This document shows, piece by piece, positions 1 to 52,006 of a DNA stretch of 52,006 bases; the stretch's first letter is position 1, and each line of letters begins with the position of its first letter. The DNA lies in assembly GCA_016208905.1 (NCBI GenBank), contig JACQXG010000047.1:1-52006 (forward strand), in the 5' to 3' direction. The notes beneath the pieces were generated by a model. It had not been told where the DNA came from. It saw nothing but the letters and a program-made list of their open reading frames with translations, and did no database searches. The DNA comes from Nitrospirota bacterium. GTDB taxonomy: Bacteria; Nitrospirota; Thermodesulfovibrionia; UBA6902. Made by a program: the position numbers and the translations under genes.

Positions 1-2276
1 CATATACGCGAACAGTACTGATTTGGTTCTTCGCGGGAACCGACGCATTGTATCATTACATACTTTTCGCCGGTATTAAATTTCTCACCTGATGCGATCC
101 TTCTTTCGAGTTCCCTCTGTGTAATTACTTTGTCGCTATCAGAGGAAAGATATTCGGTCGGCGCATACTCGGTCCCGCCTGTTGCAAGGATTATAGCGCC
201 GTGACTTATAACAGTTTCATCAGCAAGGGTCGTCCTGAAATTACCGACGAATCCCTCGGTCTTCTTTACCTGCGTGCCGGTGTGAATGGTTATACGGTTG
301 TGTCCCTGTACTTTTGCAATTGTCGCCTTGAGAAATTCCTGCACATCATTGCCTTCCAATGTGCGGTATAAATTTCTTGCAAGACCTCCAAGCTCCTTTT
401 CCATTTCAACAATATGCACGTCAAAACCCTGGTCTGCAAGCGACAGGGCCGAGGTCATCCCGGCAATACCGCCGCCGATGATCATACAGGCAGGAGTGAC
501 GCTCACACTTTCGGTCTTTAACGGCTTCTGCAGACGGGACTTTGCCACAGACATCTTTACGATCCCGATGGCCTTTTTCGTTGCTTCTGCTTTCTGCCCC
601 ATATGACACCATGAGCACTGCTCCCTGATATCAGAGAGGTCAAAGAGGTATTTGTTCAGACCCGCGTCGCGGATCGTCTCCTGGAAAAGAGGCTCATGCG
701 TCCTCGGAGTGCATGAAGCAACGATGACCCTGTTCAGGTTATTTTCCTTTACAACGTTCTTGATCATATCCTGATTGTCCTGGGCGCACGCGTATATCGT
801 GTTTGTTACATATGCAAGTTTTTTTGCTGCTGCAACAACTTCGTCTATATTCACAGTTGCGGCTATGTTGGTACCACAATGGCATACAAAAACCCCTATC
901 CTCGGTTTCTCATTCTCAACGTCTTTTTCCGGTTGGAGTTCCTTATGAACGGCCTCCGTGCCGCGCGCCTCACTGAGCAGCGCCATCGCCTCGCCTGCCA
1001 CAGCGCTTCCCTGCATGACGGTGTCAGGGATGTCTTTCGGGCCCTGATAGGTGCCAGTGACAAATATACCGTCGCGCGATGTCTGCACTGGACGAAGGGG
1101 CGATGTCTTTGCAAAGAGGTAAGGATTTGTTTCAATACCGAATGTCTTTGCGAACTCTGCCGCGTTTTTATGGGGCTCTATCCCGATTGAAAGGACCACC
1201 ATGTCAAATGATTCATCAATGAGCTTCCCCTCTTCGTCAGCATATCGCATCAGAAGGTTCCCTGTTTCAGGTTCTTCCTTTACAGCGGAGATCATGGCCC
1301 GCAGATAACGGACCCCGTATTCATTCCTGGCGCGCTCAACGTATTTATCAAAATCCTTTCCAAATGCCCTCATCTCCATATAGAAGATGGAAGGCTCAAT
1401 ATGCTTATCATGCTCCTTTGCGATAATGGCCTGTTTGGTTGCGTACATGCAGCAGACTGATGAGCACCAGGGGTTCGCATTATGAGAGTCCCTTGAGCCC
1501 ACGCACTGTATCCATGCGACCTTCACGGGGTGCCTTTCGTCGGAGGGGCGTTTCACCTCTCCCTTGTATGGACCGGAGGCTGAAAGTATCCTCTCGAACT
1601 GGATGGAGGACACTACATTCTTCCAGCGGCCCAGACCTAATTCGCCGCGTACTGTTGCATCATAACGGTCCAGTCCCGGGGACAGAATTACAGCACCCGC
1701 GTTAATTTCAATCTCTTTCTCTTTATCATCAAATTTTATCGCGCCTGCCTTGCATGCCTTCTCGCACAGGCGGCAGGTCCCTTTGGTTAAATAAAGACAG
1801 TGTCTTGCATCAATCGCCCTAGTATTCGGCACAGCCTGTGCAAAGAGGGAATAAATGACCTTGCGCTTTCCAATGCCCTGATCAAATTCGCTCGGGAGTT
1901 TTTTTGGGCATTTTACCTCACAGTCACCACAGCCGGTGCATTTTGCAGGGTCTACATAACGCGGCTGAAGTTTCACCTTGACTTTGAAGTTCCCTGGATT
2001 GCCCTCGACAGAAACCACTTCTGCAAGTGAATGAACATCTATATTGAGATGACGGCCTACCTCCACCATCTTGGGAGATATCATGCACATTGAGCAGTCT
2101 CCTGTGGGGAAGGTCTTGTCCAGCATCACCATGGTGCCGCCTATTGAGGGGTCTTTCTGGATTAAATGGACCTTGAACCCGCTGTCCGCAAGGTCAAGGG
2201 CCGCCTGCATTCCTCCGATGCCGCCGCCTACGATTACAACAGATCCTTTTTTGTCAGAGGCAATTTTAACGTTCAT
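1..2276 (-). CDS. hdrA: Heterodisulfide reductase subunit A-like FAD/Fe-S protein, partial (runs off the left edge)
   Basis: Minus-strand frame starting at the ATG at 2274-2276 reads MNVKIASDKKGSVVIVGGGIGGMQAALDLADSGFKVHLIQKDPSIGGTMVMLDKTFPTGDCSMCMISPKMVEVGRHLNID. This has the GxGxxG FAD fold and HdrA-type Cys motif. Absent from the ORF track because it is truncated. Confidence 0.88.
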   Translation of the reverse strand, partial: MNVKIASDKKGSVVIVGGGIGGMQAALDLADSGFKVHLIQKDPSIGGTMVMLDKTFPTGDCSMCMISPKMVEVGRHLNIDVHSLAEVVSVEGNPGNFKVKVKLQPRYVDPAKCTGCGDCEVKCPKKLPSEFDQGIGKRKVIYSLFAQAVPNTRAIDARHCLYLTKGTCRLCEKACKAGAIKFDDKEKEIEINAGAVILSPGLDRYDATVRGELGLGRWKNVVSSIQFERILSASGPYKGEVKRPSDERHPVKVAWIQCVGSRDSHNANPWCSSVCCMYATKQAIIAKEHDKHIEPSIFYMEMRAFGKDFDKYVERARNEYGVRYLRAMISAVKEEPETGNLLMRYADEEGKLIDESFDMVVLSIGIEPHKNAAEFAKTFGIETNPYLFAKTSPLRPVQTSRDGIFVTGTYQGPKDIPDTVMQGSAVAGEAMALLSEARGTEAVHKELQPEKDVENEKPRIGVFVCHCGTNIAATVNIDEVVAAAKKLAYVTNTIYACAQDNQDMIKNVVKENNLNRVIVASCTPRTHEPLFQETIRDAGLNKYLFDLSDIREQCSWCHMGQKAEATKKAIGIVKMSVAKSRLQKPLKTESVSVTPACMIIGGGIAGMTSALSLADQGFDVHIVEMEKELGGLARNLYRTLEGNDVQEFLKATIAKVQGHNRITIHTGTQVKKTEGFVGNFRTTLADETVISHGAIILATGGTEYAPTEYLSSDSDKVITQRELERRIASGEKFNTGEKYVMIQCVGSREEPNQYCSRI

Positions 2277-2334
2277 AGCAAACTCCTCTACAATGGTTGA
2301 AGACATGGAAGGCTGTGGAAGAATTTCCGAGTTT

Positions 2335-2422
2335 AGCTATCAGCGGACAGCTATCAGCGGACAGCTTGAAGGCTTTTGCTCTTTTCTTGTTGATCGCTGA
2401 TAGCTGATCGCTGACTGCTCTT
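2335..2422. repeat. Inverted degenerate short-word element between hdrB and hdrA
   Basis: AGCTATCAGCGGACAGCTATCAGCGGACAGCTT vs GATCGCTGATAGCTGATCGCTGACTGCTC. Confidence 0.8.
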
Positions 2423-2474
2423 TTTTGTCTGCTAAAGGACATTAAACAAGTATTGAGATATTTGATAATTAATT

Positions 2475-3344
2475 TCATATCAGTTTCAACTCCCTAAGAA
2501 GTCCTAAAGCGTCCGTGAAATGCCTGTCTATCTGCATCTGTTCAACGCCCATTCCCATCGAGACGCCGAGAAGCTCTGTTATGAAATACACCGGGAGGCT
2601 TTTCGCTATTCCGTATTTCTCCCGAACCTCATCCTGGTAAGCATCGAGATTTAACTGGCACATTGGACATGTAGTCACAAAACAGTTTGCGCCCCTTGCC
2701 AGGGCGTCCTTGAGTATCTTTGACATGAGTTTCAGCGCCATGTCCGCGTCATTTACCGATGCAGAAGCGCCGCAGCAGTCTGTCTTATAGCCCCAGTCAA
2801 GCGGTTCGGCTCCCATGCTCTTGAGAAGGCCCTCCATCGCTACAGGATTTTCAACGCTGTCTGTTATTGGCATGTCCGAGGGGAACCGTGTAAGCAGGCA
2901 CCCGTAATAGCAGGCCGGTTTAAGTCCTGTGAGTTTCTTGACCGCATTATCCGTTAATTCTTTTTTCCTGGCCAATAGCACTTCAAGGATGTTTGATATC
3001 TTTATTTTGCCTTCCACTTTTTTTGCAAGCTCGGCATTAATCTCTGATCTCAATGCCGGATCTCCTGCAAGGGCCTTTTGTGAAACGAGGGTCCTGCTGT
3101 AACAGGAAGAGCATGGGATCATCATCTCAGACAACCCGGTGGCGTCCGCGATGCCAAGATTCCGCGCTGCAAGGGCAATGGCAAGAAAATCATCTGTCTT
3201 GCTTGCGGATGTGGCCCCGCAGCAGTTCCAGTCTTCTATTTCACTGAGTTCAATACCGATTTTCCCCAGTACGCTCTTTGCCTGAATATCATACAGTTTT
3301 GATGAGGCATGCAATGAACATCCGGGATAATATGCTATTTTCAT
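2475..3344 (-). CDS. hdrB: Heterodisulfide reductase subunit B-like (CCG domain)
   Basis: MKIAYYPGCSLHASSKLYD...DWNCCGATSA...TDCCGAS...TTCPMCQLNLD; two CCG motifs. Confidence 0.92.
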   Translation of the reverse strand: MKIAYYPGCSLHASSKLYDIQAKSVLGKIGIELSEIEDWNCCGATSASKTDDFLAIALAARNLGIADATGLSEMMIPCSSCYSRTLVSQKALAGDPALRSEINAELAKKVEGKIKISNILEVLLARKKELTDNAVKKLTGLKPACYYGCLLTRFPSDMPITDSVENPVAMEGLLKSMGAEPLDWGYKTDCCGASASVNDADMALKLMSKILKDALARGANCFVTTCPMCQLNLDAYQDEVREKYGIAKSLPVYFITELLGVSMGMGVEQMQIDRHFTDALGLLRELKLI

Positions 3345-3952
3345 GGCTGACCCTTTGCCCCCCGCTTGTCAGCGGCTTTTTTGAACAGGCTTTTAATCTC
3401 GGATTTACCTTTTGTCCTGTCGAGTTTAAAATGCATCCTCTTTTTCTTGAGCATTGAGCGACCGAGTTTTGAGGTACTTTTAATATCCTCTTTCACAGCA
3501 GTCAATCCGCCTTTTTTATAATTCTCAATTTCATACAGCGCCATGAATTCCAGTTCATTACTCCTGCCGAAATGAGATATCGACTTTACGAAAGATGAGT
3601 GGAAAGACGCTACCCTGGGGATATTCGGCTCAATATGCGCTTCCTTGGCCATCTGTTTAAGCGTCTCATTTATCCTGGCTGTCTGTATGTTGTTGGGACA
3701 GCGGGTGCCGCACGTGTAGCAGGCCAGGCATTTCCATATGAGGAGGTTGTTTAACGCGTTGTCTTTTTCACCAAGCAAAACCATACGAACCAGGCGGTCC
3801 GGAGTGACCCCAGACTCATCGCCTACAGGACAGCCCGCGGCGCAGCGGCGGCACTGGTAGCAGGACATCAGGTTCTGCCCTGAACGGTCCATTACTTCTT
3901 TCAGGAGCGCATTTGAAGTTTCCGCGCTATATTTCAGAGTTGAGGTTGACAT
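3341..3952 (-). CDS. hdrC: Heterodisulfide reductase subunit C-like 4Fe-4S protein
   Basis: CYQCRRCAAGCP...CLACYTCGTRCP, two 4Fe-4S motifs; overlaps hdrB start. Confidence 0.9.
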   Translation of the reverse strand: MSTSTLKYSAETSNALLKEVMDRSGQNLMSCYQCRRCAAGCPVGDESGVTPDRLVRMVLLGEKDNALNNLLIWKCLACYTCGTRCPNNIQTARINETLKQMAKEAHIEPNIPRVASFHSSFVKSISHFGRSNELEFMALYEIENYKKGGLTAVKEDIKSTSKLGRSMLKKKRMHFKLDRTKGKSEIKSLFKKAADKRGAKGQP

Positions 3953-4097
3953 AGTTATTCCTTGCTTAAATCCTTATTGAATAAATTCAGATACGGTTTC
4001 AGTGCAGTATCTAATATATAAAAATCCATAACATAAAATCCATACTTCGATTAATACAAATAATGCAGGTTAGATATAAGGGGGAAAATCTCTTGCT

Positions 4098-5360
4098 TCA
4101 CGCAGTTGGAAAATTATTTTTATCTCTTCCCAGTATTCTTAAAAAGGCTTCTGATACTTTCGAATCAAACTGTGTTCCCGCACATCGCTCAATTTCAGAC
4201 ATGGCATAATCCTGTCCTTGTGAAAGACGATACGGCCTGTTTGAAATCATCGCGTCATAAGAATCTGCAACGCAGAGTATTTTTGCAAGGGGATGTATTT
4301 TATCTCCCTTCAGCCCGTCAGGATACCCTTTTCCGTCAATCCGTTCATGATGTGACCGGACTATCGGGGTAATATTTTTCAGTCCGCTTATCGGCCTGAG
4401 TATATCTTCTCCTTTTATAGTATGCTGTTTTACTAAAGTACGCTCTGCATGATCGAGTTCACCGGGCTTATCAAGGATCACGTCATAGGTGCCTATTTTC
4501 CCGATATCGTGCAGCAGGGCTGCTGTTCTAAGGGTTTCGACCTCACGGTCATCGAGTCCCATTTCTCTGGCTATAGCTGTTGCATAATAAGAGACATCTA
4601 CTGAATGTCCTCTTGTCCAGGAACTTTTGGCATCGATGATGTTTGAAAAAGTAATAATAAGGCTGTGATGTATCTCCTTAAGTTCTTTATAGGCGGAGTC
4701 CACATCCTTGAGCATATTGAAGAAGGCGTCTTTTGACTGGCTCAGCTTTCTTTCTTTCTCCTTGGAGTCTGTAATATCAATAAGCACATGGACGAACGAG
4801 GCAATTTCCCCTCTACCGTCAGACATGGGGGTGATACTTTCAATCATATAAATGTCCTTTTCGTGATCATAATATTCATATGTTTTAGAGGCATGAAGTA
4901 CGTCAGCTTTCATGGCGGCGCAATGACTTTCGGATTTGTTCTGTTTACAGGCTATGTCATTACATTTCTTGCCTGAAATAAGTTCTTTCATGGGGATGCC
5001 GGCCATGCGTTCAACATACTTGTTGGCCCGGATAATATTACAGTTGCTGTCGGTCAGTAATACGCCGTAAGGTATGGAATCAAATGTTACCATCCATTCA
5101 TGGGCCGCATGCTTCAACTGCTCCCCGGATATCATGGTCTTGATAAGAAGTTTTCTCCTTTCGTTTACCAGATAAGCTGTCACATGTGACCCGATAAGGG
5201 TGATGATAATAATTATATGAAAGAAGAGGTCCACCGGGGATTTAACGGAAAGAAGGTGCCTGAACAGGTCAGTTTGATGATATTCGTAATCATAATACAT
5301 GTATGATCCGACAATCAGCCAGCCGAAAAGTATTATAAAAACCGAATGCCTTGATATCAT
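4098..5360 (-). CDS. Membrane PAS domain protein with C-terminal HD-GYP (probable c-di-GMP phosphodiesterase)
   Basis: N-terminal TM helices, PAS region, then LLHDIGKIGTYD...SHHERIDGKGYPDGLKGD typical of HD-GYP. Confidence 0.85.
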   Translation of the reverse strand: MISRHSVFIILFGWLIVGSYMYYDYEYHQTDLFRHLLSVKSPVDLFFHIIIIITLIGSHVTAYLVNERRKLLIKTMISGEQLKHAAHEWMVTFDSIPYGVLLTDSNCNIIRANKYVERMAGIPMKELISGKKCNDIACKQNKSESHCAAMKADVLHASKTYEYYDHEKDIYMIESITPMSDGRGEIASFVHVLIDITDSKEKERKLSQSKDAFFNMLKDVDSAYKELKEIHHSLIITFSNIIDAKSSWTRGHSVDVSYYATAIAREMGLDDREVETLRTAALLHDIGKIGTYDVILDKPGELDHAERTLVKQHTIKGEDILRPISGLKNITPIVRSHHERIDGKGYPDGLKGDKIHPLAKILCVADSYDAMISNRPYRLSQGQDYAMSEIERCAGTQFDSKVSEAFLRILGRDKNNFPTA

Positions 5361-5362
5361 GA

Positions 5363-6637
5363 TTAAGTTTCCGGGTTGTGTTTTACTGATTTTGCCTTCA
5401 ATGCCTCAATCTCATTTTTCAGCTCTATCATTCTCAGTTCCCTGCCGACCGCCATTTCATAAAACGCCTCAAGTTCACTGACCCGCTTTGTAAGTTCGCT
5501 TTCGAGCTCTATTTTCTCTGTAATATCGCATATCCTTTCTACTACAGATACAACATTGCCGGACATGTCCCTGAGCGGATAGGCCACTGTTTCGACATTT
5601 ATCTTTCTGTTATTGCCGTTGAAATGCGTGTGGATGATTTTACTGCTGACGCCTGTATCAAAGGCATTTTTTACGCTGCAGTCTTCCCCGGCCATATAAC
5701 AGGGTTTTGTATTGTGATGCGACACTTCGTAGCAGTGTCTGCCCCTTATTTCATCAAACGGGGTCCTGGCCTGCCTTGCATAACTGCTGTTTGCATATAT
5801 GATTTCAAAATTTCTATTTACAACAACCATGCCGTCATGCATGCCTTCAAGTATGGATGAAAAGAAGAGATCCTGTTTTTTTGTCAGGTCCCCGATAGTT
5901 TTCTGATAAGTTACGTCCATGATCATTCCGGACAAAACATCTCCCTCCAGACTGGCGCTTATGAGTGCGTGTTTTATATTGCCTCGTTTGGTGAGGAGGT
6001 CGACCTCGTAATTACTGACGCTGCCTGTTTCCCTGAGTTTCCTGATTAAGGCCTCCATGTCCCCGGGTTTCTTATATCGTAACAGTACATTGCTTTTGAT
6101 CATTTCTTCAGGCGATTTAAACTCAAGCATCTCAGACAACGCTTTATTTACATATAGAATCTGGCCTTTGATATTGGTTTTATAGACACCAACAAGGGCA
6201 TTACAGACCAGATTCTGATATTTGGTCTCTGCCTCTATAAGCATTTTTTCGATACGGGCCTTATCTGTTACGTCCTTTAGAATTTTTACAATATGGCCCA
6301 CTTGATTATTTGTTTTATCCATTACCGGCGACGCGGTGATATCAAAGATCCTTTTTTCCCCGTTCTTTAAAATAAATGGATACCTGATGGATACCGGCTT
6401 TCCGGTTTTGATGACCTCAATGTGGGGGCAGCGCTTAAACTCGTAATTAGTATTACAGGGTGAAGGGAGGCGGTGAAAGAGGTCATGGCATGTAAGGCCC
6501 CTGATGCTGTTATTAATTCCAAATACCCTGTGTGCTGCTGCATTGGCAAAGGTAATTTTATAGGCCCGGTCAATAAGCACTATGCCGTCGCTTATGCTGT
6601 CAGCAATTGTTTCAAAAACATTTACCGGCTCGCTCAT
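5363..6637 (-). CDS. Multi-PAS domain sensor protein without obvious output domain
   Basis: Three PAS-like repeats (DGIVLIDRAYKITFANAAAHRVFG, GVYKTNIKGQILYVNKAL, DGMVVVNRNFEIIYANSSYA) and C-terminal coiled coil; 2 nt from the HD-GYP gene. Confidence 0.8.
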   Translation of the reverse strand: MSEPVNVFETIADSISDGIVLIDRAYKITFANAAAHRVFGINNSIRGLTCHDLFHRLPSPCNTNYEFKRCPHIEVIKTGKPVSIRYPFILKNGEKRIFDITASPVMDKTNNQVGHIVKILKDVTDKARIEKMLIEAETKYQNLVCNALVGVYKTNIKGQILYVNKALSEMLEFKSPEEMIKSNVLLRYKKPGDMEALIRKLRETGSVSNYEVDLLTKRGNIKHALISASLEGDVLSGMIMDVTYQKTIGDLTKKQDLFFSSILEGMHDGMVVVNRNFEIIYANSSYARQARTPFDEIRGRHCYEVSHHNTKPCYMAGEDCSVKNAFDTGVSSKIIHTHFNGNNRKINVETVAYPLRDMSGNVVSVVERICDITEKIELESELTKRVSELEAFYEMAVGRELRMIELKNEIEALKAKSVKHNPET

Positions 6638-6882
6638 TTAATGCTCTCCCCGCGTTATTTCACTGGTTCTCTATAATTAGTAGATACTGCAACCGCCTAT
6701 ATACGGAGAGCCGAGATACTATTTCCCGTTTCATATGTAGCAAGAGCAATGCCATAACAGGAAAGTAAATATTTCAAATAGTTGATATGATGATTATTGG
6801 TTGAATAACCAGAATCTGGTCAAATTGACATGGATATTGACCAGATCTATTATGGATATGAAGTCAGAATAGGTCTGTTATG

Positions 6883-7932
6883 TCATTTTCTGCTGAGTCT
6901 GTGGACCATCTCAACCAGTGCAATGACATTATCACGGGGGGTCTCCGGGACAATGCCGTGCCCGAGGTTGAAGATATGCCCGCGTGCCGGGGACGCCTTG
7001 TCCAGGACATCCTTTACACGCAACTCAATCTTTTCTTTTGGAAGGAACATTGAGAGCGGGTCCAGATTTCCCTGGACCACAACATCACCGCCAAGTCTTT
7101 TTATTGCATCATCGATGCTGATTCTCCAGTCAACACCAAAGACATCCGCGCCGGAGGTCTTGATTTCTTCCAGCAGGCCGGCGGTTTCACCTACAAAGTA
7201 GATGACTGGAACAGTCTCATGTCTTTCGGTAAGCATCCACTGTTTCAGGTCGCTTATGATGTTTTTGACATAACTCAGCGCATGGTCCCTGAAATCATCC
7301 GGTGAGAAAATGCCGCCCCACGTATCAAATATCTGCACTGCCTGCGCCCCGGCGCTGATCTGGGCTTTAAGATATAAGGTGATTGTAGCGGTTATTTTGT
7401 CCATCAGGGATTTGTAGAGTTCAGGATTTTCATAGATCATCCTTTTAGTGTTCAGGAAGTTTTTTGAAGTTCCCCCTTCAATCATATATGTCGCGGTAGT
7501 AAAAGGGGCGCCTGCAAAACCGATAAGCGGGACCCTGTCCGCAAGCTCTTTCCTGAGAATACGGATAGCATCCATAACAAACTTCATTGTATCTTCAGGG
7601 TCAGGGACAAACAGTTTGTTAACAGTGTCTTTGTCTCTTATGGCCGGGCTAAGGAGGGGGCCTTTGCCTTCGTGAAAATCAAGCCCCTGTCCCATGGCCT
7701 CGCAGGGGATAAGAATATCTGAGAACAGAATGGCCGCATCGACATTAAGGATGTCAATCGGCTGAAGCGTAACTTCCGCAGCCAGTTCAGGTGTTTTGCA
7801 CATCGTCAAGAAATCAGCCTTACCCCTGACCGCCCTGTATTCCGCAAGATATCTTCCTGCCTGGCGCATAATCCATATCGGCGTATAGTCAACTTTTTCG
7901 CCTCTGCATGCTTTAAGAAATGTATCGTTCAT
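6883..7932 (-). CDS. hemE: Uroporphyrinogen decarboxylase
   Basis: MNDTFLKACRGEKVDYTPIWIMRQAGRYLAEYRAVR...FDTWGG...GHGIVPETP. Track start 7995 trimmed to the internal Met at 7932. Confidence 0.96.
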   Translation of the reverse strand: MNDTFLKACRGEKVDYTPIWIMRQAGRYLAEYRAVRGKADFLTMCKTPELAAEVTLQPIDILNVDAAILFSDILIPCEAMGQGLDFHEGKGPLLSPAIRDKDTVNKLFVPDPEDTMKFVMDAIRILRKELADRVPLIGFAGAPFTTATYMIEGGTSKNFLNTKRMIYENPELYKSLMDKITATITLYLKAQISAGAQAVQIFDTWGGIFSPDDFRDHALSYVKNIISDLKQWMLTERHETVPVIYFVGETAGLLEEIKTSGADVFGVDWRISIDDAIKRLGGDVVVQGNLDPLSMFLPKEKIELRVKDVLDKASPARGHIFNLGHGIVPETPRDNVIALVEMVHRLSRK

Positions 7933-7983
7933 TTTAAACTCCGTTCTATGGTTGTAATGCTGAACCTGTTTCAGCATCTGAAA

Positions 7984-8006
7984 GGGCGGGGGCACCCCGC
8001 CCCTAC
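7984..8006. repeat. REP-like palindrome overlapping the stop codon of the radical SAM gene
   Basis: GGGCGGGGGCACCCCGCCCCTAC; the CTA at 8003-8005 is the minus-strand TAG stop. Confidence 0.8.
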
Positions 8007-9076
8007 ATGCTTTTTCTTATTTTGTATGGTATGTATCCGCAGAAAGGTTCCTCATCCATATAGTCGCCGGTCACTGCGTATGCGCGTGCGCGGCATCCGC
8101 CGCAGACGTTTACATATTCACACGAACCGCATCTGCCTTTGTATGCCTTGAAGTTCCTCATGTCTTTGAAAAGCTCGGAATTCTCCCAGATGTCCTTAAA
8201 TGACTTTTCCCTGATATTTCCTGCCGGCTTTGGGAAATAGCTGCAGGGCAGAACATTGCCATCAACATCTATCAGGCAGATTAACTGACCTGCAAGACAT
8301 CCCTTTGAGCCCCCGGTGGAGAATTTTAAGGTCCTCCGCTCAAATTTCTCGCCTTCCTCCTTCTGTTTCTGAAGCACTACCCTGTAATAATGAGGAGCAC
8401 AAGTGGGGCGCACGAGCAGGTCTTTTTCATTCTTCTCCATCTCATAATGCCATTTAAGAAGTTCCTCGTAATCTTCCTTGGAGATAAGCTCATTCATGAT
8501 ATCTTCACCTCTGCCTGTCGGCACGATCATGAACATATACCATGCGGTGGCGCCGAGTTTCTTGGCAAGCTTATAGACCTTTGGGATTTCCTGCTGATTA
8601 CGCTTTGTGAAAGATGAGTTTATAAGAAACTTGATCCCGTGTTTATTAAACAGCTCTGTCGCGTTGACGACTCCGGCGAACGCGCCCTTCTGGTTCCTGA
8701 AATTATCATGCACTTCCGCTGTTGATCCATCGAGGCTCAGTGACACCATCTTGATGCCGGACGCCTTCATGCCTTCGCATATTTCCTCAGTAACAAGCGC
8801 CCCGTTTGTAGCGATGCACATCCGCAGGTCTTTTGATGTGCCGTATTTGGCTATATCAAAAACGTCCTTTCTCAATAAGGGCTCACCACCTGAAAGCACC
8901 ACAACGGGCTTGGCGTAACTTGCTATGTCGTCGATAATCCTGTAAGCCTCCTCCGTCGAAAAATCAGGATGTCCCTTTGCTTCCATTTCGGATGAGGAGC
9001 GGCAGTGGACACATTTAAGATTACATCTCCTCGTAATCTCCCAGGCAATCCACTTTGGTTCAAATTTGTCGATCAT
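8003..9076 (-). CDS. Radical SAM/SPASM protein of the NirJ/AhbC/AhbD heme-biosynthesis type
   Basis: [18 protein letters not shown] (CxxxCxxC), GGEPLLR, C-terminal [31 protein letters not shown]. Confidence 0.85.
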
Positions 9077-9103
9077 GAAATTATTCTACCTTTTTTTGTA
9101 CAG

Positions 9104-10255
9104 TTATGAAAGCTGTATGAATTTCATAAAGACTTCATTGGAAAGGACAAGCCCCTTTCTCGTCAGTTTCATGGTCGTCTCATATGAACAGTCTGAACCT
9201 GTAACTTCAATCAGGCCTGCTGCCTGAAGGTCGGCTATCTCTATCTGATAACAATTAAAAATATTCCTGTTGTACTGGTTCGAAAATGCTTCAACATTAA
9301 TTCCACTGGTTTTACGCAATCCAAGGAAAAGCGCCTCTGACAACGCTATATCTTCGGTTATGGATTCAGATTCTTTGACAGGACTCTTGTTTTCTGAAAT
9401 GAGTTTGAGGTATTCCTCAAGATCATCAGTGTTATGGTACCGTTGAGCATTAATGAAAGAATGAGCGCCGAGTCCGGCCCCGTAATATTCCCCCCTGTCC
9501 CAGTAATTAAGGTTGTTCCTGCATTGGTTGCCGGGTAGTGCGAAGTTTGAAATTTCGTAATGGATGTAGCCTTCGGATGTCAGGTAATCGATTGTGAATT
9601 CATACATCTCGATGATCTTGTCTTCATCAGGCAGGATTAATTTATTGCCCCCTATTAAATATTTATACAACTCGGTCTGTTTCTCCACCGTAAGCTCGTA
9701 TGTGGAAATATGTTTTGGTTTAAGACTGACGGCTTTTCCAAGGGTATTTTCCCAGCTATCAATATCCTGCCCCGGGATCCCGTAAATCAGATCAATCCCG
9801 ATGTTCTCAAACCCAACTTGCCTTGCAAGATCAACCGCCTGACATGATTCTTCTTTGTTATGAATTCTTCCAAGAAAGGAAAGCTCATCATCATTAAAGG
9901 ATTGCACGCCTATGCTGATTCTGTTGATACCAGCTGAACGGATTGCCTTCAATTTATCTTTATCTACAGTCCCCGGATTTGCCTCGATGGTTGCTTCATA
10001 GTTATTCACAAAGCGGAAATGCGTGAATATGTGATTAATAAAGTTTGATAATACACCAGAGGAAAGCGCTGTAGGAGTGCCGCCGCCTATGAAGAACGTG
10101 GACAGCGGCTTTTCGTTTGGAATATTTGCAATCTCATTTTTCAGGGCATCAAGGTAGGCATCCGCCCTGGCAGGGTTATAAATACCGGAGACAAAATCAC
10201 AGTATATGCATCTTTTTAAACAGAAAGGAATATGGACATATAAAGAAGTAGTCAT
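9104..10255 (-). CDS. hemW: HemW-like radical SAM heme chaperone
   Basis: MTTSLYVHIPFCLKRCIYCDF...FFIGGGTPTAL...INRISIGVQSFNDDEL...GIDLIYGIPGQ. Start trimmed from 10270 to the internal Met. Confidence 0.92.
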   Translation of the reverse strand: MTTSLYVHIPFCLKRCIYCDFVSGIYNPARADAYLDALKNEIANIPNEKPLSTFFIGGGTPTALSSGVLSNFINHIFTHFRFVNNYEATIEANPGTVDKDKLKAIRSAGINRISIGVQSFNDDELSFLGRIHNKEESCQAVDLARQVGFENIGIDLIYGIPGQDIDSWENTLGKAVSLKPKHISTYELTVEKQTELYKYLIGGNKLILPDEDKIIEMYEFTIDYLTSEGYIHYEISNFALPGNQCRNNLNYWDRGEYYGAGLGAHSFINAQRYHNTDDLEEYLKLISENKSPVKESESITEDIALSEALFLGLRKTSGINVEAFSNQYNRNIFNCYQIEIADLQAAGLIEVTGSDCSYETTMKLTRKGLVLSNEVFMKFIQLS

Positions 10256-10298
10256 AACCAATTGTAACAAAGTCGAAGATTTACTTTATAATACAAAA

Positions 10299-11468
10299 AT
10301 GCAAACAGGTCTCGACATATTAGAAAAACAATGGCCCCAAAAATTAAAAGGCGCAAGGGCAGGCCTGCTGGTACACCCGGCGTCTGTAAATAGAAAGCTT
10401 GAGCATGCGTCTGACTGCCTTCTTAAATCCGGGAAGCTTGAACTGAAGGCCCTCTTCGGGCCCCAGCATGGAATCCGGGGGGAGACCCAGGACAACATGA
10501 TTGAATGGGAAGGGTTCAGGGACAAAAAGACGGGACTTCCTGTCTATAGTCTTTACGGTCAAACCCGCAAACCTGGTGCGGCAATGCTCAAAGATATTGA
10601 TGTGATGGTAATTGATATGCAGGATGTGGGCTCCCGGTATTACACATTCATATGGACGATGGACTTATGTATGCAGGCATGTCTTGAAGCGGGTAAATCA
10701 GTTGTAATTCTTGACAGGCCTAATCCTCTGGGTGGTGTTCACACGGAAGGGCCTGTGCTTGATATGGATTACACATCGTTTGTCGGGCAGCGTCCTCTGC
10801 CGGTGCGTCATGGGATGACAATAGGGGAGATCGCCGGTTATCTGAAAAATGAATTTTATCCGTCTCTGGATTTTCATATTGTTCCAATGAAGGGGTGGGA
10901 AAGAAAGATGTGGTTTGATCAGACAGGGCTGCCGTGGGTCATGCCTTCCCCGAACATGCCGGCACTCGAAACAGCTGTTGTTTATCCCGGCATGTGTCTG
11001 CTTGAAGCTACTAATTTAAGCGAAGGACGCGGCACGACAAGGCCGTTTGAAATTTTCGGTGCGCCTTTTATAGACACTGATGTCCTTGTGAGCAGATTGA
11101 ATGACTTTAAGCTTGCCGGGGTTATTTTCAGGCCAATGTATTTTCAGCCTACTTTTCAGAAGCACGCCGGGAAACTCTGCGGAGGCACACAGATACATGT
11201 CATCAATAGAGAGAAATTTAAACCATTCAAGACAGGCATTGCGATTCTAAAAACAGTTCACGAATTGTATCCCGGACAGTTCAAATGGAAAAAGCCGCCC
11301 TACGAGTATGAAACAAAGAAGATGCCGATTGATATCCTTGCTGGAACTGACAGTCTCAGAAAGGACATAGAAGAAGGGGTATCGCTTGAACAGTTGGAGG
11401 ACAGTTGGAAATCGCAGTGTCTTGAGTTTAAAAAGAAGGTCTATAAAAAATATTTGATTTATAAATAG
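10299..11468 (+). CDS. namZ: DUF1343 family protein (NamZ-type exo-beta-N-acetylmuramidase)
   Basis: QTGLDILEKQWPQKLKGARAGLLVHPAS...LFGPQHGIRGETQDNM...PVYSLYGQTRKP...DMQDVGSRYYTFIWTM...DRPNPLGG...EGRGTTRPFE. Start trimmed from 10206. Confidence 0.88.
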   Translation: MQTGLDILEKQWPQKLKGARAGLLVHPASVNRKLEHASDCLLKSGKLELKALFGPQHGIRGETQDNMIEWEGFRDKKTGLPVYSLYGQTRKPGAAMLKDIDVMVIDMQDVGSRYYTFIWTMDLCMQACLEAGKSVVILDRPNPLGGVHTEGPVLDMDYTSFVGQRPLPVRHGMTIGEIAGYLKNEFYPSLDFHIVPMKGWERKMWFDQTGLPWVMPSPNMPALETAVVYPGMCLLEATNLSEGRGTTRPFEIFGAPFIDTDVLVSRLNDFKLAGVIFRPMYFQPTFQKHAGKLCGGTQIHVINREKFKPFKTGIAILKTVHELYPGQFKWKKPPYEYETKKMPIDILAGTDSLRKDIEEGVSLEQLEDSWKSQCLEFKKKVYKKYLIYK

Positions 11469-11485
11469 AGCCGTTGCTTATCTGA

Positions 11486-13195
11486 TTATGCCGATTGCTG
11501 TTCAACAGAGGCATTTTTCATCAATACAAAAAAATCATCGAAGTTCTTCGTGCGGAGCACGCGTTCGAGCATGTACTGCTCGCGGAAAATTCGTGAAAGT
11601 TCGGAAGTAATTTCCAGCTGTGCGCCGGGATCGTTACCGGGAGTAAGAATAAGGAAGATCAAATGCGCCGACTTATCGTCCGGCGCGTCGAAGTCGATCC
11701 CGGTATCGGAAATCCCGACTACAATAAGTGAATCCAGCAGACCTTCAATACGGGCATGCGGGAGCGCTACCCCATTGCCGATGCCTGTACTGAGAGCTTC
11801 CTCACGCGCCCAGACGGCGGCCTCCACGGCGTCTGCGTCCAGGCCGGCTGATATGCACGCTGCAGATGTTATCTCGTGAATGGCCTCCCTGCGGGAGATG
11901 GCTTTCAGTTCCCGCAGAAAAAGTTTTGAGGACAGCGTGTCCTGCAGCCGTCGTTTTTTGGCGCGCATGAGGATAAAGCGCATCACCGGGCCGCTCATCA
12001 TCGATGTAACAATCGCCGTAATGACCAGGGCCACGAACAGCCGGTTGCCGATGATCCCTGCTTCAAGGGCCAGCAGGCCCAGGATGATCTCCATCGCGCC
12101 GCGTGAGTTCATGGCAAAACCGACCGCCCAGGCTTCGTTGGAAGACATCCCGCCCCACCGTGCTCCAAGTGTGCCTCCGGCGATTTTACACCCGCAGGCT
12201 ATCAGCAGCACTGTCAGTACCAGGGGTAAGTCGAAATGGGTCAAAAAGTTCACCTTCAGTCCGATGCCCGCGAAGAACACCGGGGCAAAAATGAAAGACA
12301 CAAAATGGTCGATTGTGGCCCGGGTGCGCTCCCGCAGGTGGGAGGAATCGCCGATGGCAACGCCCACGAGGAAGGCGCCGAAAATCGCATGAATGCCGAT
12401 CCACTCGGTAAATGCGGCACCGAGAAGCGCCAGGGTAAGAGCAAAGCCCAGCACGCCGCCAGGCCACCTGGTATGGGCCTGCACTAACGGCAATACCTTG
12501 TGGATCAGCCAGCGGCCGAGTGTGAGCATGAAGCCTGCAAAAGCCAGCGTCAACACGATAGTTGACATGATGTGGTTTGCGTGGCCGGATGCGGCGCCCA
12601 TAAGCCCCAGAATAATGGCGAATACGATCCAGCCGACAAGGTCGTTAAAAATCGCGGCGCTTACAATTACCATTCCCAGATCGCTTCGGTAGAGGTCAAG
12701 GTCCATGAGCGTTTTGGCGATGACAGGCAGCGCGGAGATCGACAGGGCGGTTGCAAAAAACAGGGCAAAGATCAGCGGGTCAGCCTCCAAATGCCGTCCC
12801 ATAGCCTGCGGTATCAGCCATGCCACAGCGAAGCCCAGAAGAAAAGGTATCAGGATACCGGAAATGCTTACTCTGAACGCGACATGGCCTTGTCTCCTGA
12901 TAGTTGACAAGTTCACTTCTATACCTGCCACAAGCAAAAACAACACGACCGCCAGTGTTGTGATAGCATTTAAGATGATGGCGTTTGGCCCCTGCGGTGG
13001 AAAGAGGAATGCGCTGAGATCAGGCGCCACGTTTCCCAAAACGGTCGGACCGAGCAGAACACCTGCGAACAGCTCTCCCAGTACCGAGGGCTGGCGCAGC
13101 CGCTGGGCCAACTCGCCAAGCACGCGGGCCACACCGAGCAGGATTCCCAGGGATAAAAACATTACTATGATGTTTTGCGGTGTCAGATTTTCCAT
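11486..13195 (-). CDS. CPA2-type Na+(K+)/H+ antiporter with C-terminal PTS EIIA (Ntr-type) domain
   Basis: Multi-TM antiporter sequence then EAIHEITSAACISAGLDADAVEAAVWAREEALSTGIGNGVALPHARIEGL, an EIIA signature with GVALPHAR. Confidence 0.9.
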   Translation of the reverse strand: MENLTPQNIIVMFLSLGILLGVARVLGELAQRLRQPSVLGELFAGVLLGPTVLGNVAPDLSAFLFPPQGPNAIILNAITTLAVVLFLLVAGIEVNLSTIRRQGHVAFRVSISGILIPFLLGFAVAWLIPQAMGRHLEADPLIFALFFATALSISALPVIAKTLMDLDLYRSDLGMVIVSAAIFNDLVGWIVFAIILGLMGAASGHANHIMSTIVLTLAFAGFMLTLGRWLIHKVLPLVQAHTRWPGGVLGFALTLALLGAAFTEWIGIHAIFGAFLVGVAIGDSSHLRERTRATIDHFVSFIFAPVFFAGIGLKVNFLTHFDLPLVLTVLLIACGCKIAGGTLGARWGGMSSNEAWAVGFAMNSRGAMEIILGLLALEAGIIGNRLFVALVITAIVTSMMSGPVMRFILMRAKKRRLQDTLSSKLFLRELKAISRREAIHEITSAACISAGLDADAVEAAVWAREEALSTGIGNGVALPHARIEGLLDSLIVVGISDTGIDFDAPDDKSAHLIFLILTPGNDPGAQLEITSELSRIFREQYMLERVLRTKNFDDFFVLMKNASVEQQSA

Positions 13196-13348
13196 CCTGT
13201 GTAAGCCATTGAAAATAATAACATGCAAACGGACAATTTGAACATGATAAAATATCGAAAACCAAATCAGCGTAGCTGACTGAAGTCAGGCAACATGAGG
13301 CGCATATACTTGTAAGACAGAAGACTTTATGTATATATTAATTGCGCG

Positions 13349-15277
13349 GTGCTTGATAATGGAGATGACATAAAGAGCGTCAATGTTTTTATCCCTGCCG
13401 CGGGGCTGGGTGAGAGACTGCGGCCAATTACCGAACATATTCCCAAGCCTCTTCTCCCTATTCTTGGTCAACCCTCCATACAATACGTCCTTGAAAAAAT
13501 AGCGGCTCTGCCTTTTAACAAAATCGGAATAAACATCCATCACAAGAAAGAAAGCATTGAAGCATGGAGCAGGCAAAGCCCTCTGCATGACAAGATCACT
13601 CTTTTCCCTGAAGAAGAAATCCTGGGGACGGGGGGGGCGCTGAAGAATGCTGAAGAATTTCTGAACGAAGGGACCTTTCTTGTACACAACTCGGACATAC
13701 TGTCTGACATAAATTTAGCCGGCCTGCTTGAATATCATCAAGTATCATATAACCTTGTAACACTGGCCGTTCATGACTATCCGCAATTTAATAGTCTCAT
13801 CATTGACGAAAACGGATTCCTAAAAAACGTAGGGGCGGGTTTCAAACCTGCCACTACTGATGGGAGACTATTAGCCTTTACCGGGATTGCGGTCTATGAG
13901 CCCGCGTTCCTGGACTATCTGCCCACGGGTAAATCCAGCGTAGTCGATGCGTGGCTGAAGGCTGTTGCATCGGGGAACAAGATCGGAACATTTGATGTAT
14001 GCAGGGGCGTGGATGGACCCCGCCCCTACTGGAGCGACATCGGGACGCCCGATGCATACGCTTCTGCTGTGTTTCATGAATTGAGGAATGAAGGCGAGGT
14101 TGTTTATATTCATCCTTCAATAAATAGGTGCGGGGATATTGCTCTGCAGGGAAATGTTGTGATTGAAGAGGGGTGTTTGATTGATGGGGAAATATCTTTA
14201 AAGAATTGTATTGTGTTGCCGGGAAGCAATGCAGGGGCGTTGTATGCAGCGTCACTACAGTACGAATCATTATTTGAAAATTGCATCCTTGGCCCCGGCT
14301 TTCAAATAGACCTCGCTGCGGCTGAGATATTGAGTATTGATGAGGACAATAGACAATTGATCGGGACTGGCGGATCAGACAGGAAATATTTCAGGATTCA
14401 AAAGGACAATAAATCTGTTGTGCTCATGCAGTGTAAAGTTGACGATCCTGATTATGAGCGGCAAGTTGAATATACAAGATTCTTTCTTAAGCACGCTGTT
14501 CCTGTTCCTGAACTGATAGAAGCGGACACCGGCAAGAAGAATGCCATAATTGAAGACGCCGGGGACATTTCTCTTTACAGCTGGCTGAAGTGCCCGCGTG
14601 ACCGTATGGAAATAGAAAATATTTACAAACAGGTTATAGATATCATTGTCCTTATACATGCGGATGTCACTGAAGATATTTCAGAATGCCCGATTCTTAA
14701 AAACAGGATATTCGATTATGATCATTTCCGATGGGAGACTGATTATTTCATCAAGAGGTACTTAGAGGGCTTGAGGAATATAAATGTCAGCAATCGTCCG
14801 ATGCTTAATGAGGAGCTTCATCAACTGGCAGTTAAGGCGGACGCTGTTCCCAAGACAGTAGTACACAGGGATTTCCAATCGCAGAACATCATGGTCATGA
14901 AAGGGCAGGAGCTGCGCCTGATAGATTTTCAGGGCGCAAGGACCGGGCCGCCGGCTTATGATATGGCATCAATGTTATGGGACCCGTATTACCGCCTTGA
15001 GGATGAGATGAGAGAGCGTCTCCTGGATTATTATATTAATAAGATGAAAGCCCGGTCCGGGGGGAAATTCGATGAAGATATTTTTATGGAGTCGCTTGCT
15101 ATATGCAGGCTTCAGAGACATATGCAGGCCCTCGGAGCGTATGGCTTTCTGTCATCCGTAAAAGGGAAAAAATATTTCCTGAAATATATGCCGGAGGGAT
15201 TGAGGCTGCTAAAAGACGACGCCTTCCGTTCAAAGGACGACTGCCCTGAATTATATGATCTGATTATGGGATTATAG
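13349..15277 (+). CDS. Fusion of N-terminal nucleotidyltransferase (MurU-like) and C-terminal APH-fold sugar kinase (AmgK-like)
   Basis: N-term FIPAAGLGERLRPITEHIPKPLLPI...GTGGALKNA...VHNSDI; middle left-handed-helix-like segment; C-term VVHRDFQSQNIMVMKGQELRLIDFQGARTGPPAYDMASML. GTG start. Confidence 0.85.
   Translation: MLDNGDDIKSVNVFIPAAGLGERLRPITEHIPKPLLPILGQPSIQYVLEKIAALPFNKIGINIHHKKESIEAWSRQSPLHDKITLFPEEEILGTGGALKNAEEFLNEGTFLVHNSDILSDINLAGLLEYHQVSYNLVTLAVHDYPQFNSLIIDENGFLKNVGAGFKPATTDGRLLAFTGIAVYEPAFLDYLPTGKSSVVDAWLKAVASGNKIGTFDVCRGVDGPRPYWSDIGTPDAYASAVFHELRNEGEVVYIHPSINRCGDIALQGNVVIEEGCLIDGEISLKNCIVLPGSNAGALYAASLQYESLFENCILGPGFQIDLAAAEILSIDEDNRQLIGTGGSDRKYFRIQKDNKSVVLMQCKVDDPDYERQVEYTRFFLKHAVPVPELIEADTGKKNAIIEDAGDISLYSWLKCPRDRMEIENIYKQVIDIIVLIHADVTEDISECPILKNRIFDYDHFRWETDYFIKRYLEGLRNINVSNRPMLNEELHQLAVKADAVPKTVVHRDFQSQNIMVMKGQELRLIDFQGARTGPPAYDMASMLWDPYYRLEDEMRERLLDYYINKMKARSGGKFDEDIFMESLAICRLQRHMQALGAYGFLSSVKGKKYFLKYMPEGLRLLKDDAFRSKDDCPELYDLIMGL
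13829..13857. repeat. REP-like palindrome inside the MurU-AmgK fusion gene (copy 1)
   Basis: GTAGGGGCGGGTTTCAAACCTGCCACTAC, 29 nt, translated as part of VGAGFKPATT. Confidence 0.85.
14001..14029. repeat. REP-like palindrome inside the MurU-AmgK fusion gene (copy 2)
   Basis: GCAGGGGCGTGGATGGACCCCGCCCCTAC, 29 nt, translated as part of CRGVDGPRPYW. Confidence 0.85.
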
Positions 15278-15302
15278 TAAGTGGTATGATATAATTTTTT
15301 AA

Positions 15303-15923
15303 ATGGCAGACATCAATTTGTTAAAGAAACGTTTGTTGATTTTATCATTTGCTGCTATTGTTTTAATTATCGGCGGCTGCACTACATTGCTTCCCAGTGT
15401 AAAAGAAACAACAAAAACAGATTTGTGGGACACTTTTGATGATGCAAAAAATGCTATTGAGAAGATAATCCCTTACGAGACAACAGATGATGAGTTAAAA
15501 AAGGCCGGGATAGATCCTGAGGCTACCCCTAATTTTAAAATTCTGACCCATCTGGATATTATTCAGCGCTTTATGATTAATCCCTCTATCAAAAAAGAAG
15601 ACCTTGATAAAGGAGTACAGGCCTGTATTGATGCAAAAGCGCATTGCAGGTCCTATGAAATCCGCATCAGGAATATTACAAGTAAAAGGTATGGGAATGT
15701 TCTGCTGGATCTTTTTAATTTCAAGAGAAGTACAAACGAATCCGGATGGGAGTTCGAGGCGCTGATAGTTACGGTGGATGGTACAGTCGTGCATAAGCTT
15801 TGGGGAGGACGCCCCATAATAGAGGAGAACAGGGTGGTCAAAAATCCTCTTGGGCCTTTGCAGGACCCGTCAAGCCTGGTGAGGGACAGGTCATTAGGGG
15901 AAGTTAATAAATTAACGCCGTAA
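15303..15923 (+). CDS. Predicted lipoprotein of unknown function
   Basis: N-terminal hydrophobic segment ending LIIGGCTTL (lipobox); no family recognised. Confidence 0.7.
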   Translation: MADINLLKKRLLILSFAAIVLIIGGCTTLLPSVKETTKTDLWDTFDDAKNAIEKIIPYETTDDELKKAGIDPEATPNFKILTHLDIIQRFMINPSIKKEDLDKGVQACIDAKAHCRSYEIRIRNITSKRYGNVLLDLFNFKRSTNESGWEFEALIVTVDGTVVHKLWGGRPIIEENRVVKNPLGPLQDPSSLVRDRSLGEVNKLTP

Positions 15924-15927
15924 GAAG

Positions 15928-16125
15928 TTATAGTCTGTTTAATGCCTTGTTAAACAGCCCTTCTAATTTCCTGCTTTCATCCGCAATTTGGCTGAGCATT
16001 TCAGCTAATTCCCTTTCCCCCAGGCACTCCGCCTTTATCGCCCATTCTTTGTAGGTTTTAACATGGGCGTTATTGTGTTCAATCCAGTGTTCGAGCAGGT
16101 GTTTTAATTTCTCAAGTTCTGTCAT
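15928..16125 (-). CDS. Small helical protein of unknown function, next to the metal-permease-like gene
   Basis: 65 aa MTELEKLKHLLEHWIEHNNAHVKTYKEWAIKAECLGERELAEML; same strand, 18 nt downstream of the permease. Confidence 0.7.
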   Translation of the reverse strand: MTELEKLKHLLEHWIEHNNAHVKTYKEWAIKAECLGERELAEMLSQIADESRKLEGLFNKALNRL

Positions 16126-16143
16126 TTGATGATGCCTCCGGTC

Positions 16144-16857
16144 TTATAAACCAAATAATAAAATTGAAATCCCGCAGAAAGATATTATCGCACCGGCAAT
16201 GGCATGAGTATATCTTTCCAACTTTGCTGTAGGGATAATATTAATCCCAAAATATGAAACCAGGACAAGCCCGAGCATTGTCAGAATAGTAATTCCCCCG
16301 TAAATACCTGTTACAAGCCATAAATCAAATAAACTGCTTTTTGCTGCGGGATACATAAGTATCGGAATCAGCGGTTCGCACGGACCAAGAATGAATATTA
16401 TAAAGAGTACCCACGGAGTCATATTCTTATTACTTTTATTTTTATGGACATGTAAATGTTCCTCGTTATGAACGTGAGAGTGGCCGTGGTCGATGCCGCT
16501 TCCATGGGCATGAAAATGAGTATGCGGCCTGTTCCTTAACGCCTTCTTAATGCCCCAGATAAAATAAACCAGGCCGAATGCTATCAGCGCCCATGTCGCC
16601 AGAGATCCCCTGAATGATTCAATAACTTCCAGTTTTGATACCGCTAAACCGAAAGAGATGCCTATGAAACCAAGCACGACGGAACTTAATACATGCCCGA
16701 TACCGCACAGGACTGTAATGAATGCCGTCTTGCGCAGAGACCATTCACCTGATCTGGACATCGCAATAAAAGGCAGATAATGGTCAGGCCCCAACAACGT
16801 ATGAAAGAACCCGATTGAAGCAGCCGCAGTTACAAGAATTAACAGTTCATCAGACAT
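16144..16857 (-). CDS. Membrane permease with His-rich loop (NiCoT/RcnA/UreH- or TauE-like)
   Basis: GFFHTLLGPDHYLPFIAMSR, HTHFHAHGSGIDHGHSHVHNEEHLHVHK His-rich loop, GPCEPLIPIL. Confidence 0.78.
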   Translation of the reverse strand: MSDELLILVTAAASIGFFHTLLGPDHYLPFIAMSRSGEWSLRKTAFITVLCGIGHVLSSVVLGFIGISFGLAVSKLEVIESFRGSLATWALIAFGLVYFIWGIKKALRNRPHTHFHAHGSGIDHGHSHVHNEEHLHVHKNKSNKNMTPWVLFIIFILGPCEPLIPILMYPAAKSSLFDLWLVTGIYGGITILTMLGLVLVSYFGINIIPTAKLERYTHAIAGAIISFCGISILLFGL

Positions 16858-16884
16858 AATATTTTCTCCGATCTTTTTAAGAAT

Positions 16885-16936
16885 AAAAAAGCCACGAAAG
16901 CTTTACGGCCTCCAGACCGTTTAAGCCTTCGTGGCT
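16885..16936 (-). terminator. Intrinsic-terminator-like hairpin in the leader of the permease gene (candidate attenuator)
   Basis: Minus strand AGCCACGAAGGCTTAAACGGTCTGGAGGCCGTAAAGCTTTCGTGGCTTTTTT: 9-bp perfect basal stem, internal GCTT/AAGC and ACGG/CCGT pairing, then a T tract. Confidence 0.7.
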
Positions 16937-16949
16937 TGTTTCAGGTAAT

Positions 16950-16979
16950 TTTATAGCATACCGTGGAGGCAGGTGTCAA
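16950..16979 (-). promoter_or_regulatory. Predicted sigma-70-type promoter for the permease
   Basis: Minus strand TTGACA, 18 nt, TATAAA, directly upstream of the hairpin. Confidence 0.6.
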
Positions 16980-17069
16980 TGGAGGGGGTCAGGACAGGGC
17001 AGTCATCAGGAAACAGTTGATAGTCTGAAAGGCATGGGTTATACTTTCTTGTATAAGGAGGCCGGATTT

Positions 17070-18185
17070 ATGGAAAAGGGGAAGTACGGATCTGTACTTG
17101 TTGTAGATGATGATCCTTCGGTTCTTGAGTCTTCTTCCATGCTTTTAAAAGAATATGGATATCATGTTGTTTCTTCATCAGGCGTAGATGATGCACTCGA
17201 ACGGTTCAGGGTAAATAATATTGATGCTGTTTTGACCGATATTGTAATGCCGTCCAAATCAGGGATTGAACTCCTCAGGCATATTCATGACATGAATCCG
17301 ACGACGCCCGTTATCCTTATGACGGCATATGCTGATATGGAGAAAGTGCTCGGTGCATTAAAAATAGGGGCCTTCGATTTTATAATCAAACCATTTACTT
17401 CCGAGCTGCTCGTTCATTCAGTCGAGAAGGCGGTCCATTTTAATAAATTAATGCTGATGGAAAAGGATTACAAACATTTACTTGAAGAATACAACCAGGA
17501 GATAGAAACCCTTATCGCGGAAAGGACCATGGGTCTGATGTCCCTGACCCTGGCGGACAAGATCAGAAACCCGGCGGCTGTAATAGGCCTAACATGCAGA
17601 AGGATGCTTGAGAAAGAGGAAATTCCCGAAAGACTGATACCAAAAATCGAGGGTATTATCGATGAGGCTGCAAAACTGGATAATATTGTTAAGGACTTTC
17701 AATCTCTGCTGAAGAGCAAGAAGTCAATGTTCAGGTATGAAGATATAAACGCGGTAGTGGAAAGTGTTATACCCATTATTGAAAATATGGTTGCAGATAA
17801 AAGAATTGAGCTGGCCTTTAAATGTTCGGAACAGCCGCTGAAAGTCAATATCCAGAAAAACTTATTTCAGATTGCGCTTTCGCATCTTATAAAAAATTCT
17901 GCCGATGCGATACATGACGGAGGCAAGATAACTATTTCTACCTATCAGAGTGATAATACATGTATTCTTGAAGTCTCTGACACAGGCAGCGGCATTAGCG
18001 CGGAAGATATAGGTAAAATATTCGATCCCATGTTCAGCTCAAAAGATAAACGGTACGGCATGGGGTTGCCGCTGGTAAAACGCATAGTATCGGAACATAT
18101 GGGTGAGATAGAAGTAACAAGTAAACCGGGGGAGGGGACTACTTTCATTATTAAACTGCCTGTGAGATGGATCCCGAAGGACTGA
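17070..18185 (+). CDS. Response regulator receiver fused to sensor histidine kinase
   Basis: VLVVDDDPSVLE...AVLTDIVMPSKSGIELL...IIKPF receiver; C-term HATPase LEVSDTGSGISAEDIGKIFDPMFSSKDKRYGMGLPLVKRIV. Confidence 0.87.
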   Translation: MEKGKYGSVLVVDDDPSVLESSSMLLKEYGYHVVSSSGVDDALERFRVNNIDAVLTDIVMPSKSGIELLRHIHDMNPTTPVILMTAYADMEKVLGALKIGAFDFIIKPFTSELLVHSVEKAVHFNKLMLMEKDYKHLLEEYNQEIETLIAERTMGLMSLTLADKIRNPAAVIGLTCRRMLEKEEIPERLIPKIEGIIDEAAKLDNIVKDFQSLLKSKKSMFRYEDINAVVESVIPIIENMVADKRIELAFKCSEQPLKVNIQKNLFQIALSHLIKNSADAIHDGGKITISTYQSDNTCILEVSDTGSGISAEDIGKIFDPMFSSKDKRYGMGLPLVKRIVSEHMGEIEVTSKPGEGTTFIIKLPVRWIPKD

Positions 18186-18231
18186 ACCTTAATGTTGCAT
18201 ACCCGGTATCGAAAAAGAAAGCAGCCATATC

Positions 18232-18411
18232 CTATGCCATGTCGATTGAAATTAAAACATAATCATTTTTTACCTTAAAATATACCACTGCACGTCCTTC
18301 TTCGTTTTCATACAGAATAATGTCATTGCTGAATTCCTTTACCAGACGCAGCTTCATATTCTCCGTTCTTATCATTTTACCGCCCTCAATAATTTGCACT
18401 TCGGCTAACAT
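18232..18411 (-). CDS. Small 59-aa ORF, unknown function (below ORF-track size cut-off)
   Basis: MLAEVQIIEGGKMIRTENMKLRLVKEFSNDIILYENEEGRAVVYFKVKNDYVLISIDMA, preceded by a GGAGGG RBS. Confidence 0.6.
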   Translation of the reverse strand: MLAEVQIIEGGKMIRTENMKLRLVKEFSNDIILYENEEGRAVVYFKVKNDYVLISIDMA

Positions 18412-18473
18412 AGGCCCTCCTTTATAATAAAGTCCTGCTGTCCTGACATATAACCATCTATAAGTATATTTCT

Positions 18474-19019
18474 CTATTCAGGGACCTTAAAACCCATAAA
18501 ATTGAGAAAATCAGACTTTCCCCCTTTTTCAGACCGCCTGTTCCATTGTTTGATTTTTCCCCAGTAAGAGGCAGTCTCGTTTCCGGATTGTATCGCTTTC
18601 AGTCTGAAACTTTTGTAAGAACTCGATTTACCGTAATGATATTTACATTTAATAAACTTGTCACGAATAACATCTGAGAGCTCAAAATCAGATGCTTTAT
18701 TTTCGTCATCAAGGAAAACATCAATCGGAAAAATCCGGCAGGACATAGGCCTTGCTTCATATGCCGTACATTGCCTGTCTTCCGAGAGGAATAAACACGC
18801 GCCGTTTTTGTTCTTTCTTAAGGATATCTTCCGATTGCCGTATGAAAATTTTATTAAATCACTGTCATCAACTGAGTCGAAATCGGATTTGGCATGCAAT
18901 CTAATCAGCCTGTCGGCAGATATGCCTGTGTGTTTGACCAGTCTCCTGATGTCATGATGTGTTACTTCAATGACCGGATCACAGCAGCACTCGCCGCATT
19001 GTGAACAGCGGATCTTCAT
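18474..19019 (-). CDS. YkgJ-family cysteine cluster (Zn/Fe-chelating) protein
   Basis: MKIRCSQCGECCCDPVIEVTHHDIRRLV...GACLFLSEDRQCTAYEARPMSCRIFP. Start trimmed from 19187. Confidence 0.8.
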   Translation of the reverse strand: MKIRCSQCGECCCDPVIEVTHHDIRRLVKHTGISADRLIRLHAKSDFDSVDDSDLIKFSYGNRKISLRKNKNGACLFLSEDRQCTAYEARPMSCRIFPIDVFLDDENKASDFELSDVIRDKFIKCKYHYGKSSSYKSFRLKAIQSGNETASYWGKIKQWNRRSEKGGKSDFLNFMGFKVPE

Positions 19020-19195
19020 TAATTTCGATATCCTTTTATTTATTTTAATGGTAATACCTCCGTAGTGATAATTGATAACAGCATGATATGTATACAGAAA
19101 AATTATACTGCAAAATACGCATATAATCCAGTTGAGTGAAGCAGCGGGAAACAGAAGCAAATTTACAATAAGTATTTTAGCCCGCATTATTCATG

Positions 19196-19349
19196 CGGTA
19201 AAGGAGGCATGCTGAAAAAACGAATTGGGAGCGGGACTTCCAAATCAGACGTTCGAATCATCTTAATATATTGATAGTCAAAGAAGATTTATTCTTATGA
19301 ATGCACCACAACGCATTCAATACGTTTTTTCAGCATGCCTGCTTTGCCG
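19196..19349. repeat. Inverted repeat with 32-nt arms (3 mismatches) and ~90-nt interior, upstream of leuC
   Basis: 19196 CGGTAAAGGAGGCATGCTGAAAAAACGAATTG and 19318 CAATACGTTTTTTCAGCATGCCTGCTTTGCCG are near-perfect reverse complements. Confidence 0.85.
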
Positions 19350-19443
19350 GTAATATTAATGATGTGGGTTAAGCTTTGTGAATTGACTATTTCAAAGTGT
19401 ATTTTGTAGTATTTCGGATACATCAATTATTTCTGGAGGAAGC

Positions 19444-20700
19444 GTGACAATAACGGAAAAAATTCTTGCGGCGCATGCAGGCAGGGACAAGGTATCAGCT
19501 GGAGAGTTGATTAACGCAAAGGTTGATCTCATACTTGCCAATGATATTACGGCGCCGATTTCAATCACTGAATTCAAAAAGACCGGGGCGAAGGAGGTCT
19601 TTGACAAAGACAGAGTGGCTTTAATACCTGATCACTTTGCACCGCAGAAAGATATTAAGGCAGCAGAGCAGTGCAAAATGCTGAAAGATTTTTCAAGGGA
19701 GCATAATCTTGGACTTTATTTCGAAGTCGGCAGGATGGGTGTTGAGCATGCGCTGCTTCCCGAACAGGGGCTTGTCGTTCCCGGAGACCTGGTTATAGGA
19801 GCTGATAGTCATACTTGTACATATGGCGCTCTCGGGGCTTTCTCCACCGGCGTTGGCTCAACCGATGTGGCGTCAGCGATGGCAACAGGTGAATGCTGGT
19901 TTAAGGTGCCTGAATCCATGAAATTTATCTATTACGGAAAATTAAACAGGTGGGTCAGCGGCAAGGATTTGATCCTTCATACAATAGGCGATATCGGGGT
20001 TGACGGCGCTCTATACAGGGCAATGGAATTTGAGGGTGAAACCATCAGCTCGCTTAAGATGTCGGGCAGACTGACAATGTGCAATATGGCAATAGAGGCC
20101 GGAGGCAAGAACGGTATTATTGTCCCTGATAAGATAACGGAAGATTACGTAAAGGGAAGGGCGAAGAGAGGGTATAAATTTTACGCTTCAGATAAAGATG
20201 CAGCGTACGTAGAAATTAAAGAATATGACTGCTCAAAGATATTGCCTACGGTATCATGTCCTCACCTGCCATCCAATACAAAACCGGCAGCGGATTTATC
20301 ATCCGTTTCAATCGATCAGGTTGTTGTCGGTTCCTGTACAAACGGCAGGATTGAAGACCTCAGGGAAGCGGCAGAAATCATAAAAGGGAAAAAAGTCAGT
20401 CCCAATACGAGGATGATAGTTATCCCCGCTACACAGCAGATCTTTCTGCAGGCTGTTAAAGAAGGACTGGCCGAGATCTTTGTTAATGCGGACGCAGTGT
20501 TTTCTACCCCTACCTGCGGGCCTTGCCTCGGCGGGCACATGGGAATTCTTGCAAAAGGCGAGAGGGCCATTGCAACGACTAACAGGAATTTCGTAGGCAG
20601 AATGGGTCATCCTGAGAGTGAGGTTTATCTTTCGAACCCGGCTGTAGCAGCGGCATCGGCAATCCTGGGCAGAATCGGAACTCCGGAGGAGGTAATATGA
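19444..20700 (+). CDS. leuC: 3-isopropylmalate dehydratase large subunit
   Basis: [25 protein letters not shown]...[13 protein letters not shown]...[14 protein letters not shown] start. Confidence 0.95.
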
Positions 20701-21194
20701 TTTTAAAAGGCAAGGTCTGGAAATTCGGCAATAACATAGATACTGATGCGATTATACCTGCGCGCTATCTTAATACATCGGACCCGAAAGAGCTCGCAAA
20801 ACATATCATGGAAGATGCTGATAAGGATTTTCCTTCCAAGGTCCGGGCAGGTGATCTGATTGTTGCAGAGGCCAATTTCGGCTGCGGCTCTTCAAGGGAA
20901 CACGCGCCTATTGCAATTAAGGCTGCCGGCATTCAGGCAGTTGTTGCAAAAAGCTTTGCGAGGATTTTTTACCGGAACGCATTTAATATAGGTCTGCCCA
21001 TCTTTGAGTCGGAGGAAGCATCCGGCAGAATAAAAGAAGGCGATGAGATTGAAGTTGATGCGGACGGAGGTGTTATAAAAAATATCACCAAAGGCGAAAA
21101 GTACACTGCGAAACCTATCCCTCCTTTTATGCAGGAGCTGATCTCTGCCGGAGGTTTGATCGAATGGACAAAGAGGCGGATAAAGGCTTCATAG
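20697..21194 (+). CDS. leuD: 3-isopropylmalate dehydratase small subunit
   Basis: [21 protein letters not shown]...[20 protein letters not shown]...[12 protein letters not shown]. Confidence 0.95.
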
Positions 21195-21432
21195 CTGATT
21201 TACCTTTCAAAGCCCATATGTGTATCGCTGACGCTTTTAACGTTATCAAAGTCCGTCATTCCGAGAACAGATTACCTGCCTATGTCCCCTGCTTTTCCAG
21301 TTCATAATTTAAAATTTCCCTGAATGAGTTGTAATTCAAAAGAAATATCAAATAATAGTTGCAGAGGGTGATATTTTATGATACTTTTTATTTATAAAAG
21401 AGAATATATATCAAATAACAGGAGGTGATAAC

Positions 21433-22041
21433 ATGAAATTGGCAGCCAAAATAGACATTAAAAATAAGATTACAGTTTTACATGATATTACGCATAAGAC
21501 GGATGAATTTGTTGCAGCAATGCAGACCGCATTCATTTACAATTCTACAAAGCCTATGAAGGAAAACAAGTCAATAGCTGAAGGATTCATGAAAGATACC
21601 GGGCGCCTGTCGGTAATTTTTAAAGAAGCAGCTACTGATGATGAGGGCCTGAAGCCATATAGCACGGTCCCGGAACACATATTAATGATCTGGAAAAAGC
21701 TGGATAAGCTTTCTGATCTCATGGATAAGAAGATCAGGGAGAATATTCTTTTTTCCGACAAAGCTGTTAACGAAACAGTATATCTTCTTCAAAGGCTTGT
21801 CGAGATGCTGAGACCTACTGCAGACATCATACTTGCCAGGAATACATTCCTGAGCAAATACATACAGGAGTCCCAGGCCAATATAGAAAAAATGGCGGAT
21901 GAATACGCTACATTGCATGAAAACAGATTGATAGCAGGCGAATGTTTGCATGTGGCATCATCTATTTATGTAAGCATGCTTGAAGCGATAAAAGGTATAG
22001 CTTGGCATACAAAGGAGATAGCCGTAATACTCGGCAAATAG
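21433..22041 (+). CDS. Hypothetical helical protein, 202 aa
   Basis: Complete ORF with RBS (AGGAGGTGATAACATG); no family recognised. Confidence 0.6.
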   Translation: MKLAAKIDIKNKITVLHDITHKTDEFVAAMQTAFIYNSTKPMKENKSIAEGFMKDTGRLSVIFKEAATDDEGLKPYSTVPEHILMIWKKLDKLSDLMDKKIRENILFSDKAVNETVYLLQRLVEMLRPTADIILARNTFLSKYIQESQANIEKMADEYATLHENRLIAGECLHVASSIYVSMLEAIKGIAWHTKEIAVILGK

Positions 22042-22088
22042 AGTTTGAGTCAAGAGTTATGAGTTAATCAGACAATAATACATGACTC

Positions 22089-22793
22089 TTAACTTTTAAC
22101 TCTGTCTATGCCATTAATAATATCTCGCAGTGCTTTCTTGTTCATTAGTCTGATTTTCTTACCTTTGACCTCAAGCACCCTATTATCGCTGAGTTTGCGG
22201 AGTATCCGGGAAAGGGTTTCCGGTATGGTGCCAAGAAGGCTGGCAAGCTGTCCCTTGGAAATGTCTATTTCTACTGAGTCACTGCATCCGTTCTGTTCGC
22301 ACATATAAAGGAGATAGGCGGCAAGCCTTCCGGGCACTTCTTTTAGAGAAAGATCGTCAATCATTCTGGTAAAGTGCTGCAGACGCATCGCAAGGTTTGC
22401 CATCATGTTCATTACAACAGAGGGTTCCTTCCGGATCAATTCAAGAAAGTCATTTTGAGGGAAAAAAAGGGCTTTAGTCTTTTCCATTGCATCGGCAAAC
22501 GCGGGATATGGGTTGCCCGCAAATGCAGAGACCGCGCCGAGTAATTCCTTTGCCCCAACGATATGAAGTATTTGTTCCTTGCCTTCTGCCGATAGTTTAA
22601 ATACCTTTACACGGCCCTTAACAATAATATAGAATCCGGTGGACCTGCTTCCTTCGGTAAAAATATTTTCTCCGCGTAAAAACTCCCGCTCTTCAAGAAT
22701 ATTGTCAAGCAGATTGAGGGCCGGCTCGGGCAGTCCGTGGAATAAAGGTATAGACGATATTCCTGATAGATGATCGGTTGATTTTTTGCCCAT
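22089..22793 (-). CDS. Crp/Fnr family transcriptional regulator (HcpR/DNR-like by context)
   Basis: cNMP-fold IFTEGSRSTGFYIIVKGRVKVFKLSAEGKEQILHIVG and HTH KGQLASLLGTIPETLSRILRKLSDNRVLEVKGKKIRL. Confidence 0.9.
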   Translation of the reverse strand: MGKKSTDHLSGISSIPLFHGLPEPALNLLDNILEEREFLRGENIFTEGSRSTGFYIIVKGRVKVFKLSAEGKEQILHIVGAKELLGAVSAFAGNPYPAFADAMEKTKALFFPQNDFLELIRKEPSVVMNMMANLAMRLQHFTRMIDDLSLKEVPGRLAAYLLYMCEQNGCSDSVEIDISKGQLASLLGTIPETLSRILRKLSDNRVLEVKGKKIRLMNKKALRDIINGIDRVKS

Positions 22794-23015
22794 CTTGGAT
22801 ACATTAATACCATTAATCAGATCGTTATGTCAAAAGATAATCTTTTTCAAAAACCAGATACAAAGGCACAAAGTGAATAAAGAAGTGACATGCAATAAGG
22901 ACTATATGGTTTTTATTCTTTTACCCCTCTGTGCCTTTGTGCCTCTGTCACTTCGCCACTTTATTTCTCCGTGTCTCGGTGACTCTGTGTTTGAAGTTAA
23001 AACATTTTATCTTTT

Positions 23016-23029
23016 TTGACATAAGTCAA
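23016..23029. promoter_or_regulatory. Candidate Crp/Fnr-type operator upstream of hcp
   Basis: TTGACATAAGTCAA: perfect inverted TTGAC/GTCAA half-sites with 4-nt spacer in the divergent intergenic region. Confidence 0.65.
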
Positions 23030-23114
23030 GGATATCAAAGACCAACGCTGATAAGATAAGACCAGATGATGAAAATCAACTTACATTAACAACCCAATTA
23101 AAAGGAGGAACAAT

Positions 23115-24761
23115 ATGTTTTGTAATCAATGTGAACAGGTAGCAAAAGGAGGGGGATGCATTAAGATCGGCACGTGCGGAAAGAAGCCTGATGTTGCGGC
23201 CCAGCAGGACCTATTAATCTACGCGCTTAAAGGGCTTTCACTTCATGCAGCTGAAGGCAGGAAGAAAGGGGTCATTGACACTGAGACTGATGAGTTTGCC
23301 GTGAGCGCGCTCTTTTCTACACTTACTAACGTGAATTTTGACCCTGAAAGATTTGTAATTCTCATTAATAAATGTGTGGAGTTAAGAGAGAGACTTAAGT
23401 CAAAGGTCAAAACCGCGGGCGGCCGTGTTGATTATACGGAAGCCGCTGCGGCATTTATCCCTGAAAACACGCTGGAAGGCATGGTCAGGCAGGGGGAGAC
23501 AACAACAATAACCCCTAACGAAGTCAATGCAGACATTTCATCCCTTGAGCAGACAACTCTGTATGGTTTAAAGGGGATCGCTGCATATGCCTATCACGCC
23601 CAGGTCCTTGGTCATAAAGATGATTCGGTTTACGCATATGTGTATGAGGCATTGAGTTCAATGCTTAATAAGGAGCTCTCTCTTGAAGAGTGGGTGGCCA
23701 TTGCCCTTAAGTGTGGAGAGGTCAACTTGAAGGCCATGGAATTGCTTGATGCCGCAAACACCGGGAGATACGGTCATCCTGGTCCGACAGCGGTCCCATT
23801 GGGCGCCAGGAAGGGTAAGGCTATTTTAGTGTCCGGCCACGACCTTAATGACCTTGAGGAAATATTGATACAGACAGAGGGCAAGGGAATAAATATTTAC
23901 ACTCACGGCGAGATGCTCCCTACGCACGGGTATCCTGAGTTAAAGAAATACCCGCACTTCTATGGTCATTACGGAACGGCCTGGCAGAACCAGCACAAGG
24001 AATTTGCTCAGTTCCCCGGGGCAATAATCATGACGACCAACTGCCTCCAGAAGCCGCATGACTCATACAAAGACAATGTCTTTACCTGCGGATTAGTCGG
24101 CTGGCCGGGTGTCACTCACATTCGGAATCATGACTTCGCCCCTGCGACAGAAAGGAGCCTGGAGCTTCCGGGCTTTGCCATGGATATTCCCGGCAAGACA
24201 GTTATGACAGGTTTTGCAAGAAACGCGGTCATGAGTGTCGCGGACAAAGTGATCGACGGCGTCAAGAGCGGCGCAATCAGGCATTTCTTTCTTGTCGGCG
24301 GATGCGACGGCGCCAAGGCCGGAAGAAATTACTATACGGAGTTTGTGGAGAAAGTCCCCAAAGACTGCGTAGTATTAACGCTTGCATGCGGAAAGTTCAG
24401 GTTCTTTGACAAGGACCTCGGTGACATAGGCGGCATACCCCGTCTGCTCGATATAGGGCAGTGCAATGATGCATATTCCGCTATACAAATCGCAGTCGCG
24501 CTCTCTAAGGCATTCGGCGTCAGTGTGAATGAACTGCCCCTGTCAATGGTACTCTCATGGTATGAGCAGAAGGCTGTGGCAATACTGCTTACCCTGCTTT
24601 ATCTTGGCATCAAGGACATAAGGCTTGGCCCGACACTGCCGTCCTTCTTGTCGCCGAACGTAATCAACTTTCTGGTACAGAATTACAATATTAAGCCGAT
24701 TACCACGCCTGATGAAGACCTTGCGGCAATTCTTAAAGAGGATACGGTTAGAGTCCAGTAA
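23115..24761 (+). CDS. hcp: Hybrid cluster protein / hydroxylamine reductase
   Basis: MFCNQCEQVAKGGGCIKIGTCGKKPDVAAQQD...HGEMLPTHGYPELKKYPHFYGHYGTAWQNQ. Confidence 0.97.
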   Translation: MFCNQCEQVAKGGGCIKIGTCGKKPDVAAQQDLLIYALKGLSLHAAEGRKKGVIDTETDEFAVSALFSTLTNVNFDPERFVILINKCVELRERLKSKVKTAGGRVDYTEAAAAFIPENTLEGMVRQGETTTITPNEVNADISSLEQTTLYGLKGIAAYAYHAQVLGHKDDSVYAYVYEALSSMLNKELSLEEWVAIALKCGEVNLKAMELLDAANTGRYGHPGPTAVPLGARKGKAILVSGHDLNDLEEILIQTEGKGINIYTHGEMLPTHGYPELKKYPHFYGHYGTAWQNQHKEFAQFPGAIIMTTNCLQKPHDSYKDNVFTCGLVGWPGVTHIRNHDFAPATERSLELPGFAMDIPGKTVMTGFARNAVMSVADKVIDGVKSGAIRHFFLVGGCDGAKAGRNYYTEFVEKVPKDCVVLTLACGKFRFFDKDLGDIGGIPRLLDIGQCNDAYSAIQIAVALSKAFGVSVNELPLSMVLSWYEQKAVAILLTLLYLGIKDIRLGPTLPSFLSPNVINFLVQNYNIKPITTPDEDLAAILKEDTVRVQ

Positions 24762-24771
24762 GATAAACATT

Positions 24772-24800
24772 AAAGGGGGAGGTTATCTTCCCCCTTTTTT
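24772..24800 (+). terminator. Intrinsic terminator after hcp
   Basis: AAAGGGGGAGGTTATCTTCCCCCTTTTTT hairpin plus T run. Confidence 0.85.
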
Positions 24801-25005
24801 GTTGTCCTGTAATTCCTCTATGCTTCTAAAATTTGACCTGTTTCAGTGAGTACTTTCAATGACAGTCTTGTCAATATAATGGCAAAAAATAAGATCTATC
24901 TAATGCTGACATTTGCAAGTTTAACTTTTTGTCATGAAAAAACAACGGATTATAGTTTATATTGATTTAAATCGAGTATGGCATATAATTTGCAATAATT
25001 TTAAT

Positions 25006-25320
25006 ATGGACAGAAGATGTTATGAAAGAATCGATATGTGCCTGCCCGTAAAGTATGTTTGTGGCAGCATGCAATATTCAGGAACAGTGAAAAATCTTTC
25101 AGAAAACGGTATGTTTATAAACACAGTCAATTTTCTTCCTTGCATTGACAGGATTGAGATTCTAATTCCTTTAGATGAAGGGATTTCAAGATGTTATGCC
25201 AGGATTAGAAGGATAGAAAAACTTGATGATGCCAACTACAGCATGGGGGTCGAGCTTATGGGTTCTCCAGGTGACTATTTGCAATTTGTTGAAAAGCGTA
25301 GAATGCTTGCTGCGTCCTGA
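25006..25320 (+). CDS. PilZ domain protein (c-di-GMP binding)
   Basis: MDRRCYERIDMCLPVKYVCGSMQYSGTVKNLSENGMFI; RxxxR and (N/D)xSxxG-like pattern. Start trimmed from 24934. Confidence 0.75.
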   Translation: MDRRCYERIDMCLPVKYVCGSMQYSGTVKNLSENGMFINTVNFLPCIDRIEILIPLDEGISRCYARIRRIEKLDDANYSMGVELMGSPGDYLQFVEKRRMLAAS

Positions 25321-25357
25321 AAAATCCCACAAATGAAGACGGATTTTATCGATTATT

Positions 25358-25651
25358 TCATTCATTGCTTTGAACAAAAAAACCTATAATTACAACTATA
25401 AACATTAAAAATCCGGAAAGAACATAAAGTTGCATACCCCATTGGTATTTAGATGTTATATTGAAAAAACTCCCCAGATTTGAAATGAATCCCCAATAGA
25501 AAACAAAACAGTATGACGTTAACAGGCCTAATCGATGTTTCGCAAACAAAAGACACAATGAAATGAAAATTACATAAACAATCATTTCCCATAATGGGAC
25601 AGAAAACTCTTTTCCGGAGATTAATTCAAATACGTAATTTAATGTATCCAT
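25358..25651 (-). CDS. Small membrane protein, unknown
   Basis: 97 aa with three hydrophobic segments. Confidence 0.5.
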   Translation of the reverse strand: MDTLNYVFELISGKEFSVPLWEMIVYVIFISLCLLFAKHRLGLLTSYCFVFYWGFISNLGSFFNITSKYQWGMQLYVLSGFLMFIVVIIGFFVQSNE

Positions 25652-25787
25652 CTGTTTTTCTCCTTAAAAGATTCTTTTTCGAAGTCTCCTATATATCGGA
25701 TGATATATTCTTTATCTTGAATTAGAAGATATAACGGATTAGTGATCATGGCAGGGAATGCCGATTTAAAAAAGAAATAAATAAAAA

Positions 25788-25881
25788 GGATGCTGACCAA
25801 GTTTAGGGGACATGGCTGAATTTAAAAGGTTGGGCTCTTAGCGTAGGCAGGAAATAACCTTTTAATCAGTGGTCAGCATCC
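25788..25881. repeat. 94-nt palindromic/structured element with nested stems
   Basis: GGATGCTGACCA ... TGGTCAGCATCC outer 12-bp arms, inner TTAAAAGGTT/AACCTTTTAA, apical loop GGGCTCTTAGCGTAGGCAGGAAAT. Confidence 0.75.
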
Positions 25882-25972
25882 AGAGTCATATTATACAAAA
25901 ACTTTGAAGAAATTATGAATATAATTAATTTAATAATATTAAGCATGATCTTCAATGGATTCTTTTGTGTTA

Positions 25973-27253
25973 TCACTTAACGCCGCTTTGATTAAGAAAA
26001 GATTTTTCTTTAGTAAGATCATCTTCTGTCTTCACATTATTCTTGCCGGACTGCTTTGCGAGATAGAGCGCGGAATCAGCTCTTTCAAATACTGAGCCGG
26101 CGTCATCGCTCTTTTTTAATACGCTTACACCTATACTTATTGTAAGAGGAATTTTATCGTCCTTGTAAGAAAAGACGGATTTGTTTATGTACGATATTAT
26201 TGACTCACCGGCTTTAAAGGCGCCGATCAGGTCTGTGTGAGGCAGGATAATAGCGAACTCTTCTCCCCCGTATCTAGATATAAAGTCGTTTACTCTTAAT
26301 TTAACTTTAAGGAGAGAAGCAAGTTTTTTTAACGCAAGATCTCCGACTTTATGACCGAAGGAATCATTTATATTTTTAAAATTGTCAACATCACATACAA
26401 GAAGGGATGAAGGGACATCATATCTGAGAAGACCGGCAAGGGTTTCTGATATTTTTTGGTCATACGCCTTACGGTTGTAAAGCCCGGTAAGATTGTCACG
26501 GAGAGACTCAGTTTCAATTTCCTCGGCCTTTTTCTTTATTTCATCCGTTTCTTTTTTAATATCATGAATGCGCGCGCCCATTGTTTGCAAGGTTCTTTCC
26601 GTTTCTCTCAGACGATTCATGTCTTGTTCTCTTTTAATCTCGATCCCCTTGTTGATATTTTCTATTTTCCCCAAAACAGCTTTCTTGATACTATTTATAT
26701 CTTTTCCGGTATAAAAATCCTGCTTTATCATATTCATATTTGTAGACAGGGCATTTTCAAATTCCCTGTCCTCGGTGAATTTGTTTTGATGAGAAGCTAA
26801 TTCACTCGCAAGATGCAGTTCAGTTTCTTCAAGCTGCTCCATCGTCTGATGCATGAATTCTTCAAGTTCTTCGTTTCTTTTAGAAATTGAGGCATAATAT
26901 TTTTTAATAATTTTGATTGTTGAATCCAGCCAGTTTGTCGTATCTTTAAGAATGGTCTCGTCATTTAATTGATCGCTTATATTACTAAGCGGCCCGGTTA
27001 CAGAGAATGGAGTTAATTCAGAAAATCTGTTTAATACCGTGTCTGCAATATCTTTTATAAGATTGGAATTTGATTTGGAATCTGATTTATTCTGTTCCGG
27101 TTCTTCCAGCATTTTCTTAACAGTATCTCGTATAAACATGCGTTCAGCAATTAATTTACTGTTTAGCTGTTGCTTGTTATCCTGGGCAAGCTGCTTCAGA
27201 ATATCAAGGACTTCATCAGCCATGACATAAATTTTTTCCTCTAATCTGGACAT
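25973..27253 (-). CDS. Diguanylate cyclase (GGDEF) with N-terminal coiled-coil region
   Basis: DNLTGLYNRKAYDQ...VCDVDNFKNINDSFGHKVGD...ISRYGGEEFAIILPHT. Confidence 0.93.
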   Translation of the reverse strand: MSRLEEKIYVMADEVLDILKQLAQDNKQQLNSKLIAERMFIRDTVKKMLEEPEQNKSDSKSNSNLIKDIADTVLNRFSELTPFSVTGPLSNISDQLNDETILKDTTNWLDSTIKIIKKYYASISKRNEELEEFMHQTMEQLEETELHLASELASHQNKFTEDREFENALSTNMNMIKQDFYTGKDINSIKKAVLGKIENINKGIEIKREQDMNRLRETERTLQTMGARIHDIKKETDEIKKKAEEIETESLRDNLTGLYNRKAYDQKISETLAGLLRYDVPSSLLVCDVDNFKNINDSFGHKVGDLALKKLASLLKVKLRVNDFISRYGGEEFAIILPHTDLIGAFKAGESIISYINKSVFSYKDDKIPLTISIGVSVLKKSDDAGSVFERADSALYLAKQSGKNNVKTEDDLTKEKSFLNQSGVK

Positions 27254-27653
27254 ATTATTGTAAGGGGGATCAATTTCTCCGGTCCTTGTTTTCCTGCAGA
27301 ATCAGTATAGTATGTAACTTTGAAGCTTGTACGAAATAAATTTTCATAACCATGGAAGCTGATTGCATAATCCAACTCTTAATTTAATAATGCGATTATT
27401 GCATTAACCTGCTTGATATTATCGGCAGCTCAAGATGATTTCTTTAAGTAGATGAAAGAAATATGCAAAGTAGACAATAAGTTATCTTCCAAGTCATTTA
27501 ATTGACGAACTGAAAGCCATAAAAACTTAATTAATCAAGATGTTGTGACGGGCATGATATTTGTATATGAATGGCTGTCATGCAATACAAATTAAAGATT
27601 ACAAAGAAAACGATTAATAATTAAAGATTGACAGTTTAACAGGGAGGAAGGGA

Positions 27654-28142
27654 ATGGCAGACAAAAAAGAAGAGCCTCAGGAAGAAACAACTGAAGTACC
27701 AAAGAAAAAAGCGAACAAGACGCTAATTATCATAATTATAGCCGCATCCATTGTTCTTGGCGCAGGAGGTTTTGTCGGCTATAAATTATTGGCTGGTAAG
27801 AAAAGCGACAGCGAAACACATGAGAAGAAAGTCGAAGCAAAGACTTCAATAATTGCGCTTGATCCGTTTGTTTTAAATCTTGCAGATCACGGCAGGTATC
27901 TGAAAGTTACGATTCAGTTTGAAATCACTGATGAAGCCCTGCTTGAGACAGTTAAGTCAAAGACACCGCAATTAAGAGACACTATTATTACACTCGTGAG
28001 CAGCAAGTCATTGAATTCAATAGCCAGTCCGGAGGGGAAATTCCAATTGAAAGATGAAGTGCTTTTCAGGACGAATCAGATTATGGGATTGGACAAAGAT
28101 GCTTTTAAGAACCTTTATTTCACAGAATTTGTAATGCAATGA
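27654..28142 (+). CDS. fliL: Flagellar basal body protein FliL
   Basis: Single TM then ALDPFVLNLADHGRYLKVTIQFEI; precedes fliM. Confidence 0.9.
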   Translation: MADKKEEPQEETTEVPKKKANKTLIIIIIAASIVLGAGGFVGYKLLAGKKSDSETHEKKVEAKTSIIALDPFVLNLADHGRYLKVTIQFEITDEALLETVKSKTPQLRDTIITLVSSKSLNSIASPEGKFQLKDEVLFRTNQIMGLDKDAFKNLYFTEFVMQ

Positions 28143-29113
28143 GTGACAAGATTCTTTCACAGGATGAAGTCGATGCCCTGCTTAAAGGCGTTGCATCAGG
28201 TGAGATAGACACAGAAGATGCAAAAGACAAAATACTTGCAGGAGTCCGGTCTTTTGACTTCACAAGCCAGGAGCGTATTATTCGCGGCAGGATGCCGGGT
28301 CTCGAAATGGCAAACGAAGGCTTTGCAAGAATTTTCCGGACCTCTGTTTCCAACCTTATAATGAAATTTGTCGATATCAGTATACAGAATGTTGAAATAA
28401 TAAAATTCGGCGATTTTATAAAAACCCTTCCTGTGCCTTCCAGTATTAATCTTTTTAAAATGGAGCCGCTTAAAGGATACTCATTACTGGTACTTGAGGC
28501 CCCGCTTGTTTTTGCATTTATTGAATTCTTTTTCGGTGGAGCTAATGCGCAGAACATTAAGTCTGAGGGAAGGGCATTTACATCCATTGAGCAGAGGGTT
28601 ATCCAGCGAGTAGTCAATATGGCATTGAAGGACATGGCAGCAGCCTGGAATGGCATCTCACCGATTAATCCGGAATATATGAGTTCAGAGATCAATCCAC
28701 AGTTTGTCACTATTGTTACGCCTGCTGAAATTGTAATTAGTGTTGAAGTCCTGATTGAAATTGAAGATTTTGCGGGCAGAATGTTTTTCTGCATTCCATA
28801 TTCAATGGTGGAACCGGTAAAAGAAAAACTATATTCGGGCATCCACGGGGATAAATTAGAAACAGACCAGAGATGGTCGTCGATAATGACAAATATAATA
28901 AAGCAGACTCATGTGGAAGTAACAGCTGAGATAGGCCGTTTGGTCCTTACATTTAATGACATAATGAAATTTCAGATAGGCAATGTAATTAATCTGGGGA
29001 AATCAGTCACTGATGATCTGATTGTTAATGTGGAAGGCTTGCCTAAATATATGGGTACACCGGGCGTCAGCAGGGGAAACCAGGCTATTAAATTGACAGG
29101 AATCATAGAATGA
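28139..29113 (+). CDS. fliM: Flagellar motor switch protein FliM
   Basis: MSDKILSQDEVDALLKGV...FDFTSQERIIRGRMPGLEMANEGFARIFR. Confidence 0.97.
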   Translation: MSDKILSQDEVDALLKGVASGEIDTEDAKDKILAGVRSFDFTSQERIIRGRMPGLEMANEGFARIFRTSVSNLIMKFVDISIQNVEIIKFGDFIKTLPVPSSINLFKMEPLKGYSLLVLEAPLVFAFIEFFFGGANAQNIKSEGRAFTSIEQRVIQRVVNMALKDMAAAWNGISPINPEYMSSEINPQFVTIVTPAEIVISVEVLIEIEDFAGRMFFCIPYSMVEPVKEKLYSGIHGDKLETDQRWSSIMTNIIKQTHVEVTAEIGRLVLTFNDIMKFQIGNVINLGKSVTDDLIVNVEGLPKYMGTPGVSRGNQAIKLTGIIE

Positions 29114-29215
29114 AAAGATTGATCACAGGTCATTCGTAAATTGTTATTTGAAAAAAAATAAAGGACAAACGGCAACGAATGACGCATAACTTGTAAATGA
29201 ATACGGAGGTATCTT

Positions 29216-29578
29216 ATGGCAGAACAGGATAACAACCAGCAGGCAGGAACTAAACAGGGGGGGGATGTCCAGGACCATGAATTTAAAAACCTGAAAGATG
29301 AAGGAAAACAGGCAAAAGGGCAGGACATTAATTTTCTTCTCGACATACCTGTTGAGATAACAGTACAACTGGGAAAATCAAGGATGTTGATAAAGGAACT
29401 CTTACAGTTAGGTCAGGGATCGGTTGTTGAACTGGAAAAACTTGCAGGAGAACCTATGGAAATTATGGCAAACAGCAGACTAATAGCAAGAGGCGAGGTG
29501 GTTGTTGTCAATGAAAAATTCGGAGTAAGGCTGACAGACATTATCAGCCCTACAGAGAGGATATCGCAACTGAAATGA
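29216..29578 (+). CDS. fliN: Flagellar motor switch protein FliN
   Basis: LLDIPVEITVQLGKSRMLIKELLQLGQGSVVELEKLAGEPMEI...ARGEVVVVNEKFGVRLTDI. Confidence 0.97.
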   Translation: MAEQDNNQQAGTKQGGDVQDHEFKNLKDEGKQAKGQDINFLLDIPVEITVQLGKSRMLIKELLQLGQGSVVELEKLAGEPMEIMANSRLIARGEVVVVNEKFGVRLTDIISPTERISQLK

Positions 29579-29886
29579 CAGGAACTTATTTACAGGTGGC
29601 AGCAGCTCTTTTTTTTGTCGTCCTTCTGATAATTACAGCCGGATTTCTCCTGAAGAAGAAACAGAACAAATTCGGCCTCATGAGCGTTGTCAGTTATCAG
29701 CCTTTTGGACCCAGAAAGGGAGTGGCGGCATTAAAGATAGGAAAAGAGATACTTATCCTGGGAGTCACTCAGAATGACATGAGACTCCTGAAAATATTTA
29801 AAGATGACGAACTCGAGCTGACAGAGGACAAAGGTTTTCAGGGTAAATTTGAAAAGTTTATTAATATAGGAGCGCACAGAAATTGA
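29575..29886 (+). CDS. fliO: Flagellar biosynthetic protein FliO
   Basis: Single TM, YQPFGPRKGVAALKIGKEILILGVTQNDMRLL, between fliN and fliP. Confidence 0.85.
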   Translation: MTGTYLQVAAALFFVVLLIITAGFLLKKKQNKFGLMSVVSYQPFGPRKGVAALKIGKEILILGVTQNDMRLLKIFKDDELELTEDKGFQGKFEKFINIGAHRN

Positions 29887-30650
29887 AAACCGAATATTAC
29901 AGAGCACAAAAATCTGATATTAAGTTATCAACTGCCGGCGTTAAAAAACCGGTTATGATAACTGCTTTCATGCTGCTTATTATCTTCGCTATAGCTTCTC
30001 CGGCAAATGCAATTGATTTCAATGATATCAACAATCCGTTAATCGAGACCTTCCTTTTAATCAGTTTTCTTTCTTTTCTGCCGGCGGTGCTGATTATGGT
30101 TACATCTTTTACCCGTATTGTAGTGATTCTCTCTTTTTTACGGCATGCCTTCGGCGGACAAAACATTCCTCCAAATCCGGTAATAATGGGGCTCGCACTA
30201 TTTCTGACATTTTTTATTATGTCCCCGACGATTGATGTTATAAATGAAAAAGCGGTGACTCCATATCTGCAGGAAGAAGTATCATTTGGAGAAGCAATTG
30301 ATGAGGCGGTGCCGCCTTTAAGGAAATTTATGCTAAAGCAGACCAGACAAAAAGATATAGCATTATTTGCCGGACTCGCAAAGAAACAGCTTCCGGACAA
30401 ACCGGAAGAATTGACAATGGGCGTCCTGATTCCGGCCTTTGCAATAAGCGAATTGAAGACGGCTTTTGAAATAGGCTTTTTATTGTTCCTGCCGTTTCTG
30501 ATAGTAGATATGGTCATAGCAAGCATACTTTTGAGTATGGGGATGATGATGCTTCCGCCTGTTATGATATCGCTTCCTTTTAAACTGCTGTTATTCGTGC
30601 TCGTTGACGGGTGGAACCTGGTTATCGGTACAATGATGAGGAGTTTTTAA
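29883..30650 (+). CDS. fliP: Flagellar export protein FliP
   Basis: FLSFLPAVLIMVTSFTRIVVILSFLRHAFGGQNIPPNPVIMGLALFLTFF. Confidence 0.97.
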   Translation: MKTEYYRAQKSDIKLSTAGVKKPVMITAFMLLIIFAIASPANAIDFNDINNPLIETFLLISFLSFLPAVLIMVTSFTRIVVILSFLRHAFGGQNIPPNPVIMGLALFLTFFIMSPTIDVINEKAVTPYLQEEVSFGEAIDEAVPPLRKFMLKQTRQKDIALFAGLAKKQLPDKPEELTMGVLIPAFAISELKTAFEIGFLLFLPFLIVDMVIASILLSMGMMMLPPVMISLPFKLLLFVLVDGWNLVIGTMMRSF

Positions 30651-30919
30651 TGACGATAGAAATGATTAACGGAATAGCAGGAGAGATGTTTAAAACAATC
30701 CTGTACGTAGCCGGGCCGCCGCTTATTGTCAGCCTGGTTGTGGGAATTATAATAGGTTTATTTCAATCTGTAACACAGATACAGGAATTTACACTGACAT
30801 TTGTCCCGAAAATGCTGGCAGTATTTGCATGCCTTTTTCTTCTGATGCCGTGGATGTCGGAAAAACTCATTGCATATACAACTAATCTGATAACGCAGAT
30901 ACCGAGTTATATAAAATGA
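30650..30919 (+). CDS. fliQ: Flagellar export protein FliQ
   Basis: MTIEMINGIAGEMFKTILYVAGPPLIVSLVVGIIIGLFQSVTQIQEFTLTFVPKM. Start trimmed from 30611. Confidence 0.95.
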   Translation: MTIEMINGIAGEMFKTILYVAGPPLIVSLVVGIIIGLFQSVTQIQEFTLTFVPKMLAVFACLFLLMPWMSEKLIAYTTNLITQIPSYIK

Positions 30920-30983
30920 AAATAGAAGTTGAGAAGATAAGAAGTTGTGAAGTTAATAAAAGATGCGGTTTGGTCGATGCCTT

Positions 30984-31760
30984 ATGACTCTGACAAACAA
31001 CATAAACGTGGAAATTCTAAGCGGCTACATGACCAACTTTTTGTTCATACTGCTCAGGGCGGGGATATTCATCAGTCTGCTTCCGGTTATCGGAGGCAAG
31101 CAGCTGCCTGCTCAATTCAGGATAGGTTTTGCGGTTTTCATCTCAATACTTTTAACTCCTGTTGTCAATTTTCAGATTGCGGAGAATAATATTCCCATTT
31201 TAATTATTAAGGAGCTGATTATAGCTATGGCCCTTGGACTGACTGTCCGGTTTCTGTTTCTGGCGGTAAACATGGCAGGAACATTTATCGGCTTTGCAAT
31301 GGGACTGTCCATGGCCCAGGTCTTCAATCCCGAAGTAGGACAAGACACCCTTATTGCGGAAATATACGGGATTTTTACAATGCTGGTATTCCTGGCAATG
31401 GATGCCCACCATGATCTGGTATTTGTTTTTGTGAAAAGTTTCGAATTACTGCCTGCCGGCCAATTAAATATTGAGCCTTTACTGCCGCAGATAGTGTCCC
31501 TGGTGACCGGTATGTTTGTGCTTGCAATAAAAATAAGCGCGCCTGTTATGGTTGGAATACTGATTGTTCAGCTCCTGTCCGGATTTTTGTACAAGGCGGC
31601 GCCGCAGATGAATATATTTTTTATTGCGATGCCCTTAAACATTTTTTTAGGGTTCGTATTGATAATATTGAGTCTTCCGGTTTTTGAGCATGTCCTCGGC
31701 ATAAGCTTTAGTGACCTAAGAGAAGATATGACGCGTCTTATCATGATGGCAAAAGGATGA
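30984..31760 (+). CDS. fliR: Flagellar export protein FliR
   Basis: FLFILLRAGIFISLLPVIGGKQLPAQFRIGFAVFISILLTPVV...GFAMGLSMAQVFNPEVG. Confidence 0.94.
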   Translation: MTLTNNINVEILSGYMTNFLFILLRAGIFISLLPVIGGKQLPAQFRIGFAVFISILLTPVVNFQIAENNIPILIIKELIIAMALGLTVRFLFLAVNMAGTFIGFAMGLSMAQVFNPEVGQDTLIAEIYGIFTMLVFLAMDAHHDLVFVFVKSFELLPAGQLNIEPLLPQIVSLVTGMFVLAIKISAPVMVGILIVQLLSGFLYKAAPQMNIFFIAMPLNIFLGFVLIILSLPVFEHVLGISFSDLREDMTRLIMMAKG

Positions 31761-31772
31761 ATAGAGTTAAGA

Positions 31773-31799
31773 GTAGGGGCGAGGTAATCTCGCCCTTAC
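31773..31799. repeat. REP-like palindrome between fliR and flhB
   Basis: GTAGGGGCGAGGTAATCTCGCCCTTAC, followed by AGAGTTAAGAGTTAAAGG; near copy at 38628. Confidence 0.8.
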
Positions 31800-31824
31800 A
31801 GAGTTAAGAGTTAAAGGATAAGAA

Positions 31825-32862
31825 ATGGCTGACGAATTTCAGGAAAAAACAGAACAGGCTACGCCGCGAAAAAGGGCAAAGGCAAGAGAGAAAGGCCAGA
31901 TTGCAAGAAGCAAAGACCTTACATCGACTATCACCATGGGCGGAACAATAATGATATTTTATTTAGGAGGAAAATATGTTTTCTCCAATTTGGCCGGTAT
32001 GATGGGAGGAATGCTCAGCCTGAGGTACGGGACAAGTCCTCTTGAAGTATCCAGGACGGCGATTATACAGGGCGCATATGTGATTGCTCCTTTTTTTCTC
32101 GCTTCAGTTGTTCTGGCTACGCTTGCAAATGTTATGCAGGGCGGGATTTTAATGCAGCCGCTTAAATTTGAACTCGAAAAGCTTAACCCTATTGAAGGAT
32201 TTAACAGAATATTTTCATTGAAAGGACTCACCGAATTATTAAAGAGCATGTTGAAGTTTTCCGTCGGGGGATGGCTCGTTTATTACATTGTAAATAAAGA
32301 TTTAAAGGTGCTTCCAAAGCTTTCAGCTATGGAGATGAATGAATTAACGAGAGTGTCAGGTAATCTGATAATGGATGCTGTCATCATTGCTTTCGCCTAT
32401 TACATGGTTATATCAATTATCGGCTATTTCATCGATAAATGGCAGTATGAAAAGTCGCTGAGGATGACAAAACAGGAAATAAGGGAGGAGGCCAAGGAAT
32501 CTGAAGGAGACCCGTTAATAAGGTCAAGGATAAGGAGCGCACAGAGAGAAGCAGCAAGAAAACGCATGATGCAGGAAGTGCCGAAGGCTACTGTTGTAAT
32601 TACAAACCCGACCCACCTGGCTGTCGCGATTAAATATGAGGAAAAGGGAATGCCGGCCCCGAGAGTGGTGGCAAAAGGGGCAGGTTTTGTCGCAGAGAAA
32701 ATAAGAGAAATTGCGAACAAACACGGAATCCCGATAATTGAGGACAAGCCGATTGCAAGGGCGCTGTTTAAACTGGAACTGAACGCATTTATTCCTGAAG
32801 GGCTATACGTTGCCGTTGCCAGGATACTTGCATATGTTTATAAACTCAAGGGGAAAATATGA
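31825..32862 (+). CDS. flhB: Flagellar export protein FlhB
   Basis: QEKTEQATPRKRAKAREKGQIARSKDL...VVITNPTHLAVAIKYE (autocleavage NPTH). Confidence 0.97.
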   Translation: MADEFQEKTEQATPRKRAKAREKGQIARSKDLTSTITMGGTIMIFYLGGKYVFSNLAGMMGGMLSLRYGTSPLEVSRTAIIQGAYVIAPFFLASVVLATLANVMQGGILMQPLKFELEKLNPIEGFNRIFSLKGLTELLKSMLKFSVGGWLVYYIVNKDLKVLPKLSAMEMNELTRVSGNLIMDAVIIAFAYYMVISIIGYFIDKWQYEKSLRMTKQEIREEAKESEGDPLIRSRIRSAQREAARKRMMQEVPKATVVITNPTHLAVAIKYEEKGMPAPRVVAKGAGFVAEKIREIANKHGIPIIEDKPIARALFKLELNAFIPEGLYVAVARILAYVYKLKGKI

Positions 32863-34889
32863 AACTTTTTGCTCTGTTAAAACAGAGGGAAGATGTAGCG
32901 GTAGCATTAATCCTGGTAGCAATTATCGGGGTGATGATTCTGCCTATACCTCCTTTCATTCTGGATATACTGCTGACGCTTTCAATTTCACTTTCAATTT
33001 CGATCCTTATTACATCTGTTTATATTAAAAAGCCTCTTGATTTTTCAGTGCTTCCGACGCTGCTCCTTATGGCGACGCTTTTCAGGCTAGCGCTGAATGT
33101 TGCTACTACAAGATTGATACTTTTAAAAGGCAATGAGGGAATAGATGCAGCAGGATCGGTTATTAAATCATTCGGAAATTTTGTGATAGGCGGAGACTAC
33201 GCTGTAGGGATAATAATCTTTCTCATCCTGACCATTGTTAATTTTATTGTTATAACCAAGGGCTCCGGAAGGATCGCAGAGGTTGCGGCAAGGTTTACAC
33301 TCGATGCAATGCCGGGCAAGCAGATGGCAATTGATGCTGATCTCAACACCGGTCTTATAGATGAAAAAGAAGCGCGGGACCGCAGGGAGCTTATAGCGCA
33401 GGAAGCCGACTATTACGGATCAATGGACGGCGCCAGCAAGTTTGTCAGAGGCGACGCGATTGCAGGATTGATAATAACGGCAATTAATATTGTCGGCGGT
33501 CTTATAATAGGCACATTACAAAAAGGCATGCCCGTAGCAGATGCCGCTACTACATATACGACTCTTACAATCGGTGACGGTCTTGTGTCACAGATACCGG
33601 CGCTATTGATATCGACTGCGGCCGGTCTGGTTGTCAGCCGCGCAGGGAAAGCCAGCAACATAGGCAAAGATATAACCGCACAGGTAATTTTTAATCCGAA
33701 AGCACTCGTTACATTAGCAGCTGTTTTGACGGTTCTCGGCATTATACCGGGGCTTCCTCATATACCTTTTTTCCTTGTATCGGCATTGGCCGGCGGAATG
33801 GCGTATATGCTTACGAAATCGCCGCTGGAAGAGGAAATTGCGAAAGTAACGCCTAAAGCAGGTAAGGAAGAAGTAAAAATAGAATCGTATCTTGAGCTTG
33901 ATCCGCTGAGTCTTGAAATCGGATATGGACTTATCCCCCTCGTCGATGAATCCCGTGGAGAACTTCTGGGAAAGATAAAGGCCATGAGACGGCAGCTTGC
34001 AATGGAGCTCGGTTTTGTAGTCGCCCCGATCCATATTAAAGATAATCTCCAATTAAGGCCGCATGAGTATAGTTTTCTCATCAGGGGCATCGAGATCGCC
34101 AGGGGTGAAGTTATGATGGGAAGCTGGCTTGCCGTGGCCTCCGGTACTGCCGAGAAAATCGACGGAATACCGACAAAAGAACCGGCGTTCGGTCTCCCAG
34201 CCTACTGGATCGAAGAGAGTGATATAGAGAATGCGCAGCTGGCCGGATATATGGTAGTTGATACGGCAACAATTATTGGAACGCACGTAACTGAACTTAT
34301 AAGGGAATATTCATGGGAACTCCTTACAAGAAGTGAGACCCAGAAACTGCTGGATAATATTTCAAAGACTTATCCCAAGCTTGTTGAAGAGCTGATCCCG
34401 GCGAACCTGACTCTTGGCGCTGTTCAGCGTGTATTACAAAACCTTCTGAAAGAAAGAGTGCCCATTAAGGACATTATAACTATTTTTGAAGCATTGCTTG
34501 ATTATTCACCAAATACTAAGGACCCTGAAGTCCTTACCGAGTATGTCCGCCAGTCCCTTTCCAGGACAATTACTAAACAATATATAAATGATAATGGGAA
34601 GCTGACTGTATTTACGCTTGATCCGACATATGAAAAACTGTTGTCCCAATCCGAAGGAGGGGGCCTGACCCCGGACATAATCAACAAACTTGTAAGGAGC
34701 ATAGAAACTGTTCTTTCATCAGGAAAGCTTAAAGGCGCACAGCCTGTAATACTTTGTTCTGCCAATATCAGAAGATATATCAGAAAGATTGTTGAAAGGA
34801 TTTCATCGTCATTTGTTGTGCTTTCGAGCTCGGAAATTGTCTCTAAAACGGACCTTGATGTAAGAGGAATGGTTAAATATGAAAATTAA
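32859..34889 (+). CDS. flhA: Flagellar export protein FlhA
   Basis: IPPFILDILLTLSISLSISIL...FSVLPTLLLMATLFRLALNVATTRLIL...GRIAEVAARFTLDAMPGKQMAIDADLN. Confidence 0.98.
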   Translation: MKLFALLKQREDVAVALILVAIIGVMILPIPPFILDILLTLSISLSISILITSVYIKKPLDFSVLPTLLLMATLFRLALNVATTRLILLKGNEGIDAAGSVIKSFGNFVIGGDYAVGIIIFLILTIVNFIVITKGSGRIAEVAARFTLDAMPGKQMAIDADLNTGLIDEKEARDRRELIAQEADYYGSMDGASKFVRGDAIAGLIITAINIVGGLIIGTLQKGMPVADAATTYTTLTIGDGLVSQIPALLISTAAGLVVSRAGKASNIGKDITAQVIFNPKALVTLAAVLTVLGIIPGLPHIPFFLVSALAGGMAYMLTKSPLEEEIAKVTPKAGKEEVKIESYLELDPLSLEIGYGLIPLVDESRGELLGKIKAMRRQLAMELGFVVAPIHIKDNLQLRPHEYSFLIRGIEIARGEVMMGSWLAVASGTAEKIDGIPTKEPAFGLPAYWIEESDIENAQLAGYMVVDTATIIGTHVTELIREYSWELLTRSETQKLLDNISKTYPKLVEELIPANLTLGAVQRVLQNLLKERVPIKDIITIFEALLDYSPNTKDPEVLTEYVRQSLSRTITKQYINDNGKLTVFTLDPTYEKLLSQSEGGGLTPDIINKLVRSIETVLSSGKLKGAQPVILCSANIRRYIRKIVERISSSFVVLSSSEIVSKTDLDVRGMVKYEN

Positions 34890-35994
34890 AACGATACGCG
34901 CAAAAAATTTCAGGGAAGCCCTTTCTCTTGTAAAAAAGGAGCTTGGAGCAGAGGCTGTAATCCTTTCCTCGGAAGATAAAAAGGGGAATAATTCGTATGT
35001 TGAAGTAACTGCTGCCATAGATTATGACATTGAAAAAATCAATAATAAATATGAAGCCGTCACCAGTCTCTGGGACGACACTGTAAGGAAAAATGAATCG
35101 CAGCAGGATCCGGTGACAGAATCCGGGTCAAGTGAATTTATAAATTTGAAAAGTGATATAAAAGCCCTGAAAGATTATATTGAGACCATGAAAAACACCG
35201 GTTTTGAGTTGACGATGCCGGAAGGAAGAAAGAAAATATTTTCTTTCCTTAAAGAAAAATCAATAAAAGATGAATTCGCACTGAAGCTTATTGAGAGGGC
35301 CAATGTAATAGAAGACATTGAAACGATCATGACCGATGATCTGAATATGACAAGGTCTTTGAGAAATCCATTTGCAAATATTCAGGATGTATCGGCAAAA
35401 GAAATCAGAAGGATAATGATGCTCATAGGTCCGACAGGGGCAGGCAAGACGACTACAGTTGCAAAGCTTGCATCAATGGCCATAAAAGAAGGTAAAAAAG
35501 TCGCAATGATCAGCATCGATACATACAAAATAGGAGCTGCGGAACAGATACGTATATATTCAAGGATGATAGGAATACCTCTTGATGTAGTTTCAGACAA
35601 AGATAATTTCAAAAAAAGCATAAGGAGGTTTTCCGACAGGGACGTAATTTTAGTAGATACAACAGGGCAGAATCCTAAAGACATCGAATACATTAACAAT
35701 CTTAGAAACATCTATGAGACGGGGATGCCTGTTGAAACACATTTGTTGCTGAGCGCATCAAGTGACTGTGATTTCCTCATGGATACCCATAAATATTATA
35801 ACCCGCTCCCTATAGATTATATGGCGTTTACAAAGACTGATGAGGCCGTGAAGCTGGGTTCGATATATAATCTTTGCCGTTTGTATCAGAAACCTGTCGC
35901 CTATATAACTACAGGACAGAAAGTGCCGGGCAATATTGAATTTGTAGACAGTAAAAAATTGACTAATCTAATTTTAAGAACAGGGAGCGCATAA
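34879..35994 (+). CDS. flhF: Flagellar SRP-like GTPase FlhF
   Basis: MKIKTIRAKNFREALSLVKKELGAEAVILSS...GPTGAGKTTTVAKLA...ISIDTYKIGAAEQIRIYSRM. Confidence 0.96.
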   Translation: MKIKTIRAKNFREALSLVKKELGAEAVILSSEDKKGNNSYVEVTAAIDYDIEKINNKYEAVTSLWDDTVRKNESQQDPVTESGSSEFINLKSDIKALKDYIETMKNTGFELTMPEGRKKIFSFLKEKSIKDEFALKLIERANVIEDIETIMTDDLNMTRSLRNPFANIQDVSAKEIRRIMMLIGPTGAGKTTTVAKLASMAIKEGKKVAMISIDTYKIGAAEQIRIYSRMIGIPLDVVSDKDNFKKSIRRFSDRDVILVDTTGQNPKDIEYINNLRNIYETGMPVETHLLLSASSDCDFLMDTHKYYNPLPIDYMAFTKTDEAVKLGSIYNLCRLYQKPVAYITTGQKVPGNIEFVDSKKLTNLILRTGSA

Positions 35995-36815
35995 TGAAGA
36001 CCGCGGAAGGAAAGGTTGTGAGGACAATAGCTGTAGCAAGCGGTAAGGGAGGCGTCGGGAAGACGAATATAACGGCAAACCTTGCTATCGGGTTCAGTAA
36101 ATTAAATAAGAAAGTGCTTGTATTTGATGCCGATCTCGGACTCAGTAATATCGATGTTATCCTGAATCTTGCCACTAAGTATAATATCAATCATCTCTTT
36201 ACAGGAGAAAAGAAACTGAAAGACCTCATTGTTGACGGTCCCCAGGGGATAAAGGTGCTTCCGGCAAGTTCGGGTATCCAGGAGCTGACATCGCTTGACG
36301 AGTTTCAGAGGTTAAGACTGATTGAAGAGTTTGAGTCCTATGACGGCGGGATTGATTATCTTTTAATTGATACATCGTCAGGAATATCTCCGAATGTCGC
36401 ATTTTTCTGTATGGCTGCACAGGAGACAATTATTGTAACTTCAGCCGAACCTACGGCAATGACCGACGCATATGCGCTCATCAAAGTCCTCTATACAAAA
36501 TATCAGGAAAAGGATTTTAAAATTCTGGTGAATAATGTAAAAGATGAAAAAGAGGCGACCGATGTCTACCGGAGGCTTTCAACCGCGGCTGAAAGATTCC
36601 TGAGCATATCTCTTGATTACATCGGATTTGTCCCTCACGATGATTCTGTCCGGAAAGCGGTCCGCCAGCAAAGGGCCCTGATTGATATTTATCCTGACAG
36701 TGAAGCATCTAAAAGTTTATTAAAGATATCGGAAAAGCTTAATGATGACAACAATAACCATATAAAGGGAACACTTCAATTTTTTCTCGGAGGTCTTTTG
36801 AAAGCAAAATGTTAA
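35994..36815 (+). CDS. flhG: MinD-like ATPase FlhG/FleN
   Basis: TIAVASGKGGVGKTNITANLAIGFSKLNKKVLVFDADLGLSNIDVIL, adjacent to flhF. Confidence 0.95.
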   Translation: MKTAEGKVVRTIAVASGKGGVGKTNITANLAIGFSKLNKKVLVFDADLGLSNIDVILNLATKYNINHLFTGEKKLKDLIVDGPQGIKVLPASSGIQELTSLDEFQRLRLIEEFESYDGGIDYLLIDTSSGISPNVAFFCMAAQETIIVTSAEPTAMTDAYALIKVLYTKYQEKDFKILVNNVKDEKEATDVYRRLSTAAERFLSISLDYIGFVPHDDSVRKAVRQQRALIDIYPDSEASKSLLKISEKLNDDNNNHIKGTLQFFLGGLLKAKC

Positions 36816-37540
36816 ATTACAAGACAGAAATGAATGAAGAAAAACGGGAACAGGTAATAAAAGAATTTTTACCGTATATCAAATATACGGCGTACAGGCT
36901 TTCCTGGAAGCTCCCGCCCCATGTCACTATTGACGATCTTGTAAGCGTAGGATTAATGGGATTGATGGATGCTCTCGACCGGTTCGAACCAGGGAGGGTC
37001 AAACTCAAGACGTATGCGGAATTGCGGATCAGGGGATCAATGATAGATGAGTTAAGGGCAACGGCTTGGATCCCCAGATCAATGAGAAAGAAGATAGAGG
37101 TCATAAATAATGCGCGCATGAAGCTTGAAAAAAAGCATGGGAAAATACCTGACGAGGCGGAAGTAGCGAAGTCATTGAAGATGCCTCTTGATGAATATTT
37201 CAAGACTCTTCAATATGCAACTTCCTCGAATCCTGTAAGACTGGAAGACTTTCGAAACAGCAAATATTCGGACAGCGAATTGAATATTACGGAGTGCATC
37301 GCAGATCCGTCGGCAAAGAGTCCGCTTGCTATCCTTGAAGAAAAGGACACAAAACAGGGGATGGCGGATTTAATAGAGACCCTGCCAAAAAAAGAGAAGC
37401 TGGTTTTGGCGCTTTATTACTATGAGGAACTTACAATGCAGGAGATAGGCAAGGTTTTGAGTATTACAGAGTCCCGGGTCTGTCAGATTCACAGCCAGGC
37501 GCTGTTGAAAATGAAAAGCAAACTTAAGCAATTAGGTTAG
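36809..37540 (+). CDS. fliA: RNA polymerase sigma factor FliA (sigma-28)
   Basis: VTIDDLVSVGLMGLMDALDRFEPGRVKLKTYAELRIRGSMIDELRATAWIPRSMRKK. Confidence 0.96.
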   Translation: MLNYKTEMNEEKREQVIKEFLPYIKYTAYRLSWKLPPHVTIDDLVSVGLMGLMDALDRFEPGRVKLKTYAELRIRGSMIDELRATAWIPRSMRKKIEVINNARMKLEKKHGKIPDEAEVAKSLKMPLDEYFKTLQYATSSNPVRLEDFRNSKYSDSELNITECIADPSAKSPLAILEEKDTKQGMADLIETLPKKEKLVLALYYYEELTMQEIGKVLSITESRVCQIHSQALLKMKSKLKQLG

Positions 37541-37567
37541 GATTACAGGGAATCCAGAGGCATAAAC

Positions 37568-37735
37568 ATGGGTATTGACGCCCTCAACAACACATATGGC
37601 GTGCCGGATATAAAGAATGAACGGGAAACCGTGATGAATCAGAGAAAAAAACAGAGGAAACAGCAAGACGATAAAAAGAGGGAAGAAAGAGAAGAACGGA
37701 TTGAAAATGAGGGAAAGGTCGATATCAGAATATAG
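37568..37735 (+). CDS. Small 55-aa charged protein between fliA and flgF (below ORF-track cut-off)
   Basis: MGIDALNNTYGVPDIKNERETVMNQRKKQRKQQDDKKREEREERIENEGKVDIRI; ATG 27 nt after fliA. Confidence 0.55.
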   Translation: MGIDALNNTYGVPDIKNERETVMNQRKKQRKQQDDKKREEREERIENEGKVDIRI

Positions 37736-37914
37736 GGAACATATTTTCCCGGCGGGAATTATTTTCCTGTAATGTACGGACCCATGATATGAAAAATTTT
37801 AGCCGGACAAAGATAAAGACTGAATATTCAATAAATCAAACAAATAATAGTGGAGGGATGTTGCCGGTTTTCTCTGGCATCGGGCTTGCATAGATAAGAG
37901 GTAAGTAAAAAGAT

Positions 37915-38622
37915 ATGTATAAGGGAATTTACATAACGCTTTCAGGGGCAGTTTTAAAGCAGAAGAATCTGGACATCACTGCGCAAAATATTGCCAATGC
38001 AGATATTTCAGGATATAAAAAAGAACAGATGTCTTTCAAAGACTACATTATCCCGGTGGACAATAAAGCAGCTAAGGCAGATGATGGTCGTGTAATGACC
38101 GAGCTTTCACGCGTCTCAATTGATTTTACTGAAGGTCCAATAAAAGGGACCGGAAATCCGCTTGACCTGGCAATAAACGGTGAAGGATTTTTTGCACTTG
38201 ACGAAGGTATGTACACAAGGAATGGAAGTTTTATGATAAGTGATGAAGGGTACTTGACTACTAAGAGCGGCGTTAAACTGCTTGGTGAAAGCGGGCCTAT
38301 AGAAATACAGGGCAGTGATATAGATATAAGTCCTTCCGGAGAAATTATAGTTGATGCAATACCTGTAGGCAAGTTGAAGATAGTGGATTTTCCTGATAAA
38401 GAAAAACTTAAGAAACTAAATGGCGGAATGTTTGCTGCAGGCGAAGCAGGAGTGACTGTAAATTCCAGTGTCAGTCAGGGTTTTTTAGAGCAATCCAATG
38501 TTAATGTCATCCAGGAGATGGTGGGGATGATTGCATCAACCAGGGAATTCGAAAGCTATCAAAAGATGATTCACGCATTTGATGAGGCAGCATCAAAAGC
38601 AATTAATGAAATGGGGAAATGA
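37915..38622 (+). CDS. flgF: Flagellar basal-body rod protein FlgF
   Basis: MYKGIYITLSGAVLKQKNLDITAQNIANADISGYKKEQMSF...GNPLDLAINGEGFFAL. Confidence 0.9.
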   Translation: MYKGIYITLSGAVLKQKNLDITAQNIANADISGYKKEQMSFKDYIIPVDNKAAKADDGRVMTELSRVSIDFTEGPIKGTGNPLDLAINGEGFFALDEGMYTRNGSFMISDEGYLTTKSGVKLLGESGPIEIQGSDIDISPSGEIIVDAIPVGKLKIVDFPDKEKLKKLNGGMFAAGEAGVTVNSSVSQGFLEQSNVNVIQEMVGMIASTREFESYQKMIHAFDEAASKAINEMGK

Positions 38623-38627
38623 TTAGT

Positions 38628-38654
38628 GTAGTGGCGAGGTAATCTCGCCCGTAT
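38628..38654. repeat. REP-like palindrome between flgF and flgG
   Basis: GTAGTGGCGAGGTAATCTCGCCCGTAT followed by AGAGTTAAGAGTCAAAGG; near copy of 31773 element. Confidence 0.8.
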
Positions 38655-38705
38655 AGAGTTAAGAGTCAAAGGGTTTAAGAGTAAAAAAAATTATAGGAGG
38701 ACAAA

Positions 38706-39494
38706 GTGGATAGATCATTGTTTATAGCGGCAACAGGTATGGAAGCACAGAGGATCAATCTCGATGTTATATCGAATAATCTTGCGAATGTGAATACAAC
38801 CGGTTATAAAAAGAGCAGGGCTGACTTCCAGGAACTGATGTATCAGGGTATAAAGACAGCGGGCGCTACGTCGGCAGAAGGGACCGAGATCCCGACAGGG
38901 ATACAGGTAGGTCTTGGCGTCAAGCCTGCGGCTGTTCAGAAAATGTTTCAGCAGGGCGATTTTGTATCTACGGGAAACAGCCTGGACATGGTAATAGAAG
39001 GGCATGGTTTTTTTCAGATCGCAACGCCGGATGGAGAAACTGCTTATACACGTGCAGGCGCCTTCAAACTTGACAGCTCAGGGAATATCGTCAACTCTGA
39101 CGGTTATGCCATGGAACCGTCAATTACTATCCCGTCCAATGCACTGGAAATTACTATCACTCAGGACGGAACAGTATCCGTGCTTCAAGCAGGCAGCACC
39201 ACTCCTGTAGAGGTAGGACAGATAACAATAGCGCAGTTTATAAATCCGGGCGGCCTCAAGGCCATCGGTAAAAATCTGTTTCTCCCTTCAGGTTCATCAG
39301 GTGATGCGACAATTGGAAATCCCGGATCGGAAGGCCGCGGCTCAATTAATCAGGGTTTTATAGAACTCAGCAATGTGAATATAGTTGAAGAAATGGTGAA
39401 TATGATTGTCAGCCAGAGGGCGTATGAACTTAATTCAAAGGTTGTAAGGTCAGCGGATGAAATGCTGGCAATGGCTAATAATATAAAGAGATAA
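38706..39494 (+). CDS. flgG: Flagellar distal rod protein FlgG
   Basis: [43 protein letters not shown]...[17 protein letters not shown]. Confidence 0.96.
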
Positions 39495-39496
39495 TT

Positions 39497-40204
39497 ATGA
39501 AGATAGAGCACAGAGCACAGAGCACGGATAACAGACTAAAAAGAATTGTATGGCTATCCATAGCCTGCTCCTTCATATCCGTGTTCTTCTGTCTTTCTTC
39601 AAAGGCCGCCCCATGGGAACCAGAGGATGTGTTGAAGTCATTCCTTGTAAATAATTATCCATGGGAGGAGATTGAAGTAAGTAATGTGAAAGTAGCCGGC
39701 AGGATTTGTGATGAAACACCCGACAGAATCCTTATTGAAAAAGGACCGCTCGGTAAAGCTGTCTTTTCATTTATATGCAAGAACAATGAAAGAGCGATAG
39801 TAAAAGCGGATGTCAGGGCCTTTGGCTGGGTAGTTATGAGTAGAATGTCATTTGAGAGGGGACACGTGATTCGGGATGAAGATACATACCTGGCAAAAAT
39901 GGATATCGGAAAGATGCCGCGGAGTTCAGTGAAAGATCCGGCAGGAATTCTGGGAAGATCCTTAAAAAGATCCATAATTGCAAACATGCCGGTTGTAGAA
40001 GACATGATCGAGATGTCCCGGATTGTAGCGAGAGGGAAGATAGTTGAACTTGTACTGGATTTTAATGGATTAAGTATTAAAACAGCCGGGAAGACTAAAG
40101 AGAAAGGATATGTAGGTATGCCGGTTAAGGCAATTAACATATCATCAAAAAAAGAAGTCACAGGAGTGCTGATAGATGAAAATACAATTAGAGTCGATCT
40201 GTAA
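39497..40204 (+). CDS. flgA: P-ring assembly chaperone FlgA
   Basis: Signal peptide, then SAF-like domain DPAGILGRSLKRSIIANMPVVEDMI and C-term NISSKKEVTGVLIDENTIRVDL. Confidence 0.92.
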   Translation: MKIEHRAQSTDNRLKRIVWLSIACSFISVFFCLSSKAAPWEPEDVLKSFLVNNYPWEEIEVSNVKVAGRICDETPDRILIEKGPLGKAVFSFICKNNERAIVKADVRAFGWVVMSRMSFERGHVIRDEDTYLAKMDIGKMPRSSVKDPAGILGRSLKRSIIANMPVVEDMIEMSRIVARGKIVELVLDFNGLSIKTAGKTKEKGYVGMPVKAINISSKKEVTGVLIDENTIRVDL

Positions 40205-40991
40205 AACAGAGAACAGAGCACAGAGAACAGAGCACAGACTGCAAAAAAATGGTGTTGCGGCTGTCTATTGTTGCCTGTTGTCTGTAATCTGTGTTCTGTG
40301 TTCCGGGCTCTTTGCTCTGTTTTTTGTCGGCTGTGTCAGCCCATCCGCCAAACTGCCGCCGCCGCCGCCCAAATATATAGACAATGCACAAGATGTGGCA
40401 GGACATTATTCATTAAACTCACTCTGGAGCGACAGCGGTAATTTATTTGAAGACGGAAAAGCCCGAAGGTTAAATGATCTTGTAACAATAAACATTGTTG
40501 AGAGTTTGTCCGGATCAGGCAAGGCCGACACCGACACCAGCAGTGAGTCGACACTTGATTTTGAACTTACAAAATTATTAGGGATGAACACTGATTTTGG
40601 TCTTCAAAACAGATCATTGTTAAAGCATTTGTTCGAGGGAGGTAAAGTATTCGAGCCGGCAGTCAAAAGCACATCAAAATCAGAATTTAAAGGGAAAGGC
40701 GACACAAACAGGGAAGGGAAACTTATTGCAACTGTAACAGCCAAGGTTGTAGAAGTAATGCCTAACGGCAATCTTGTATTAGAAGCAAGAAAAGAACTTA
40801 CAATAAACAACGAAAAACAAATACTGGTACTCAGTGGAATGGCAAGACCTGATGATATTTCATCCGACAATACGATATTCAGCAATAAGCTCGCTGATGC
40901 GCAGGTTTATTATCTCGGGGACGGCGTAATACAGGATAAACAGGGCCCCGGATGGATGGCAAGAATACTGGATAATATATGGCCGTTCTAA
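40176..40991 (+). CDS. flgH: Flagellar L-ring protein FlgH (lipoprotein)
   Basis: LFALFFVGC lipobox; SLWSDSGNLFEDGKARRLNDLVTINIVES...GKGDTNREGKLIATVTAKVVEVMPNGNLVLEARKEL. Confidence 0.94.
   Translation: MKIQLESICKTENRAQRTEHRLQKNGVAAVYCCLLSVICVLCSGLFALFFVGCVSPSAKLPPPPPKYIDNAQDVAGHYSLNSLWSDSGNLFEDGKARRLNDLVTINIVESLSGSGKADTDTSSESTLDFELTKLLGMNTDFGLQNRSLLKHLFEGGKVFEPAVKSTSKSEFKGKGDTNREGKLIATVTAKVVEVMPNGNLVLEARKELTINNEKQILVLSGMARPDDISSDNTIFSNKLADAQVYYLGDGVIQDKQGPGWMARILDNIWPF
40205..40326. repeat. Inverted degenerate short-word element at the flgH 5' end
   Basis: AACAGAGAACAGAGCACAGAGAACAGAGCACAGAC vs GTCTGTAATCTGTGTTCTGTGTTCCGGGCTCTTTGCTCTGTTTTTT. Confidence 0.75.
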
Positions 40992-40992
40992 A

Positions 40993-41122
40993 GACAGTGA
41001 ACAGTGAATAGTGAATAGAAAGGAGAGACGTAGCAGTAATGGAAAACATATTTAAGATAAGAGCAAAATTTCCCATAGTTATCTTTTTACTGTTCACTGT
41101 TCACTGTTCACTGTTCACTGTC
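40993..41122. repeat. Inverted degenerate short-word element spanning the flgI start
   Basis: 40993 GACAGTGAACAGTGAATAGTGAATAG vs 41089-41122 ACTGTTCACTGTTCACTGTTCACTGTTCACTGTC. Confidence 0.85.
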
Positions 41123-42108
41123 GTCCACGCTGAGCGTATCAAAGATATTGCGAGCTTTGAAGGAGTCAGGGACAATCAACTCATCGGATACGGTCTTATT
41201 GTCGGACTTAATGGTTCGGGTGATAAAGGAAAGACAGCAGTACAGAGTATTTCAAGTATGCTGAAGAGATCGTTATTACAGCAACACTTCCTCCATTTGC
41301 TAAACCCGGGATGAAGATTGACGCGCTAGTTTCGACAATAGGTGACGCAAGCAGCATTCAAGGCGGCACTTTGCTTCTCGCCCCCATTAACGGCCCTGAC
41401 GGTAAGGTGTACGGTCTTGCCCAGGGGCCTGTTTCTATTGGAGGTTTTGCAGCAGAAGGCGAGGGCGCCTCTTCACAAAAAAATCATCCGACTGCGGGCA
41501 AAGTTCCTGAAGGAGTAACAATAGAAAGGGAGCCTGTATTTACGCTCGGCAATGGAAGTGAAATGCGACTGTTCCTTCATAAAGCTGATTTTGCTACCGT
41601 AGACAAGATTTCAAAAAAAATTAATGAGTCGCTCGGGGGAGAATACGCATTCCCACTTGATCCATCAGCTTTAAGAGTAGTATTACCTCCTGCGCACATA
41701 GAGAATCCTGTTGGACTGATAACGAGAGTTGAACAACTCGATGTAGCGGTTGATATGGCAGCAAAAATTGTCATAAATGAAAGAACAGGGACTATAATTA
41801 TTGGTGACAATGTAAGGATTTCCCCTGTTGCTATTGCTCATGGTTCACTTGCCATTGAAATAAAGGAACGGCCTGAAGTTTCTCAACCTTTGCCGTTTGC
41901 TCCTGAAAAAGCGGAAACAACAATAGTTCCGCGAACGGACATTTCGGTTAAAGAACAGAAGGCATCTCTTGTCCCGGTTTCAGGTGTTACGTTAGGTCAG
42001 GTCGTAAGGGCTTTAAATGCGCTCGGAGTAACACCGCGGGACCTTATCTCAATCCTTCAGGCATTAAAGGCCTCAGGGGCATTAAGGGCTGAACTGGAGA
42101 TAATATGA
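41039..42108 (+). pseudogene. flgI: Flagellar P-ring protein FlgI, interrupted by an internal deletion/frameshift near 41260-41270
   Basis: ORF 41039-41314 gives [45 protein letters not shown] and then leaves the family. Another frame resumes [41 protein letters not shown] and continues to 42108. Confidence 0.85.
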
Positions 42109-42491
42109 TTGATCAGCATTCAGCAATCAGTAGTCAGCATTCAGCTTTAACTGAGAATGCGTATCAGCCAGGTAACAATGTAAATAAATCTGATAATGGA
42201 AACCGGACTTCTGATGTTAATGATCATAAAGAAGAATATAAAAAAGTCGCCAGAGAGATGGAGTCTCTTTTTGCTTATCAGTTATTAAAAGTTATGAGAG
42301 AAACAACAAATAATTTATCGGCCGATAAGAAAGATAACGGACATGATACGTATATGAGTATGTTTGATATGGAAATTTCCAGATTGTTTTCCGAAAGAGG
42401 AATTGGCCTGCAGGATGCTATAATCAACTGGTTGGAAAGATCACCTGTGATAACTGAAAAAAATATCAATGTTATTAAGAGCCAGGATTAA
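42105..42491 (+). CDS. flgJ: Rod-binding protein FlgJ (N-terminal domain only)
   Basis: KKVAREMESLFAYQLLKVMRETTN...YMSMFDMEISRLFSERGIGLQDAI. Confidence 0.88.
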   Translation: MIDQHSAISSQHSALTENAYQPGNNVNKSDNGNRTSDVNDHKEEYKKVAREMESLFAYQLLKVMRETTNNLSADKKDNGHDTYMSMFDMEISRLFSERGIGLQDAIINWLERSPVITEKNINVIKSQD

Positions 42492-42629
42492 AGAAATTTA
42501 GTATGTTGCCGATAAGAAACATAGAAAGTGTAAAATATATTAACAACTATTAAGATAATGCACTGAAATAATATTAAGAATATAAACACTGTTTAAGTCA
42601 TAACGTTTGAAAGAAAAGGGGGTAGTAAG

Positions 42630-42923
42630 ATGAATATTCAGGGGAATAATCCGATTGACGGAAAGGATTTATACAATAAGGTCCAGGATCTGAATAAAAA
42701 TCAGGAACCGGTAAAGAAAGATAATGTTGAAAAGGCGGATATTGACCAGGATAAAATAAGTCTGTCCGGTAAAGCCATGGAAATTAGAGAGCTCAAGGAC
42801 TTGATAGAGCAGCTTCCTGATATCAGGAAGGACAAGGTTGAGCAGATTAAAAAAGCTGTTGACGCAGGCAACTACAACATTGATTCACTTAAAGTTGCGG
42901 AAAGAATATTGGAAGAGATATGA
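42630..42923 (+). CDS. flgM: Anti-sigma-28 factor FlgM
   Basis: DKISLSGKAMEIRELKDLIEQLPDIRKDKVEQIKKAVDAGNYNIDSLKVAERIL. Confidence 0.92.
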   Translation: MNIQGNNPIDGKDLYNKVQDLNKNQEPVKKDNVEKADIDQDKISLSGKAMEIRELKDLIEQLPDIRKDKVEQIKKAVDAGNYNIDSLKVAERILEEI

Positions 42924-43375
42924 CATCAGATACAGCAATAATAAACTTACTGAATGAGCAGCTTAATACATATAAGATGCTCCATAACCTTCTTAAGAAG
43001 GAAAGGGCATGTCTTATTAACGTTCAATCAGAAGAGGTTGAGACAATTTCGAAAGAAAAAGACACGATTATTATGAGGCTCAGGCTGCTTGAAGAAGAAA
43101 GACAAAGGCTGATAAAACAGTTCGCTGAGGAGAAGGGTTTTAACAGTGACATTAATCTTGAAGAATTGGGGAGACTTACTGAGAAAAAAGTGTTTATTGA
43201 ACTGCGTTCCCAGCTGATGTCTATACTTCAGAGTATAGAGGAAATGAACAAATTTAACTCAATTCTGATTGATCGGACGCTTAACTATATCAAGACAAAT
43301 ACAAATTTTTTTAATTTATTCAAGACAGAACATGATTCGCAGTCTACGGGTGTTCTCTTGTCAAAGGAGACATAG
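42920..43375 (+). CDS. flgN: Flagellar chaperone FlgN
   Basis: Helical 151 aa between flgM and flgK; NLLKKERACLINVQSEEVETISKEKDTIIMRLRLLEEER. Confidence 0.85.
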   Translation: MTSDTAIINLLNEQLNTYKMLHNLLKKERACLINVQSEEVETISKEKDTIIMRLRLLEEERQRLIKQFAEEKGFNSDINLEELGRLTEKKVFIELRSQLMSILQSIEEMNKFNSILIDRTLNYIKTNTNFFNLFKTEHDSQSTGVLLSKET

Positions 43376-45010
43376 ATGTCGCTTTCCGGACTTTTTGATA
43401 TCGGTAAATCTGCAATTTTTGCAAGTCAGACTGCGCTAAACGTGGTAAGTAATAACATAGCCAATGTTAATACCCTTGGTTACAGCAGGCATGAGGCAAT
43501 TCTTCAAATAGCCAATCCGGTTGAGATAAGAGGGAACTATATAGGCAGGGGTGTTGGATATGTTGACATAAGAAGACATTATGACAGTTTTATTCATCTA
43601 CAGATTATTGGACAGAATCAGAGCTACGGCAGGTCATATGCCCTCGATCGCGGATTAAGCCATGTTGAACAGATATTCAATGAATCCCAAAATCTGGGCC
43701 TGGCAAATCCATTGAATGATTATTTTAACGCGTGGCAGGATCTTGCAAATAATCCTGACGCCCAGCCTCAAAGAACGGCATTATTGCAAAAGGCAAAGGC
43801 TTTAGTCCAGACTGCTCAGCAAATGGAAGGAGACATTCTGGATACACTGAAAGAAATCAATAACGATATAGTTAATGTTGTAAATGATATTAATTCCATA
43901 ACATCGAATATTTCGTCTTTAAATGAAAAAATTGCCCAGCTGGAAGCCGGTCTCAGCACGGATAAGGCCAGTTATTTCAGAGATGAAAGGGACAGACAAC
44001 TCAATGCTCTTGCAGAACTAATGGATTATACCTGGTATGAGGATAGCAGCGGGCGTGTTTCAATATTGGCAGGCGGAAAAACCCTTGTGAATGATTCAAA
44101 AGCATTTACACTTTCAACACAAGTTGATTTAGATGGAAATAGAAATGTATATTTTGCAGGGGAAAATATAACCTCAGTATTTCAAAAAGGCCAGCTTGGC
44201 GGGTATATTACGGTAAGAGACGATATTGTGGATAATTCGTTGCATGATTTAAGGAGGATGATTGCCTCAATAATAAAAGAAACAAATATTCTTCATCGCC
44301 AGGGTTACGGGCTTGATGGTATCGATCAAAGAGATTTCTTTGATCAGTTGCAAATAAGTACAAAGGATTATTCAACAGGCGCGGATATTACATCTACAAA
44401 TGTACCTGATCCTTCAGCGCTGTCTCTTGATGAATTTGAAATAAGGTTTACTTCAGCCACAGAATATGAAATATACAACCGTGATACCGGCACTGTTGTT
44501 GCAACAGGACAACCATATACATCAGGAGGTACTATCTCATATGGCGGCGTTGATATAGTTATAGAAGATGTCTCAGGGACTCCGCAGGCGGGTGACAGCT
44601 TTTTGGTCAGCCCTTTGTCAGGTGCGATTTCTAACTTCAATGTTGCCATAACAGACACACAGCAGATTGCGGCTGCTTCCTCAGATCTAAGCCTTCCCGG
44701 TGATAATACAAAAGCGCTGGAGATAGTTCAACTGTATCAGTCCGACATTGCAGATTTGAATAACACTACATTTGACGGATACTACCAGGGAATAGTTTCC
44801 GATATCGGCATTATGAGCAAGGCGGCCATAGACAGTCTTTCATATGATGACAATCTAAGGTTTGAATTGGTCAAGAAAAGAGATGCCATATCAGGGGTAT
44901 CCATGGATGAAGAGGCTGCCAATCTTATAAGGTATCAACGCATGTATGAGGCTGGGGCGAAAATCATTCAAGTAACAGACGAACTTATGGAGATGATAAT
45001 TAACTTATGA
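43376..45010 (+). CDS. flgK: Hook-associated protein FlgK
   Basis: GKSAIFASQTALNVVSNNIANVNTLGYSRHEAIL...GVSMDEEAANLIRYQRMYEAGAKIIQVTDELMEMI. Confidence 0.96.
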   Translation: MSLSGLFDIGKSAIFASQTALNVVSNNIANVNTLGYSRHEAILQIANPVEIRGNYIGRGVGYVDIRRHYDSFIHLQIIGQNQSYGRSYALDRGLSHVEQIFNESQNLGLANPLNDYFNAWQDLANNPDAQPQRTALLQKAKALVQTAQQMEGDILDTLKEINNDIVNVVNDINSITSNISSLNEKIAQLEAGLSTDKASYFRDERDRQLNALAELMDYTWYEDSSGRVSILAGGKTLVNDSKAFTLSTQVDLDGNRNVYFAGENITSVFQKGQLGGYITVRDDIVDNSLHDLRRMIASIIKETNILHRQGYGLDGIDQRDFFDQLQISTKDYSTGADITSTNVPDPSALSLDEFEIRFTSATEYEIYNRDTGTVVATGQPYTSGGTISYGGVDIVIEDVSGTPQAGDSFLVSPLSGAISNFNVAITDTQQIAAASSDLSLPGDNTKALEIVQLYQSDIADLNNTTFDGYYQGIVSDIGIMSKAAIDSLSYDDNLRFELVKKRDAISGVSMDEEAANLIRYQRMYEAGAKIIQVTDELMEMIINL

Positions 45011-45897
45011 GAATTACGTCATTTACAATATTCAATCAGATCACAAGATCTCTTAGCGACAATTTGAGGAATATGGCAAGATTGAGTAATATGCTTGCAT
45101 CGGGCAAGAAAATAAATAACCCTTCGGATGATGTATCCGGTATGACGAAAGGTATGGATTACAAAGTTAGTATAAGTGAGATTGAGCAGTATAAGAGAAA
45201 CATTGATGAGGCCAATGCTCATTTAAGTTTCGCCGAGACAAACATGTCCTCTGTTACAAATTCCTTGACCAGGGCGAGGGAACTGGCTGTTCAGGCATCT
45301 ACAGGTTCATTAAGTTACTTGGACCGGGTTGCAATAGCAAAGGAAATAGCAGAGCTCAGAGACGAGATACAAAGTCTGGCTAACACCAAATTCAGGAACA
45401 GATATACATTCTCAGGATTTATGACTGATACCCAATCATTCGATGCAGGATTCAATTATCAAGGGGATTCAGGTGAAATAAATGTCTTGATCGATAGAAA
45501 TGCTACAATCGCGATAAACATTCCCGGGGATACAGTCTTTGGATCAGGGGCAACCAGTATTATGGGGTCCCTTAACAGTCTGTATAATGCTCTTATGGAT
45601 CCTGATCCACTGGTAGCACAGGCAGGCGCTCAGACAGCTATTACTGACATCGATAATGCAATTGATCAAATTGCCAATGCCCGCGCAGATATCGGCGCGA
45701 GACAGAATCATCTTGATAATAGCAGAAGTAATCTGGAAAGCAGAGATACTACCTTAAAGACTTTTTTATCAGAAATCGAAGATACTGATATTGCGGATAC
45801 GGTAACCGAGATATCAAAAACAGAACTGGCGCTTCAATCATTGAGACAATCGGGAGCAAAAATATTATCACAATCTCTATTGGATTTCTTACAATAG
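45007..45897 (+). CDS. flgL: Hook-associated protein FlgL
   Basis: FNQITRSLSDNLRNMARLSNMLASGKKINNPSDDVSGMTKG. Confidence 0.95.
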   Translation: MRITSFTIFNQITRSLSDNLRNMARLSNMLASGKKINNPSDDVSGMTKGMDYKVSISEIEQYKRNIDEANAHLSFAETNMSSVTNSLTRARELAVQASTGSLSYLDRVAIAKEIAELRDEIQSLANTKFRNRYTFSGFMTDTQSFDAGFNYQGDSGEINVLIDRNATIAINIPGDTVFGSGATSIMGSLNSLYNALMDPDPLVAQAGAQTAITDIDNAIDQIANARADIGARQNHLDNSRSNLESRDTTLKTFLSEIEDTDIADTVTEISKTELALQSLRQSGAKILSQSLLDFLQ

Positions 45898-45944
45898 CTG
45901 AAAGCTGTCAGCTATTAGCTATAAGCTGATTAAGGAGAGGCAGG

Positions 45945-46175
45945 ATGCTGGTATTGACAAGGAAGTCAGATGAATCGATTAATCTTGGTGATGATATCAC
46001 TATTACCATAGTGGAGATAAAAGGCAATTCCGTCAGATTAGGGATTGAGGCCCCTTCCGGCCTCAGGATATACAGAAAAGAATTATATGACAAGATAAAG
46101 GAAGAAAATTTCAGGGCATCTAATCTCTTTATGGAAGAATTTACTAAAATAAGTAAAGTAGTGAGGTCAAAATGA
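45945..46175 (+). CDS. csrA: Carbon storage regulator CsrA
   Basis: [55 protein letters not shown]. Confidence 0.97.
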
Positions 46176-46579
46176 TAACATTAAGTACTTCAAGATTTGG
46201 CGAATTGGAAGTTCAGGAGGAAAAGATCATTAATTTCCCTTCCGGTCTTATTGGTTTACCGGACATTAACAGGTTCATTCTTATCGATCATAAAGATACC
46301 CCTCTTAAATGGCTTCAGTCCATTGATGACCCTGACATAGCATTTATAGTTGTATCGCCTTCGCTTATTGTTGCAGAGTATTCTCTGGATGTAGATAAAT
46401 CGGTAAAACAGCATATTCAACTTGAACAGGAAGAAGATCTGGCTGTGCTTGTGACAATGAGGGTTGATGGTGAGAATGTGATAGCCAACTTTCAGGGTCC
46501 TATCGTAATAAATTCCCGTGCAATGAAAGGGATTCAAGTAGTTATAGAAACCCCCAAGTCATATCAGGAAGTAATATAA
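46172..46579 (+). CDS. fliW: Flagellar assembly factor FliW (CsrA antagonist)
   Basis: [32 protein letters not shown]...[20 protein letters not shown]; overlaps csrA stop. Confidence 0.96.
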
Positions 46580-46778
46580 AAATCCTCTCCTTTGTTTAGT
46601 GATTTAGCTCTATCTGTAATTCTGCAGTGAATTGTAATATCCATCTTCAATATTAAATACCATCAGCACTCTTGACCATTCAGACGTTTTCTTCCACCCT
46701 TCACTGGAGGATTACCCGGCCTTCTGATCTCTGAACAGGCATCTTTTTAAACTGAAAAATAAATTTACAATTATTTGC

Positions 46779-46805
46779 TAAAGTTTTTCCTGAAAGTGCC
46801 GATTA
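46779..46805 (+). promoter_or_regulatory. Predicted sigma-28 promoter of flagellin
   Basis: TAAAGTTT-N11-GCCGATTA; enterobacterial consensus is TAAAGTTT-N11-GCCGATAA. Confidence 0.85.
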
Positions 46806-46923
46806 ATTTAATAACGGAAATAAAGGTGAAGGTCAGGAAAGGGGTGATGAAAAAAATTGGAATGTAAAAGGCAGTCAAGATGCTTGAGCATTTCTATGAA
46901 ACGGCCTAATCCTTAATTGATGT

Positions 46924-46944
46924 GAGGCAGGCTTTAGCCTGCTC
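46924..46944 (+). repeat. Short palindromic hairpin in the fliC leader
   Basis: GAGGCAGGCTTTAGCCTGCTC (GCAGGCT-TT-AGCCTGC). Confidence 0.7.
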
Positions 46945-47029
46945 AAAATGGCAAGGAAGCCAGGTTTAGTCAAGAGTCGGGACAGAGAAAATGGCCAAAG
47001 ACAATTGACTAAAATCAAGGAGGAACAAA

Positions 47030-47878
47030 ATGGGTTTAATAGTTAACACAAATTTATTATCTCTGAATGCTCAGAGAAACGTTAAGAACACTCAGAATAG
47101 CCTCTCAACATCAGTCGAAAGATTATCCTCAGGACTTCGAATCAACTCTGCAAAAGATGATGCCGCCGGAATGGCCATCTCAATGAAATTGTCTGCTCAT
47201 ATCAGAAGTCTTAATCAGGCCGTCAGAAATGCACAGGATGGTATCAGTGTTGTGCAAACCGCAGAAGGCGGAATGAATGAGATTCATAACATCCTTACGA
47301 GGATGAGAGAGCTGGCAACCCAGTCCTCTACCGGTACACTATCAACTTCAGACAGGAGCGCTCTGCAAACAGAGTTCTCGAATCTCAAGGATGAAATAAC
47401 CAGAATTTCCGATACTACGGAGTTCAACGGTCTGAAACTCTTAGACGGATCTTTGAGCGCCTCTGGCGTATCACTACAGGTCGGTATAAATAACACCACC
47501 AATGACAGAATAACAATCGACCAAAACTCATTCAAGGATATAGACGCTTCAGCTCTCGGACTCACCACAGCTACGTTGTCAAGCATTGAAACAGCAGCTG
47601 CTGCTCAGTCAATGTTAACTCTCTTAGACACCGCTATCGGATCAGTTTCTACAAGAAGGGGCAATCTGGGCGCTGCTCAAAACAGACTTGGCAGTACCGT
47701 TGCAAGCCTTGAGATTGCAGGTGAAAACCTGTCAGCAGCTAATTCAAGGATTAAAGATGCTGACTTTGCAATTGAGACAGCAAATCTTACGAGGAGCCAG
47801 ATAATTCTGCAGGCTGGAGTTGCCGTTCTTTCACAGGCAAATACAATTCCTCAGTATGCTCTGCAGCTACTGGGATAA
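47030..47878 (+). CDS. fliC: Flagellin
   Basis: MGLIVNTNLLSLNAQRNVKNTQNSLSTSVERLSSGLRINSAKDDAAGMAISMKL...SQANTIPQYALQLLG. Confidence 0.98.
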   Translation: MGLIVNTNLLSLNAQRNVKNTQNSLSTSVERLSSGLRINSAKDDAAGMAISMKLSAHIRSLNQAVRNAQDGISVVQTAEGGMNEIHNILTRMRELATQSSTGTLSTSDRSALQTEFSNLKDEITRISDTTEFNGLKLLDGSLSASGVSLQVGINNTTNDRITIDQNSFKDIDASALGLTTATLSSIETAAAAQSMLTLLDTAIGSVSTRRGNLGAAQNRLGSTVASLEIAGENLSAANSRIKDADFAIETANLTRSQIILQAGVAVLSQANTIPQYALQLLG

Positions 47879-47894
47879 CCGCAGAAAAGGATTA

Positions 47895-47932
47895 ATCAAT
47901 CAAGGGCAGGGTATTGCCTGCCCTTGATTGAT
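47895..47932 (+). terminator. Strong 16-bp hairpin after fliC, lacking an obvious U tract
   Basis: ATCAATCAAGGGCAGG-GTATTG-CCTGCCCTTGATTGAT, perfect stem. Confidence 0.7.
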
Positions 47933-47961
47933 AAAGAATAGGGGACAGGGAGTGGATAAAA

Positions 47962-48324
47962 ATGATTAATGGCATTTTCAGACAAGAAAATTTGGAGAAT
48001 GTGCCGACTGCTGAAATCAGGAACCGCAGTTTCACTGATGCTGAAAGGACGGAGAATCAGAAGGAAAAGGCAGTTAACAGCGACAATATTAAAAAAGACG
48101 AGAAAATAGATACCGAAGAAGCGATGGAAAAAGTAGAACAAACAGCCAGGCTATTTAACAGGAAAATTCATCTTGAAGTGGAAGAGGAGCTGGATATGAT
48201 GATAGTGAAGGTAATTGACAGCGAAACCCAAGAGGTGATACGTCAAATACCAAGTGAAGAATTTGTAGAGCTTTCAAAAAATGCAAGAGATTTAAAAGGT
48301 CTCCTGATAAATAAGGAGGGATAA
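47962..48324 (+). CDS. flaG: FlaG family protein
   Basis: LEVEEELDMMIVKVIDSETQEVIRQIPSEEFVELSKNARDLKGLLINKEG. Confidence 0.9.
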   Translation: MINGIFRQENLENVPTAEIRNRSFTDAERTENQKEKAVNSDNIKKDEKIDTEEAMEKVEQTARLFNRKIHLEVEEELDMMIVKVIDSETQEVIRQIPSEEFVELSKNARDLKGLLINKEG

Positions 48325-48325
48325 T

Positions 48326-49705
48326 ATGTCCAGCTTTACTGTAGGTGGTCTCAGCACCGGGATAGACTACAATGATTTGATCTCTAAATTAATTGCGGTC
48401 AAGCGTAAGCCGATAGAAATATTAGAGAACAAAAAATCAACATATAATGATCAGATAAGCTCCTATAGTGAACTTACTTCAAAACTTTCAGACTTAAAGA
48501 GTGCGGCAGATAAATTAAAGTTCTCTTATAATTTCTATGTGAACACTGCCTCTGTAAGTGATGAAACGGTTCTTGATGCAACGGCAACCGGGACTGCTTC
48601 TATCGGGAATTATTCCGTATCTGTGACAACTCTTGCATCCGAGGAAAAGGAAGCGCATAACGGAACAGGATTGACAGCATCGTCCGACATTGTGAACAAT
48701 AGCGGCAGCAACAAGGTTTTTCAATACACGTATGCCGGTACACAAAGGACCCTTACGGTGGCAAACGGCACCTCACTTGACGGCCTCAAGAATCTTATAA
48801 ATGACGATACCGGCAATCCCGGAGTAAATGCAACAATTGTAAATGACGGCACAAATTATCGTCTTGTAATTACAGGAGATGATACCGGGTCTGCTAAAAC
48901 CATAACAGTTGACGCCGGCACCACTCTGGATGGCACTGGCAGTACTGTAAATTTTACAGCAGCTTCCTTTACCCAAACGAAAACGGCAGCCAATGCTGCT
49001 TTTACGGTTGACGGCCTGTCCATTTCAAGGAGCTCAAATTCTGTTTCAGATGTGATAACAGGTCTGACTATAAATCTTAAAAAGGGTGGGATACCTCCAG
49101 CTACGGCTACTATAACTGTAGCGGCTGACAGGGATTCAATAAAGGAACAGATAGAGAATTTTGTAAGCGCATATAACGACGTAATGACATTCGTTTCAGA
49201 AAATACTGCATATGATGCGACTACAAAAATAAGCGGCATACTTTCCGGAGAGGGGACGGCAAGAAGTGTACAAAACAGAATAAGAGATATGGTAACAAGC
49301 GGCGTATCAGGACTTACAGGCAGCCTGAGTTCATTCGCAGAAATAGGCATAACGACTAATTATAAAACCGGTAATCTTGAAATAAACAGTTCTACACTTG
49401 ATACAAAACTCGGGTCAAGCCTGGATGATGTAGCGGACATATTTACAGACAGCACTAATGGGATTGCAAACGAGATTTATGACTATATAGGCGATATCAC
49501 AAGTACAATTGACGGTTCCATAACATTAAGGAAAGAAGGATTACAGGACATAATAAAAAATATTACTGATACTATCGCGAACATGGAATTCCGGATTGAA
49601 AAATCAGAAGCGGACATGGTCAGACAATTCACAGCTTTGGAGAAACTCGTTGGCAGCTATAATACTATTGGTAATTATCTGACCGGCTTTTCTGCACAAG
49701 CATAG
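48326..49705 (+). CDS. fliD: Flagellar filament cap FliD
   Basis: FTVGGLSTGIDYNDLISKLIAVKRKPIEILENKK...C-term EKLVGSYNTIGNYLTGFSAQA. Confidence 0.96.
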   Translation: MSSFTVGGLSTGIDYNDLISKLIAVKRKPIEILENKKSTYNDQISSYSELTSKLSDLKSAADKLKFSYNFYVNTASVSDETVLDATATGTASIGNYSVSVTTLASEEKEAHNGTGLTASSDIVNNSGSNKVFQYTYAGTQRTLTVANGTSLDGLKNLINDDTGNPGVNATIVNDGTNYRLVITGDDTGSAKTITVDAGTTLDGTGSTVNFTAASFTQTKTAANAAFTVDGLSISRSSNSVSDVITGLTINLKKGGIPPATATITVAADRDSIKEQIENFVSAYNDVMTFVSENTAYDATTKISGILSGEGTARSVQNRIRDMVTSGVSGLTGSLSSFAEIGITTNYKTGNLEINSSTLDTKLGSSLDDVADIFTDSTNGIANEIYDYIGDITSTIDGSITLRKEGLQDIIKNITDTIANMEFRIEKSEADMVRQFTALEKLVGSYNTIGNYLTGFSAQA

Positions 49706-49713
49706 GAGGCGCA

Positions 49714-50115
49714 TTGATGAATATTACAGAATATAAAAAGACAGTACTTGCAACAACAGACAGGGTCCAGATTGTTTATATGCTCTTTGAAGGCGCATCG
49801 AACCATCTTAAGATTGCCAGGAGAAAGATGGAAAGCGGCGATATAATATCAAAGGGGCAGCATTTTTCAAAAGCAACATTAATAATAAGTGAGCTGTCAA
49901 ATGTTTTGGATATGGAAAGAGGAGGGGAGATATCAAGGAATCTCAGAAGCCTTTATGAATACATACTTCAGCGCCTGCTTTATGCCAACTTAAATAACGA
50001 CCTTACCGCAATAGATGATTCACAGAGAGTTATCGAAACGCTAAAAAGCGGCTGGAAAGAAATGATGGAAGGACTTAAACAGAAGAATCAGGAAGAAGTC
50101 AAAATAGGAGCCTGA
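49714..50115 (+). CDS. fliS: Flagellin chaperone FliS
   Basis: YKKTVLATTDRVQIVYMLFEGASNHLKIARRKMESGDIISKGQHFSKATLIISELSNVLDMERGGEISRNLRSLYEYI. Confidence 0.94.
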   Translation: MMNITEYKKTVLATTDRVQIVYMLFEGASNHLKIARRKMESGDIISKGQHFSKATLIISELSNVLDMERGGEISRNLRSLYEYILQRLLYANLNNDLTAIDDSQRVIETLKSGWKEMMEGLKQKNQEEVKIGA

Positions 50116-50411
50116 GTCAAGATTTGTTACACCCCGCATCAGCAATCACGATATCTATGTCGAAATATTGACAAAAATTCTTATAATTAATGTCAGTAGA
50201 TTTGAATTATTCATACTATCTAATTTTATCTGGAATAAAAATAACAACTTATATCAAGAAGTTATAAAACTTCCTTTATACTTTCATACCTGTCTATCTT
50301 AATATCAAATTATTCTGGCAAGGTAGTTGCAATATATTGCTGTATGGTTATTGTACCTATTGCTAACAAACACTATTCATCCAAAATTTGCAGGATTCCC
50401 CGGAGGAGCGA

Positions 50412-52006
50412 ATGCGCATGAAAGAAGCCGTTACTAATGAATATTTCCGTCAGGAAAGAAGGGATGTAGAGGCTGTTATACCCAAAGATGCAATGAGGAT
50501 ACTTGATGTGGGCTGCGGAGAAGGCATCCTGGGTAGAAGACTTTTAGACAGTGGAGTCAGTGAAGTAGTAGGAGTAGAGTTTTCTCCGGAAGCGTGTGAG
50601 AAGGCCAAAGATAATCTTACAAGTGTTATATGCGGAGATATAGAAGAAATTGATCTTCCTTTTGATGAACAGTATTTTGATTGTATGATATTTGCCGACA
50701 TACTGGAACATCTGAAAGACCCTCTTCTCGCTTTGAGAAGACTTGCTGAAAAGCTTTCTGATTCAGGTGTTGTTGTCGCAAGCATTCCAAATGTCAGGTA
50801 CTATGGAATTATAAATATGCTGGCGCAAGGCAGCTGGAAGTATGCAGACTTTGGCATTCTTGACAGGACCCATTTGAGGTTTTTCACGAAAAATGAGATC
50901 GAAACACTTTTTACTGACGCCGGATTTGAAATAACAGGAATGACTGACAATATTGATCCTGCATATAATCGTCTCAATGATCCTTTCTCAGGAGAAATTA
51001 CCTTTGGCAGAGTCACTCTGAGCGGCCTTACGCCCGATGAGATAAGAGATCTTTTTGTAGTCCAATATATTATCAGGGCGCAGAAAACCGGATATGAGCT
51101 AAATAAAATTAATATGGCAGTAAATACGGCAATCAAGTGCGAAAACCTCGAAGAAGCAAGACAGACAATTGAAAACTATTTGGAACTTCATCCTGTTGAT
51201 ATGGATATGCTGTACAAACATGCAGAGATATGCTTCAAGCTCGGATTTAATGAAGAAGCCTTAGAGAGTCTTCAGAAAATATTGATCTTCTATCCGGATA
51301 AAGAGGAAGCGGTGAATTTAAGGGACACTATTAACAGAATTGAAACTAAAGATGGTAACAAGAATGATCCACAGCAAATACAGAATACAGTCTTCTCTGA
51401 AAAGAAAAATGAAAAAGTGAGGAAGAAGGTTGCTGTTGTCAGAGGGGCAAACCTTAATAAATGGGAGATGCAGAATTACGAGCCTCTTCTGGACAGTTAT
51501 GATATTACCGCTTACACAACCAGTGAAACATATTTTGATGTAAGGGACATTAAACTTCCAGTTGCCCGGCTTCCCTTTCACTCTCAGGGCCTTTTAATGG
51601 AGATGCAGGGGCTGAATGATCATCTTGCCGATAAAGATATTGTTTTCTCTGCTGATATCACATATAAGTTCTCAGCTCAGGCGGTCCGGGCAAAACAGCA
51701 GTTTGGAAATAAGCTGATATGTCTGGAATGGGAAAACATCCCCTTTAATTATGAAGAATATGATGTTGTGCGGGAAATAAAGGAATTGGTGAGAAACGGG
51801 GCGGACCACTTTATTGCCGTTACCGAGCGGGCCAAAGAAGCCCTTGTGCTTGAAGGTGTACCGGAAGGAAAAATTGATGTAATACCCATGGGAGTTGATT
51901 TAAGCATTTTTAAACCCAGGGGAAATGACATATTAAAAGACAGGTCTGAGCTTGGAATAAACAGTGATGAGACCGTGGTGCTTTTTATCGGAAGGATGGT
52001 ATGGGA
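50412..52006 (+). CDS. Methyltransferase + TPR-like segment + group 1 glycosyltransferase fusion, partial (runs off the right edge)
   Basis: Open frame from the ATG at 50412 with GGAGGAG RBS: ILDVGCGEGILGRRLLDSG (SAM motif I), NLEEARQTIENYLELHPVDMDMLYKHAEICFKLGFNEEALESLQKIL (TPR), AVTERAKEALVLEGVPEGKIDVIPMGVDLSIFKP...VVLFIGRMVW (GT4-like). Confidence 0.82.
   Translation, partial: MRMKEAVTNEYFRQERRDVEAVIPKDAMRILDVGCGEGILGRRLLDSGVSEVVGVEFSPEACEKAKDNLTSVICGDIEEIDLPFDEQYFDCMIFADILEHLKDPLLALRRLAEKLSDSGVVVASIPNVRYYGIINMLAQGSWKYADFGILDRTHLRFFTKNEIETLFTDAGFEITGMTDNIDPAYNRLNDPFSGEITFGRVTLSGLTPDEIRDLFVVQYIIRAQKTGYELNKINMAVNTAIKCENLEEARQTIENYLELHPVDMDMLYKHAEICFKLGFNEEALESLQKILIFYPDKEEAVNLRDTINRIETKDGNKNDPQQIQNTVFSEKKNEKVRKKVAVVRGANLNKWEMQNYEPLLDSYDITAYTTSETYFDVRDIKLPVARLPFHSQGLLMEMQGLNDHLADKDIVFSADITYKFSAQAVRAKQQFGNKLICLEWENIPFNYEEYDVVREIKELVRNGADHFIAVTERAKEALVLEGVPEGKIDVIPMGVDLSIFKPRGNDILKDRSELGINSDETVVLFIGRMVW

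Follow-up and report, generated by a model that had tools for sequence, protein, structure and literature searches.

How do palindromic repeats come to be translated within the coding sequence of an enzyme? The question is raised by a MurU/AmgK-like fusion gene (positions 13349..15277, plus strand, 642 aa) in a Nitrospirota bacterium, whose relatives belong to the class Thermodesulfovibrionia. The draft genome measures 2.19 Mb, and the gene lies on its contig C23; the 52,006 nucleotides of this contig are called here the window. The encoded protein has a MurU-like sugar-1-phosphate nucleotidylyltransferase domain at residues 14-240 (Pfam NTP_transferase, E=2.9e-19; NCBIfam MurU, E=1.4e-27, below the curated cut-off) and an AmgK/APH-like sugar kinase domain at residues 337-642 (Pfam APH, E=1.5e-20; NCBIfam AmgK, E=3.7e-24, likewise below the curated cut-off). 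The open frame is intact in the relatives, and we infer that the palindrome-bearing proteins are functional.

In-frame palindromes of the MurU/AmgK-like gene

A preliminary description of this DNA had reported two 29-nt REP-like palindromes in frame within the MurU-like domain, translated as VGAGFKPATT and RGVDGPRP, and its coordinates and translations proved accurate. The first palindrome, GTAGGGGCGGGTTTCAAACCTGCCACTAC, is located at 13829..13857 (site 1), is read as VGAGFKPATT, ends in GTAG and CTAC and occupies the linker joining strands E157-161 and E173-183 of the AlphaFold2 model. The second, GCAGGGGCGTGGATGGACCCCGCCCCTAC, is found at 14001..14029 (site 2) and is read as CRGVDGPRPY. A third palindrome had been overlooked: GCAGGGGCGTTGTATGCAGCGTCACTAC, at 14231..14258 (site 3), is also in frame (AGALYAASLQ) and has decayed, with three arm mismatches that make it weak evidence taken alone. 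At this same site the relatives L021, L032 and L098 carry an intact GTAGGGGCAATTCATGAATTGCCCCTAC (VGAIHELPLL), with one mismatch in L021. Further copies of the palindrome type, formerly placed near 7984, 31773 and 38628, were recovered as related GTAG palindromes of 27 nt at 7980..8006, probably 5' to the start of a gene on the minus strand, at 31773..31799, which is intergenic, and at 38628..38654, which is intergenic and decayed. None of the palindromes is assigned to a strand. The number of consensus matches expected by chance in the window was 0.00 on average in 100 shuffles, and three copies in this single gene have a Poisson probability of about 7e-6 given 20 coding copies per 1.1 Mb, a value that is indicative only since the gene was chosen for its copies.

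The palindromic peptides had also been proposed to be extra residues relative to the homologues. At site 2 this holds cleanly, as the segment measures 15 residues with the palindrome and 9 in almost every homologue that lacks it, a net gain of six residues. At site 1 it does not, although the peptides of both sites are lineage-specific. The site 1 linker naturally ranges from 9 to 23 residues, and many palindrome-free linkers equal or exceed the palindrome-bearing (type A) ones in length, so the palindrome has taken the place of linker sequence or displaced it there. Since at site 2 a 29-nt element alone would cause a frameshift, its arrival must have included a compensating change of the flanking bases. 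No clean pair of empty and filled sites with exact insertion boundaries was found among the MurU homologues or in the LeuRS and AroC loops discussed below, because these loops vary too much.

The palindrome as a genomic repeat and its probable RAYT transposase

Copies in the own genome were counted in a 1.23-Mb sample of the draft, supplemented by pattern searches. The exact symmetric pattern GTAGGGGCG-N11-CGCCCCTAC gave no match, because the copies have decayed and vary in length, and scans allowing arm mismatches were used instead. The preliminary description had suggested a count of copies genome-wide and inside coding sequences, and the outcome was positive: palindromes of the form GTAGGGGC..GCCCCTAC with up to two arm mismatches occurred 43 times in 1.23 Mb (one of them overlapping another), against 6 in a reversed-arm control. 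Of these copies, 16 are located within ORFs, 7 overlap an ORF in part and 20 are intergenic; coding sequence makes up about 89% of the sample, so genes are depleted of copies, but not free from them. A few of the 16 precede probable starts or lie in questionable ORFs, so that not all are true insertions. Convincing in-frame hosts are the genes for LeuRS (2 copies), AroC, ProC, CobQ and a P-type ATPase (3 copies), and ArgRS and CobT are probably further hosts. A P-type cation ATPase gene (L134:2807-5554, minus strand) has the same number of in-frame GTAG-REPs as the MurU-AmgK gene. The REP peptides of AroC and LeuRS are mostly or wholly missing from the PDB homologues 1q1l and 1h3n, respectively, which show gaps or shorter loops at these places. 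In the relatives, the same palindrome core is present in 0 to 90 copies.

Concerning the ends of the element, 28 of 31 GTAG-GGGC palindromes lack an exact CTAC at the opposite end, yet many have near-CTAC ends; in the palindromes linked to RAYT genes the tag is clearly one-sided. Control tags in the same scan gave no palindromes for GATG, GGTA, TTAG and GTAC, 10 for GTAA and 6 for GCAG. Two of the three frames through a GTAG palindrome are open, the frame that reads TAG being closed.

We looked for a REP-associated tyrosine transposase (RAYT), as the preliminary description had suggested, and found a probable one in the own genome. It is encoded by a 180-aa frame at G000:C67:27175-27714 that matches NF047646 (E=1.2e-16; 60.9 bits, cut-off 80) and Pfam Y1_Tnp (23.7 bits with neighbours, cut-off 23) and contains HFH and NYYEH motifs. 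Three GTAG-GGGCRGGTTCYAAACCYGCCC elements of the form GTAG-GGGC(A/G)GGTTCYAAACC(T/C)GCCC, tagged on one end only and sharing the core of the palindromes, stand at its 5' end, so that the whole, judged by its sequence features, qualifies as a RAYT/REP (GTAG-REP) system. The loci with the best Pfam Y1_Tnp matches were rejected as palindrome-linked RAYTs in favor of this divergent gene: their scan gave no palindromes, because they are mostly other Y1 transposases.

RAYT loci had 25 same-core palindromes in 93 kb, against 31 for 1,234 kb of the own genome and 5 for 198 kb of other loci, and around RAYT homologues in the relatives their density was about ten times that of the genome sample. Many copies have a CT immediately after the GCCC arm or overlapping its end. 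The form GTAG-GGGCGGGTTTCAAACCCGCCC-CT is a candidate single-stranded substrate of the RAYT. TnpAREP binds or acts on single-stranded REP, with a variable dependence on GTAG, and cleaves at a CT (or CA) beside the hairpin (PMC8266576). The enrichment at RAYT loci, this published cleavage at CT and the CT found beside the hairpin make it likely that the palindromes are mobilised by the RAYT of their own genome. Against this, RAYT matches and copy number were only weakly correlated across 37 genomes (Spearman 0.32, p=0.05), and some copy-rich genomes, such as the draft MAGs G031 and G033, gave no RAYT match to the query used.

In the RAYT ORFs at L214, L223, L226, L229 and L230, the stretch from the HUH motif to the catalytic tyrosine includes an in-frame GTAG-REP, and at L226 and L230 this REP shares its core with the flanking REPs. 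Its presence within the ORF could possibly reflect self-insertion or self-regulation.

Repeated occupation of the same loops

An alignment of 90 MurU/AmgK-like proteins was examined, consisting of the window protein and 89 Thermodesulfovibrionia homologues. Three repeat types gave 57 matches in these proteins, which derive from many independent assemblies, and 0 in codon-shuffled copies. Chance palindromes or assembly artefacts, which a draft MAG as source might have suggested, are refuted by these counts together with the shuffle expectation of the window. The 57 matches lie only near residues 80, 161-170, 216-223, 276-280, 299-304 and 571-575, and the AlphaFold2 model (mean pLDDT 76) shows coil at all six spots, which is what one would expect if insertions persisted in permissive loops alone. 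The spots are occupied by at least three types of palindromic repeat that are unrelated to one another: type A is the GTAG-REP, to which types B (PPHPPLAKGG) and C (PHPNPPP..GRGLGGG) are unrelated. Fitch counts on a FastTree phylogeny, in which some branches are weak, gave at least 13 state changes for site 1, 5 for site 2 and 19 for site 3, at least 37 in total. In the own genome, family B is rare (6 matches against 3 in a reversed control) and family C was sought and is essentially absent, so the presence of these repeats in the relatives is lineage-dependent. No RAYT link was seen for families B and C in the data analyzed. At site 1, the type C inserts of L093, L094, L095 and L097 measure some 30-60 residues, and three tandem GSVNKESLSSPC-like units are nested inside that of L094.

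The palindromes could instead be an ancient, vertically inherited part of murU, with an RNA or DNA hairpin under selection for mRNA stability or translation and no repeated insertion at all. This would agree with the finding that the element occupies an identical alignment column and frame in several genera, and also with the fact that its DNA is better conserved than its surroundings: third-codon-position identity reaches 0.83 in the site 1 palindrome, the top value among 591 windows, against 0.47 for the gene as a whole, although this figure is biased upward because the rows were picked by DNA match. The same difference suggests, however, that one consensus arrived repeatedly at site 1 and did not drift from one old insertion. 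Moreover, the nearest kin of the window either lack the palindrome at this site (L006, L008) or carry the unrelated type B repeat there (L007), the same sequence is present elsewhere in the genome, and sites 2 and 3 are patchily distributed on the tree. We thus consider ancient inheritance highly improbable and prefer repeated insertion.

As a control we used HemW, whose gene is a neighbour in the window (9104-10270, minus strand) and was picked regardless of repeats. Thirty HemW proteins (11.5 thousand codons) contained 12 matches, a density that resembles that of MurU, and nine of them fell in one loop at residue 208, which holds type B or C repeats in L295, L310, L313, L315, L317, L318 and L321. 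This same loop invasion rules out MurU as a special target. The LeuRS and AroC loops of the relatives also contain different repeats, tandem-repeat inserts among them, and the invasion of loops appears, from these alignments, to be general in the class and not peculiar to MurU. In-frame inserts composed of short tandem units, inverted in some cases (e.g. GAGTTAAGAGTTAAGAG..TCCGAACTCCGAACTC), were observed in the LeuRS loop of L246, L258, L261, L263 and L264 and in the AroC loop of L281 and of the own genome, where a GTAG-REP is nested in the tandem-repeat insert. The LeuRS loop of L260 has another palindrome type, CCCCCACCGCTTTGCTTCGCAAAGCGAAGCAGTGGGGG, in frame.

If the peptides changed the activity, stability or partners of the enzymes, the sites would be re-used because the inserts are useful. 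The refilling of the same loops in many lineages could be read in this way, as could the finding that both LeuRS palindromes of the own genome are common to the sister species G003. Nevertheless, the same loops are filled by peptides as unrelated as VGAGFKPAP, PPHPPLAKGG and PHPNPPP..GRGLGGG, the affected enzymes (HemW, LeuRS, AroC) are themselves unrelated, and many relatives are without insert. An adaptive role is therefore highly improbable, and we infer that the loop peptides are tolerated rather than useful.

Hotspots might also reflect the choice of target and not survival, if insertion were steered by a DNA preference such as one for pre-existing hairpins. Nested elements speak for such a preference: L024 and L073 have family B within what remains of a family A element, L050 and L022 have another element within family A, and REP A lies in the AroC tandem-repeat insert; in addition, the family A element of site 1 begins at a Val-Gly (GTnGGn) of the host. 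On the other hand, unrelated families are common to the same loops, all six spots are predicted coil, and about two thirds of the copies are intergenic or overlap ORF ends. Steering by the target is unlikely to be the explanation of the hotspots, but it may account for part of their pattern.

We are thus highly confident that GTAG-REPs, in all likelihood mobilised by a RAYT, inserted into murU-amgK and that the copies in frame within loops survive as translated spacers. The earlier proposal of REP-like palindromes inserted in frame by a process like that of the Rickettsia RPEs is supported by the lineage-specific peptides, the multicopy repeat and the RAYT. According to the mechanism that we propose, REP hairpins would be mobilised as single strands by the RAYT of the same genome and would insert widely, the murU-amgK coding sequence included. 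Selection would retain only those insertions that keep the frame and lie in permissive surface loops, and a retained REP would be translated into a short spacer peptide. Later on, copies would decay, be overwritten or nested by other repeats, or be lost, and the same loops would consequently hold different repeat families in different relatives. A broader proposal is put forward only tentatively: several unrelated families of mobile palindromes could have entered the same core-enzyme loops in frame, repeatedly and independently, as a continuing class-wide source of loop evolution in Thermodesulfovibrionia, and RAYT genes could use their own in-frame REP for self-regulation.

Relation to known elements

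Intragenic GTAG-REPs and the Rickettsia RPEs are already established (Di Nocera et al. 2013, PMC3733652). The elements described here resemble the published GTAG-REP/RAYT systems (PMC3733652; group 3 REPtrons, PMC8266576) in the GTAG tag, the near-perfect palindrome of 18-21 nt, the multiple copies, mostly intergenic with a minority in frame inside ORFs, and the placement at the RAYT gene. They differ in the tag, which is unpaired in the published systems but faces a pairing CTAC-like end in many of the intragenic copies here, in that unrelated repeat families are found in the same loops, and in the RAYT ORFs that contain their own in-frame REP. In two Xanthomonas species REPs occur at about the same recB site and otherwise at different sites, and the main text of the same paper makes no mention of Nitrospirota (PMC3733652). 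New here are the phylum, the RAYT genes with their own REP in frame and the fact that, across the class, unrelated repeats have come to occupy the same loops.

With the Rickettsia RPEs the present elements share the in-frame location in genes for conserved proteins, where the repeats are apparently tolerated, but the sequences are unrelated and those described here are GTAG-tagged and accompanied by a RAYT. The Rickettsia repeats that match RPE-4 and RPE-6 are CGTC-tagged and without a dedicated transposase (PMC3733652). The present elements work like RPEs, yet they are not classed as such because their tag is GTAG and not CGTC. REPINs are inverted pairs of REPs that form RAYT-linked miniature repeats; the link to a RAYT is alike, whereas the intragenic copies found here are single hairpins.

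In-frame mobile repeats have so far been regarded as an oddity of Rickettsia and a few REP-rich genomes. In Thermodesulfovibrionia the process seems to be widespread within one class, to affect housekeeping enzymes and to re-use loops. As this re-use extends over many lineages, defined sites allow a count of independent insertions, and it becomes testable whether such sequences are junk that is tolerated or a raw material from which proteins evolve. For annotation, the finding serves as a warning that VGAGFKPAP or PPHPPLAKGG in predicted proteins can represent translated repeats. In these bacteria, tiny mobile repeats are a recurrent source of extra protein sequence.
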